Source of the DNA: Panopea generosa
Lineage: Eukaryota; Mollusca; Bivalvia; Adapedonta; Hiatellidae
Assembly: GCA_029582155.1 (NCBI GenBank)
Contig: CM055899.1
Span: forward strand, 70,329,719-70,393,718
Length of the DNA: 64,000 nt
Direction of reading: 5' to 3'
Each line of letters opens with the position of its first letter. Position 1 is the stretch's first letter. The notes beneath the pieces were generated by a model that was not told the DNA's origin, did no database searches, and saw only the letters and a program-made list of their open reading frames with translations. The position numbers and the translations under genes were made by a program. Shown here piece after piece: positions 1 through 64,000 of the stretch.

Positions 1-205
1 TTAAGGGGCAATGAGTGTATATGGTCTTATTAATACATTGAAACAAATCATTTATAGCCAATTTTAGAATTTTGAAAAGTTGATATGTAGTACTAGACTG
101 GTTTAATGCGACAATAAAATAGAAATAATTGCTAGTCAGGAAACGGAAAATACTACTAATACTTAAACACTTGACAGCACAGTGACTACATTGATCATAC
201 AGTAA

Positions 206-505
206 ACTTTTGTATGGAAGCTCTCTTACCAATATTCTGTTTTCTCTTTTCAGTTTGCCGGTGATACCCTTCCAGCAGCTAGGTTTGGTGGTTTTCCATG
301 TACGGCGCCAGTTTGTTCGGTACTCCCGACCCGTGTCGTGCCCCCACCCGTGCCTGTGAGACGCTCTGGCAGAGTGCCTAGACTACCTGTCCGGTACACC
401 GATGTCCCTGTTAGGAGAGTTGAGGAACCTGTACTGAACGCTCCTCTGGAGGTTCGTACCAGGTCGGGTCGGGTAGTCCGCCGTCCAGACAGGCTGTCCT
501 ACTAG
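206..505 (+). pseudogene. C-terminal end of a retroelement polyprotein (LTR-type pol/integrase tail), partial
   Basis: An open frame without a start codon ends at TAG 503-505. Its last 84 codons follow a good splice-acceptor-like stretch (CTCTTTTCAG, ending at 253). The peptide is rich in Pro, Arg and Val and contains two Arg-Ser-Gly-Arg motifs, RRSGRVPRLPVRY and, at the very end, RSGRVVRRPDRLSY. Endings of this kind, basic with RSGR and PDRL shortly before the stop, are typical of the C-terminus of gypsy-like pol polyproteins, behind the integrase. No reverse transcriptase or integrase core is in the window because the sequence begins here. The acceptor-like site could be chance, or could mark a terminal exon of a domesticated copy. 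The identification rests on tail composition only. Confidence 0.4.
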
Positions 506-820
506 ATTGGTTAGGTAAGGTCTACCCTTTGTTTAGGGCCTGATCTTGTTTGAGGCTTGTGTGTGCGATACTCCCTGACTTATGTCGTCCCCCCCACAAA
601 CACCGTGAGTGAGATGCTCTGGCAGAGTGTCTATTAAGTTAGGTCAGGGGAGCCATCGCTCAGACAGGCTGTCTATATAAAGTACTTTCAATAGTACTTG
701 GATGTTTTATTGTGATATTGTATTATAATGTTACTAACCAAAAAAAAAAAAAAAAATTAACAACAAAAAAAAGAAAAAAAAAAAAAAAAAAAAAAAAAAA
801 GTATTTAGTGTATTATAAGT
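506..820 (+). repeat. 3' flank of the retroelement fragment with duplicated motif and poly-A tract
   Basis: The stretch at 612-680 repeats wording from the coding tail (GCTCTGGCAGAGTG at about 364 and again at 617; AGACAGGCTGTC at about 487 and 662), so part of the tail was duplicated after the stop codon. A TATA-like TCTATATAAAGTA follows at about 671. From about 737 to 801 the sequence is almost pure A, broken by a few T, C and G. It resembles a retroposed poly-A tail or an A-rich microsatellite. No gene is seen. Confidence 0.45.
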
Positions 821-1668
821 ATGTAGTAATGTAGTAGAAGTATTTAGAAGTAGATTGTAGTAAAAGTATTAAGTATTAGTAAGTAGTATGAAGAAGAAGA
901 AGATGAAGAAGAAGAAGAAAATAGAAGAAGAAGAAGAATTTTGGATGTATATTATATAAGTATGTAGTAGAAGTATTAAGTATTAGCAAGTAGTATGAAG
1001 AAGAAGAAGAAGAAGAAGAAGAAGAAGAAGAATATAGAATAAGAAGGTTATTGGATGTATATTATATAAGTATGTAGTAGAAGTATTTAGAAGTAGATTG
1101 TAGTCGAAGTATTAAGTATTAGTAAGTAGTATGAAGAAGAAGATGAAGAAGAAGAAGAAGAATATAGAAAAAGAAGAAAAATATTGGATGTATATTATTT
1201 AAGTATGTAGTAGAAGTATTAAGTATTAGTGAGTAGACTGAAGAAGAAGAATATAGAAGAAGAAGATGAATATAGAAGAAGAAGAAGAATATTGGATGTA
1301 TATTATATAAGTATGCTGTAGAAGTATTTAGAAGTAGATTGTAGTCGAAGTATTAAGTATAAGTAAGTAGTATGAAGAAGAAGATGAAGAAGAAGAAGAA
1401 GAATATAGAAGAAGAAGAAGAATATTTGATGTATATTATTTAAGTATGTAGTAGAAGTATTAAGTATTAGTGAGTAGACTGAAGAAGAAGAATATAGAAG
1501 AAGAAGATGAATATAGAAGAAGAAGAAGAATATTGGATGTATATTATATAAGTATGCTGTAGAAGTATTTAGAAGTAGATTGTAGTAGAAGTATTAAGTA
1601 TTAGTAAGTAGTATGAAGACGAAGAATATAGAAGAAGAAGAAGGTTATTGGATGTATATTAATGAAGA
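821..1668 (+). repeat. GAA-rich tandem array (nested minisatellite)
   Basis: About six units of roughly 120-185 bp are seen. Each combines a spacer (TTGGATGTATATTATATAAG, then TATGTAGTAGAAGTATT, sometimes with an extra TTAGAAGTAGATTGTAGT) with a run of GAA/GAT triplets. Units differ mainly in the number of triplets and in presence of the extra 24-bp block. The + strand is nearly all purine in the triplet parts. No coding frame is supported. Confidence 0.85.
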
Positions 1669-1815
1669 AGATCCCGAAAGATAACATTTAAGATACGATA
1701 CTACACTTTGCTTATTAAAAAAGATATATAAAAGATACATAAAAGATGTCATATAAGATATATAAATGATGCATTAAATGGAATTTGTATATTTTACAAA
1801 GTGTGATTTGGTGGT
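1669..1815. other. short AT-rich linker
   Basis: The linker lies between the GAA array and the 76-bp array. It contains short repeats of the type AAAAGATACATAAAAGAT and a piece (ATATATAAATGATGCAT) that recurs at about 2418, at the edge of the 261-bp satellite. No gene is seen. Confidence 0.6.
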
Positions 1816-2400
1816 TGTAGTAATATCTGATGATAAAAAACTGGACTGGCAAACCAGTTATCTCAGAAATGTTTGTGATGGATATGGTGGTTGTAGTAAT
1901 ATCTGATGATAAAAAACTGGCCTGGCAAACCAGTTATCTCAGAAATGTTGGTGGTGGATGTGGTGGTTGTAGTAGTAACTGATGATAAAACACTGGACTG
2001 GCAAACTAGTTACCTCAGAAATGATTGTGGTGGATATGGTGGTTGTAGTAAAAATTGATGATAAAAAACTGGCATAGCAAACCAGTTATCTCAGAAATGA
2101 TTGTGGTGGATATTGTGGCTCTAGTAATAACTGATAATAAAGAACTGGCCTGACAAACCAGTCATCTGAAATGTGTTTATGGTGGATATGGTGGTTCTAG
2201 TAATAGCTGATGATAAAAACTGGCCTGACAAACCAGTTATCTGAAATGTATTTATGGTGGATATGGTGGTTCTAGTAATAGCTGATACCAGTTATGTCAG
2301 AAATGTTTGTGGTGGATGTGGTGGTTGTAGTAATAGCTATGATAAAAAACTGGCCTGGAAAACCAGTTATCTCGTATATGTTTGTCATGGACATTGTGGT
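1816..2400 (+). repeat. 76-bp hairpin minisatellite, left block
   Basis: About seven monomers of about 76 bp read GGTGGTTGTAGTAATA, GCTGATGATAAAAAACTGG, CCTGGCAAACCAGTTATCTC, AGAAATGTTTGTGGTGGAT. Each monomer carries an inverted repeat, AACTGG ... CCAGTT with a 9-nt loop. The same monomer resumes at 5530. Confidence 0.9.
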
Positions 2401-3110
2401 TGTAGATACATATAAAATATATAAATGATGCATAAAATGGAATTTTACAGAGAAAGGTTGATGCAAAAATATTTGCTAGGAAAGGAAATTGCATAAAATG
2501 GAGATATATATGTGCTAAGTTACAATTTGCTTTTAAAAGTGTGAAATTATACTGGTATGTGTCAATGGTTGTATGTATGACTGACAACTGTACAGTCTAG
2601 ATTTACTAGCCCAAGTGAACTTCATCTTATAAACTGCCATTAATGACACTGCCTCTGGTAAATGTTAAGAGACCAATCAAATCACACAAAAGCACATATT
2701 TTAAAAAAAACTGGTAAGAAAAGAGAGATTTTACAAAGAAAGGTTGATGCATAAATGTTTGCTAAAAAGGAAATTGCATAAAAAAAACTGGTAAAAAGCA
2801 GATTTTCGAAATTTTTTGGTCACTGTTGTGTATAGCTACATGTCATGTAACTATAGTTTCTTTTTCTTATAACATGACTATCTTTAATGGTCATACAACT
2901 ATAGCATCTTCTCTTATAGCATGACATGAGTGACCCCCCCTGCCAAAGTCGGATGTGCTGGACCTCATCGTGGTGCAGGGGTGAACACTACAACAATTTG
3001 GGATAAATCTTCATTATTGTAAGTACATGTAGTGGCGAACGGCAGCACAGCGCAAATGAAATAGCAGAAAGATAATATCAAAAAGAAAGATTGAAGCATG
3101 AATAGTAAAT
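2401..3110 (+). repeat. degenerate 261-bp satellite copies and AT-rich sequence
   Basis: Diverged copies of the satellite that follows are recognisable at about 2418-2700 (GCATAAAATGGAGATATATA, CTAGCCCAAGTGAACTTC) and as fragments near 2730-2790. The piece 2810-3060 has no clear array structure. It contains two near-copies of a phrase around CATGACATG/ATAACATGAC at about 2870 and 2920. No gene is seen. Confidence 0.6.
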
Positions 3111-5520
3111 AAGATATGTTGAAGCATAAATAGTAACTAAGAAAGCATAAAATGGAGACCTGTATATGTTCTAAGATTCAATTTGCTTTGTGTAAAATCA
3201 ATAACTGGAATGTGTTGACGGCTGTAGGTCCAACAGAACCTTAGTCTAGTTTCACTAGCCAAAGTGAACTTGATCGAAAAAGCTTCGATTGTTGACACAG
3301 TCTCTGCAATATGCTGAGAGACAAATAATACAGAGCAAATATTTTGGTATATGTACATAGCCCCTCATACAAACCCGAAAGACGAAATTTTAAAGAAAGA
3401 TTGATGCATAAAATGGAGACTTGTATATGTTCTAAGATTCAATTTGCTTTGTATAAAATCAATAGCTGGAATGTGTTGACGGCTGTAGGTCCGACAGAAC
3501 CTTAGTCTAGTTTCACTAGCCCAAGTGAACTTGATCGAAAAGGTTTCGATTGTTGACACTGTCTCTGCAATATGCTGAGAGACAAATAATACAGAGCAAA
3601 TATTTTGGTACATGTACATGGCCCCTCGTACAAACCCGAAAGACGAAATTTTAAAGAAAGATTGATGCATAAAATGGAGACTTGTATATGTTCTAAGATT
3701 CAATTTGCTTTGTGTAAAATCAATAGCTGGAATGTGTTGACGGCTGTAGGTCCGACAGAACCTTAGTCTAGTTTCATTAGCCCAAGTGAACTTGATCGAA
3801 AAGGTTTCGATTGTTGACACTGTCTCTGCAATATGCTGAGAGACAAATAATACAGAGCAAATATTTTGGTACATGTACATGGCCCCTCGTACAAACCCGA
3901 AAGACGAAATTTTAAAGAAAGATTGATGCATAAAATGATGACTTGTATATTATTCTAAGATTCAATTTGCTTTGTGTAAAATCAATAGCTGGAATGTGTT
4001 GACGGCTGTAGGTCCGACAGAACCTTAGTCTAGTTTCACTAGCCCAAGTGAATTTGATCGAAAAAGCTTCGATTGTTGACACTGTCTATGCAATATGCTG
4101 AGAGACAAATAATACAGAGCAAATATTTTGGTACATGTACATTGCCCCTCGTACAAACCCGAAAGACGAAATTTTAAAGAAAGATTGATGCATAAAATGA
4201 TGACTTGTATATGTTCTAAGATTCAATTTGCTTTGTGTAAAATCAATAGCTGGAATGTGTTGACGGCTGTAGGTCCGACAGAACCTTAGTCTAGTTTCAC
4301 TAGCCCAAGTGAACTTGATCGAAAAAGTTTCGATTGTTGACACGGTCTTTGCAATATGCTGAGAGACAAATAATACAGAGCAAATGTTTTGGTACATGTA
4401 CATTGCCCCTCGTACAAACCCGAAAGACGAAATTTTAAAGAAAGATTGATGCATAAAATGATGACTTGTATATGTTCTAAGATTCAATTTGCTTTGTGTA
4501 AAATCAATAGCTGGAATGTGTTGACGGCTGTAGGTCCGACAGAACCTTAGTCTAGTTTCACTAGCCCAAGTGAACTTGATCGAAAAAGCTTCGATTGTTG
4601 ACACTGTCTATGCAATATGCTGAGAGACAAATAATACAGAGCAAATATTTTGGTACATGTACATTGCCCCTCGTACAAACCCGAAAGACGAAATTTTAAA
4701 GAAAGATTGATGCATAAAATGATGACTTGTATATGTTCTAAGATTCAATTTGCTTTGTGTAAAATCAATAGCTGGAATGTGTTGACGGCTGTAGGTCCGA
4801 CAGAACCTTAGTCTAGTTTCACTAGCCCAAGTGAACTTGATCGAAAAAGCTTCGATTGTTGACACTGTCTATGCAATATGCTGAGAGACAAATAATACAG
4901 AGCAAATATTTTGGTACATGTACATGACCCCTCATCCAAACCCGAAAGATGAAATTTTAAAGAAAGATTGATGCATAAAATGGAGACTTGTATAATATGT
5001 TCTTAGATTTTATTTTGCTTTGTGTAAAATCAATAACTGGAATGTGTTGACGGCTGTAAGTCAGACAAAACCTTAGTCTAGTTTCACTAGCCCAAGTGAA
5101 CTTGATCGAAAAAGCTTCGATTGTTGACACTGTCTCTACAATATGCTGAGAGACAAATAATACAGAGCAGATATCTTGGTACATGTTCATGGCCCCTCAT
5201 ACAAACCCGAAAGACAAATTTTTAAGAAAGATTGATGCATAAAATGGAGACATGTTTATGGTCTAAGATTCAATTTGCTTTGTGTAAAATCAATAACTGG
5301 AATGTGTTAAGGCTGTAGGTCAGACAGAACCTTAGTCCAGATTCACCAGCCCAAGTGAATTAAATCGTAAAAGCTTCGATTGTTGACACTTTCTCTGCAA
5401 TATGCTGAGAGACTAATAATACAGAGCAAGTATTTTGGTACATGTACATGGCCCCGCATACAAACCCGAAAGATGAAATGTTAAAGAAAGATTGATGGAT
5501 AAACTGTAGGTCCGACAGTA
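3111..5520 (+). repeat. 261-bp satellite array
   Basis: About nine tandem copies repeat at 260-262 bp, as shown by GCCCCTCGTACAAACCCGAA at 3360, 3621, 3882, 4144, 4404 and 4666. Central copies are almost identical, while the outer ones at 3100 and 5230-5520 are diverged. Each monomer holds ATCGAA-AAAGC-TTCGAT, a perfect 6-bp hairpin. Because 261 is 3 x 87, the minus strand stays open over two or more copies (for example 3365-3931, 188 codons, and 4086-4604, 172 codons). Single copies are broken by a change TCTCTGC to TCTATGC that alters the frame only locally. I see no known domain in the 87-residue period and treat the reading frames as incidental. Confidence 0.9.
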
Positions 5521-7900
5521 CCTTAGTCTAGTTTCACTAGAAATAGTTCTAGAAATAGCTGATGAGAACAAAACTTGCCTGGCGAACCAGTTCTCTCAGA
5601 AATATTTGTAATGGATATAGTGGTTAAAGTAATAACTGATGATAAAATACTGGCAACTAGTTATCTTAGAAATGTTTTTGTTGGGTTTGTTAATTGTAGT
5701 ATTAGCTGATGATAAAAAACTGGCCTGGCAAACCAGTTATCTCAGAAATGTTTGTGTTTGATATGTAGGTTGTAGTAATAGCTGATGATAAAAAAACTGG
5801 CCTGACAAACCAGTTATCTCAGAAATGTCTGTTGCAGATATGGTGGTTGTAGTTATTGCTGATGATAAAAAACTGGCCTGGCAAACCAGTTATCTCAGAA
5901 ATGTTTGTGTTTGGTATGAAGATTGTAGTAATAGCCGATGAAAAAAAAACTGGCCTGATTAACCAGTTATCTCAGCAATGTTTATGGTGGGTATGTTGGT
6001 TATAGTAAAAGTTGATGATAACAAACTTGCCTTGCAAGCTATAGTTTTCTCAGAAATGATTGTTTGGTGTGTAGGTTGTAATAAATGCTAATGATAAAAA
6101 CTGGCCTGGCAAACCAGTTAGCTCAGAAATGTTTGTGGTGGATATAATGGTTGTAGTTATAGGTGATGATTACAAACTGGCCTGACAAACCAGTTATCTC
6201 AGAAATGTTTGTGGTCGATATGTTGGTTGTAGTAATAGCTGATAAAAGAACTGACCTGGCAAACCAGTTATCTAAGAAATGTTTGTGGAAGCCACATATG
6301 TTGGTTGTAGTAATAGCTGATGTTAAAAAAAATTAGTATGGCAAACCATTTTTATTTCAGAAATGTTGATGTTGTATATGTAATAATTAATAGCTGATGA
6401 TAAAAAACTGGCTTGGCAAACCAGTTCCCTCAGAAATGTTTGTGGTGGATTGTGGTGGATATGGTGGTTCTAGTAATAGCTGATGATTAAAAACTGGCCT
6501 GGCAAACCAGTTATCTCAGGAATGTTTGTTGTTGCTGTGGTGGTTGTAGTAATAACTGATGATAAAAAACTGGCCTGGCAAACCAGTTATCTCAGAAATG
6601 CTTGTGGTGGATATGGTGGTTCTAGTAATAGCTGATGACAAAAAAATGGCCAGACAAACCAGTTATCTCAGAAATGATTGTGGTGGATATGGTGTTTTTA
6701 GTAATTGCTGATGACAACAAAACTGGCCTGGCAAACCAGTTATCTCAGAAATGTTTGTTGTGGATGTGGTGGTTCTAGTAATAGCTGATGACAAAAACTT
6801 ACCTGGCAAACCATTTATTTCAGAAATGCTTGTGGTGGATATGGTGGTTCTAGTAATACTAGTAGCTGATGATTAAAAACTTGCCTGAAAAACCAGTTAT
6901 CTCAGAAATGTTTGTTGTGGATGTGGTGGTTCTAGTCATAGCTGATGACAAAAAGATGGCCTGGCAAACCAGTTATCTCAGAAATGTTTGTGGTGGATAT
7001 AGTGGTTTTAGTAATAGCTTATGATAATAAACTGGCCTGACAAACCAGTTATCTCAGAAATGATTGTGGTGGATATGGTGGTTCTAGTAATACTAGTAGC
7101 TGATGATTAAAAACTTGCCTGAAAAACCAGTTATCTCAGAAATGTTTGTTGTGGATGTGGTGGTTCTAGTAATAGCTGATGACAAAAAGATGGCCTGGCA
7201 AACCAGTTATCTCAGAAATGTTTGTGGTGGATATAGTGGTTTTAGTAATAGCTTATGATAATAAACTGGCCTGAAAAACCAGTTATCTCAGAAATGTTTG
7301 TGGTGGATATGGTGGTTCTAGTAATAGCTGATGATTAAAAACTGGCCTGGCAAACCAGTTATCTCAGAAATGTTTGTTGTGTATTATGGTGGTTCTAGTA
7401 ATAGTTGATGATAAAAAACTGGCCTTGGAAAACCAGTTATCTCAGAAATGTGTGTGGTAGATATGGTGGTTCTAGTAATAGCTGATGATTAAAAACTGGC
7501 CTGGCAAACCAGTTATCTCAGAAATGTTTGTGGTGTATTATGGTGGTTCTAGTAATAGCTGATGATAAAAAAAACTGACCTGGCAAACCAGTTATCTCAG
7601 AAATGTTTGTGGTGGATATGGTGGTTCTAGTAATACCTGATGAGAAAAAACTTGCATGGGCAACCAGTTGTCTTAATAATGAGTATGTTGTAATAGCTGC
7701 TGATAATAAACTGGCCTGGAAAACCAGTTATCTCAGAAATGTGTGTAGTAGATATGATGGTTGTAGTAATATCTGATGAGAAAAAACCGGTATGGGCAAC
7801 CAGTTATCTAAATAATGTTTGAGTTTGTTGTAGTTATAGCAGATTATAAAAAGCTGGCATGGGCGTCCAGTTATCTCAAATGTTTTATGTGGCTGTGAAT
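5521..7900 (+). repeat. 76-bp hairpin minisatellite, right block
   Basis: About 31 tandem monomers have the same consensus as 1816-2400. The inverted repeat AACTGG/CCAGTT and the following ATCTCAGAAATG are the most constant parts; the GGTGGTTSTAGTAATAGCTG part varies more. A trimer of about 236 bp is duplicated (around 6840-7010 and 7075-7245, sharing the rare AATACTAGTAGCTGATG), which shows recent local amplification. The right edge decays between 7640 and 7900. Confidence 0.9.
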
Positions 7901-8022
7901 GGTTTAATAGTAACTAGTTATGTTAAAACTAATGATGGTCGTTTTAGTTTGGTTGAAGCTGACCTGGCTTGGTAAAATGGTGTAAATATTTAAAAAGTCC
8001 ATTTTCTTCATTCAAATTTTAG

Positions 8023-8095
8023 ACTTTTGTGGTGTAACTGGCAAACACATCTAATCTTTTGTTAGAAGACTCGGGTTCAAATCCTGACAAGAGTA
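8023..8095 (+). other. tRNA-like cloverleaf (tRNA pseudogene or tRNA-derived SINE head)
   Basis: The 73 nt fold as a full cloverleaf. The acceptor stem is ACTTTTG/CAAGAGT with one G-T pair. The D stem is GTGT/ACAC with loop AACTGGCAA. The anticodon stem is TCTAA/TTAGA with loop TCTTTTG. The T stem is TCGGG/CCTGA with loop TTCAAAT, followed by discriminator A. The internal promoter boxes are good (A box TGGTGTAACTGG, B box GGTTCAAATCC). The nominal anticodon would be TTT (Lys), but position 33 is C instead of T and position 37 is T instead of a purine, so a working tRNA is unlikely. It is best read as a SINE head or a decayed tRNA copy. Confidence 0.45.
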
Positions 8096-8349
8096 AAATT
8101 TGAATAAGAAATGGATGCATTCATAACAGCTGATACCTCTCTTAAACGAATTGATCATGTTTTAAATCTAAACTGACCATGATCAGTTATTCTAATATGC
8201 AAATTAGCTGCTTAGCTGATGGAGATTATTGTAAAATGTCTGAGTCATTCATATATATTATATTTGACCAATTCTGTCATCCTTCAGTATAAGACAGCCA
8301 CTATAGATATGTGCAAAGATATAAATATATGCATAATTATGGACAATTT

Positions 8350-8640
8350 AGGTTTCATTTTGTTTTTGGGGTGGTATATAGTAATTAAAGTGTCTGTCCG
8401 TCCTTCCGTCCGGTACCGGTATTTCGTGTCCCACCTGTAATGGATTTTGATAATACTTGCTACAAATGATCCACATAACATGCCGACGTGTCTCGAGTAA
8501 GGCCCACTCCTTACCTCAAAGGTCAAGTTCACACTTTGAGTTTGTTTGACAACTCTTTTGAGTCTGTTTGAGATTTTGTGTGACATCATTGTTTTATGTT
8601 AGAAGTTGTTTTTGGAACACCATAGGAAAAAATTGTGTTA
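8350..8640 (+). repeat. dispersed repeat of the GTCCGTCC / AAGGTCAAGTTCACACTTTG type
   Basis: The phrases GTCTGTCCGTCCTTCCGTCC at about 8392 and AAAGGTCAAGTTCACACTTT at about 8518 are hallmarks of a repeat I know from bivalve genomes. Here it lacks visible terminal repeats. Overlapping short open frames on both strands (8219-8589) are not genes. Confidence 0.4.
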
Positions 8641-9100
8641 CCATTGAAATGAACAAATAAAAATATCATACTTGTTATGGGATTCGAACAAGGATCGACT
8701 AAGTGATAATCCACAAATAAAACCACCATACTTTGTAGGATATATCATGGTTGGCAGTATAAATCTAAGTTGAAACTGAAATGTTTTCCCGGATTTATTC
8801 AACAATGCCCATGAATTTCAGTACGTTTACAGATATAACTACTAAAATCTAGTTAAAATATTGGCATTAATAGCGAGTGGATTTTTAAAGATAATTAAAG
8901 ATATTTTGCACCCGACATGATCCAAATAGTCGGAATTTATACTTAATATTGCCAGTTTTTTTATTGATTTGAGAAGGCAAATAATGGTTATGCCATTTTG
9001 ACATATTATAAAGGGACTCAAAGCAATGCTGGAAATTGAATTTATATGCAATTTGTAACTATCATAAATACAATATTAATATCTTTTCAAACATGTATCT
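8641..9100. other. AT-rich stretch with no feature seen
   Basis: No exon-like frame with splice signals, no array and no RNA structure could be recognised. Confidence 0.5.
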
Positions 9101-9104
9101 GCCA

Positions 9105-9260
9105 GGCCTGGCCATCTCATTTGGTACCGCATCTGGCTGTCAATTCAGGGGTTGCGAGTTTTAATCCTGCTACAGTCACTGATTACTGACCATGAACTTT
9201 GTCCTTTGGTCTTAAATCTCCCACCTGAATATGTGGGGAAGTAGTGACTTACTAAGAGAA
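9105..9260 (+). repeat. decayed tRNA-derived SINE (family with GGGGTTGCGAGTT box)
   Basis: The stretch from TGGCTGTCAATTCAGGGGTT to the TCTCCCACCTGAATATG phrase matches, with many changes, the better copy on the minus strand at 28752-28996 (B box, then TCTCAC..TGATTCAAGT). Confidence 0.4.
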
Positions 9261-9564
9261 GGTAGATTTAGTATTAGTTGATAATGTGTGCTGACCCGCT
9301 ATTAATTAAATTACAAAAATACTGCAAAAGGTTCAAAACCAGATACAATAAACACACAAAGTATATCTATATAAAATTGGCACATGGGAATAGACATTTA
9401 ATTGACTTTGTTTCCAAGACATTTGTAAACACATGATTCCAAATACTTCATGAAAAATGGGAACTTGTTCTTGTAAACTTTCAGGCTTATTATATGATCA
9501 TTTATTCATTTAAGTGTTAAAATCGATATTGAGCTCAGACTTTAATATTTCTAATTTTATAATG

Positions 9565-9805
9565 GAGCCATCCCAGTTTCATCTATTTATTTCTGACTGG
9601 GGTTTAACTCCATTTCTGGCACATTACATGTTGAATATGGCATATCCACTTTTTATTGGTGGAGCCTGAACACCTCAGAATAAATCTAACTAAAACCATT
9701 GTCATTCTGTAAGTAGCTGACAAACTATTTTTAAACCGAACTGGGCTCATACCCATGACCTCAGTGGTGGGATGTATGTGATTCTGAGATGGCACTTTCA
9801 ACATT
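9565..9805 (-). repeat. SINE copy, tail and head, minus strand
   Basis: Read on the minus strand it contains the family phrases CCAATAAAAAGTGGATATGCC and TGGAGTTAAACCC, in the same order as at 16150-16250 and 30000-30060. The head near 9740-9790 has a diverged B box (GGGTATGAGCCC). The 66-codon minus frame over it is incidental. Confidence 0.5.
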
Positions 9806-11690
9806 TATAAACACAATTTAAGAATGAAAGTCTAAAATAACTTAGTAACTAACTTTAAAAAAGAGGGAATCTGAAACAAACATTTTGTAGAACTTTGGAG
9901 TAATTGACCCCGACACCGCTGTCAATCATTAAATTAATAATTCAATCAGTGATCAATATTTTGTTGCTGCAAAGCCATTTTCCTTTTACAAAACAATATC
10001 TAAGTTAGCACTATATTGTATTTGCCTGGACAAACAATACCATGTGGCCAGTGTGGCTATAATTAAATATTGTTTGTTTGTCCTTTATCTACCCATCATT
10101 TTCATCTTGGGTAGGTGGGAAGGTAAATTATTATATTTTACATTTTGTTTGTTTTCAATAACATTATAAAATTGCTTATCTTATTTCCTGTAACAAGATT
10201 CCAGATTGACCCCTGCTCCTACGCCTATGAGGTATACAATATAATGTACAATTCAGAAACCAACGTTGGTGTAGTACCTTTACAATGATAATATGTCTGA
10301 CACTAGGCCTACTCATTTTTAGTACGACATATTGCACGTCTCTTTGGAGACTTAAAAAAAAGATTTTGCGTCTCCCAAGCCAGATTTTGGACAGTAGATC
10401 GGATATCAAAATAACAAAAAAAGCTGTCCATTCACGCCTTATTTAATTCGGTTATACTCTTTTTCAACTGACCGTGATTGTAAGTTCAAATGTATTTTTG
10501 TGTATTATGGGCTGGTGGCCTTTATTTACTGTAAGTGTTTTATTATGTATGCAGATCAAAATACTACCCTCAGAAGCATCACATGACAGTGATTATCGGT
10601 ATGTGTGCGTTCACGCATTTTCTTTCTCACTGAATGGTTTAGACGAAGACTTCCTCAAAAGGTGGTTTTAATATACATGAATATGTCCTGCATTTTTTAA
10701 AATCATTTGAAATACGTGTTATTGTATAATTACGAGCCTATGATAAAATATAATCTATATATATATATATATATATAATTATATATGAAATTTGTTAGTC
10801 TCTTTGATTGTTTTTGTACTTTTATAAAAGGATTCCCTCAAAAGGTGGTTTTACGTTTGTTAATTACTAAATGAAGGTGGTCACATTCTCATTATTTTAA
10901 GATCTCGCTTTAATCGAATTTAATGGATTACTTATTGATCTTAAAATATGTAGATATAATTATTTTACTAATTGATAATGAATCAGTTCCAACACAAATA
11001 CATAACAATTTGTGTCATGCAAACTGTTTAATATGCTAAGGTAAAAGTGTATAAACTAAATAAATACCTCAAATTATTACTGTAAATCGATACATATACA
11101 TGTACATATATCTGTGTTTCTCTAAAAAAACATACGACTCTTAATTAATTTGTTGGAGTATTAGTGTTATATACGCATTATTTTAGTGTTTTTGTAAATT
11201 ATAGAAAAAATTACGGATCTTAATCAATTTGTTTGAGTATAATTAGTGCCAAAGTTTATATACTGATTGTGTCGGTTTTCAATTATAAGTCAAAATGGCA
11301 TTAATTGTGGGTCATAGTCAAGCAAAGTATTTTGGACAATATTTGACAAATAGTGATAAAATAGTGTGTGCTTTTTCTGGATACCACATAGATCAATTAT
11401 GAACAGAGATTCACGACATCATGTCGGAATTTGATATTTTTGGTCTTTTTAAACATCATTTTAATCACATCTATTATATTCCATATACATGCATATTATC
11501 GTACAATATACATATAAATATGTTTTAAAAAAATGGTACATACACTTTTATCTTTACTTTTAACATTTATGATCTTCAATGCTGCTTTCCTTAGAATAAT
11601 ATTCAGTGAAATTTATTAAAATTATGTTGTTATAAACAAATTACCTTTCTATAAGAACATTAAGCTATGCTTTAAATTCATTTAGCGGAC
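9806..11690. other. AT-rich intergenic stretch
   Basis: It contains a (TA)n run at about 10758-10787 and a 19-bp phrase CCTCAAAAGGTGGTTTTA present twice (about 10653 and 10834). The frames at 10176-10409 (-) and 10474-10671 (+) show no family signature and no splice context that would make them convincing. No gene is called. Confidence 0.5.
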
Positions 11691-11694
11691 TGTA

Positions 11695-11835
11695 AGTATG
11701 ATAACTGGATTAACGACACGTGTTTATCGTACCATACACTGACATTGAATGTCGTTGTTGATATGATTGTATCACGGTGTACGTTAATTGGATTAGCAGC
11801 ACGTGTCTGTCGTACACAGCCAGTGTAATGTGATT
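11695..11835 (+). repeat. two-copy direct repeat of about 82 bp with CACGTG
   Basis: The phrase AACTGGATTAACGACACGTG (about 11702) recurs as AATTGGATTAGCAGCACGTG (about 11786), each followed by TYTRTCGTACM. Both copies keep the CACGTG core. Outside this the sequence is not repetitive. Confidence 0.5.
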
Positions 11836-12515
11836 ATAAAGTACACACATAAAGAATATTAATTGATTACTTTAAATCTGTCAAGTTGTTGTTGTCCATG
11901 CCGGTGCAAATGATGTGATGAATAGCATACATGACAACGTAGTGACACGTATGGAGAATTTGTGTGAAAATATTCACATCGTCAGTCCATGTAATATTTT
12001 GTTTTAACATTTATATCTTTATACTTTTTGAAAACCAAAAAAACTTAAGGAAATATATATACTTTGTGAGTATAGACAATAATGCGGAAAATCTCTGTAT
12101 ATTTTATTTTACATTTTTATATGTTTTAAATATGGTCTCTTTTAATTCTTTATAGAAATGGCATGGTGATTTGTTTAATGTTAGGATTGTTTTATAAAGT
12201 GTAAAGACTGCATTAACCATGATCAGACTTAAATAAAGAACATTTTAATTATTGTGTATTGTTGATGATGTATTAAAATCAAAATCAGTTGAAATGTGTG
12301 AATATTATTTATGTGTTCTATCATATCCTATATTGTTACCTGTGCAACTTAATCTTATTATTGATATTTATTCACGTCTGTGAAAATTATCAATAGTCAA
12401 TTATTCAATCAACCGCTTAATACCGATAACGGATATACTTGTGTGATCAACATGCCAGAAGCAATTAGGTAGTCACTTATGAGATAAAGAAATAATTGAC
12501 AATGTTTGTTTGTAT
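11836..12515. other. AT-rich stretch with no feature seen
   Basis: The 63-codon frame 11964-12155 is of very biased composition (Phe, Ile, Asn, Tyr) and has no support. Confidence 0.5.
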
Positions 12516-12519
12516 GTAA

Positions 12520-12815
12520 GCTTAATTTACATCACCACCAGTTCCCATTTGGGTGATGCACCCAGAAGAGTGAACAGTTTAGTCTTTTTAGGTTTGTGGG
12601 GGATAAAGCAGGAAACAAATATCATAGAAACCTAATCATATGTTTCACATGGTTATTTTGCTTGGTGTATAGCACCATCATAAAAGTCCTCAGTTTAAAG
12701 TCCCATCTGAATGACAGGTAGCGCTGTAAGTTAGCCAGCCTCAGGTATTAAACTGTCAACCCTGAGCTAGAAATATCGTGCTCTACTGACTGAGCTCATC
12801 GGTCTGGCTAAAAAA
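12520..12815 (-). repeat. tRNA-derived SINE, minus strand
   Basis: On the minus strand it opens with an A-box-like GATGAGCTCAGTCAGTAGAG (ending near 12800), as expected for a tRNA-derived head. The body shows no coding frame. The B box is decayed. Confidence 0.4.
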
Positions 12816-12984
12816 TCGACAATGTATTTTAATAAAACAGCACAATATATGGGTATACTCAAGGGTTATAACTGAGCAGCAATTCCTGTTATGATATCTA
12901 TGTTCAAACCATTGAACAAAATCTTATGGTTATAAACTTGCATGTTTGTGGACATTTATTACTGAATGAAACTTATGTCATGTA

Positions 12985-13160
12985 ACAAGCAGTCAAGGGG
13001 TTGAAAGCTCAAATCCCCACTTGGCCAGTCTCTGTGATGATTTAAAAATATGCAAATTCCAACATTTTGTCTCATGTTTATTCATCTTTAATCACTGATT
13101 CAAGTGGGAAAGTTGTCAATTATTTGCACTGATATTGGGGTGCCAAACAAGTAGTCACAG
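12985..13160 (+). repeat. tRNA-derived SINE fragment
   Basis: Same family as 28752-28996. GCAGTCAAGGGGTTGAAAGC and TCAAATCCCCACTTGGCCAG stand for the tRNA part. AATCACTGATTCAAGTGGGA and AAAGTTGTCAATTATTTGC stand for the body. Confidence 0.55.
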
Positions 13161-13499
13161 GTTTGACCCCCCTCAGATTATCTGTTGTGCTCATGCTTAT
13201 TTTGTTGTATTTCATAGTAGAAATAAGCTGAAACGGTTAAATTACATTAATAATTACCATTGGCCCCTTTTGATGATTGTCACTCTTTCATTTAATATTT
13301 CTGTACACGTTGTCTCTTCATAGTTATTGAAACCATTACAGGTATTTAAAGCACCGACATCTCAATCCATCTATAACCTGAGCCTCTGTTTAGCATTCCT
13401 GAAATGTGTTGAATAGTTTCTTATTTTCATAATTCATGTAACAATTTTCTGTTAAGGAAACACAGAACGTGACGGTGTATAAATTTATTTTTTAACATT

Positions 13500-13725
13500 T
13501 ACTCAATGTAAGAATACTGTTCGAATCCCTGCCCGGCAACAGTCTCAAGGATAATTGATATACAGTATTATGTCTCTTTATCAATCATCTCTCACCGCTG
13601 ATTCAAGTGGGAAAGCTATCAGTTACTTGCGGAGATGGGGTGTGCTCAAATACTGGTTAATTCCATGAAACAGTGGTTAGGTGATCGTTTTTAGCACTCG
13701 ATGGCATGAAAATGATGTAAATATT
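13500..13725 (+). repeat. tRNA-derived SINE fragment
   Basis: The copy begins inside the B box (GTTCGAATCCCTGCCCGGCA). It then shows the body phrases CACCGCTGATTCAAGTGGGA, GTTACTTGCGGAGATGGGGT and GTGCTCAAATACTGGTTAA, in the same order as the minus-strand copy at 28752-28996. Confidence 0.65.
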
Positions 13726-14179
13726 CAACCAATCAATCACTTTTATAGTTGTTCATCTCTAGAAATCATAAAGTAAGTTATCATTTTATGTGATACATCG
13801 ATATTGATCAGTGAGTTATGATAAAGCATCAACTAACTTTATACTCAATTGCTTTGTGTTGATATCAAATGATATTGGACTTTTCCTGTTTAATCGATGT
13901 GTCTTGTTTGTTTCCACTGTTCTTATACTTCCACATATACAGTTTATGTATAACATTGACCCATATAAGTGTTTTCCATAGTGTCCTTCAATACCAAACT
14001 TTTACATGCATCAGGTCAACTAAATGTCAAAATTCAAGACTTATTCTTCCTTGTCTCCATCCCGGTATGAATAATATTGTTTCAGGTAAATTCATTATGT
14101 ATTCAGCGCTTTGGAACAAATTCACAAATGATTCATATCCGAAAATGAGTTATTCGAAATGTTACCACTACGAGTATTG

Positions 14180-14560
14180 ATTATATTTTCGTAGTTGTTT
14201 CTTCGACTTCGTTGTGTACAAGCACTTCTGGTGGTTTATAACGAAAAACAATATACTCTTCCGTGCTTTTCGATCGCTTCCTTGACAAAATTTACATTTC
14301 TGTCATCTCGAAATGAAAAAAATATCCTAATGCGACTCGACTTTTAATTAACCAAACGGCGAAATTAGACCGCGAAACTGAAAGTAACAGAAAGGAACTA
14401 TGCGCGTAGCGATGCGCAGTAACAACCCGCAGAAACGTCTTTAAGTTAACTTCTAGGGCATGGATCACAATAAAACTTTTATAAACCTGAGATCATTTTG
14501 AACATTAAGAAAAAGAAAAAAAGTTTTTATCCACCACAATTTGCAAACCTGCCGAAGGAT
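14180..14560 (+). promoter_or_regulatory. candidate promoter / 5' UTR region of the SCLT1 gene
   Basis: This is the only CpG-containing stretch in several kb of AT-rich DNA. It holds a near-palindrome GCGCGTAGCGATGCGC at about 14402, built of two half sites of the NRF1 type (TGCGCA), followed by GCAGTAACAACCCGCAG. It lies just upstream of the candidate first coding exon at 14563. There is no convincing TATA box. The role is inferred from base composition and position only. Confidence 0.35.
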
Positions 14561-14562
14561 GG

Positions 14563-14573
14563 ATGGAGAACAG
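14563..14573 (+). CDS. SCLT1: SCLT1 candidate first coding exon
   Basis: ATGGAGAACAG followed by the donor GTTGTT codes for Met-Glu-Asn plus two bases. Joined to the acceptor at 15184 it gives M-E-N-R-L-N-N-E-L, which fits the start of the vertebrate protein. The upstream ATG at 14559 is in another phase relative to this junction. The exon is short and rests on phase, position and fit, so it is a proposal. Confidence 0.35.
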
Positions 14574-17500
14574 GTTGTTTTTAACATTTATGATTATTCG
14601 AGAATCAATGTTCAAAAACACTAGTAAATAATCTGATATACTAAAATATAGAAATTCAGAACAATTATAACTATGTAAAATATGCCTTCAACGACTTTAT
14701 TTTTCAAAAACATATTGTAGTGATCATCTGTTTAGATTTTTATCAAAATGGCTGCGATGGTGCTATTATTTGATTTAATGATTCTTGGAGGTCTACATTT
14801 GTTTATAAATAGCTACTTTAGCTGGAAAAAGATCTTCCAGTCTCTGTAATAAAGTCATGGTGATCACTAAAGCATTTTGCTTTAAATTTACTTGAAAAAG
14901 GTAAAAGTATATAAATGCCACACCATAAAGTGTTTTAGTTTATGGCCAATATTGTTGTAAGAACTGTCGGTCACTGTTATTAATTATAAAGATCTTGATG
15001 ATTCTTGTCACTTAACAGTGAGACCCATATTCAACATTATTATCCACCTAATATTTCTAAATCAAAGTGCTTAGACCCACCAACAGCTCATTCAATATTG
15101 GGTCATATGAATAACTAAGTGGAATATAGAATTTCATTACATGACTAATTGTGTAAATAAATATTGCATATTTTCAGTTCAAAGGTTGAACAATGAGTTA
15201 TCTAAGTACAGAGAGCAGAACCTGGAACTTCCAGAAAACTTGGAGGTGTGTATAAGAAACTTTGTATGACTAGTGTACACTAAAGTAACATTTTGAGAAA
15301 AGTATAATTACGCCAATATAAATTAATAGATTATCATCCAAATTTTTCTTAAAAAAGGGGAGGGTGGGAGGTTTTTATTTATTTTTATTTTTTAAATTTT
15401 GTTGTTTCTTTTTAAAAAAAAAATAAAATAGGGTGGCATGAAAATTAGGAGGCGGACGGGAATGATAACCTAGCAATTAATTTATTATGGCCTTAAAAAG
15501 AAATTATTTCAGCAAGATTTACATTTTTTCTTACTGTAAATATCAGAATATAACGTTATAAAGTGTTTTTTTCAACATTTATGGCAGGCAGGCCAGGTGG
15601 TGATCTATTATTGGTGGTGTGTATGTTTATGCGTAAAATAATACTTGACAAGTAAAAAAAATCCCAGTGGTGCAATTTGGATACAGGCAATGTATAACTA
15701 GTGTTTACCTGGAGATGTGGACTCACTGTAAGTAATTATGTTGCACATATTAAAATATACATCATGGTCCTCTGTGACCAAATGGTTTACGTTTTTTTTT
15801 TTGTCAGATCACCACTTGAAGCTGGGCAGCAGTGCAGTGTATAGAGTTTTAAAGCTTAAATAAATAAGTATAACCTGTAATGACCTCTTACCTCTTGCTG
15901 CTGAGGTTGTGGGTTCAAGCCCAGCTCAACTTTATGTGAGAGAGTTTACCAGTTACTAGCTGAAGGACGATGGTCGGCTCAAATTCATTCTTCATTCTTT
16001 ATTCACCAACAAAACTGGTTATCCCATATATGACCTGTCATGTTTTGAAAACATCTTTCCCATTGCTCAAAAAATATTATGTGAGAAAGTTTGCCAGTTA
16101 CTTGCGAAAAGATGGTGGTTCTACTCAGATACAGTCTGAGATCTTCCTCCACCAATAAAACTGAATATGCCATAATATATAACCTGAAATGTGTTGAAAA
16201 TGGTATTAAACTCCATTTAAAAGAAGATATAATAAAGAAAAAAGAAAACGGATTTAACCCCATTAAAAATTGATTCAGTTTAATGTGACCATTATACCAG
16301 TATGCTTCTATGTCTTGAGTCTTCTATGTTTTGAGGGTTTGTTTTGTGTATTTCAGGGAACCTTACCTACTAATGGCCTTCCTGCACCATGGCTTACTGA
16401 CAAAAGGTTAGTATCTAACATGGTTTTGCCAATACCATGAACCCAATTTTGTTATTATTCTTCTCTAAAAGTTTCCAGTAAGCATAATAAACTCCGCTTT
16501 GTCTGTGCATACGATGCATCAAGTTAAAATGTGCATATTATCCTTGTCTGTCGGTTCAATTTTCGGTCATTTTTCACAGAGTTGTGGCTCTTTGATTTTG
16601 TCCATTACCAAATCCTTGTTTTTGATTATTTTTGTTTGTCCACACTATTTTTCTACAACTTATAGTTGGAAATTGATGAAATTTCCTAGGGTGCACCACT
16701 ATTAAGTTAAAATGTGCATATTGTACTTGTCTATCGGTTCAATTTTCGGTCATTTTTCACAGAGTTGTGGCCCTTTGATTTTGTCCATTACCAAATCCTT
16801 GTTTTTGATTATTTTTGTTTGTCCACATTATTTTTTCTACAACTTATAGTTGGAAATTGATGAAATTTCCTAGGGTGCACCACTATTAAGTTAAAATGTG
16901 CATATTGTCCTTGTCTATCGGTTCAATTTTCGGTCATTTTTCACAGAGTTGTGGCCCTTTGATTTTTTCCATTACCAAATCCTTGTTTTTGATTATTTTT
17001 GTTTGTCCACACTATTTTTCTACAACTTATAGTTAGAAATTGATGAAATTTCCTAGGGTGTACCACTACTAAGTTACAATGTAAGATGTGAATATTGTCT
17101 TTGTGTTTCAGTTCAATGTTTTTTACAGAATTATGGCCCTTTGATTGTGTCCATTACCCAATCCTTGTAACTTTTTAGCTCACCTGAGTCGAAGGCTCAC
17201 AGGTGAGCTTTTGTGATTGTCTTGTGTCTGTCATCTGTCCTCCGTCGTTAACTTTTAGATTTTAACAACTTCTTCTCTGAAACCACTGGGCCAATTTTGA
17301 TATACTTCACAGTAATGTTCCTTGGGTGACCCTCTACAAAGTTTGTTCAAGCCATCTTGATTCGTCAAAAAACATGGCGGCCAGGGGATGGGGTTAGTTT
17401 ACTATATAAGCTATAGTAAAAACTTAAAAAGTCTTCTTGTCAGAAACTATTGGCTCAATTTTAAAATAATTTCACAGAAATGGTCATTTGGTAACCCTCT

Positions 17501-20500
17501 ACCAAGTTTGTTCAAGCCATCTTGATTCGTTAAAAAACATGGCGGCCAGGGGGTGGGGTTAGTTTTATGTCAAATGTTTTATAGCATAAATGTTTGTATA
17601 TAGCAATTATTATAAGAAGATGTAATAAACTCTTTAAATAAACTTCTTTTGCTATTATTGTACAATAATATACCAAATATAAGTTTTAAAAAATAATTCA
17701 TCATAAAAAGAATGAAATATTATTCATAAATCATAAACCATTTTAAAATAGGTGTTTTTCTGAATATAAAAGTCAGAGTTTTTATGGTTCAGACAGGGAT
17801 AGTTTACTGCTTCATAATAAAGCAATACCATATTTTTAGCTAGTTTTTTCACAGCAAGAAGTCTGCTTCAGATTTTCAGTGTCAAAGTGTACTTGAAATC
17901 TCGGAGGAGGAGCTTAATTGTTTTTGGGGGAGAGTGCACTGCGACAAAGATTCTTTCAAGAGATAGGCTTTGGGAAGGCTTGTGTTTGAAACTCATAGGA
18001 ATACTTATTGCGCTGGAACTGTGGATTGTTTCATGCACAATAGTTTAGTCTGATGCTTTAGTTTGAAACTGTTCTCAAAAATAACATGTTAGTTTTGTGC
18101 TGGAACTGGATTTTTATCTTAGTTCGAAGACTTAGGTTTGGAACAGTCTCCAAACATATAGACAGCTATAGTAAAAACTTTAGTAAAAACTATAGTAAAA
18201 AAGCCTTCTTGTCAGAATCTACTGACCTGATTTTGATGTAATTTCTCTGACATTTACCATGGGTGAACCTCTACCAAGTTTGAACTCTTCTGCGCATCTG
18301 TTACATCTTCAAAACAAATCAAAATTCTAACTTCTGGCCCATCTCGTCTTTCTGGAATTTTGACTGTACTTGTATCATATAATCTACTTAAGTTGGGTGA
18401 CTCAAGATCAGTCAGGTGAGCGATATAGGGCCATCTTGGCCCTCTTGTTCTTTTTATTCAGAGCATATCTTTAAAAGTATGGAAGAAAATCCATTGTGAA
18501 TTGGAACACATGTAGAGTGCAATGTGTGGAAATGCAGAGTATATAAAAGCTGTATCTCGTATAATGACAGAATTATCGCCCATTTCATACTTTATTTTTG
18601 GTTATATTTGCTTATCCAGACTGTATCTTCAAAATTATGGAAGCAAATTCATTGAGACTTGAAACATGGAAAGAGATCAATATGTGGAAGTGCAGGCTGC
18701 AAGAACCAAAAATCTATTTCAGAATTATCTGTCCATTACACCCCTTTCCCTTTACAAACAATGCAACTTTACTCAATCAAGCACTTGTTCTGAAAGTATC
18801 CAGTAGTCACTGCGATATCTTGTTTATTCAGTATTTAATGATATCAATTATTAATCCATGACATATACAATTGAATTATTGATATCATAAAATTATTCGT
18901 GATATCTGTCATTTGATTTCTAAATGTTCATAAAATATACTACATTGTATTAAATTGCATGAGAATATACTACATTGTATTGAAATGCATAAAAATATAC
19001 TTCATTGTAATATAATGCATGAAAACATACTACATTGTATTAAAGTGCATGAAAATATACTATAGCTATTATTTTATTCTATGACATATTTTGCTAAAAC
19101 ACTCAGTATAATAAAAATTGTCTGTATTATATCCAGCCTGCTGTCCCAGCTGCTGGCCGAGTATGATGCGCAGATTAAGGAGCTACAACAAATGATTACA
19201 GCCTACGAGGTAACAGTTAACTCATTCTTTATTGTCCTATCTGTTTCTGTACAAACACTACTGCTCTAATCAAGAAATTACTTTTCTGTGCAATATTTCT
19301 TTGAATAGTGCACTTAAACATTATCAGACATATTGGTGGTGTAGTGCATAGGTTGTTCATGCCAGAGGTCGCAGGTTCAATCCCACGCTTGACCAGATGG
19401 TCTCTCCAAAACAAATTTGAAATATTCACTTTTCCAGGAGACTGATCAGTGCAAAAACCGTTCACAAAAAACAATTGAGCTGAAATAAGTAAGTGAAAAA
19501 CTAAATGATTAGCTCAATTAGGCAAATACAAGAACAAGTTGTCACTCCACAATCATCACCAGCATCCATGGATTTTGATGAAACAGTTTATGTGACATCT
19601 GATGAGTAACCCTGCTCTGATGTGATTCTCTGGTTTTGTTTGTCATTGCCTGACTTTTACATAGTCATTCTACTGACTTCTGGCTGTAGGGCTTATGTCA
19701 TGGCAAATTGTCCATTGTCTACATGTGTTAACTTTCTTCTTGTTAACACAACAGAGTCCCCACCCCCCATTTTTAATTGAATCTTATCCAATCTTTCACA
19801 GGTGTTATATAACCACAAGATCTCAAAGGGGATCTGGAACCAGCATGATTCAATTACAAATGCTCCTGCCACAAGACTTATAAGTACATTTTAAGAGAAA
19901 ATTAAAAAAACATTTTATCTGAAAGTTTAAGGAATAGACCTTAGATATATTATATGTAGCATTCCATGGGGGTTCCCTAGAAGATTTGTTGAAGTCGGGT
20001 CCCAGGGGTCAAATTCGTATCAGCCGCAGGGGTCACTGTTTTACATAGAGTCATACAGGGAATATGTATTATAATATTTTTTCAACAATCTATGTAAAGT
20101 AAGTTTAAAACAAGTATATTGTAAATATATATTTCAGAATGAATTGAAGGGTTTGAGGCCAGAAGTAGCCAGACTTATTGAGGACAATAATCGGTAAGAA
20201 ATAAATTTGCTACGTCAAAGGTTGGTTCATAAACTTGTATTAACTTCATTATGGTCAAATATTTCAGAACATGTGGTTACTTTTTGATACAATGTATTTT
20301 CATCACGTCCATGTTTTTATCGGGATTTTAGTTCTGGCATTTTGTTTGTGGTTATAATTACTTCAATGATGCATTGTTTTACTTTTAAAACTGAGTTTCT
20401 TGCTCTGCTTTTAATGCATAAGCGGAGCATGTGGTCCAGTGGTAGAGTATCCTATCCAAGATTGTGGGGTTGTGGGTTTGTTCCTCAGCCACGACGCATC

Positions 20501-23500
20501 TGCATGAGCTTAGTACTGGTTCTACACAGGACAAGTTTGAGTGTAATTTGTTGAAGTTGTAAGAACTTGTTTCAAAGTCATTGTGAAATAATAAGTATAA
20601 AACATCAGAAAGAATATCACGTATATCATTAAGTTGTTTTATACTACCAGCTAAAGTAACACTTTCTGCAAAAGAACAAAAAATCCATCAAAATAGATTG
20701 GACTACATAGCTGATTGAATTGTTTTTGATTGGCGTGGTACAATATCATTGCACCTGGGGGCTTATAAGCCATAATTTCACTTGTATGATTTGATTTTAT
20801 AAATTTTAGATTATCGGATAATCTGAAGGATGCAGTTAGACACCAGGGTGTGGCATCTGGTGACACAGAGATGCTGGAGGGAGACGAGCAAGCGATACAG
20901 AATCTACAACTACAAGTAGACACAGTATTACAGGTAATACAGCTACCATTATGTCTACGTAACTTTGTTCTAGGACAGCTCATGCTGGTTTTTTTTCTTA
21001 TAGTGCACCCAGTTTTATTGTCTTTTTTGAATTAAGATCATATTGGTGAATTGGAGTGGTGTCACTGTCCAGTTGCAAGTAACTTTGATATACTTTTTCC
21101 TGTAAAATCTTTTGAATAAAGCTGGGCGGTCTTTGAACCACATCATCAGTAGTGTTATTAAGACAGAAAAGAAAAAAAACGGTTCGTTACAGCTAACATG
21201 CAACTTACGTTTATGTGGCCAAAATAATTTAAAAGATTGCAAACATCAATGCAAACTTAAACTGGCTCCAAAAGGCTCAGTCTATAGCACATATGACTGC
21301 TAATTCAGGGGTTGTGAGTTTTTATCCCGACCACAGTCTTCATGATGTTTGATAAACACCATTGCGTCTCATTGTTTTCGTCTCTCACCAGGAACTCATG
21401 TAAGAAAGTTATCAGTTACTTGTTGTGATAGGTGCACTCATGTACTGGTTAACTTCCAGAATCCCACGTAAGAGCATTTAGATTAACTGATCCTCTGTTA
21501 TCCTCTATCCTTAGGTGGCATTAAATACCTCTGAGAGAATGTGTACAGAAAGTTTTTGTAAATGTTTGTCTGCTGCTATATTTTCAGGAGAAGGAGGCAG
21601 CAGTGGAGAGATGGCACGAGGCAGAACAGGAGATTGACAGACTACAGCAGCAGATACAAGTACAGTAGGGGCAGAGTTAGGAGGGTGGTGGCTGTCAGGG
21701 AGTGGGGTAAGAGAAGGAGGCAGCAGTGGAGAGATGGCATGAGGCAGAACAGGAGATTGATAGACTACAGCAGCAGATACAGGTACAGTAGGGGCAGAGT
21801 TAGGAGGGTGGTGGCTGTCAGGGAGGGGGGTAGGAGAAGGAGGCAGCAGCGGAGAGATGGCATGAGGCAGAACAGGAGATTGACAAACTACAGCAGCAAA
21901 TACAGGTACAGTAGGGGCAGAGTTAGGAGGGTGGTGGCTGTCAGGGAGGGGGGTATGAGAAGGAGACAGCAGCGGAGAGATGGCATGAGGCACAGCAGGA
22001 GATCAACAGACTACAGCAGCAGATACAAGTACAGTAGGGGCAGAGTTAGGAGGGTGGTGGCTGTCAGGGAGGGGGGTATGAGAAGGAGGCAGCAGTGGAG
22101 ATATGGCATGAGGCACAGCAGGAGATCAACAGACTACAGCAGCAGATACAAGTACAGTAGGGGCAGAGTTAAAAGGGTGGTGGCTGTCAGGGAGGGGGGT
22201 AGGAGAAGGAGGCAGCAGTGGAGAGATGGCATGAGGCAGAACAGGAGATTGACAGACTACAGCAGCAAATACAGGTACAGTAGGGGCAGAGTTATGAGGG
22301 TGGTTGCTGTCAGGGAGGGGGATAGGAGAAGGAAACCGCAGCGGAGAGATGGCATGAGGCAGAACAGGAGTTTGACAGACTACAGCAGCAAATACAGGTA
22401 CAGTAGGGGCAGAGTTAGGAGGGTGGTGGCTGTCAGGGAGGGGGGTAGGAGAAGGAGGCAGCAGCGGAGAGATGGCATGAGGCAGAGCAGGAGATCAACA
22501 GATTACAGCAGCAGATACAGGTACAGTAGGGGCAGAGTTAAAAGGGTAGTGGCTGTCAGGGAGGGGGTTAGGAGAAGGAGGCAGCAGTGGAGAGATGGCA
22601 TGAGACAGAACAGGAGATTGGCAGACTACAGCAGCAAATACAGGTACAGTAGGGGCAGAGTTAGGAGAGTGGTGGCTGTCAGGGAGGGGGGTAGGAGAAG
22701 GAGGCAGCAGCGGAGTGATGGCATGAGGCAGAGCAGGAGATCAACAAACTACAGCAGCACATATAGGTACAGTAGGCAGTAGGGGCAGCGTTAGGAGGGT
22801 GGTGGCTGTCAGGGAGGGGGGTAGGAGAAGGAGGCAGCAGTGGGGAGATTGCCCAAGGCAGAGCAGGAGATCAACAGACTACAGCAGCAGATATACGTAC
22901 AGTAGGGGCAGATTTAGGGGGATGGTGGCTGTCAGGGAGGGTGGTAGGAGAAGGAGGCATCAGTGATGAGATGGCATGAGTTAGAACAAGAGATTGACAG
23001 ACTACAGCAGCAGATACAGGTAAAGTAGGGGCAGAGTTAGGAGGGTGGTGGTTGTCAGGGAGGGAGATAGGAGAAGGAGGCAGCAGTGAAGAGATGGCAC
23101 GAGGCAGAGCATAAAATTGATAAACAGATTTTGAAATGAGCGGTGATTGTCATGGAGGTAGTAGAATTTAAGCGAAATGTCCACAATATATAAAGGGCAT
23201 GTGTAGACTTTACTAGATTCTAGATATGTGAGAGGCATGCATAGAGTTTAAGTAAATTTTCAATATATGAAGGGTTTGTGTAGGTTTTGCTAGATTCTGA
23301 ATATCTGAGAGGTGTGTAGATTAAGGAAAATTCTCAATATATGAGGGGCCTGTGTAGATTTAGCTACATTTTCATAATACATAAATTACATGGCCATTAA
23401 TGGGCATGGAGGTTTGTATACAGGTTACATCCCAGTCAGAAATTACACATGTATAAAAATACACTATAACAAATATTTTTAGCTTAAATGAACTTCAGAT

Positions 23501-26445
23501 AAAATAAATTAGTGTTTTGTGTTAACGAAGTTATATTGTTTAAAAGTGGTGCAGACAGCAGCATTCACTAACACATACTTCATATATAAGTATTGAGGAT
23601 TCCGTATTGTAAAAAGTAGAAAACTAATGGAAAATAATTGTGAAATAGAATATACTACTAATTTAGTAATTTTATATAAAAAAAAACATTTTTGGCAATG
23701 ACAAGCATCTTTGGTTTAAGATTCTTGTTATATTTTGTAGGAGGAAAAAAACAGTCATCAGTGGGGCATTATAGAACAGCAAGCACAACATGTATGGACA
23801 ACTGAAGAATGTGTCTGGTGTTTTCAAATTTTGTAATATTGGAATATAAAAGGCATCTTCTCATTAATATTGAAAACATGAATAGGTTAATGCAGATAAA
23901 GTTGAATTCTTAGATGTGTTTATTATGAGGGTTTATTTCTTGATAAATCTTCATCAGATGAGTGGATTAAAGCGTCTTTGCCTGTTTGTTAGCTCACCTT
24001 TGACAAATAATCAAGAAAGCTAATTACCATGTCAGCTATGGTTTTCTTAAACTCAAATAATTTTAACATGTGATTCATCTGCCATTATAAGCACTCCCAT
24101 GTATTTTTTTCAGTAAGGAAACCAAGAGTTTTACCTAATCCTTTTTAAAAAACTATTAACATATTCCGATTTAAAAAAAAACTGTTTCCTTTTTTTGTAA
24201 ATAAATGTTTTTTAGGTTGATATTTTGTTTAACGATTTCTTCTTATACTTTCCCCACACACATGAATACATGATACACTATTTATAGTATGTTACTATGC
24301 TGTAAGGTCATGCTCTACAAAGTATGCTCTGAGATCGAGATTTAGGAAGTAATTAAATATCTGTCCAGTACTTTTGACATTAAACTCCTCGTTTATTACA
24401 AGTATTTCATAAAAATTAGTGATTTATTTATTCAAGATTTCTTTCTAATTCTTTAATAAAAAATTCATAAAAAAAAATTTGGTGTAATTTACAGATGCAG
24501 TCTGAATATTTTGAGACCGTCAATTTGTCAACCGTCAACAGAGAAATAGACCAGCTACAGCAGGACCTGAGGTATATTGGCTTCATTTGAATATATTTTA
24601 TTGTTTTTTTTTTATCTAACTGCGGGCTAACAGACGGATCCGTTTACCTCACCACTTTATTCAGGATCCTGGAAGATTACCCAGTACTTGAGTACACACA
24701 TATCTGCAAGTAAAACATAAATTCCCACTTAGAATCAGCATTGGGAGATAAATGAGACACAATGCCATATACCGGTATCAATCATCACATATACTATTTA
24801 AGAAATATTTAAAAAATGCTAAACTTTTTTATTGCGTTGCAAAAATTGATTTTGAAATGATTTTGTTTTTAAATATCCCAAACATTTCAATTCAGCTGTA
24901 TAACTACCTTTGCCAGGACATGTATTATTATCATCTGCATGCATCTATGTATAAGTCATGCATCTATGTATAATTCTTAATTATATACTTGATGTAAACA
25001 ATTTTAAATTTTGTTTTCTTGTAAAGCTTACATTTTCATTGTTTTGGTTAAGTAGTTGATGCAACATATTAATTTTTATGGTTTGTTGATATTGATATAT
25101 TACGGGGTACATATAGATACATTTCATCAAAATTCAAGCTGAGGCCAAAAACAGCCCTTATCATACCTACGCCTTTCAAAGACATATATGTTGTTGAGGA
25201 GTTAATGACTAACAACTGTATGGTAACTCATATTTTTTTATTTCTGATATTGCAAAAACATTCTTTAAACTTACTAGGAAGTTTCATCAAATACTTTCCA
25301 TAGGAAAAAAAAGACAAATTATAGAAATCGTCTTAACAAGCACAATTTTGAGTTTTCATTGGGTAGTCTAGTTTAATGTTTTAAATAGTAAAAGGGTTTA
25401 CCAGCATTTTAGAAATTAGTTGTACTACTAATTTTATTTTGCTTTTAATGAAAATTGTATAATTATAGGCAAACAAAACAGGAATTAGAAACGTCAAGTA
25501 TACAACTGAAGGATGTGAGAAGAACCAGCAAAGAGTTGAAACAACATCTTAATTGGAAGGTAAACTTGTCTTTCTCATTTTGTTGTGAATCGTTGTACAT
25601 CCCTAAAATAGTGTGGTAAGGGTGTATATAGCCGATGTTTTGACAGTCACTCTTCGTCTATTTGTACACGTGTACATCAGTTCCAAATCATTTATTCTAT
25701 AAATTGTTCATAATCATTTTTTTTCCATTATTGTCTGCCCTTTGTTTGTTGTAGCAGTACAGAATTCATCCAATCATATTGGGTTATATAATTATAACAA
25801 GATAGTTGTTACCTTTCTGGATGTAATCTGTACCCTTACCAATGTTTTTTTTACATTTACTAGTATTTCTTGGTTCTATTTTACTTTATATTTAATAAAT
25901 AATAGAAATACAATAATTACATACATGTATATATGGTATTTTGTTTCTCCAATATGTATAATGTACAGTTTAAATTGTTGTGAACTGCTGAAGAGAGTTT
26001 CAGTGCAAAGTTACAATATATATTTTTTTATATTCTACATGTATATCTGTGATATTTAGTTAAACCAACTGCAGCAGTGATATAGGGGTAGACCATCCAC
26101 CTTGCATGCTGAAGGTTGTGGGTTCAAATGCTGAAGGTTGTGGGTTCAATCCCCAGTCTGGTCGACCAAATACTTGAAAAAAATATACTAGAAGCTTCCT
26201 CGCTTGGTGCTCATGATCAAGAGGATAGTGCTAGGTCTGGTTGGGGTACCATACCATGTGCATACTCCAGTGTGTCAGTGCTCAAGCAGGCAATGTCTCA
26301 ATATAAGTGAAAACTTGTACTTACAAGTACTTTTTAACCTGTCTCTATTACAGGACCAGGAGGTGTCTGAGGTTATATTCAAGGAAGGCATCACTGATAG
26401 TAAGATGGGAGAATTGAAGAGAATTATGGATGACCTCAGGAACAA
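14563..26445 (+). CDS. SCLT1: sodium channel and clathrin linker 1 (SCLT1) orthologue, N-terminal half, spliced
   Basis: Joining exons 14563-14573, 15185-15245, 16357-16406, 19137-19209, 20138-20193, 20810-20933, 21588-21659, (23741-23791), 24495-24571, 25469-25559 and 26354-26445 gives one frame of about 235-250 residues with consistent splice phases. The product is a continuous coiled coil without membrane segments. From memory of human SCLT1, the order of landmarks matches: RLN near the start, a LAEYD motif, an ENNRL-like then LKDAV motif, the AV-x-x-W ... E-x-DRL segment, and ETVN ... DLRQTKQEL. In vertebrates SCLT1 sits on the distal appendages of the mother centriole with CEP83, CEP89, FBF1 and CEP164 and is needed for ciliogenesis; it was first found as a clathrin linker of Nav1.8. 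The human protein has nearly 690 residues, so the C-terminal part is missing here. Confidence 0.75.
15178..15245 (+). CDS. SCLT1: SCLT1 exon (RLNNELSKYREQNLELPENLE)
   Basis: The pyrimidine tract ends in TTTTCAG at 15177, and a second AG lies at 15183-15184. Using the second AG makes the exon 15185-15245 and joins in phase to the candidate first exon. Using the first needs a different, unidentified first exon ending in phase 1. The donor is GAG/GTGTGT. The peptide RLNNELSKYREQ parallels the RLN start of the vertebrate protein. Confidence 0.65.
15360..15880 (+). other. SCLT1 intron, AT-rich
   Basis: Homopolymer-rich sequence (runs of T and A at 15370-15430). No feature is recognised until the SINE pieces begin. 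Confidence 0.5.
15838..16272 (+). repeat. two SINE copies in tandem in an SCLT1 intron
   Basis: A head with B box GTGGGTTCAAGCCCAGCTC (about 15908) is followed by the body GTGAGAGAGTTTACCAGTTA and the tail CAACAAAACTGGTTATCCCA. A second body then starts at 16081 (GTGAGAAAGTTTGCCAGTTA), with tail ACCAATAAAACTGAATATGC. The second lacks its own head. Short frames on both strands over it are incidental. Confidence 0.7.
16357..16406 (+). CDS. SCLT1: SCLT1 exon (GTLPTNGLPAPWLTDK)
   Basis: The acceptor is TTTCAG at 16351-16356 and the donor is AAAAG/GTTAGT. It enters in phase 0 and leaves two bases (AG) that complete Ser with the next exon. The Pro-rich linker corresponds to the non-helical gap before the first coiled coil. 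Confidence 0.65.
16515..17175 (+). repeat. tandem repeat of about 183 bp, three copies plus a diverged fourth
   Basis: The phrases AAGTTAAAATGTGCATATTR (about 16521, 16704, 16887), TCGGTTCAATTTTCGGTCAT, CACAGAGTTGTGGCYCTTTG and GAAATTTCCTAGGGTGCACC recur in order. The fourth copy at 17070-17170 is more diverged. The array abuts the mobile element at 17177. Confidence 0.85.
17177..18448 (+). mobile_element. non-autonomous element with AGCTCACCTGA / TCAGGTGAGCG ends, bivalve type
   Basis: It starts AGCTCACCTGAGTCGAAGGC with a nearby internal hairpin (CTCACAGGTGAGCT) and ends TCAGGTGAGCGATATAGGGC, then GGGCCATCTTGGCCCTCTTGTT. Inside there are two copies of GTTTGTTCAAGCCATCTTGA and ACATGGCGGCCAGGGG (17345-17395 and 17507-17560) and of CTATAGTAAAAACTT (17410 and 18170). 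The stretch 17580-18160 is unrelated to these subunits and could be an insertion. It codes for no protein. The type is familiar to me from many bivalve genomes. Confidence 0.65.
18449..18920 (+). other. SCLT1 intron
   Basis: The 87-codon frame 18598-18861 has no splice support and no family likeness. Confidence 0.5.
18920..19075 (+). repeat. minisatellite of about 32 bp, five copies
   Basis: Units of the form GCATGAAAATATACTACATT + GTATTAAA repeat at about 18928, 18960, 18992, 19024 and 19056. Confidence 0.8.
19137..19209 (+). CDS. SCLT1: SCLT1 exon (LLSQLLAEYDAQIKELQQMI)
   Basis: The acceptor is ATATCCAG and the donor is GAG/GTAACA. The first base completes the Ser codon. The LLAEYDAQIKEL segment aligns with the conserved EYD-x-x-x-x-EL of SCLT1. 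This is the start of the coiled coil. Confidence 0.75.
19325..19490 (+). repeat. tRNA-derived SINE in SCLT1 intron
   Basis: The head TGGTGGTGTAGTGCATAGGT and B box GCAGGTTCAATCCCACGC are followed by AGATGGTCTCTCCAAAACAA. The minus-strand 81-codon frame is incidental. Confidence 0.5.
19491..20137 (+). other. SCLT1 intron with no feature seen
   Basis: The 62-codon frame 19695-19883 has no support. Confidence 0.5.
20138..20193 (+). CDS. SCLT1: SCLT1 exon (NELKGLRPEVARLIEDNNR)
   Basis: The acceptor is ATATTTCAG and the donor is ATCG/GTAAGA. It leaves CG, which with the first base of the next exon makes Arg. The VARLIEDNNRL segment matches the conserved IKENERL region. Confidence 0.8.
20428..20600 (+). 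repeat. tRNA-derived SINE in SCLT1 intron
   Basis: The head GCATGTGGTCCAGTGGTAGA resembles an A box. GGGTTGTGGGTTTGTTCCTC is a decayed B box. Confidence 0.5.
20810..20933 (+). CDS. SCLT1: SCLT1 exon (LSDNLKDAV ... QLQVDTVLQ)
   Basis: The acceptor is AAATTTTAG and the donor is TTACAG/GTAATA. The LSDNLKDAV segment is the most diagnostic piece, equal to the SELKDAV motif of the family. It is followed by an acidic loop (GDTEMLEGDEQ) and a new helix (AIQNLQLQV). Phase 0 at the end. Confidence 0.8.
21296..21495 (+). repeat. SINE fragment in SCLT1 intron
   Basis: AATTCAGGGGTTGTGAGTTT (B box region), GTCTCATTGTTTTCGTCTCT, GAAAGTTATCAGTTACTTG and GTGCACTCATGTACTGGTTA follow the same order as 28752-28996 in reverse. 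Confidence 0.55.
21588..21659 (+). CDS. SCLT1: SCLT1 exon, first copy of the amplified exon
   Basis: The acceptor GCTATATTTTCAG is outside the repeat unit and is the only strong one in the array. The donor is CAA/GTACAG. The 24 residues EKEAAVERWHEAEQEIDRLQ + QQIQ align with the family segment that has the invariant Trp followed by E-x-DRL. The exon is 72 nt in phase 0-0, so skipping or adding copies would not shift the frame. Confidence 0.75.
21588..23130 (+). repeat. 123-bp tandem array made of an SCLT1 exon plus the start of its intron
   Basis: Units start at 21588, 21711, 21834, 21957, 22080, 22203, 22326, 22449, 22572, 22695, 22825, 22948 and 23071 (the step of 130 comes from a 7-bp insertion at about 22777; the last unit is partial). 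Each is 72 nt of exon plus 51 nt of intron beginning GTACAGTAGGGGCAGAG. Copies 1-9 keep the SCLT1 frame without stops and with mild changes (V/A, R/K, D/N, E/Q). Copy 10 has TGA at the Arg codon and TAG at its end; copy 11 loses the Trp; copy 12 has donor GTAAAG. The AG before the exon is present in most units (TAG/GAGAAGG) but is TAT in copies 4 and 5. The long + frame 21562-22782 and the minus frame 21511-21993 are read in other phases and are by-products of 123 being 3 x 41. Confidence 0.9.
23131..23380 (+). repeat. degenerate minisatellite of about 80 bp, three copies
   Basis: The phrases CAATATATRARGGGYNTGTGT, AGANTTTRCTAGATTCTR and ATATCTGAGAGGTGTG recur at about 23184, 23262 and 23335. 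It directly follows the exon array in the same intron. Confidence 0.6.
23381..24494 (+). other. SCLT1 intron, AT-rich
   Basis: Besides the candidate exon at 23741-23791, no array or mobile element is recognised. Vertebrate SCLT1 has about 30 residues between the segments coded by the flanking exons, so at least one exon should lie here. Confidence 0.5.
23741..23791 (+). CDS. SCLT1: SCLT1 candidate extra exon
   Basis: The acceptor TTATATTTTGTAG is followed by 17 codons (EEKNSHQWGIIEQQAQH) and a donor CAT/GTATGG. Both borders are in phase 0, as needed between the neighbouring exons. The peptide is polar and rich in Glu and Gln but has no diagnostic match, so this is only a phase-compatible candidate. 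Confidence 0.3.
24495..24571 (+). CDS. SCLT1: SCLT1 exon (MQSEYFETVNLSTVNREIDQ)
   Basis: The acceptor is AATTTACAG and the donor is CTGAG/GTATAT. It continues with LQQDL and leaves AG, completed to Arg by the next exon. The segment FETVN ... IDQLQQDLRQTK parallels FLKTV ... IEQLRKKLRQAK of the vertebrate protein. Confidence 0.75.
24622..24770 (-). repeat. SINE fragment in SCLT1 intron, minus strand
   Basis: It contains the family body in reverse (CTAACAGACGGATCCGTTTA, CCCAGTACTTGAGTACACAC, ATATCTGCAAGTAA, GATAAATGAGACACAATGCC), as at 28752-28900. Confidence 0.6.
25469..25559 (+). CDS. SCLT1: SCLT1 exon (QTKQELETSSIQLKDVRRTS)
   Basis: The acceptor is ATTATAG and the donor is TGGAAG/GTAAAC. 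It ends KELKQHLNWK in phase 0. It aligns without gaps with the AKLELRVAVAKVEELTNVTE region of vertebrate SCLT1. Confidence 0.75.
26060..26315 (+). repeat. tRNA-derived SINE in SCLT1 intron
   Basis: The phrases GATATAGGGGTAGACCATCC and GTTGTGGGTTCAATCCCCAG look like the A and B boxes of a tRNA-derived head. The stretch TGCTGAAGGTTGTGGGTTCA is duplicated in tandem (about 26107 and 26130). Related heads lie at 15838, 19325 and 20432. Confidence 0.55.
26354..26445 (+). CDS. SCLT1: SCLT1 exon (DQEVSEVIFKEGITDSKMGE)
   Basis: The acceptor is TATTACAG and the donor is AACAA/GTATAT. It continues LKRIMDDLRN and leaves AA, so the next exon must begin with one base completing the codon. It is the last exon with a recognisable SCLT1 fit. 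The reading frame runs on into the intron up to 26563, which is not expected to be coding. Confidence 0.7.
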
Positions 26446-27250
26446 GTATATACTGCTAACACTACCATTTCTACCTTTAAGGGAGTGTATCAGGAAAAAA
26501 TGCTATAAATGTCTTAAAAATAGAATTATTATCAAAATGTTAAAAGCGTCACATTATCATTAATAAATAAAATCCAAATGGTTTGGTATGTCAAATCTAC
26601 CAACATGATGTCGTATTTGATATTTGAAGACGAGTGGTCAACTTAAAACAAAATCCCCATTCTAAAAATAGACAGCATTTAAATGCTGTTTGACAATGTT
26701 CACATCGTCATTCAGATGCTTTCTTAGATAAAATATGAAATGAAAGAATTTAAACCTGCATAACAGATCAAATTGAAATTAAAATGAAAGACATGACTCG
26801 TTAAATATGTCACAAAATATGTTGCAATTTTAAGTGGAAAATCTATTTTAGTCTAACCTTGGCACGTAGCCCAAGTTAGTAAATCCCTTTCTAATATATT
26901 ATTTTGGCATGTTTAAATAGATATTCCTTTGGCAATACGGGGTCAGTGAGTATATATAGGCATGATATATAGGGGGAAAAATGTTTTTAACCAATTTTAA
27001 AAGTTTGAAAAATCATGATAAATTCCCTTAAAGGGCTAGCCACTTTCAAGATATTTATGGAGTCTGGGTCTGAATAAATCGAATTTAAATCAGAGAATTT
27101 GATTCAGTCTCGAAATCATATATTATTGCAAACACTGTAAATGTAAAATAATGGGTAAAAATGTGATGTTTAAACATTTACTTTTAAGTAATCATTACAG
27201 TTACTTGTTTCTGTAAAGTAAATATAGAACTTTCTTGTTTATTGATGTTA
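26446..27250 (+). other. AT-rich intron or intergenic stretch
   Basis: No further SCLT1 exon, array or mobile element is recognised here. Confidence 0.5.
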
Positions 27251-27560
27251 AACGGATTTCATTTTTCTTATGCCCCTACAATTCAAAGAGTGCTTAAATG
27301 GTGAAGATACATTGAGTGTTACTGTATGTTCATCCGTACATTCTTCAGTCTGTCTGCTTTTCTGTCTTTCTGGTCTGGTTTCCGATCAATAACCTCTGAA
27401 AGGGTATATGTAGTTAATTAATTATTCATGTGTAGTTATATGATTATATAACACAGATCAAGTTTGATATTTGTTAACATTGTTCAAATTTAACATGAGT
27501 TACGGCCTCTTTTCTACTTAATTTTTGGTAAAACAGTCATTTCCAGTCTATAACTTGTGA
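27251..27560 (+). repeat. dispersed repeat with two related subunits of about 150 bp
   Basis: The phrases GATCAATAACCTCTGAAAGG, GTATATGTA, AGATCAAGTTTGATATTTGT and TTTAACATGAGTTACGGCC, then the weaker copy TATAACTTGTGATTGGGTAT, follow a pattern I know as a common dispersed repeat in bivalve genomes. Confidence 0.4.
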
Positions 27561-27835
27561 TTGGGTATATGTATTCAACATTTTGTGTGAACCATAATCA
27601 ACTCTACGCTGTTTTAATTAATTTTTATTACGCCATGAACTGTTATTTTTGTTATTCATGTTATTGTACTTTTTTGATTGTTTTTCTTATCTGTTTAATG
27701 TTGTAAATCTATTTTAATATCTATGCAAACACTGTAATAAGATGCAAATACACAATGTTTGTGTAAGGCTCTATTCCGTCCAATATCAGTATATGTGACC
27801 ATTGAATTTTGTATCAATATTATATGTTTTTGTGC

Positions 27836-28075
27836 GGGGTCATCCGTGGCCGAGTGATGTCATCTTAAGATCACTTGCTTCTTACCGTTAATGGCATAAG
27901 TTCGAGTTCCGCTCGCTTCAATAACTGTATGTGAGAAAGTTTGACAGTTACTTGCGGAAGGACGGTGGTTCTACTCACATTCGTTCGGAGGTCTTCCTCA
28001 ACAAACACAACTGGATATGCCATATATAACCGGTGTTGAAAATGGCCCACTCCCAGCATGATTTACATGTCACTT
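27836..28075 (+). repeat. tRNA-derived SINE (Ser/Leu-like head)
   Basis: The head GGGTCATCCGTGGCCGAGTG looks like a tRNA-Ser or tRNA-Leu A-box region, and AGTTCGAGTTCC is the B box. The body has TGTGAGAAAGTTTGACAGTT, ACTTGCGGAAGGACGGTGG and ACACAACTGGATATGCCATA. This is one of the best copies of a family with other members at 29871, 15885, 16080, 34540, 39738, 55212 and 9565. Confidence 0.75.
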
Positions 28076-28116
28076 TTTATTAGCTCATTTTGTTGCTGTT
28101 TTCTCTCTCTGACCAG

Positions 28117-28265
28117 GACCAACACTAGATTCGTTGTCGATATTACCGTCGAGACGGAGAACTAGGCCCATACAAGCCGACATTCTTCAAGCTGCGGTTT
28201 CACTAGTACAGTTCCACAGGCAGCTTTACAAAGCAACAACCCCGACAAATCTTGACATAGACTAA
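28117..28265 (+). CDS. candidate 3'-terminal exon, product unknown
   Basis: A very good acceptor (CTGTTTTCTCTCTCTGACCAG, ending at 28116) precedes two possible readings. In the phase left by the SCLT1 exon at 26354 it codes 15 residues (TNTRFVVDITVETEN) and stops at TAG 28163-28165, which would end the SCLT1 frame early. In the next phase it codes 48 residues to TAA at 28263-28265, with a more protein-like composition (basic RRRTRPIQAD, then an amphipathic stretch), but this needs an upstream exon ending in phase 1 that I cannot find. An AATAAA lies at 28493. It may be a terminal exon of a short SCLT1 form or of another gene. It has no resemblance to the SCLT1 C-terminus. Confidence 0.35.
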
Positions 28266-28492
28266 CTGTTTTATCCACGAAACTACTAAATTCTACTATT
28301 TTAAACACACTCGGAGTAGGTACTCTCTTGATATTTTATATGTGCAACTCATTAATTACCGTACCTGCAAAGACCGCAGCGAAAAATGCCCAAAATCTTA
28401 CTGGGGTTTAAATCATGCAAAGTTATTAAAAAAAACAAAATGTTGATTCTTATAAATTTAATTTTCTCATTTGACGGCAAGCTTTGTTAGAA

Positions 28493-28498
28493 AATAAA
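28493..28498 (+). terminator. poly(A) signal AATAAA behind the candidate terminal exon
   Basis: AATAAA occurs about 230 bp after the TAA at 28265, but AT-rich DNA gives such hexamers often. Confidence 0.25.
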
Positions 28499-28499
28499 T

Positions 28500-28750
28500 T
28501 AATAAGCACACTTTCCTGCAATTTTGTAATTTTTATGGCTGCACAGTTATTCTTTAAATCGGTGTGACAGACAGATATGCCAGTCTCAGTAGTGTAGAGT
28601 GCTTCAGATCTATATCAGAACACCACTTATCAATTTTAAAGCCGGATGCATCACCTACATTTTTCTGTCCAGAAAATGACTACACGTTTATTGAATCACA
28701 AAGAGGATTGATTGGTTGACTGGATATTTAGCGTCATGTTTATGCCATTG
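28500..28750. other. AT-rich stretch with no feature seen
   Basis: No coding or repeat signal is recognised. Confidence 0.45.
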
Positions 28751-28751
28751 A

Positions 28752-28996
28752 GGCCTAACAGACGATCAGTTAACCTAACCACTGTTTCCTGGGATTAAAC
28801 AGTACTCGAGCACACCCCATCTCTGCAAGTAACTGATATAACTTTCCAACTTGAATCAGTGGTGAGAGACGAATGATAATGAGACACAATGTCGTATGTC
28901 TATCATCACGGAGACTGTTGCCAGGCAGGGATTCGAACTCACGACCCCTTGATTGATAGTCAGACGCGTAACCAACTGAGCTAATCGGACCCGGCT
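28752..28996 (-). repeat. tRNA-derived SINE, best copy of its family, minus strand
   Basis: On the minus strand the head reads GTCCGATTAGCTCAGTTGGT, then a B box GTGAGTTCGAATCCCTGCCT. The body has GTGTCTCATTATCATTCGTC, CACCACTGATTCAAGTTGGA, TATCAGTTACTTGCAGAGAT and GTGTGCTCGAGTACTG, ending CAGTGGTTAGGTTAACTGAT. The 76-codon frame over it is incidental. Confidence 0.8.
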
Positions 28997-29009
28997 TCAC
29001 AAAGAGGAA

Positions 29010-29870
29010 GGTCCCATTCTAAGATAATGGTTGATTCATTCCTTGTAGTTCATCTTATTTATGATATATTCGTTAATACACAGGTCGGCATTTTCAATTT
29101 AATTCGTCAATATTTTGGCATAATCCGATACTGGCCAATGAGTGACTTTATTGCGGTCAACAAAATAAAAGGTTTTTACCCTACAGAGACAAAATACAAT
29201 CTGATAAGTTATTGATCAGAATATCCATAATATATGATGTTTGATATAAATGTGCAATTTTACTGCTTAGATAGAAAAAAATATATCGGCGATACAGTCG
29301 AGGCCTCTTTAAAGCAATATGAATTTTCAAACATTGGGACAGCATACTATATGCTATATTTGATATGATAACTAAATGAAGTATTGACCTTTGTTTTAAT
29401 TTGTTGATTAGCATAATAAGTGAAATATTGACTTTTGTTTTGATTTGTTAATTAGCACGTCATTATTATGCAGGTGATGTACATTATAAAGAATTATACA
29501 CAGTGCTATATATAAGGTGCAAGTCCACCATTGAGTTTTGTTCTTTATTCTATAGTAAATACAAACGTTTGCATACTTTCATTTATATAGAGAGAGACCC
29601 AAAAGAAAGAACTGAAACCTACATTTTATTGTTTTTCAACCTCTGCACTACAAAATATGATGAGAAAAGTAGAGGTCATGTGTTTTTCTGTTCAGAGTGT
29701 ACACTCTGGACAAAGTGAAAAAGAGCAAGTTATATTTTACTTCGCATCTATAAACTTCACCAAGGCAGTTTGAATGGTCGTTGTTCTGTATGCTGTGAAT
29801 AAGTATGTAGGTTTTCCATTAAACACAACATAATATATAATCGTGTTTTTGTATATCAATTTTCATTTAG
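29010..29870. other. AT-rich stretch with no feature seen
   Basis: Several 62-77 codon frames on both strands (29027-29718) lack splice context and family likeness. Confidence 0.5.
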
Positions 29871-30077
29871 GGTCCTCGTGGCCGAATGTTCCAAGGCGTC
29901 GTCTCAAGGGCACCTACCTCACCCCAAAGGTTCGAGACCGCTCGCTCCTAAAACTTCACGTGAAAGAGCTTGCCAGTTACTTGCAGAAGGTCTTCATTCC
30001 CGAATAAAACTGGATATGCCATATAAAACCTGAAATGTGTTAAAAATGGCGTTAAACCCCATTAAAATAAAAAAAAA
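29871..30077 (+). repeat. tRNA-derived SINE (Ser/Leu-like head), full length
   Basis: The head is GGTCCTCGTGGCCGAATGTT and the B box AAAGGTTCGAGACCGCTCG. The body AAAGAGCTTGCCAGTTACTT is followed by the tail AATAAAACTGGATATGCCAT and GGCGTTAAACCCCATTAAAA, then an A run. Same family as 27836. Confidence 0.8.
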
Positions 30078-30235
30078 TCCAACTGCATTGTTTGGGTTGT
30101 TTATAACTGGAATGTGGAATGCCGTAATACAAACGTCCACGATATCGATATTTCTTACAAAAACTAATCATGTTTCAAAGAATATATCCCATGTTTATCT
30201 CAGTTTACGCATACCCTAAAGAAGCATCCGCCTCT

Positions 30236-30481
30236 GGGGCCCGTTTCACTAACATTCGTAAGTCTTACAATTTTCGCCGGGTACGAACAAATTGTGACAC
30301 CCAGGTTTACGCAGCAGTTTTTGCAAATTTAAAAAGGTTATTTACAAGTCTTACTGAAGTTCGTAAAACGATGTAAACGAAAAACTAAATAAATTTCCAA
30401 CATTTTTTTTATAACTTCAAATTAAATTTTATCCTACACTAAGGAGTTCGTAAACTTACGAACGTTAGTAAAACGGGTCCC
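30236..30481. mobile_element. MITE-like element with 26-bp inverted terminal repeats
   Basis: The left end GGGGCCCGTTTCACTAACAT + TCGTAAG and the reverse complement of the right end (GGGACCCGTTTTACTAACGT + TCGTAAG) agree at nearly all positions. The element is 246 bp, non-coding, and has subterminal TTCGTAA repeats. A target-site duplication is not clear. Confidence 0.75.
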
Positions 30482-30915
30482 TGAAACGTATTGTTTGCAC
30501 TTAGCCCTTTTTAGGCTACATGTTATGTTTAGGCTAAGACCCATACTAGATTTATAATCAACATTAGAAAGAAATACCCACGTCTGTGTGTTTTTCTCTT
30601 CCGCCATCTTGGATGTGATTGTCGGATACCCGAGTTTGATCTCGACTGTAGTTAACTTAATATGATCATTATAAAAGGCAGCAACCCTTATTTTAAACCT
30701 AAAAATCAACCGGAACAAGAGCCTTCACGATATCTGGTTTATTACTAATAAGGCCCTCCAACTGTTTCCAAAATCTCTTACATTAATGGTCATTGTTCCC
30801 CAGATCCCCAAAAGTATTTGCTATAGTTACCCAAAAGTATGTCCCTAGATCTCTAGAATTAGGCTTTTGATCACTATATCCCTGAAGATAAGACTGTATT
30901 CTCCAGATCTCCAAA
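30482..30915. other. stretch with no feature seen
   Basis: A weak repetition of AGATCYCCAAAA/AGATCTCTAGAA occurs at 30800-30920. No gene is seen. Confidence 0.4.
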
Positions 30916-30917
30916 AC

Positions 30918-31080
30918 CCCTGGGAGGACCTCACTTACAACCACAAAGCGGTAAACCATGCGTTCTAGACACACATTATATCTGCAAATCACTGACTACT
31001 TCCCCACATATTCAGAACGAATCTCGTGGCCTTAGACAGGGAGGTAGCTCCCTATAGACACTGTAAGCACGTTTCTACAC
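30918..31080 (-). repeat. decayed SINE fragment, minus strand
   Basis: CACATTATATCTGCAAATCA, CTGACTACTTCCCCACATAT and GGGAGGTAGCTCCCTATAG resemble the reverse of the copy at 9105-9260. The match is weak. Confidence 0.3.
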
Positions 31081-32480
31081 ATTTTTCTACAAAATAGTAA
31101 AAATAAAACTGCCAAAAAATGCAATAAAAATCGGACCCCTTGGGTCGTAGTGGAATAAACTATAAATTCGCATTAAAAGTCATTCCAAGAATTCAACATC
31201 ATTTTATCAGTTTATTTGGTTATACAATAGTGAAATATACGTCAAAATGCACTTACGGCAGTCTAGCTGAAAATAAATTCGGGGGAGCGTACCCCGGACC
31301 CACTACAACTGTGCCTCACATCGTTTTCAGCCAAGTTGTTGCTGAGCATTTCCTCACATACTCAGGGTTGAGCAACTCATGGTTGAACAATCCTAATGAT
31401 CAATCGTCACAGAGAGAGTTACCGGACATGCATTACGGTTATAAATATACCGGCTGTTTATGTATCGTTTTAAACATGCAATGTGTATTGTTTTTTTATA
31501 AGACAATAAATGTTATATGTGTATTGTATATGTGTGAAACCTGATTCATAAATATCTCTTAGCCGTGTACACATACAATGAGATGGTTATAATTCTGCAT
31601 TGTTGTCATGGAATCAATATTAGATATATCGTATGTTTTTCACGCATGAATATCCTCCATACGGGTAGTTGTAAGCCCTGACGCATATATAGTCTCTCGT
31701 AGAGTATATTTTTTTTACATACAAGGAACTTTCACTATATTATACCAGCATATTGCGCAAGGATCAATACCAATCTAAAGTTACATAAATTGCAACAATA
31801 CAATTCAAAGCCATTTAGTCACATTTTAACGATACACGTAAGTTTATACGATGCTTTATTGTCGTGTTTCGTGTTTTTCCGTGTCGGCGAGAAGAAGTGA
31901 CGACAGCATGACAGCATGAACATTGTCATTTTGCCGTGTCTTCACCCCCACCAACACGAACACTTGAGAAATAAGTTGTGTGTCGTGTTGTTGTGTTTTT
32001 CCCTCCAACATGCCAAAACGAGATGACAGAAAGCAGCCACCATATATTTAGTAAAAGTAAACTGCAGGACGATAGAATTGATACAAAGGCAGGACGATAT
32101 CTCAAGCAGAGCTAACATATACAATTTGATATTAAGTCATTAGGTTAGAGATACTAGTAACATATACCTCATATATGCTGTGCGTTATGTTGCAAATGTT
32201 CGTTATGAAATTGATATATGTTGTCTTGACCTGTCAATCGTGAAACATCGGGTATTTCCGTATCCTCCGTATAACACACTATTGCGTAGCATATCAGATT
32301 GTTGACTTGTATCTCACCTGTGGTTCATTCTTCCGAATGCAGACAATGTAAGTTTTAATCGTTTTGTACAAGTCGATATATACTTTTATTTCACATTTGA
32401 ACCAATTGAAAAATCTCCAGTACTACCACGTGATGATACGCAACACTCTACATATTGACAAACAATTAGTTATTATATCT
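31081..32480. other. unique-looking AT-rich stretch
   Basis: It contains a small hairpin-like CGGGGGAGCGTACCCCGG at about 31280. The 134-codon frame 31140-31544 and the minus 60-codon frame at 31942 have no recognisable family and no splice evidence, so no gene is called. Confidence 0.4.
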
Positions 32481-32489
32481 TATATGCAG

Positions 32490-32790
32490 TTATTTGTTTC
32501 TCAGTCTCCATCTACATTGTTTGGCTCTTAGTCTACATCCACATTGTTTGGCAATCAATCGTCATCTACATTGTTTGGCTCTCAGTCAACATCCACATTG
32601 TTTGGCTCTCAGTCAACATCCACATTGTTTGGCAATCAATCGTCATCTACATTGTTTGGCTCTCAGTCAACATCCACATTGTTTGGCAATCAATCGTCAT
32701 CTACATTGTATGGCTCGCAGTCTCCATCTATATTGTTTGGCCTTTCGTCTACATCAACATTGTTTGGCTCTCAGTCAATAAAACTCTTTA
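32490..32790 (+). repeat. 27-bp minisatellite (TLFGSQSTS periodicity), first block
   Basis: About eleven units of ACATTGTTTGGCTCTCAGTC + AACATCC or the variant with GGCAATCAATCGTC are present. In one frame (32544-32807) this reads as nine-residue FG repeats, Thr-Leu-Phe-Gly-Ser-Gln-Ser-Thr-Ser. The frame has no start context, domain or continuation and stops soon after the array, so it is treated as a repeat. Confidence 0.85.
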
Positions 32791-33190
32791 GGATAAAAAA
32801 ACCTTAATTTAGCAGGAAATACTGAAATCAGACCAGTATAATAAAAGCTAGGGTGTTAGAATAACCAGTTGCCAAACTTAGAACTCCACAGTAGTAAATA
32901 TGGACTCAAACGTGTTTGTTCAAACACGAGAAAATGAGGTTACTTTATTAGACATATGAAAAATAGAGAGAGCGAGAGAGACAGAGACAGAGACAGAGAC
33001 ACAGTAAAAGGCGCTCAATCATCCACGACCGGCGATTGTAGCAATTGTAAAACAACAACATTCCACTAGATTTAGTGAGGATTTCAAAGCTAGTCTATTG
33101 GCTGTACTAGCTAACCGCAAAAATATATTGATGCCGTCATTTTCTTTGGACAATAACTATATCTAAGTAAACACTACATTGCATTATACT
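32791..33190 (+). repeat. flank of the 27-bp block, duplicated at 33970-34265
   Basis: AGGAAATACTGAAATCAGAC, AATATGGACTCAAACGTG, the GCGCTCAATCATCCACGACC phrase followed by GGCGATTGTAGCAATTG, and GGCTGTACTAGCTAACCGC recur with modest changes after the second block. A GA-rich run (GAGAGCGAGAGAGACAGAGA) is inside. Confidence 0.8.
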
Positions 33191-33199
33191 TTGACAAAC

Positions 33200-33975
33200 A
33201 ATGCCACATGCTCAGTGTACATCTACATAGTTTGGCTATCAGACTTCTTCTACATTGTTTGACTCTCAGTCTCCATATACATTGTTTGACACTCTTTCTA
33301 CATCCACATCTATAAAGTTTGGCTCTCAGTTTCCATGTGCATTGTTTGTCTCTCAGTCTCCGTCTATATTTTTTGGCTCTCAGTCTCTATCTACATTGTT
33401 AGGCTCTCCATCTATATCGATATTATTTGACTCTCAATCTCCGTGTACATTGTTTGGCTCCCAGTCGGCATCTAATTGTTTGACTCTCAGTCTCCATAAA
33501 CATTGTTTGGCTCTCAGTCTACATCTGCATTGTTTGGCTCTCAATCTCCATCTACATAGGTTTGATCTCAGTCTCCATGTACATTATTTGTCTCTCAGTT
33601 TCCGTCTATATTGTTTGGCTCTCAGTCTCTATCTACATTGTTGGCTCTCAGTCTACATCTACATAGTTTGGCTATAAGTCTCAATGTACATTGTTTGTCT
33701 CTCAGTCTCCGTTTATTTTGTTTGCCTCTCAATCTCCATCTACATTGTTTGGCTCTCAGTCTACATTTACATTGTTTGGCTATCAGTCTTCATCTACATT
33801 GTTTGACTCTCAGTCTCCATAAACATAGTTTGACTCTCAGACTCCATTTACATTGTTTGACACTCAGTATCCATCTACATTGTTTGACTCTCAGTCTCAA
33901 TATGCGTTGTTTGGCTCTCAATCTCCATGCACAATGTTTGGCTCCCAGTGAGCATCTACATTGACTCTCAATAAA
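33200..33975 (+). repeat. 27-bp minisatellite, second, more diverged block
   Basis: About 29 units of the type CATTGTTTGGCTCTCAGTCT + CCATCTA, with variants GTTTGACTC and GTTTGTCTC and several indels that shift the FG frame. Confidence 0.85.
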
Positions 33976-34270
33976 TACAGAAAGAAAATGTAGCAGAAAA
34001 TACTGAAATAAGGCCAGTGTGAGAATAACCAGTAACCAAAATATGGACTCAAACCGGTTTCTTCAAACACAAGAAAAGGATGTTACTTTAATAGACAGAA
34101 GAAATATAGAGATAAGAGAGTGAAAGTGACGCTCAATCATCCACGACCGGCGATTGTAGCAATTGCATGGCAACCACATCCCACAAGATGGGTTAACCTC
34201 AAATTAATGAGAATTTGAAAACTAGGCTATCTGCTGTACTAGCAAACCGCCAAATATAAATGGATGCTAT
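33976..34270 (+). repeat. second copy of the block flank
   Basis: Homologous to 32791-33150 (shared phrases listed there), showing that minisatellite and flank were duplicated together. Confidence 0.8.
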
Positions 34271-34539
34271 GTACACATTTCGAGGTATTTTATACTCAGC
34301 AGCAAAATCTTTAACTGTCACTCAGAATGCCGTATGTTCAAGCCGCAGCGAAGGCGAAAAAAAAAAATTAAATAATATATACATTTTATGACTTTTTTCT
34401 TATTGAAAATATTAACCCTATTAAACTAACATATATTTTTATAATAGACTACACAGACACAGGATATAAGTTACTGATATACGTGTATGACAGTAAACAT
34501 TAATAATAATGATAATGTTGTGTGCTTCTTTATTTTACG

Positions 34540-34772
34540 TTAAACTCCAAGGTAGAGATTTAAGTTCAATCTACACTGAAGTCCTCAAATGTGCTTAACG
34601 TCATTTTCAACAAATGGCTAATTATGTATTGCATATCCAGTTTTATTAGTTGACGAAGACCTCAAGATAGATTTGAGTAGAACCACTTTCCTTCCACAAG
34701 AAAATCGTATACTTTCTCCGATGGAGTTTTTGGACCGATTGAGGCTCGAACCTACGGCTTTAGCGGCGCTGT
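34540..34772 (-). repeat. SINE copy, minus strand, head truncated by the 67-bp array
   Basis: On the minus strand it has B box GGTTCGAGCCTC, GAGAAAGTATACGATTTTC, GGAAAGTGGTTCTACTCA and ACTAATAAAACTGGATATGC. The left end of the head is cut where the array begins. Confidence 0.6.
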
Positions 34773-37700
34773 GGATATAAACTGCACGCAACATACCTAC
34801 AAATGTTTTTGGTACGGATTCGTTGTATATACGCTCTGTGGAAGTTTATAAGCACTGTGGATGTATATTGCACGCAACACACTTACACATGTTTTGGTTC
34901 CAATTCTATGCATATAAACACTGTGGATATATACTGTACGCAACACACCTACACATGTTTTTGATACGGATTCGTTGTATATAAGCACTGTGAATGTATA
35001 CTGCACGCAACACACCTACAAATAGTTTTGGTACGGATTCGTTGTACATAAGCACTGTAACACACCTACACATGTTTTTCGTACAGATTCGTTGTATATA
35101 AGCACTGTGGATGTATTCTGCACGCAACACACCTACACATGTTTTTGGTACAGATTCGTTGTATATAAGCACTGTGGATGTATACTGCACGCAGCACACC
35201 TACACATGTTTTTGGTACGGATTCGTTGTATATAAGCACTGTGGATGTATACTGCACGCAACACACCTACAAATGTTTTTTGGTACAGATTCGTTGTATA
35301 TAAGCACTTTGGATGTATACTGCACGCAACACACCTACAAATGGTTTTAGGTACGGATTCGTTGTATATAAGCACTTTGGATGTATACTGCACGCAACAC
35401 ACCTATAAATGGTTTTTGGTACGGATTCGTTGTATATAAGCACTGTGGATGTATACTGAACGCAACACACATACAAATGTTATTGGAACGGATTCGGTGT
35501 ACATAAGCACTGTAGATGTATACTGTACGCAACAAACCTACAAATGTTTTTGGTACGGATTCGTTGTTATAAGCACCTTGGATGTATTCTGCATGCAACA
35601 CACCTACACATGTTTTTGGTACGGATTCGTTGCATATAAGCACTGTAAATGTATACTGCACGCAACACACCTACACATGGTTTTGGTACGGATTCGTTAT
35701 GTGTAACCACGTGGATGTATACTGCACGCAACACACCTACACATGTTTTGGTACGAATTCTATGTATATAAACACTTTGGATATATACTGTACGCAACAC
35801 ACCTATACATGTTTTTGGTACGGATTCGTTGTATATAAGCATTATGGATGTATACTGCACGCAACATACCTACACATGTTTTTGGTACGGATTCGTTGTA
35901 TATAAGCACTGTGGATGTAAACTGCACGCAACACACCTACACATGTTTTTGGTACAGATTCGTTGTATATAAGCACTGTGGATGTAAACTGCACGCAACA
36001 CACCTACATATGTTTTTGGTAAGGATTCGTTGTATATAAGCCCTGTGGATGTATACTGCATGCAACACACTTACGAATGTTTTTGGTACGGATTCGTTGC
36101 ATATAAGCACTGTGAATGTATACTGCACGCAACACACCTACACATTTTTTTGGTACGGATTTTTTGTATATAAGCACTGTGAATGTATACTGCAGGCAAT
36201 ACACCTACAAATAGTTTTGGTACGGATTCGTTGTACATAAGCACTGTAACACACCTACAAATGTTTTGGTACGGATTCGTTTTATATAATCACTGTGAAT
36301 GTATACTGCACGCAACACACCTACAAATGTTTTTGGTACGGATTCGTTGTATATAAGTTCTGTGGATGTATACTGTACGCAACATACCTACAAATGTTTT
36401 TGGTATGGATTCATTGTGTGTTACCACGTGGATGTATAAAGTACGCAACACACTTTCAAATGTATATCGTACGGATTCGTTGTATATACGCTCTATGGAA
36501 GTTTATAAGCACTGTGGATGTATATTGCACACAACAGACTTACACATGTTATGGTTCCAATTCTATGCATATAAACACTGTGGATATATACTGTACGCAA
36601 CACACCTACAAATGTTTTTGATACGGATTCGTTGTATATAAGCACTGTGAATGTATACTGCACGCAACACACCTACAAATATTTTTGGTACGGATTCGTT
36701 GTACATAAGCACTGTAACACACCTACACATGTTTTTCGTACGGATTCGTTGTATATAAGCACTGTGGATGTATTCTGCACACAACACACCTACACATGTT
36801 TTTGGTACGGATTCGTTGTATATAAGCACTGTGGATGTATACTGCACGCAGCACACATACACATGTTTTTGGTACGGATTCGTTGTATATAAGCACTGTG
36901 GATGTATACTGCACGCAACACACCTACAAATGTTTTTTGGTACAGATTCGTTGTATATAAGCACTTTGGATGTATACTGCACGCAACACACCTACAAATG
37001 GTTTTTGGTACGGATTCGTTGTATATAAGCACTTTGGATGTATACTGCACGCAACACATCTACAAATGGTTTTTGGTACAGATTCGTTGTATATAAGCAC
37101 TGTGGATGTATACTGAACGCAACACACATACAAATGTTTTTGGAACGGATTCGGTGTACATAAGCACTGTAGATGTATACTGTACGCAACAAACCTACAA
37201 ATGTTTTTGGTACGGATTCGTTGTTATAAGCACCTTGGATGTATTCTGCATGCAACACACCTACACATGTTTTTGGTACGGATTCGTTGCATATAAGCAC
37301 TGTAAATGTATACTGCACGCAACACACCTACACATGGTTTTGGTACGGATTCGTTATGTGTAACCACGTGGATGTATACTGCACGCAACACACCTACACA
37401 TGTTTTGGTACGAATTTTATGTATATAAACACTGTGGATATATACTGTACGCAACACACCTACAAATGTTTTTGGTACGGATTCGTTGTATATAAGCACT
37501 GTGAATGTATACTGCACGCAACGTACCTACACATGTTTTTGGTACGGATTCGTTGTATATAAGCACTGTGGATGTAAACTGCACGCAACACACCTACACA
37601 TGTTTTTGGTACGGATTCGTTGTATATAAGCACTGTGGATGTAAACTGCACGCAACACACCTACATATGTTTTTGGTAAGGATTCGTTGTATATAAGCAC

Positions 37701-38215
37701 TGTGGATGTATACTGCATGCAACACACTTACGAATGTTTTTGGTACGGATTCGTTGCATATAAGCACTGTGAATGTATACTGCACGCAACACACCTACAC
37801 ATGTTTTTGGTACGGATTTTTTGTATATAAGCACTGTGGATGTATACTGAAGGCAATACACCTACAAATAGTTTTGGTACGGATTCGTTGTACATAAGCA
37901 CTGTAACACACCTACAAATGTTTTTGGTACGGATTTGTTGTATATAATCACTGTGAATGTATACTGCACGCAACACACCTACAAATGTTTTTGGTACGGA
38001 TTCGTTGTATATAAGTTCCGTGGATGTATACTGTACGCAACATACCTACAAATGTTTTTGGTATGGATTCATTGTGTGTTACCACGTGGATGTATAAAGT
38101 ACGCAACACACCTTCAAATGTATATTGTACGGATTCGTTGTATATAAGCACTTTGAATGTATACTCCACGCATCACACCTACAAATGTTTTTGAATTCGT
38201 TGTATATAAGCATTC
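34773..38215 (+). repeat. 67-bp tandem array with 1657-bp higher-order repeat
   Basis: About 51 monomers read GTACGGATTCGTTGTATATA, AGCACTGTGGATGTATACTG, CACGCAACACACCTACACAT, GTTTTTG. Rare variants recur 1657 bp apart: GGAACGGATTCGGTGTACAT at about 35486 and 37143, and TGGTTCCAATTCTATGCATA at about 34893 and 36551. The array is therefore two long blocks that arose by duplication. The many 60-140 codon frames on both strands result from 67 being 3 x 22 + 1 and are not genes. Nearly every monomer holds TATATAAGCAC. Confidence 0.95.
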
Positions 38216-39735
38216 GCGTTCACACACATGTGCCTCTATTGTAAAACATACATACGTGTTTTACAAATCAGGTCTTGCATACAAGTATACATATAATTAC
38301 GTACAGTTTCGCTGTTTTAGCAAGGAAACTGTACATAACCATGTATATAACTACAGTTAAGATATTTATTTTGATTCGATTGTGAAATAAACAATAAAAA
38401 CTGATACAACTCACGCTCGAAATCTTCCTGGGTAAGAACCAGTACTAAGCACATGCAGAAAAAAAGTGTCTTTCTCGAGGGCACTACACATAGCCGAGGC
38501 AGAGGATCGAAAAACATGTAAGTCAACAATGAATGTTTATTATAACAACATGGCCCTGTATTGGTAATCTGACACCCCCTCGACCCCTCCGAATCATGTT
38601 GTTGATACACATGTATTTATATGAACCAATTTTATGCAAACCGTTATGTAACAATTCGATGAAGTTGTCTTAATTTATATTGCTGGACATTCTGAGTGTT
38701 TGCCCATTATTTCATATAGTATGAAATATTGCTATAAGAGAGACACATTATTAATGCCATTTAGAAACCATCCACATAATCTTTATTTAATTCAGTAAAT
38801 CATTGTTTAAATCCCGTTTGGACGCTTTAACTTGTAAAAGTATTAACGTTTCAATTTCAGGACGCTCGTTTTGCTTTTGTTAAATGTAAAATATGGCCGT
38901 ACTGACAGATTTAATCGTTTTCTTCGATATATGACTTCCGATTATTAAATCTATATATTTATTTCTAATTACTATTTTAGTACAAGTTTTATTTACAAGT
39001 GTTAAGATTGGTAGTAAATAAGACGCTCCTACCCTTTTCAGGCACTTACGAAAATATTAACCATATATCAAATGTACGCTCATTCATAATTTTCAATGCG
39101 TATTTTATTTGATGTTTTTTATCTAACAAGCACATGGGAGTGCTAAACTGCCGTTAATTGATCGATCACACTCGAGACTTTACCGTCATTGAAGTAAAAA
39201 TTAATAAATAAATTAGATTTAAGTATAAATGTGCACGTGCACTTGTTCAAACATCTTCATGCATCTTCAAAAGCGTATTAAGGAGATCGCTGATTTATAT
39301 ATTATCAAATTTTATCTCTCACTGATGTTAAATACGTTTGTAAGTGTTTAAATAGAACACTTACGATAAACAATGTAAACAACTTACACATACGTACATT
39401 TCACTTGATTATTTTAACACGAGTCGATGATAGACAATATATGTAAATAAAAAAACATAAAATTATAAAGGATGAATGAACATAATATTTAACTTTAGGG
39501 TTTACCAACAAAACGGTTATGTGACGCCAAAAGAAGAGTTTTTGCTTTTATAGAATGTGTGAATGTTCTCTTATGTTGTTCTTTCAATCAAAAAGAAACA
39601 ACTGAAAATTTAAGGGCGTTTTCATGAATTCTCATTGTCAGGGATATACGCATATTATTAAATATTGGGAAACAGAGGCACCTTTTAAGGGGAATTAATA
39701 AGCGCATCCGTATCATTATTCTGTTATTACAGAGT
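38216..39735. other. AT-rich stretch with no feature seen
   Basis: The minus frame 38317-38610 (97 codons) shows no known family. No arrays are recognised. Confidence 0.45.
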
Positions 39736-39737
39736 TA

Positions 39738-39880
39738 TGTACCGCGACACCCACCTCGTTAAAAGAACGCGTTTGCGATCGGATTCATTCCGATGTCTTT
39801 CTTCACCCCAATAAAACTGGATATTCCGTTTATAAGCTAGTATCATGTGACGAACATGGCGTTAAACCCCATTAAATACA
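39738..39880 (+). repeat. SINE tail fragment
   Basis: CCCCAATAAAACTGGATATT and GGCGTTAAACCCCATTAAAT match the tails at 30000-30065. The head is only faintly visible (ACCCACCTCG). Confidence 0.6.
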
Positions 39881-40078
39881 ACTCTATTTTCACCAGAATA
39901 TTTCTATTCTCAATAGTTCTATACTTATTGTATATTAACACTGGTGAACATTTTGTCAATTTGTTGCACTTACAAATGTATGTTATAATAAAAAAATAAT
40001 ACATCTGCATTTGTTTATTTGTTTTCTGTCTTTCTTTCTTTCCAATGTAACTAATCGGTAAATGATTTGACCTTATGT

Positions 40079-40252
40079 AACAAAACACAGCGTGTTGTAT
40101 ACAGCAATTCTAAGTCTAACTGGAGCAGCACCGCTGCTGGTGTGTCACAATGGTCTATCTTAGGACCTATACTCTTCTTGATTTACATTAATGATATTTT
40201 TTCTAACATCGATTCCACAACACGATTATATGCGAAACTCTATAGAAGCTGA
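40079..40252 (+). pseudogene. LINE reverse transcriptase fragment
   Basis: The 60-residue frame contains GVSQWSILGPILFLIYINDI, which is the conserved GVPQGSxLGPxLFxxYINDL block of non-LTR retrotransposon reverse transcriptases. The catalytic YADD that should follow about 20 residues later is replaced by LYAKLY, and a stop follows at 40250. It is a small, dead scrap. Upstream and downstream sequence has no further RT block. Confidence 0.75.
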
Positions 40253-40910
40253 GTCAGCGTGTATTATTACCGGAGCAACCTAACTAAATTTGTTAAATAT
40301 TCCATGTCCACTTACCCAGCAAAATTTCCTTGATGGCTCTCCAGATTATTTACAACAGGAAAACAAACGTTTTACTTAAATGTCCAGGAATTCATTGTAT
40401 CTTCTCAGCGATTTGTATCTTGAAAATAGGTAAACTTGCACTTGGGGTTACTTAGACGCAGTTTTTAGAATTAAATGAGCAGATTGCGTTGTGTTCAATA
40501 ATAAAATAATAGCATTTATACTTACTATTATCTCTTTTATGTTTTTTTATCTTTTATTAACTTAATATAAATTGAACTAGTTATACCATATTCATGGACT
40601 TGTATATCTCTATATAGTTAATTGCCATATCTTGACATCTCGATGGAGGGGAGTTTACACTAACTTATCAAGCTTGTTTTCAGATTCCGTTTATAAAATA
40701 CTTGTACATCTGTGTGTATATGTGAACTTATAATTGCATTAACAAATGTATAAACCAAAATGATCTCAAATGGCGGGGGCTTACACACGTATCTCTTGAA
40801 TATTGACGGTGTCGCACGAGTTGGCTCGTGCTCTATACCCTTGACTGAGCATAACATGTATATGTATTCATTTGCTTTAAACCAGTAATAATGCGTCGAC
40901 GTGCCGTAAA
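40253..40910. other. AT-rich stretch with no feature seen
   Basis: It may include further decayed LINE sequence, but no block is recognisable. The minus 85-codon frame 40660-40917 has no support. Confidence 0.4.
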
Positions 40911-40913
40911 ACA

Positions 40914-41008
40914 CCATTCATTCATTCATTCATTCATTCATTCATTCATCCATCCATCCATCCATCCATCCATCCATCCATCCATTCATTCATTCATTCA
41001 TTCATTCA
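40914..41008 (+). repeat. (ATTC)n-(ATCC)n-(ATTC)n microsatellite
   Basis: About nine ATTC units, then about nine ATCC units, then about seven ATTC units, forming a symmetric compound tetranucleotide run. Confidence 0.95.
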
Positions 41009-41039
41009 ACCTGTAATAAATACATTGTAAAAAACACAG

Positions 41040-41735
41040 GTGTCTAATTACCGTATTTACCAATGTTGAAGGTGTATTTCTTCGTCTGACTGTTACCGTA
41101 TTTACCAATGTTGAAGGTACATTTCTTCGTCGGATTATTACCGTATTTACAATACTTGAAAGTATATTTTTCTATTTGACTATTACAGTATTTGACAGTT
41201 TTGAAGGTATAGTTCTCTGTTGGATTAATACCGTATTTACCAATCTTAAAGGTAAATTTCTCCGTAGGATTATTATCGTATTTACCAATCTTGAAGTTAA
41301 ATTTCTCCGTCGGATTAATACTGTGTTTTCCAATGCTGAAGGTAAATTTGTCTGTCGGACTAATACCGTATGTAGCAATGTTGAAGGTAAATTTCTCCGT
41401 CAGATTATTACCGTATTTATCAATATTGAACGTATATTTCTCCATCGGATTGATACTGTATTTACGAATGTTGGAGGTAAATTTCTCTGTCGGATTAAAA
41501 CCGTATTTACAAATCTTGAAGGTAGATTATTACCATATTTACCAATATTGAAAGTATATTTCTCCGTCAGATTATTACTGTATTTACCAATATTGAAGTT
41601 ATATTTCTCCGTCAGATTATTACTGTATTTACCAATCTTGAAGGTATATTTCTCCGTCAGATTGTTACCGTATTTACCAATATTGAAGGTATATTTCTCC
41701 AACGGATTATTAACGTATTTACTTATTTTTTTAAA
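41040..41735 (+). repeat. 45-bp minisatellite
   Basis: About 15 units of TTACCGTATTTACCAATNTT + GAAGGTATATTTCTCCGTCRGAT. Since 45 is 3 x 15, both strands stay open over long stretches (minus 41044-41445 with period NPTEKFTFKIGKYGN; plus 41176-41823). No start context or domain supports translation. Confidence 0.9.
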
Positions 41736-41819
41736 AATATTGTGTTGTCATTGTCCAATGAATGTTTTGTATGGGGTGTATTTTCGGTGTTATCATTTTT
41801 TGTCAGTCATATCACGGCG

Positions 41820-42960
41820 GTGACATCTACATTTGTATGCTTCGATATAGTCAACATCTACATGTTTTGATGTAGTTTCGACAGACACAGTTGAATGTTT
41901 TAATGTAATTTCGACAGACACAGTTGACTGTTTTGATGTAGTTTTGACAGATACAGTTGTATGTTTTGATACAGTTTGGACATCTATGTGTATGCTCTAA
42001 TATAGTCAGCATTTATGTTTTGATGTAGTTTCGACAGATACAGTTGTATGTTTTGGGGTAGATTGGATATCCACATGTGTATGTTCTAATATTGTCAGCA
42101 CTAATATGTTTTGATGTAGTTTCGACAGATACAGTTATATGTTTTGGTGTAGTTTCGACATATACAGTTGTATGTTTTGATGTAGTTTCGACCTGTACAG
42201 TTATATGTTTTGGTGTAGTTTGAATATCTACATGTGTCTGTTCTAATATAGTCAGCACTTATATGTTTTGATGTAGTTTCAACAGATACAATGTTTTGGT
42301 GTAGTTTCGACAGATACAGTTGTATGTTTCGATGTAGTTTCGACCTATACAGTTAAATGTTTTGGTGTAGTTTGGATATCTACATGTGTCTGTTCTAATA
42401 TAGTCAGCACTTATATGTTTTGATGTAGTTTCAACAGATACAGTTATATGTTTTAATGTAGTTTGGACATCTACATCTGTATACTCCGATAAAGTCAGCA
42501 TTGACATATTTTGATGTGATTTCGACAAATACAGTTGTATATTTTGATGTAGTTTCGACAGATACAGTTATATGTTTTGATGTAGTTTGGACATATACAT
42601 GTGTATGCTCTTATATAGTCAGCACTTATATGTTTTGATGTAGTTTTGACAGATACAGTTGTATGTTTTAATGTAGTTTGTTCATCTACATTTGCATGCG
42701 CCGATAAAGTCAGCATTTGCATGTTTTGATGTAATTTCGACAGATACCGTTGTATCTTTTGATGACATTTTGACATCTCATTCGATGCTCTAATCAAGTC
42801 AACTTATATATGTATTGATGCAGTTTCGACAGATATAGTTGTATGTTTTAATGTAGTTTGGACATCTACATTTGTATGCTCCGATATAGTCAGCATTGAC
42901 AAGTTTTGATGTAGTTTCGACAGATAATTTGATGCTCTAATCAAGCCAACATCTACACTG
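41820..42960 (+). repeat. 33-bp minisatellite with longer composite period
   Basis: Subunits are of the type GTTTTGATGTAGTTTCGACA + GATACAGTTGTAT. Every few units a different element appears (TTTGGACATCTACATGTGTA, TGCTCTAATATAGTCAGCAC), giving a composite unit of roughly 100-170 bp. The minus-strand frames (81-100 codons) are incidental. Confidence 0.85.
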
Positions 42961-43385
42961 AAAGGAAAAAGACATTTTTTTTTTTTAAATTATTACATTA
43001 TTGGCTAAGTTTATTAATGTGATGGAAAATGAACTGATTTTGTCTTATTGTTAATGCTTTGAAATGAACTAAATGTTTCTTTAAAATGGAAGATATTTTA
43101 AATAGGGATTTGCCAATGAAGTACTCTTTTAGGACCTATATTGTGTAAATGATGTGGTTCAGATGAGTTGTTTTGGGGGTTCGTATATCTACTTTAACTT
43201 AAATTCGCGTCCTGACCCCCCTCAATTAGAAAATACGCAAGGATTAATCCTCTCACAAAACATGTTTGTGAAAAATATCCTCTTCTTTTTTCAAGATATG
43301 ACACCAGCAAACTAGTTAAAAAACAACATAACATCTAGTTTCAGTTATAAATATTTATTCCAAAATATACACATTGACTAATCAA
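42961..43385. other. AT-rich spacer between arrays
   Basis: No feature is recognised. Confidence 0.5.
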
Positions 43386-43389
43386 AACT

Positions 43390-45470
43390 AAAATTAAGAT
43401 AGAACCTAAAATATGCAATCCCTATTCTGGCAGAGAAGGATTAATCCTTGCTATGTGCGATTTGGAAGTACCTTTATTGATAAAACACAATATATGCAAC
43501 CCATTCTCTGACAGAGAAGGAGTAATCCTTGCCATAACAATTTTGGAAGCAGCTCAACTGATAAAACACAATATATGCAACCCATTCTCTAGCAGACAAG
43601 GATTAATCCTTGCCGACTTTGAAATATCTTACTGGATGAAATACAAAATATGCAACCCCCTTCTCACGGAGAGAAGGATTAATCCTTGTCATACCAATTT
43701 TGGAAGTATCTCAATTGACAAAACACAATATATGGAATCTCTTCTCTGACAGACAAGGAATAATCCTTGCCATAGAAGCTTTGAAAATCTAACTTAATGA
43801 AATACAAAATATGCAACCCCTTCTATGGGAGAGAAGGATTAATCCTTGTCATACAAATTTTGGAAGTATTTAAATTGATAAAACACAAAATATGAAACCC
43901 CTTCTCTGGTAGAGAAGGATTAATCCTTGTCGATATGAAACTGAATTGATCAAACACAAAACATGCAACCCGTACTCTGACAGACAAGGATTAATCCTTG
44001 CCGACTTTGAATTATCTAACTTGATGAAATACGCAATATACAACCCCTTTTCTGGGAGAGAAGGATTTACCCTTGCCATATCAGATTTGAAAGTAGCTAA
44101 ATTGATAAAACACAAAATATGAAACCCCTTCTCTGAGAGAGAGAAGGATTAATCCTTGCCATAGAAGCTTACTTGTTAACACAAATATAAAAACCCTACT
44201 CTTGCAGACAAGGATTAATCCTTGCCATATCAGATTTGAAAGTAGCTTAATTGATAAAACACTAAATATGAAACCCCTTCTCTGAGAGAGAGGATTTAGC
44301 CTTGCAATAGTAGAATAATTGTTAAAACACAAAATATAAAACCCCTACTTTTGTAGAGAAGGATTAACCTTGTCGATTTGAATTATCTAACTTGATGAAC
44401 TACAAAATATGAAACCCATCTCTGAGAGAAGGATTATCCTTGCCATAGTAGCTTAATTGTTGAAAAACGAAATATAAATTCCTACTCAGGCAGACAAGAA
44501 TTAATCCTTGCCATATCAGATTTGGGAGTATCTAAATTGATAAAAAACAAAATATGTAACCCCTACTCTGTCAGAGAAGGAATAATCCTCGCCATATCGG
44601 ATTTGAAAGTATCTATATTGATAAAACGCAAAATATGAAACCCCTTCTCTGGCAGAGAATGATTAATCCTTGCCATAGTAACTTAATTGTTAAAACACAA
44701 AATATAAACCCCTACTCTTGCAGACAAGGATTAATCCTTGCAATATCATATTTGAAAGTAACTTAATTGATAAAACACTAAATATGAAACCCCTTCTCTG
44801 AGAGATAAGGATTTATTCTTGCCATAGTAGATTAATTGTTAAAACACAAAATATAAAACTCCTACTCTTGTAGAGAAGGATTAATCCTTGTCGATTTGAA
44901 ACTAACTTGATAAAACGCAAAATATGCAACCCATACTCGGGCAGACAAGGATTAATCCTTGCCGACTTTGAATTATATAACTTGATGAAATACAAAATAT
45001 GTAACCCCTTCTCTAGGAGAGAAGGATTAATCCTTGCCATAGTAGCTTAATTTGTTAAAACATAAAAACACTACTCTTGCAGACATAGTTAAATTCTTGC
45101 CATATTAGATTTGAAAGTAGCTAAATTGATAAAACACAAAATATGAAACCCTTCTCTGAGAGAAGGATTATCCTTGTCATAGTAGCTTAAGAAACCAAAT
45201 ATAAATCCCTACTCTGGCAGGCAAGGATTAACCCTTGCCATATAAGATTTGGGAGTATCTAAATTGATAAAACGCAAAATATGAAACCCCTTCTCTGGCA
45301 GAGAATGATTAATCCTTGGCACATCAGATTTGAAAGTGGCTCAATAATTAATACACACAATATGATACCCTTACTCTGGGTGAGAAGGATTAATTATTGT
45401 CATTCCAGATTTAAGTAGTAGATAAATTGATAAAACAAAATATGTAACACCTACACTTGTAGAGAAATTG
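43390..45470 (+). repeat. tandem array of about 70-82 bp with palindrome GGATTAATCC
   Basis: About 27 monomers read ACACAAAATATGNAACCCCT, TCTCTGNNAGAGAAGGATTA, ATCCTTGCCATANNAGATTT, GAAAGTANCTNAATTGATAA. In the best monomers the centre is the perfect 14-bp palindrome AAGGATTAATCCTT (for example 43436, 43597, 43834, 43915, 44145, 44876, 44947). It is flanked by a second inverted pair, CTCTG...CAGAG. Decayed monomers have GGATTATCC or GGATTTACC. Confidence 0.9.
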
Positions 45471-46100
45471 AAGTATTTGTCATAACAGCGTACAGTGGGC
45501 TACAGGTGCCACATTTATTGTCAGAGGAACTAGCCTGCTATATCACAATCAAATGTTTTTTACATTTTTAACCTCAGTATGTTTAACTCTTCCGAAGATA
45601 CCATCTCCTTGGTACTTCATCGAAAACACTGAAATGAAACAAAAAATGGCTCAATTTGGTGAAAGATATTTTTCAAGAGTTAATATATAAATATGTGATA
45701 AAAGTTTCAGAAATGGCAGAATAAAGTAATTAAACAGGTATGTAATTATTAAAGGGCCGTACGTAATAACCCCGTTTCAAGTCTGGACGCCCAAACCATT
45801 CCAATCTTTTAATGTGGTCCTAAACACCATTATGATTGTTCTATATGTAGTATATGTTATTATATTACAATTATCAGATTTTAAAGAACATATTCGATTT
45901 GCCATATTCATTCCAACATTAACAAGAATAAAAAAAATAGATTGTGCATATTCATTTTCAAATTGCCCATGCGCCGTCAATACCAAATAAATGGTTGAAT
46001 CCTGAATAAATTACATCTTCCGATTAGCGAAAATTCTGCAATATTTCACTGGTGGCTAGCTTGTCGAAACAGTTGTATCAGTTTAGTTTTCGTAGTTAAA
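45471..46100. other. unique-looking AT-rich spacer
   Basis: No gene or repeat is recognised. The minus 69-codon frame 45777-45986 has no support. Confidence 0.45.
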
Positions 46101-46159
46101 TTGATTCAAATTAGGGAAAATGCACATCATAAAACACACTTGACCGAAATTTCCTAACT

Positions 46160-47312
46160 TATCACATGCAGCATACACAAATACACCCCCTTGGCGAACA
46201 CCTGGATTCTTCGGCGCACTCCCAGCCGCTAGTAGGGTGTCTGGGCTACATTTAGAGGGCAAGCTTTTAACTGTGTGTCTAGTAGGAAGTCTGCACGACT
46301 TGTTTGACCTTTTGGTATTAGGCAGTGCCATAGATTGTAAACAGGCGACGCCTGGGTCAGCCTTCCTGGTCTTTTCGGCACACACAAATACACCCCCTTG
46401 CCAAACACTTGGGTTCTTTGACACACTCCCAGTCGAAAGTAATCGTTCTGGGCTACATTTAGAGGGCAAGCTTTAGAGTGTGTGTCAAACAGAACGTCTG
46501 TACGAGTTGTTTAACTTTTGTGTCTTTTGCAAGGCTAGCCTGTTTCCCGCTCTTTTGGGGCGAACCGTCGAGGCTTGGGGTTCCTTCGCGGCACTTACAA
46601 ATACACTCCCTTGGCAAACGCCTGGGTTCTTTGGCGCACTCCCAGCCGCTAGTAGGCAGACTGGGCTACATTTAGAGGGCAAGCTTTTGAGTGTGTGTCA
46701 AACAGAACGCCTGTACGAGTTGTTTAACTTTTGTGTCTTTTGCAAGGCTAGCCTGTTTCTCGCGCGTTTTGGGCGAACCGGCGACGCTTGGGCGCCTTTG
46801 CAGCACACACAAATACACCCCCTTGTCGAACACCTGGGTTCTTTGGCGCACTCCCAGACGCTAGTAGGGTGTCTGGGCTACATTTAGAGGGCAAGCTTTT
46901 AACTGTGTGTCTAGTAGGACGTCTGCACGACTTGTTTGACCTTTTGGTATTAGGCAGTGCCATAGATTGTAAACAGGCGACGCCTGGGCCAGCCTTCCGG
47001 GTCTTTTCGGCGCACACAAATACATCCCCTTGCCAAACACTTGGGTTCTATGACACACTCCCAGTCGAAAGTAGTCGTTCTGGGCTACATTTAGAGGGCA
47101 GGCTTTTCAGTGTGTGTCAACTAGAACGCCTGTACGAGTTGTTTAACTTTTGTGTCACTTGCAAGGCTAGCCTGTTTTCCGCTCTTTTGGAGCGAACCGT
47201 CGAGGCTTGGGGGTCCTTCGCAGCACACACAAATACACTCACTTGGCAAACACCTGGGTTCTTTGGCTCACTCCAAGCCGCTAGTAGGCAGTCTGGGCTA
47301 CATTTAGAGGCT
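46160..47312 (+). repeat. 632-bp trimeric satellite, block in forward orientation
   Basis: Five to six subunits of about 211 bp appear in the orientation opposite to the main block. Subunits end with TACATTTAGAGGGCAAGCTT. Three subunit types alternate: one with GCACGACTTGTTTGACC, one with GGGGCGAACCGTCGAGGCTT, and one with GGGCGAACCGGCGACGCTTG. Divergence is higher than in the main block. Confidence 0.9.
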
Positions 47313-50300
47313 AACCCATGTGTTTGCCAAGGGGGTGTATTTGTGCGGGCCGCAAAGGCGCCCAAGCGTCGCCGGTTCGCCCAAAACGCGCGAGAAACAG
47401 GCTTCCCTTGCAAAAGACACAAAAGTTAAACAATTCGTACGGGCGTTCTGTTTGACACACACTCAAAATCTTGCCCTCTAAATGTAGTCCAGACTGCTTA
47501 CTAGCGGCTAGGAGTGCGCAAAAAAATCCAGGTGTTTGCCAAGGGAGTGTTTTTGTGTGTGCCACGAAGGACCCCCAAGCCTCGACGTTCCGCCCCAAGA
47601 GAGCGGGAAACAGGCTAGCCTTGCAAAAGACACAAAAGTTAAACAACTCGTACAGGTGTTCTGTTTGACACACACTCAAAAGCTTGCCCTCTAAATGTGG
47701 CCCAAAACAACTACTTTCGACTGGTAGTGTGTCATAGAACCCAAGTGTTTGGCAAGGGGGTGTATTTGTGTGCGCCGAAAAGATCGGGAAGGCTGGCCCA
47801 GGCGTCGCCTGTTTACAATCTATGGCCCTGCCTAATACCAAAAGGTCAAACAAGTCGTGCAGACGTCCTACTAGACACACAGTTAAAAGCTTGCCATCTA
47901 AATGTAGCCCAGACACCCTACTAGCGGCTGGGAGTGCGCCAAAGAACCCAGGTGTTCGCCAAGGGGGTGTATTTGTGTGTGCCGCAAAGGCGCCCAAGCG
48001 TCGCCAGTTCGCCCAAAACGCGCGAGAAACAGGCTAGCCTTGCAAACGACACAAAAGTTAAAAAGCTCGTACAGGCGTTCTGTTTGACACACACTCAAAA
48101 GCTTGCCCTCTAAATGTAGCCCAGACTGCCTACTATCGACTGGGAGTGCGCCAAAGAACCCAGGTGTTTGCCAAGTGAGTGTATTTGTGTGTGCCGCGAA
48201 GGACCCCCAAGCCTCGACGGTTCGCCCCAAAAGAGCGGGAAATAGGCTAGCCTTGCAAAAGACACAAAAGTTAAACAACTCGTACAGGCGTTCTGTTTGA
48301 CACACACTCAAAAGCTTGCCCTCTAAATGTAGCCCAGAACGACTACTTTCGACTGGGAGTGTGTCATAGAACCCAAGTGTTTGGCAAGGGGGTGTATTTG
48401 TGTGCGCCGAAAAGACCGGGAAGGCTGGCCCAGGCGTCGCCTGTTTACAATCTATGGCCCTGCTTAATACCAAAAGGTCAAACAAGTCGTGCAGACGTCC
48501 TACTAGACACACAGTTAAAAGCTTGCCCTCTAAATGTAGCCCAGACACCCTACTAGCGGCTGGGAGTGCGCCAAAGAACCCAGGTGTTCGCCAAGGGGGT
48601 GTATTTGTGTGTGCCGCAAAGGCGCCCAAGCGTCGCCGGTTCGCCCAAAACGCGCGAGAAACAGGCTAGCCTTGCAAACGACACAAAAGTTAAACAGCTC
48701 GTACAGGCGTTCTGTTTGACACACACTCAAAAGCTTGCCCTCTAAATGTAGCCCAGACTGCCTACTAGCGGCTGGGAGTGCGCCAAAGAACCCAGGTGTT
48801 TGCCAAGGGAGTGTATTTGTGAGTGCCGCGAAGGACCCCCAAGCCTCGACGGTTCGCCCCAAAAGAGCTGGAAACAGGCTAGCCTTGCAAAAGACACAAA
48901 ACTTAGACAACTCGTTCAGTCGTTCTGTTTGACACACACTCAAAAGGCTGCCCTCTAAATGTAGCCCAGAACGACTACTTTCGACTGGGAGTGTGTCATA
49001 GAATCCAAGTGTTTGGCAAGGTGGTGTATTTGTTTGCGCCGAAAAGACCGGGAAGGCTGGCCCAGGCGTCGCCTGTTTACAATCTATGGCCCTGCCTAAT
49101 ACCAAAAGGTCAAACAAGTCGTGCAGACGTCCTACTAGACACACAGTTAAAAGCTTGCCCTCTAAATGTAGCCCAGACACCCTACTACCGGCTGGGAGTG
49201 CGCCAAAGAACCCAGGTGTTCGCCAAGGGGGTGTATTTGTGTGTGCCGCAAAGGCGCCCAAGCGTCGCCGGTTCGCCCAAAACGCGCGAGAAACAGGCTA
49301 GCCTTGCAAACGACACAAAAGTTAAACAGCTCGTACAGGCGTTCTGTTTGACACACACTCAAAAGCTTGCCCTCTAAATGTAGCCGAGACTGCTTACTAG
49401 CGGCTGGGAGTGCGCCAAAGAACCCAGGTGTTTGCCAAGGGAGTGTATTCGTGTGTGCTGCGAAGGACCCCCAAGCCTCGACGGTTCGCCCCAAAAGAGC
49501 GGGAAACAGGCTAGCCTTGCAAAAGACACAAAAGTTAAACAACTTGTACAGGCGTTCTGTTTGACACACACTCAAAAGCTTGCCCTCTAAATGTGGCCCA
49601 GAACGACTACTTTCGACTGGGAGTGTGTCATAGAACCCAAGTGTTTGGCAAGGGGGTGTATTTGTGTGCGCCGAAAAGACCGGGAAGGCTGGCCCAGGCG
49701 TCGCCTGTTTACAATCTATGGCCCTGCCTAATACCAAAAGGTCAAACAAGTCGTGCAGACGTCCTACTAGACACACAGTTAAAAGCTTGCCCTCTAAATG
49801 TAGCCCAGACACCCTACTAGCGGCTGGGAGTGCGCCAAAGAACCCAGGTGTTCGCCAAGGGGGTGTATTTGTGTGTGCCGCAAAGGCGCCCAAGCGTCGC
49901 CGGTTCGCCCAAAACGCGCGAGAAACAGGCTAGCCTTGCAAACGACACAAAAGTTAAACAGCTCGTACAGGCGTTCTGTTTGACACACACTCAAAAGCTT
50001 GCCCTCTAAATGTAGCCCAGACTGCCTACTAGCGGCTGGGAGTGCGCCAAAGAACCCAGATGTTTGCCAAGGGAGTGTATTTGTGAGTGCCGCGAAGGAC
50101 CCCCAAGCCTCGACGGTTCGCCCCAAAAGAGCTGGAAACAGGCTAGCCTTGCAAAAGACACAAAACTTAGACAACTCGTTCAGTCGTTCTGTTTGACACA
50201 CACTCAAAAGGCTGCCCTCTAAATGTAGCCCAGAACGACTACTTTCGACTGGGAGTGTGTCATAGAATCCAAGTGTTTGGCAAGGTGGTGTATTTGTTTG

Positions 50301-53076
50301 CGCCGAAAAGACCGGGAAGGCTGGCCCAGGCGTCGCCTGTTTACAATCTATGGCCCTGCCTAATACCAAAAGGTCAAACAAGTCGTGCAGACGTCCTACT
50401 AGACACACAGTTAAAAGCTTGCCCTCTAAATGTAGCCCAGACACCCTACTAGCGGCTGGGAGTGCGCCAAAGAACCCAGGTGTTCGCCAAGGGGGTGTAT
50501 TTGTGTGTGCCGCAAAGGCGCCCAAGCGTCGCCGGTTCGCCCAAAACGCGCGAGAAACAGGCTAGCCTTGCAAACGACACAAAAGTTAAACAGCTCGTAC
50601 AGGCGTTCTGTTTGACACACACTCAAAAGCTTGCCCTCTAAATGTAGCCGAGACTGCTTACTAGCGGCTGGGAGTGCGCCAAAGAACCCAGGTGTTTGCC
50701 AAGGGAGTGTATTCGTGTGTGCTGCGAAGGACCCCCAAGCCTCGACGGTTCGCCCCAAAAGAGCGGGAAACAGGCTAGCCTTGCAAAAGACACAAAAGTT
50801 AAACAACTTGTACAGGCGTTCTGTTTGACACACACTCAAAAGCTTGCCCTCTAAATGTGGCCCAGAACGACTACTTTCGACTGGGAGTGTGTCATAGAAC
50901 CCAAGTGTTTGGCAAGGGGGTGTATTTGTGTGCGCCGAAAAGACCGGGAAGGCTGGCCCAGGCGTCGCCTGTTTACAATCTATGGCCCTGCCTAATACCA
51001 AAAGGTCAAACAAGTCGTGCAGACGTCCTACTAGACACACAGTTAAAAGCTTGCCCTCTAAATGTAGCCCAGACACCCTACTAGCGGCTGGGAGTGCGCC
51101 AAAGAACCCAGGTGTTCGCCAAGGGGGTGTATTTGTGTGTGCCGCAAAGGCGCCCAAGCGTTGCCGGTTCGCCCAAAACGCGCGAGAAACAGGCTAGCCT
51201 TGCAAACGACACAAAAGTTAAACAGCTCGTACAGGCGTTCTGTTTGACACACACTCAAAATCTTGCCCTCTAAATGTAGCCCAGACTGCCTACTAGCGGC
51301 TGGGAGTGCGCCAAAGAACCCAGGTGTTTGCCAAGGGAGTGTATTTGTGTGTGCCGCGAAGGACCCCCAAGCCTCGACGGTTCGCTCCAAAAGAGCGGGA
51401 AACAGGCTAGCCTTGCAAAAGACACAAAAGTTAAACAACTCGTACAGGCGTTCTGTTTGACACACACTCAAAAGCTTGCCCTCTAAATGTAGCCCAGAAC
51501 GACTACTTTCGACTGGGAGTGTGTCATAGAACCCAAGTGTTTGGCAAGGGGGTGTATTTGTGTGCGCCGAAAAGACCGGGAAGGCTGGCCCAGGCGTCGC
51601 CTGTTTACAATCTATGGCCCTGCCTAATACCAAAAGGTCAAACAAGTCGTGCAGACGTCCTACTAGACACACAGTTAAAAGCTTGCCCTCTAAATGTAGC
51701 CCAGACACCCTGCTAGCGGCTGGGAGTGCGCCAAAGAACCCAGGTGTTCGCCAAGGGGGTGTATTTGTGTGTGCCGCAAAGGCGCCCAAGCGTCGCCGGT
51801 TCGCCCAAAACGCGCGAGAAACAGGCTAGCCTTGCAAACGACACAAAAGTTAAACAGCTCGTACAGGCGTTCTGTTTGACACACACTCAAAAGCTTGCCC
51901 TCTAAATGTAGCCCAGACTGCCTACTAGCGGCTGGGAGTGCGCCAAAGAACCCAGGTGTTTGCCAAGGGAGTGTATTTGTGTGTGCCGCGAAGGACCCCC
52001 AAGCCTCGACGGTTCGCCCCAAAAGAGCGGGAAACAGGCTAGCCTTGCAAAAGACACAAAAGTTAAACAACTCGTACAGGCGTTCTGTTTGACACACACT
52101 CAAAAGCTTGCCCTCTAAATGTAGCCCAGAACGACTACCTTCGACTGGGAGTGTGTCATAGAACCCAAGTGTTTGGCAAGGGGATGTATTTTTGTGCGCC
52201 GAAAAGACCGGGAAGGCTGGCCCAGGTGTCGCCTGTTTACAATCTATGGCACTGCCTAATACCAAAAGGTCAAACAAGTCGTGCAGACGTCCTACTAGAC
52301 ACACAGTTAAAAGCTTGCCCTCTAAATGTAGCCCAGACACCCTACTAGCGGCTGGGAGTGCGCCAAAGAACCCAGGTGTTCGCCAAGGGGGTGTATTTGT
52401 GTGTGCCGCAAAGGCGCCCAAGCGTCGCCGGTTCGCCCAAAACGCGCGAGAAACAGGCTAGCCTTGCAAACGACACAAAAGTTAAACAGCTCGTACAGGC
52501 GTTCTGTTTGACACACACTCAAAAGCTTGCCCTCTAAATGTAGCCCAGACTGCCTACTAGCGGCTGAGAGTGCGCCAAAGAACCCAGGTGTTTGCCAAGG
52601 GAGTGTATTTGTGTGTGCCGCGAAGGACCCCCAAGCCTCGACGGTTCGCCCCAAAAGAGCGGGAAACAGGCTAGCCTTGCAAAAGACACAAAACTTAGAC
52701 AACTCGTTCAGTCGTTCTGTTTGACACACACTCAAAAGCTTGCCCTCTAAATGTAGCCCAGAACGACTACTTTCGACTGGGAGTGTGTCATAGAACCCAA
52801 GTGTTTGGCAAGGGGGTGTATTTGTGTGCGCCGAAAAGACCGGGAAGGCTGGCCCAGGCGTCGCCTGTTTACAATCTATGGCCCTTCCTAATACCAAAAG
52901 GTCAAACAAGTCGTGCAGACGTCCTACTAGACACACAGTTAAAAGCTTGCCCTCTAAATGTAGCCCAGACACCCTACTAGCGGCTGGGAGTGCGCCAAAG
53001 AACCCAGGTGTTCGCCAAGGGGGTGTATTTGTGTGTGCCGCAAAGGCGCCCAAGCGTCGCCGGTTCGCCTAAAACA
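47313..53076 (-). repeat. 632-bp trimeric higher-order satellite, main block, inverted
   Basis: About nine 632-bp units have identical landmarks at 47898, 48530, 49162, 49794, 50426, 51058, 51690 and 52322. Each is a trimer of subunits of about 211 bp that begin AAGCTTGCCCTCTAAATGTA (HindIII site) and differ by type. Units at 48530-49793 and 49794-51057 agree in rare variants (GGCTGCCCTCTAAATG; TAGCCGAGACTGCTTAC), which shows a 1264-bp dimer duplication. The sequence is much richer in GC and CpG than its surroundings. The minus-strand frames of 243 codons and plus frames of 65-128 codons recur with the repeat and are not treated as genes. Confidence 0.95.
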
Positions 53077-53087
53077 CCAACGGCGTG

Positions 53088-53088
53088 T

Positions 53089-53139
<51 letters not shown>

Positions 53140-53235
53140 ACTGCTCTCTTTCTTCATCAATATCTCTCTTCACATATCTCTCTCTTTCAACATATATATA
53201 TCCGCTTCTGTATCTCTCTCTCTCTCTCTCATTCC
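53088..53235 (+). repeat. (TC)n microsatellite region
   Basis: Pyrimidine runs at 53089-53139 and 53205-53230 lie immediately after the end of the satellite. The reading frames across it are incidental. Confidence 0.9.
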
Positions 53236-53239
53236 TTCT

Positions 53240-53741
53240 CTATTAAGCTCAGTATCATAATAAGGTACCTGTTAATAAAATTGCCAGCCAGCCAGTTTCA
53301 AGAGACGTACAAGATAAAATAAACCACATATTATATACTACTATGTTATGGATAGTATAAGGATAGTTTCTGAGATAATATTTACAACAGATAACATACA
53401 GAACATATAATAATGACGTGATCTATTGGAGAAACCTCGTGACATGATACACGGTCGACTTACGCTGTTTGGATTCTTCCCAAATGTCATGGTTCCAAGA
53501 CAAATGTTGGAAACATTTAATCCTGACTTTCCCAGAAAGTTGTACTCAACTCAAGTCTGAGACATATTAAAGCCTGAAAACAGACAACAATAGTATAGTT
53601 TATATATTACTATAGTATTGGTATTGAGATTGACTACATTGTCAATTTAAAATGGTTAAATGTTTTAATATCAATTTCTTTTATCTAACTACACGGTGGC
53701 AAACAGTTACCTGACGGCAGTTTAATATCTAATTGAAGATA
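53240..53741. other. AT-rich stretch with no feature seen
   Basis: No repeat or gene is recognised up to the mariner terminal repeat. Confidence 0.45.
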
Positions 53742-53743
53742 TA

Positions 53744-54740
53744 CGAGGTATGTCCTTTTATATTTTGACATGTGTTATATAATGGGAAGTAATACGTTAA
53801 ATTTTATAAGATATTTGTGCATTATCAAAGGTTTATATATGCAAACAACAATTTTACGTTATTTAAACACTGTAACATACCGGCCACCGGCGCAGGTGAT
53901 GACGTTATTAACACGACGTCGATATAAAAGTCATTGCTTTTCAAAATGTTCTCCGTTATTTTCAACGCACCGTCTGGCGTTTTACCCACTTTTCGTAAAT
54001 GATTCCAAACCATTCTGTGCCGAGCCCTTTCATAAAGTTTAATGTTTCTCTCATTAATTCATCGACTGTTTTGCACCTTTGGCCACACAGATACTCCTTC
54101 AGTTTAGGGAAATACGTAAAGTCAAGGGGTGCGAAGTCTGGGGAGTAGGGTGGATGTAAAAATCTCTGAACAACCAGTGTGTTGATTTCCATTTCAGTCG
54201 GCATGGCTGTACGGCTCGGGGCATTGTCTGGCACGTTCTTATGCCTTTCAACGGTTTGCATTTTCTTGTAAATATCCACTGGAGTCATTTCAAGCTCTGT
54301 ACAAAACTAAATAACGTTGCTGTGCGTCGCACTGCCGTTTGACGTTGCCATTATTTTTTCAAACCTCTCATAGAAGTTGATGTTATAAAACGATCACAAC
54401 TCAGTCGTTGAAAATGGAAGTTTCTTCAAATCATAAAATATGACGTCACTGTCTTAACATTAACATTCCTGATTTTTAAGCGGCAATTTACGTCAATATT
54501 ATTTAATTGAAATACACATTACCGACATAAACAAATGAAATTCAGATGTTTTAGGGCTGCGCCGGTCAAGCATAATTATATTATATTAATAAATTGCGTT
54601 TTGATAAAAGTATAATATTCATGAAATAGCGCAATTTTGCGTAAAACTGAATGAGGATTACATATGCAAAACATAAATACACTGAGACGTCGAAAAAGAG
54701 GTTTATCCGAATGTGTTACACTATTTAGAGACAACCCTCG
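53744..54740 (-). mobile_element. mariner-type DNA transposon, internally deleted
   Basis: The left end CGAGGTATGTCC and the reverse complement of the right end CGAGGGTTGTCT are terminal inverted repeats. TA dinucleotides flank both (53742-53743 and 54741-54742), as for mariner target sites. The element is about 1.0 kb, shorter than the usual 1.3 kb, and carries a transposase remnant on the minus strand. Confidence 0.75.
53890..54351 (-). pseudogene. mariner transposase remnant
   Basis: The frame starts MATSNGSATH at 54351, hits an in-frame TAG at about 54307, and resumes as MTPVDIYKKMQTVERHKNVP. It then jumps directly to the DNA motif (DNAPSRTA), so the DNA-binding domain and first catalytic Asp are missing. 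From the Asp of DNAPSRTA to the Asp of YSPDFAPLDF there are 34 residues, the D34D spacing of mariner. PKLKEYLCGQR and the C-terminal WVKR follow. After that a frameshift separates the last block, CVENNGEHFEKQ. No active protein can come from this copy. Confidence 0.8.
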
Positions 54741-54779
54741 TATATAGATAGACCAGTTACATTTAATCAAATAACTACC

Positions 54780-54930
54780 TATTAGTGCAACGAGCGTATG
54801 TGATTCAAGCTCGATTGCGGAGTGTTGTTTTATGGATGCATCGTGTCGAGCTGGGAACGAACACACAACCTCTGGCGTAAGCGGTCGCCAACAACACTTT
54901 ATTCGCTATACTACCACCCCGCATATATAT
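54780..54930 (-). repeat. tRNA-derived SINE head, minus strand
   Basis: On the minus strand GGGTGGTAGTATAGCGAATA is followed by AGGTTGTGTGTTCGTTCCCA, which stand for A and B boxes. The sequence beyond is not recognisable. Confidence 0.45.
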
Positions 54931-55211
54931 TTATATTAGAGAAAACAGAACACTATGTTGTCAATGCTGTCATTTTACAGCAAGTAAGTCTGCTGTTAAG
55001 GAAATAAATCATAACTCATAAACTGATCATTTTGGAAGCACAGAACGCTGCTGGATAAATGAAATAGAAGACTCACTTATAATTATAATAGGTTACAAGA
55101 TAGCGTTAAAAAGGCGTTCTGTGACACACAAACCCATCAATCGACAAGATGTAGTAAATGCTTCGATTATATATAAGTATGTACATGTCTGTATACATGT
55201 TATTGTTATTA

Positions 55212-55540
55212 CTGATCCATTCCTCCGCGGTTGAGTGTTAAAAGGCGTTTAACGAAAACCTCTATCTCAACCCTCATGTCCTTTGATCCTAGTATCTATC
55301 ATCGGCGAATCCATTACGACAGTCTCCATTTATCATAGATGATAGATGGAGAGTATCGGAATTGTCACCTGGGGTAATCTGACGATGATTATCTATGTGC
55401 AAAAATGTGTCAGTTACTTGCGGTAGCACGGTCATTCAAATCAAATTCATTCTTAAGTCTACTTAAATGAAATTGGATACGCAATAAATAGTATGTTAAG
55501 TGTTGCAAATGGTTTAACTCCATTAAAACCCCATTACAAT
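55212..55540 (+). repeat. SINE (Ser/Leu-like head), interrupted
   Basis: The head CCTCCGCGGTTGAGTGTTAA is at 55219. The body TGTGTCAGTTACTTGCGGTA and tail ATGAAATTGGATACGCAATA, GGTTTAACTCCATTAAAACC come about 180 bp later. Between them lies CTCCATTTATCATAGATGAT, part of a hairpin, as if something inserted in the body. Confidence 0.6.
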
Positions 55541-58500
55541 GCCTGTATCATTACCAATCTTGTATGCTTTATTGCTATTGCCATTTTGTATTTTTATTAA
55601 TGTAGATCAAGTGTGTGCCAAGGCAATCTTGTATATTATTTTTATAATAAATGTCATCATGAACTTTAAATTCAAAAATATCTTTAGATCTAGTTTGAAA
55701 TAAATTTTAAATATATTGAAATGAAGACAACGGTGTCATCTTGCAAAGAAGAAGAAAGGAACGTTTTATGAGACTCAAAGTTGAAACGAAAGATTTAAGA
55801 TTATTTTCTCACCATTTCAAAGAATTAAAGAACAAATATATTAGTCTCAGTTAAATATCAGATGAATAGCATACGAATATTTTCAAAACTGATATCACAA
55901 GAATAACAATTCATAATATTCTGCAAAAACAATTGAAAGCAGTGTGGTGAAATGGGTCTGTAAAACAACAGAAATGCATACATTTAATTAATGATCATAT
56001 GTCCTTGTTTCAAAGTTTGGCAGACATAATATCCTAAAATCTATTAAGTTTATACCATCTGTTGCTATATCAGACGTTGTTCCAGCAACAAAACCAGACC
56101 ATGTGTAAGTTGAGCAGAAAGCTAACGAAGTAATTGGATAAAGTAAAAGGATCTTCCTATATTGTTATATCTAAAATGTAGTATCAAATGAAAATTTAAT
56201 ACTATGAACTATTGGAAATTTAGCATTCAAATGATACAGCTATCATTACGACAGAAATTTATTTTAAAAAGAGCACTACAAACTAACAGAAAATTATCTT
56301 GGAAGTGACGGATCAGCCGCCAATTGAAAGTTGAGTTACAGTTACCGCTAACCTCTCTTATTCTCTCGTTGTCGCATCATGAAAACATAACAATGGAGAT
56401 AAAAATAAAAGTAAGCCATCAAAATATCCTCTTAAATGTACTAATGTCAACAGCCACATGTTACGTATGTACAGATGAATAGGTATAAGAAGAAGCTGTA
56501 GCAGATACCCTGGATAATTTTTCAAAGAGGCATGATAACAACAACTAAAGAAGATAGGGACAACTATCTTGCGTAGCATAATAACTGAATCCGAAGTTTT
56601 CTCCCGGTTGTCACACACATAAGTAATCATTAAAAATAGTTGACATAAATGAACGACTCTGATAGAAACTACTTGGTCGATATATATTGACCTTCCCGTG
56701 TTACATCACAGACTACCAAGAAGAGATAAAGAATTTTAGAATATTTGTTAAGTATAACTCATATTTTGCTATCAACAATGGTGTGTTTACATTAAGAAAT
56801 TAATAGAAAATACTTAATTCATCCATAAAAATAACTGCTTTTTACTCGACATAGAAATTTACATGAAAGGACATGGTCATTAAAACGTTTTGGCTGATTT
56901 GAACCAAAGTGTACCTGATAAATTCTTGCATTGACCATTATGAACATTTTTCGAATCGCATCGATTGTTTTTTTTTAAATGGGTTAATTCTGCTACAAAA
57001 TGCAATGGCGTCTATTCGGTAGCGAATAAGTTTTTATCATGTCGATATTTTAATCAACCTCGCATTCCTTTGCCTTATATTAGGTTTACCTTTACCAATT
57101 CCTCACCAGTTACATGATTCTTTCAATATCAAAACTACCCACATATTGGCAAACTAAATGCATGTCAATTTTAATTAGTTCATTCATTTATACTTCCGTG
57201 GAATGATTAACCTCGAAATGTTGACGACGGTGAATGAAAAGCGACCCATATATTTCTGAGACAAGTTTATCAATTACATATACGTCAATTTTGAAAAAAA
57301 CACAACTAGCGCAAATTTATATCACACTGAATTTAAAGGGATTGTATAAGCAAATAACACATACAAACTGCAAATGAATACTTTCTTTATGTGTTATCCA
57401 CGATAGTGAATTATACCGATTCGATGCAATAATTCACCTTGTAAGATTTATTAAATTAACACTCCAGTCGTTTCAAATTTGAATGCAGATGAGAAACGGT
57501 CACTGCATTTTTATATAGGTAAAAGAGGTATATCGTGCGAACAAATATTTATATACATTAGTTATAAAGCAAATTGTAAACATTCCGAACATAGTTTCGC
57601 ATTTCTAAAGATATCCGTGCAATACCTGGCGGTTGAAATGAAAATTAATTACATATGCACTGGTCATTGTCACAAACACTAATTGAAGAATGTACTTGTT
57701 ATATAATTTATTAGATGTAGGTTCCGTGCGGAAGTTGGAAACTATGTCAATAATTTCATGGAAACTAAGAACGAACTAGGTTTTGACACAGTAGTATTTC
57801 TTGCGTTTTTTACATAAAAATATAGCAAGGACTTTTTTGTTTAACCGTCGATATTTTCTCCGTGATTCGTTGGCTACCTTACCCTTATGCAGCAAAATAT
57901 AGCAATTATATACTACATGTAGCGAATAAATTCTTTAAAAATGTTTGACCATTACCTGTGTACATCAGTCGTAAACTATTCATTACTACAACATAATTTA
58001 CACCGCCGCGATTTGCGCTGGTTGAAATGGTAAACAAATCAAATCATTTAGCTTATGACAACAGCCGCATATACTTAAGTGGTAATATATAATAGCATTC
58101 ATATATACAAAAGTTTTATGTATATCATTATTTTTGTAATGTTTGTTCATGACACCATATTGAGAGTTAAATGCCAATAAGCTCCCTTTATATATAATTT
58201 ATTATGTATACCATTGAAATTCGATAATACAATATTTCTTTTAATCCGTTAACGTAAGTTTGTAATATCAAACGGCATAACCAGCAGTTAAATTTAATAC
58301 AAAATTTTCTCCAAAATAAAATGTTTTTGCCATGGACTTTCTTTAAGCAAAACATCACTTTTGAAATACCTCGAAAATGAGTTTAAATCAATAATATTAA
58401 TCTTTAGCATAATTAAAAAACATATTTACCTAATAAATCTATACTAGAATATCCCCCAGATTTTTCAACAATATAAGTGGCAATGGTTGATAAAATAATA

Positions 58501-58755
58501 CGTAAGCAGTGATGTGCGCAAATGTATATGCAGCGATTCGTATTCTATAAAACAAATGACGCCTGAGGGAATGAAACAAAAATATTTTTAGATATATAAA
58601 AGTTATGTTCAGTCATTAATTAAGGCATTTCAGTACGGTCTAATGGATAAACATTTATATTACTTTTATGGCAGAGTCAGTTAAAACTTATCCCCATATA
58701 ATAAAACCTTTTTGCGCTCCAATTTTTAAAATTACATAGATGACACGATCCAGTC
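55541..58755. other. AT-rich stretch with no feature seen
   Basis: I found no arrays, terminal repeats or convincing exons. The minus frame 56358-56630 (90 codons, hydrophobic centre) and the plus frame 57479-57682 (67 codons) have no family likeness that I can name and no splice evidence. Confidence 0.45.
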
Positions 58756-58759
58756 ACTT

Positions 58760-58945
58760 CAGAGACTGTGCCCGGTAAGCTAATGACTGTCAGTCAAGGG
58801 CGTGAGTTCGAATCCCCGCCCGGCCACAATCTCGATGATTGCAGGCCATGGATTTATTCTACAGTCAAGTAGTCATAGACTTGCAGATATAAGCAGCGTA
58901 CAGTACTGTGTAACTGCCTTTGTATAATCATATTGCTGCTCTGGT
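58760..58945 (+). repeat. tRNA-derived SINE fragment
   Basis: GTCAGTCAAGGGCGTGAGTT and CGAATCCCCGCCCGGCCACA form the B-box region. GACTTGCAGATATAAGCAGC and GTACAGTACTG recall the body of the family at 28752. Confidence 0.6.
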
Positions 58946-59031
58946 TCCTGTTATATATTCTGTAAACAGTTTTACTTGAATGTACTTATTATAATAATAT
59001 TAACTTAATATACACATTTATTTATCTAAAC

Positions 59032-59217
59032 ATGTTTTTATTTTACACGATATGCATACTCCATTATAATAATAGTAGATTATGTATTTTATGTAATTCA
59101 CATGTAATTGAAGATGAATTTCATGTAGTTATGAATTGTACCTTCTACCAAGTTCTGCGTGATCAATATCTTACACATATAATAAAAACTATAATGGGAA
59201 TGAATTTTATAGATTGA
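59032..59217 (+). pseudogene. LINE ORF2 C-terminal fragment
   Basis: The frame contains RLCILCNSHVIEDEFHVVMN + CTFYQVLRDQYL. The pattern C-x-x-C ... IEDE-x-H ... C-x-x-Y/F ... LR-x-x-YL is the zinc-finger-like C-terminal block found behind the reverse transcriptase in many animal non-LTR elements. It ends at TGA 59215. Nothing upstream in this window continues it, so it is a 5'-truncated copy, perhaps of the same group as the scrap at 40079. Confidence 0.65.
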
Positions 59218-59229
59218 TGGGAACCCTTG

Positions 59230-62140
59230 ACATTAGAAAATTACGTATTGACGTAGACTATGTTTTTAATTATTTTGATCGATTAACTTTAATGCAAATC
59301 TTATGTACGAAATTTTATGTTCATTTCAGAACTGTTAAATGGACTGGACTGAGTATGTTGTAAATGCCACATACATGAACACTTCTCACGTTAAATCAAA
59401 ATGTGTTTGCTTAATTTACTAGTTTATATTACGTTGTTTTAAAGTGTTTTATCGTAAAACTTTATATGGTCGCATTATGTCACATAAACAATTATAATGG
59501 TACGCATAATTATATTATCTGTTTATCCAATGTATTTCATAATCGTTTGTTATTTATTTCATCACGTGCATATTTCATCAAGTTAATTCTTAAAATTTTT
59601 GAAACCGTTAAAATATAGTGTTATTTTAGATCTCATCTAATTTTCAACATGTTCAAAGAACAAAGCAATCAATAACACATTTTGATATAGTAAGCAATGG
59701 GTAACCTGTGAAAAGTATTTGTTAAACTAAGGCATGTCTTATATTTATTGGACATTCATATCATGTGACTTACATCTAAGTGAACACTGAAACTTAACCC
59801 TAAATATTTTACGTCAAATTATTTGTTGTATCCGTATGTTAAAGTTGGTAATTGGAAAACTAAATATAATGTGCGATTCATGCATGTGGACCGTTGATTA
59901 TAATCAAACAGAAATGTAGATTAAAACAGAGATTCATCGTTATATCTACCTGGTTTATCAGTAACAGTGCTTTTTTATCGAAACTAGAAATGGGCGTTCA
60001 CGGGTTAACGTTCATATGACATAACGACAGATGCTTATATACGTTGATTGGGTTTGATGCCATTTATAACAAATGCTCTGTTAAATGTGGCATTCAGTTT
60101 TATTGGCGGAGGGAAACCTCATAATTATTTGAGTATAACTACATTCCTTTCATAAGTATAAGGTATACTTTCTCATTAGGATTTTTTTGGCCGGGTTTGA
60201 CTCGAGATGATTGTTGACTAGACGACAGCGCTTTACGTCATACGACTATAGAGGACCCCATAGGTTAAATGGAGTTTTCGAATATAAAAAGTGACTGTAT
60301 AAACATATTTCATTCATTGATACTTGAATCCAAAGCAACAATTTAAACATGTCAATTTCTGTATTTACTTATGTATATGTCCATGGTATCGTTCTAATCT
60401 AAACGCATCAATTCAAACAGAATATCAAATTTGAATACACCAGAATAAAAGATTTAAAATGCTACTTTTTTCCATTCAGTCCATACCTACTTTAAAAGGA
60501 GGTACACGACAGTATTCATGAACTTTTACTGAATGAACATTATATATCTACATGATGGAAATATGGTATTAAAATATCTACCTTTACATTTATTTATATT
60601 TCGGAACGGAAAGTTCTTCTTATAAATGGATGGAATTCATCACTTATCGCATACTGGCTGTACTTTATGAGTAAAACTCGTAATAAATATGTTGTTGTTT
60701 TTTTCTATTTTATCGTTATGATAGAATATATTCCGATGATGAATAAATAGTATACCTTAAGAATGTTTTCTTACTTGCTGAAAACCAGCATGACTTATAA
60801 GTAGTTATCTTAAAAGCTGTTAATAAGTTCTGAAATTTTAAAATATGCAGTTTTAGACTTACTGTAGACTAAGTAATTTTTGAAGGATTATATCGTCATA
60901 TGATACTACATTGTTAAGATTACTGTACTGTGAACATAAGAATAGTCCATCCCTTTTATTGCCCAGATTTATTATTAAGAGCTATGTGAATAAAGTCGCA
61001 ATTGTGTTAACATATTTACAGCTATCACTAGCTGAAAGGTGATGATTATTGGGATGCAGACACTTTAAAAGTAAGGTGCACATTGAAGTGTGATTCTCAT
61101 CTAAGTGTTAGTAGAACAAGGTACCGTCCCTTTCGACATTTGGAATTAAGGCAATGTAGTAAGAAAGTACATGCAGGCAAAAGTTCTATGTGTTAATATA
61201 TTACTGCTTGTATCGATGCAAATGCAGTATGCCGTTTGGTAGACGAAGTGTTAACATATACCGGATACATTTGGGACATGAAATACTTACATAACTTTGA
61301 AACATAGCCTGCAAGATATCGTTCAACCATAAGTATCATCTTGATTTGTTTTGTAAATTGACACTCGACATCTCATCAAAGTTTATTAAAAAACATACGT
61401 TATGGTTAAATGATCTGCACATTATTTTTTTTACATTCAAATTAATCAATTATTGTAAATATAGACAGGTTAATTATATTCGAATATACCTAATTTATTT
61501 CGATTTAAATGGCAATCTGTGAATCTGTAATTTTATGGATCTTACTAAGAGGATAAGGAGAAAATGTAATCTGAGTACTTTTACATATTACATTCTATTT
61601 TCTGTTTTACAAATAAATTACCATGTCGATATCACATTGAAAAATGGTTTTATTTATACAATGAGAATATCTACGTCGGTATGAAATTAAAAAAGAGTTT
61701 TATTTACACAAATTACATTACATCTGATTTAAGTACAGGATTAAACCAAAAAATGAAATAACATAGTACAACAAAATTATATTGGGAGTGTAAAGGGAAG
61801 TAACTGCCATAAACGTACGACATGCAAACTTCGCAGCTATATATATTTTAATGTAGTACAGTTACTGTATATAATTTAATTGATCGGTTCGCCGAACAAG
61901 TATCATATTGTGTAATACATTGTGTATTTACGTCTTGTTGGAGAAATCATTCTATGCATAGACTAATAATAATTAAAATTCGATATTTCACAATACAAAT
62001 GCTAATTAATGCCTTTAACATATGTAGATAAGGTCATTTTCTCATACTTTAACTATACATTAGTCTGATAGTAAAATACTACTGCCAAGTTTTCATAGTG
62101 TTACTGTAGTTCATTCATGCATAGTCACATGACCTCATGT
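59230..62140. other. AT-rich stretch with no feature seen
   Basis: Part of the first 200 bases may be the 3' UTR of the LINE fragment. Otherwise I recognise nothing. Confidence 0.45.
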
Positions 62141-62735
62141 CCATTCATCATTATAGAATTATGGGTATTGTCTTGTTTACATGTGTTGTGAACCTTGTCT
62201 GTTGTCTTGACCATCATGTTATGTCCAGTGCTGTCCAATAGTTATCTTGTATATTGTGTGTGTAAGAGTTTGATTGGATGAGAGGCACATAACATCTTTA
62301 TATTTTTACTTCTTTTCACCCCACCTGGCTATGGGCACTTTTTGTCAACCTTGCTAGAGGACGCGAGTTCTTTAGTCAATAATACAATAATACTGTATTA
62401 GTTTATTTCATAAGTTCTGTTGTTAGAACTCTTGGGTTTAACCCATACACTATTTTACACTAGAAGATTAGCCAGCAGTACCTGGTAAGGTTTTACTTTT
62501 ATCAATGTATTGTAGATGTAATATTTTGATATCTTAATTGCACTGATTTGTTAATCAACCTGAATTGCCATGAAATACATTGAAATACTGTATTTTATTC
62601 TGTCATACTATTCTATGTATTTATTATGTTATCATTCTATTTTATAGGTCTAATATAAATATTGAACTCCAGTTCTGAGTTGGTCATTCATTGGTCTTTG
62701 CCCACACTCTACAAAATGGCTCCCCGACGTTGAGG
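62105..62735 (+). mobile_element. possible LTR with primer-binding site (5' end of an LTR retrotransposon)
   Basis: TGGCTCCCCGACGTTGAG at 62717-62734 resembles a primer-binding site complementary to the 3' end of a tRNA-Lys, which in many LTR elements begins TGGCGCCCAACGTGGGG. It follows an LTR-like end ACTCTACA. The upstream 600 bp has a TATA-like TTATATTTTT at about 62300 and AATAATACAATAATA at about 62380. No second LTR is in the window and no gag frame is clear. The frame 62691-62900 is GC-rich but unrecognised. Confidence 0.3.
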
Positions 62736-64000
62736 CGACCAGGTACCGGAGCTCATTCCACAGTCAGGGCCTATTTAGCTGCACCGGAGGTATCCGAGAA
62801 GTGCGAGACCCGAGGGCAGAGCCGGCAACCCTTTCAGTGGAGACCGGAAGCTAGAGTGTTCCCCTATAGTTTTCAGTCCTTCAACACAAAGGTATACTGA
62901 AATGTAAACCAAACCCACCCACAGTGCACGTCCCACCCCCTACTTCTGGGCCCAGGACGCGTCAACATACAATGAACTGTTTTACGCGTGCCACATTATA
63001 CACAGTGACTGTTTGTGAAAACAGCTGTTTTTAGTAAACATTGAACTTGACATTTTGGTCAGTCCATTATATCGCGCCAGGATACAGGATCGGACATTTT
63101 AGTGTTTTAAGTGTATTTTTTTAAAGTGTTTCATTGGATTTTGGATATTTATGTAAGTATGTGTTTCTCATTCTCATTTTTGTTATTTTAAATTATTTTT
63201 TCATTTTTCTGAGGGCGCACTATTTTCTTCGCATAAGCTTTATATAAAAGTATATGTAGTGATTTGGTCTTATTCTGAAATTTCTAACACGTGAACTTTA
63301 AATTTTTGATGTTTTCTCACTGAATTTTTACAACTGCAAGGTATGTTTAGTTTAATTTGTTTCATTTTTGCTATTTAGATTGAATGTTGCAGTTGTCAGT
63401 TTTGTCATTCTTGTGATAAAGTTAAATTTTGATCTTATAGATTCTGTGACCCCCATTCAGTCCACAGTAGTGTTTTCATTTTGTGTGCCATTTCAATTAG
63501 CTATTTTCCATTTTTGGTGATATATTTGATTTCACAGTGTTGATTTAGTGAAGCATTTGTAGTCATTTGATATTTTTGATTGCCATCAGTTGAATTTTCA
63601 TGTGTGTTATGATGTCAGTGATTTTGTTTTGACATTTGACATTTTGATGTTTTATGCACTATAAAGTTGAAATTTTCTGTTATAGTGAAGTTGATATTAT
63701 GGTTATTAAATGTTATAGTGAACATTGCATTAAGTGCCAGGTATATTTCATGTCTTATCTAGTTGGATAGAGTGATATTTTGATTTATCACTCACTTGAA
63801 TAAAGCTATAGATTATAATTAGAAATCTAGATTAAGTGTGTTATTTACTGTGTTTATTTTTGGCCTACATTATATTATAATATTATATTGCCCAGTTCCC
63901 TGTTTCATAACATTCTTTGCACACCTTACTAACCGTGTGTGATAGACCTGTTCTAGCAAGATATATATGTAATTCATTTATTCATTTTGTGTGTTTTCCA
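62736..64000. other. GC-richer leader-like segment, then AT-rich sequence
   Basis: 62736-62960 is richer in GC and CpG than its surroundings and could be the leader of the putative LTR element. From 63000 the sequence is T-rich without recognisable coding or repeat structure up to the end. Confidence 0.4.

Follow-up and report, generated by a model that had tools for sequence, protein, structure and literature searches.

The array and the question it raises

Does a coiled-coil exon of SCLT1 that has been multiplied together with the start of its following intron offer a means of lengthening the protein, or is it a repeat that was born from coding DNA and has no function? The question is posed by the window, by which we mean the whole 64,000-nucleotide stretch of Panopea generosa DNA that was analysed (C6:70329719-70393718, in a 1.47-Gb genome of 39 contigs). 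We give a probability of roughly 0.88 to the reading that the array is a G-rich minisatellite, lying in a segmental duplicate of the 5' half of SCLT1 that is unprocessed and truncated. In a minisatellite, a unit of tens to some hundred bp is repeated head to tail, and the array has this structure, with a TRF repeat at 21586-23108 of period 123, 12.3 copies, 90% matches and a score of 2402. The unit listing gives 13 starts, from 21588 to 23071, which correspond to 12 full 123-bp units and a degenerate 13th. The spacing is 123 in 11 of the 12 intervals and 130 in the remaining one (unit 10).

The 12 full units (21588..23070, forward strand, as are all the window features of SCLT1 given below) are each made up of an exon-like part of 72 nt and a G-rich spacer of 51 nt; in the spacer of unit 2, G occupies 28 of the 51 positions. 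The exon-like part of unit 1 (21588..21659) is exon 5 (e5) of SCLT1, of phase 0-0, and it is the only one preceded by a pyrimidine-rich acceptor (GTCTGCTGCTATATTTTCAG, pyrimidine fraction 0.71). The degenerate last unit (23071..23193, nominal end) is alike in the other three copies of the locus described below, with 4-7 differences between copies in every 100 nt. Directly 3' of the array, at 23184-23374, lies a further tandem repeat of 38/77 bp, weaker than the first.

Most of the description given by the first-pass annotation is borne out. Its count of about 13 units of exon plus intron agrees with the listing, and the nine leading units are indeed free of stops and keep both their Trp (9/9) and their GT; the E-x-x-R-L core that it also ascribed to all of them is present in eight, unit 3 having K. 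Two in-frame stops are found in unit 10, and the Trp is gone from unit 11. A GT donor follows the exon part in all 12 full units. The reported TAG before most units is seen at 9 of the 12 boundaries that precede units 2-13, the others being TAA at unit 2 and TAT at units 4 and 5. The two linked variant classes are likewise present, ATC-AAC in five of the 12 units (4, 5, 8, 10 and 11), while the remaining seven have ATT-GAC or a sequence one step away from it. Conservation of the spacer is no lower than that of the exon, as had been noted: the mean pairwise difference among units 1-12 is 0.071 for the spacer and 0.110 for the exon part. The exon is thus the more variable of the two, where an array of spliced exons would show the reverse, and the difference is not significant (permutation test, P 0.085 to 0.27).

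Four copies of the locus and one complete gene

The unit is present at four places in the genome. Besides the window (copy A, 12 full units), these are copy B on the same contig (C6:70.07M, 3 full units), copy C (C3:76.81M, 15 full units) and copy D (C3:71.98-72.04M, minus strand, with its single full unit at C3:72.02M). The neighbouring exon stretch 20811-20933 also has four matches in the genome, at the same loci, and the degenerate terminal unit is common to all four arrays. The number of full units therefore varies between 1, 3, 12 and 15 across four copies of one locus in one assembly, an instability of copy number that is typical of minisatellites. Among the 15 full units of copy C, two have an indel in the exon part, 13 have the GT donor in place and seven contain in-frame stops.

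Homology between the copies extends well beyond the array. Colinear blocks, with gaps between them, join A to B over a span that starts 1.2 kb ahead of the window and ends 8 kb past it (94.9-99.9% identity), A to C from 7308, the start of the C sequence compared, to 42941 (88.7-94.9%), and A to D from 1805 to 27588 (86.2-95.2%). The region exists as four large segmental copies, one of which is the window. Copies A and B are about 282 kb apart, the B region (C6:70047001-70117000) being upstream of the window, and their flanks diverge by 1.66% (66/3982), with up to 99.9% identity further out.

A provisional human SCLT1 sequence was compared with all four copies. Copy D alone has the later exons, which follow one another in the proper order with their splice sites and reach residue 670 of the human protein. 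Once joined, its exons (583 aa, residues 5-583 aligned) score 294 bits against this provisional sequence, as compared with at most 60.8 bits for 50 shuffles, which upholds the name given to the gene at first sight. The 137-nt 3' exon of D, the only 3' exon probed genome-wide, matches nothing but itself. This DNA exon is a better probe than the C-terminal part of the human protein, for which a protein search yields a single weak hit, also in D (E 0.03). Copy D is the sole complete SCLT1 gene found in the genome, and it carries the 72-nt exon once: a single intact exon is followed by a spacer of 50 nt and then by the degenerate unit, which has a stop at the Trp codon. The introns of D are 652-2797 nt long (eight measured, of which two probably contain an exon not located); two small exons predicted by reading phase, in the e2-e3 and e3-e4 gaps, were not found. 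Since the complete gene carries the 72-nt piece only once, the most likely view of the array is that of a repeat without function, which does not serve to lengthen the protein. The proposal that the mini-introns are spliced so as to extend the coiled coil is not supported, the complete SCLT1 being on another contig with its single intact exon. Seen by itself, the window suggests an exon amplifier, an impression that the remainder of the genome corrects.

Exons kept and lost in the truncated copies

Exons e2 to e8 of the window copy match SCLT1 colinearly, with the provisional human protein as reference. All of them are open and have kept their AG and GT. The first, e2 (68 nt, 15178..15245), has one difference from D and retains both its AG and GT flanks; e3 (73 nt, 19137..19209) and e4 (124 nt, 20810..20933) are open, with four and three differences from D, respectively. 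Downstream of the array, e6 (77 nt, 24495..24571) is in frame and 6 nt longer than that of D, e7 (91 nt, 25469..25559) has five differences from D and three amino-acid changes, and e8 (26354..26445, its last base inferred from the GT donor) is the last SCLT1 exon found in the window copy. Homology to the complete gene ends at 27588..27593, the last colinear block with D stopping at 27588.

Eleven probes from D, for e1 and e9-e18, have no match in copy A within 79 kb (the 64-kb window plus 15 kb of flanks) and none in copy B within the 70 kb examined; two of them (e1 and e9) match copy C within 70 kb. Copies B and C are also damaged in the part that they retain, with a stop in e4 of B and, in C, an e3 reduced to 39 of its 73 nt and an e9 with two stops. 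As would be expected of an unprocessed pseudogene, the window copy has introns and flanks homologous to the parent gene, colinear with D up to 27588, and it lacks essential parts, namely e1 and e9-e18; against this, e2-e8 are open. As no exon with the start codon is found in the 79 kb examined, a transcript of the window would not make SCLT1, and with a normal acceptor at unit 1 only, such a transcript would use at most one 72-nt exon.

Rates of change in exons and introns

Rates were estimated from those alignment columns in which all four copies are represented, 510 from exons (e2, e4, unit 1 of e5, e6, e7 and e8) and 3171 from intron flanks; gapped columns were left out, and so were e3 and its flanks because e3 is cut in C. 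The changes on the branches to A (3 in exons, 19 in introns) and B (5 and 29) and on the branch common to both (7 and 42) add up to 15 of 510 against 90 of 3171, that is, 2.9% versus 2.8% (Fisher test, P = 0.89). The changes that set D apart are 3 of 510 in exons versus 125 of 3171 in introns (P = 1.1e-5), a count that includes the stem of the other three copies as the tree is unrooted. The equality of exon and intron rates on A and B, together with the deficit in exons on the D side, leads us to conclude that the D side is constrained and that the A and B side is not. Copy C alone (11 of 510 versus 108 of 3171, P = 0.18) is neither clearly neutral nor clearly constrained. In the translations, five amino-acid changes are common to A and B against C and D.

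The neutral coding rate on the A and B branches (P = 0.89) is what an unprocessed pseudogene should have. The comparison of A with B runs against it, 6 of their 10 exon differences being synonymous (dN/dS 0.16). Between A and D, dN/dS is 0.20, a value due in part to the constraint on D itself. Within the window array, units 1-9 have 18 distinct changes in the exon part, of which 9 are synonymous against a null mean of 4.5 (P = 0.011); for units 1-12 the count is 10 of 32 (P = 0.13). We place little weight on the former value, because the first-pass annotation picked the cut at unit 9 for the openness of those units. The corresponding fractions are 4 of 7 in B (P = 0.09) and 7 of 35 in C (P = 0.61; 14 of the 15 units, unit 13 being omitted for a deletion).

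Splice signals of the units

The acceptors were characterised by the pyrimidine fraction of the 17 bases before the last three. This fraction is 0.24-0.29 before units 2-13 and 0.41-0.82 at 15 acceptors of D. Three of the real D acceptors are pyrimidine-poor themselves (0.41, 0.41 and 0.47), so that a moderate distance separates the inter-unit acceptors from the weakest genuine ones. Three of the 12 inter-unit acceptors lack the AG, and hence only nine units follow a boundary with this dinucleotide, while GT is present after all 12. All 12 spacers of the window array have an in-frame TAG as their third codon, which means that unspliced copies would halt translation. On these signals we judge splicing of the 51-nt spacers to be unlikely. 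In human cells, G-rich introns of 43 and 49 nt with poor 3' splice sites and branch sites are spliced (PMC4463651), and for this reason splicing of the array is graded as unlikely and not as impossible. Genome-wide searches with 24-mers (up to 2 mismatches, run without a positive control) for the unit/unit, e4/e5 and e5/e6 junctions gave no match for any of them; as the junctions with the neighbouring exons are also absent, there is no sign of a retrocopy, and the zero count for the unit junctions says nothing about splicing.

Age and growth of the array

The first-pass annotation had attributed the similarity of the units to recent expansion and homogenisation. On average, the units of A diverge by 0.093 among themselves, by 0.103 from those of C and by 0.105 from the unit of D; the intron divergence is 0.061 between A and C and 0.089 between A and D (349/3935). 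Some units are nearest to units of other copies (A11 to C13, A12 to B3, C14 to A12), and the D unit has a variant at position 105 that is also in A12, B3 and C15, and another at position 97 that is also in A9. A divergence within the array close to that from the D unit, and variants common to different arrays, indicate that much of the expansion is old, contrary to that earlier view. Unit turnover is nonetheless ongoing. Units C5 and C7 are identical and C6 and C8 are one base apart (0.008), and this two-unit duplication in copy C is the clearly recent event, the earlier view being only partly right. The units that match across copies and the common last unit further imply that the array predates the separation of A and C.

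A plausible course of events may be proposed. The seed would have been an old tandem duplication of the exon and 51 nt of the next intron, which replication slippage or unequal exchange multiplied prior to the separation of A and C. This growth would have taken place in copies freed from selection because of the loss of essential exons, and copy B has probably lost units later. The alternative offered at the outset, a minisatellite born from coding DNA, is supported by a truncated duplicate, by exons that change at the intron rate and by a complete gene that has one such exon. If so, the four loci, which have 1, 3, 12 and 15 full units, offer a natural series, if a small one, for the birth of a minisatellite from an exon-plus-intron duplication and its growth after release from selection. 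They also represent a hazard for annotation, as nine consecutive open units bordered by GT and mostly by TAG are easily called coding exons.

Alternative explanations

The most direct challenge to this reading is that of genuine cassette exons with 51-nt introns between them, whose variable splicing would lengthen the coiled coil in steps of 24 residues. The donor GT at 12 of 12 units, the TAG at 9 of 12 boundaries, the nine open units with their Trp and the excess of synonymous changes among units 1-9 (P = 0.011) all point in this direction, as does the existence in human of G-rich ultra-short introns (PMC4463651). We nevertheless regard it as very improbable, since the complete gene has one intact unit only, the window copy is devoid of e1 and e9-e18 and its exons change at the intron rate, the acceptors are pyrimidine-poor with AG missing at 3 of 12, and an in-frame TAG occurs in every one of the 12 spacers. 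A historical variant of the same idea, which is scarcely more probable, is that the array went through a spliced stage in the ancestral gene, either before the duplication or shortly after it, with several units joined across the 51-nt introns. It is equally doubtful that the working gene then returned to one exon and that the arrays are relics, perhaps still spliced in some transcripts. Were this true, it would account both for the synonymous excess in units 1-9 and for the age of the unit diversity.

Two further possibilities concern the history of the locus and are compatible with a minisatellite in a truncated duplicate. Copies A and B might be two haplotypes placed in tandem by the assembler, in which case the array would be an allelic VNTR (12 versus 3 full units) of a single animal. 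Their location on the same contig, 282 kb apart, and the flank divergence of 1.66% with up to 99.9% identity further out would fit this explanation, but a block identity ranging from 94.9% to 99.9% fits a true duplication with patchy exchange equally well, and we consider the haplotype explanation less likely than not. We are similarly hesitant about an array that dates back to the working gene of the ancestor, D having later shrunk to one unit. In its favour, the unit divergence within A (0.093) is about the same as the intron divergence between A and D (0.089), which would place the expansion at about the time of the split from D, and the D variants at positions 105 (A12, B3, C15) and 97 (A9) are common to internal units. 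Such common variants may however be ancestral, and the spacer of D ends in TAA, the unit 1 type in all copies, downstream of position 105. A TAA end located 3' of position 105 is not what one exchange joining unit 1 to a late unit would produce.

Comparison with known systems

The array resembles a minisatellite or VNTR in its head-to-tail 123-bp units, its G-rich strand, its varying number of units, its common end units and its internal turnover, and it differs in that its unit holds a whole 72-nt exon with its donor. The window copy is likewise similar to an unprocessed pseudogene in keeping its introns, in having lost the start and the 3' exons and in showing an exon rate equal to the intron rate, and differs from one in that e2-e8 are still open. 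In the LPA gene, the KIV-2 repeat unit holds exons with introns. The kringle IV type 2 VNTR of this protein-coding gene is also a variable-number tandem unit with repeated coding sequence, though its unit is 5.6 kb long, compared with 123 bp in a truncated copy here (PMC11462820). In earthworm metallothionein genes, duplicates of exon 4 are absent from the transcript and intronic minisatellites occur, so that exon duplicates and minisatellites are found within one gene family; the gene and the animal are different, and no truncated duplicate is described in the available extract (PMC12783039). The oyster alternative oxidase gene provides another bivalve exon that is duplicated, except that its duplicates are alternatively spliced and used in different mRNAs of a working gene (PMC5589949). 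The human ultra-short introns resemble the 51-nt spacer in length and in their G runs, and differ from it in that their splicing has been demonstrated (PMC4463651). Such an SCLT1 exon array is named in none of the matches listed from open-access titles and the starts of abstracts, which is not proof of absence. The array is covered by known kinds of element, VNTRs with coding units and exon duplicates that are absent from the transcript.

Other features of the window

Tandem repeats identified by TRF make up 38% of the window (1-64000), and 37% when only periods of at least 20 are counted. A G+C-rich tandem repeat of 213 bp occupies 46167-47310 and 47313-53069, in opposite orientations around about 47311, where inverted arms of 1144 nt, 95-96% complementary, mark the junction of inverted satellite arrays. 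A 27-bp tandem repeat is found at 32499-32776 and 33211-33963, and in one frame it reads SQSxSTLFG; this frame contains a single stop over the 93 codons of the first stretch and is broken in the second. The translation resembles nucleoporin FG repeats. Finally, a tRNA gene or a tRNA-like element (Rfam RF00005, 50.3 bits) is located at 8023-8095.
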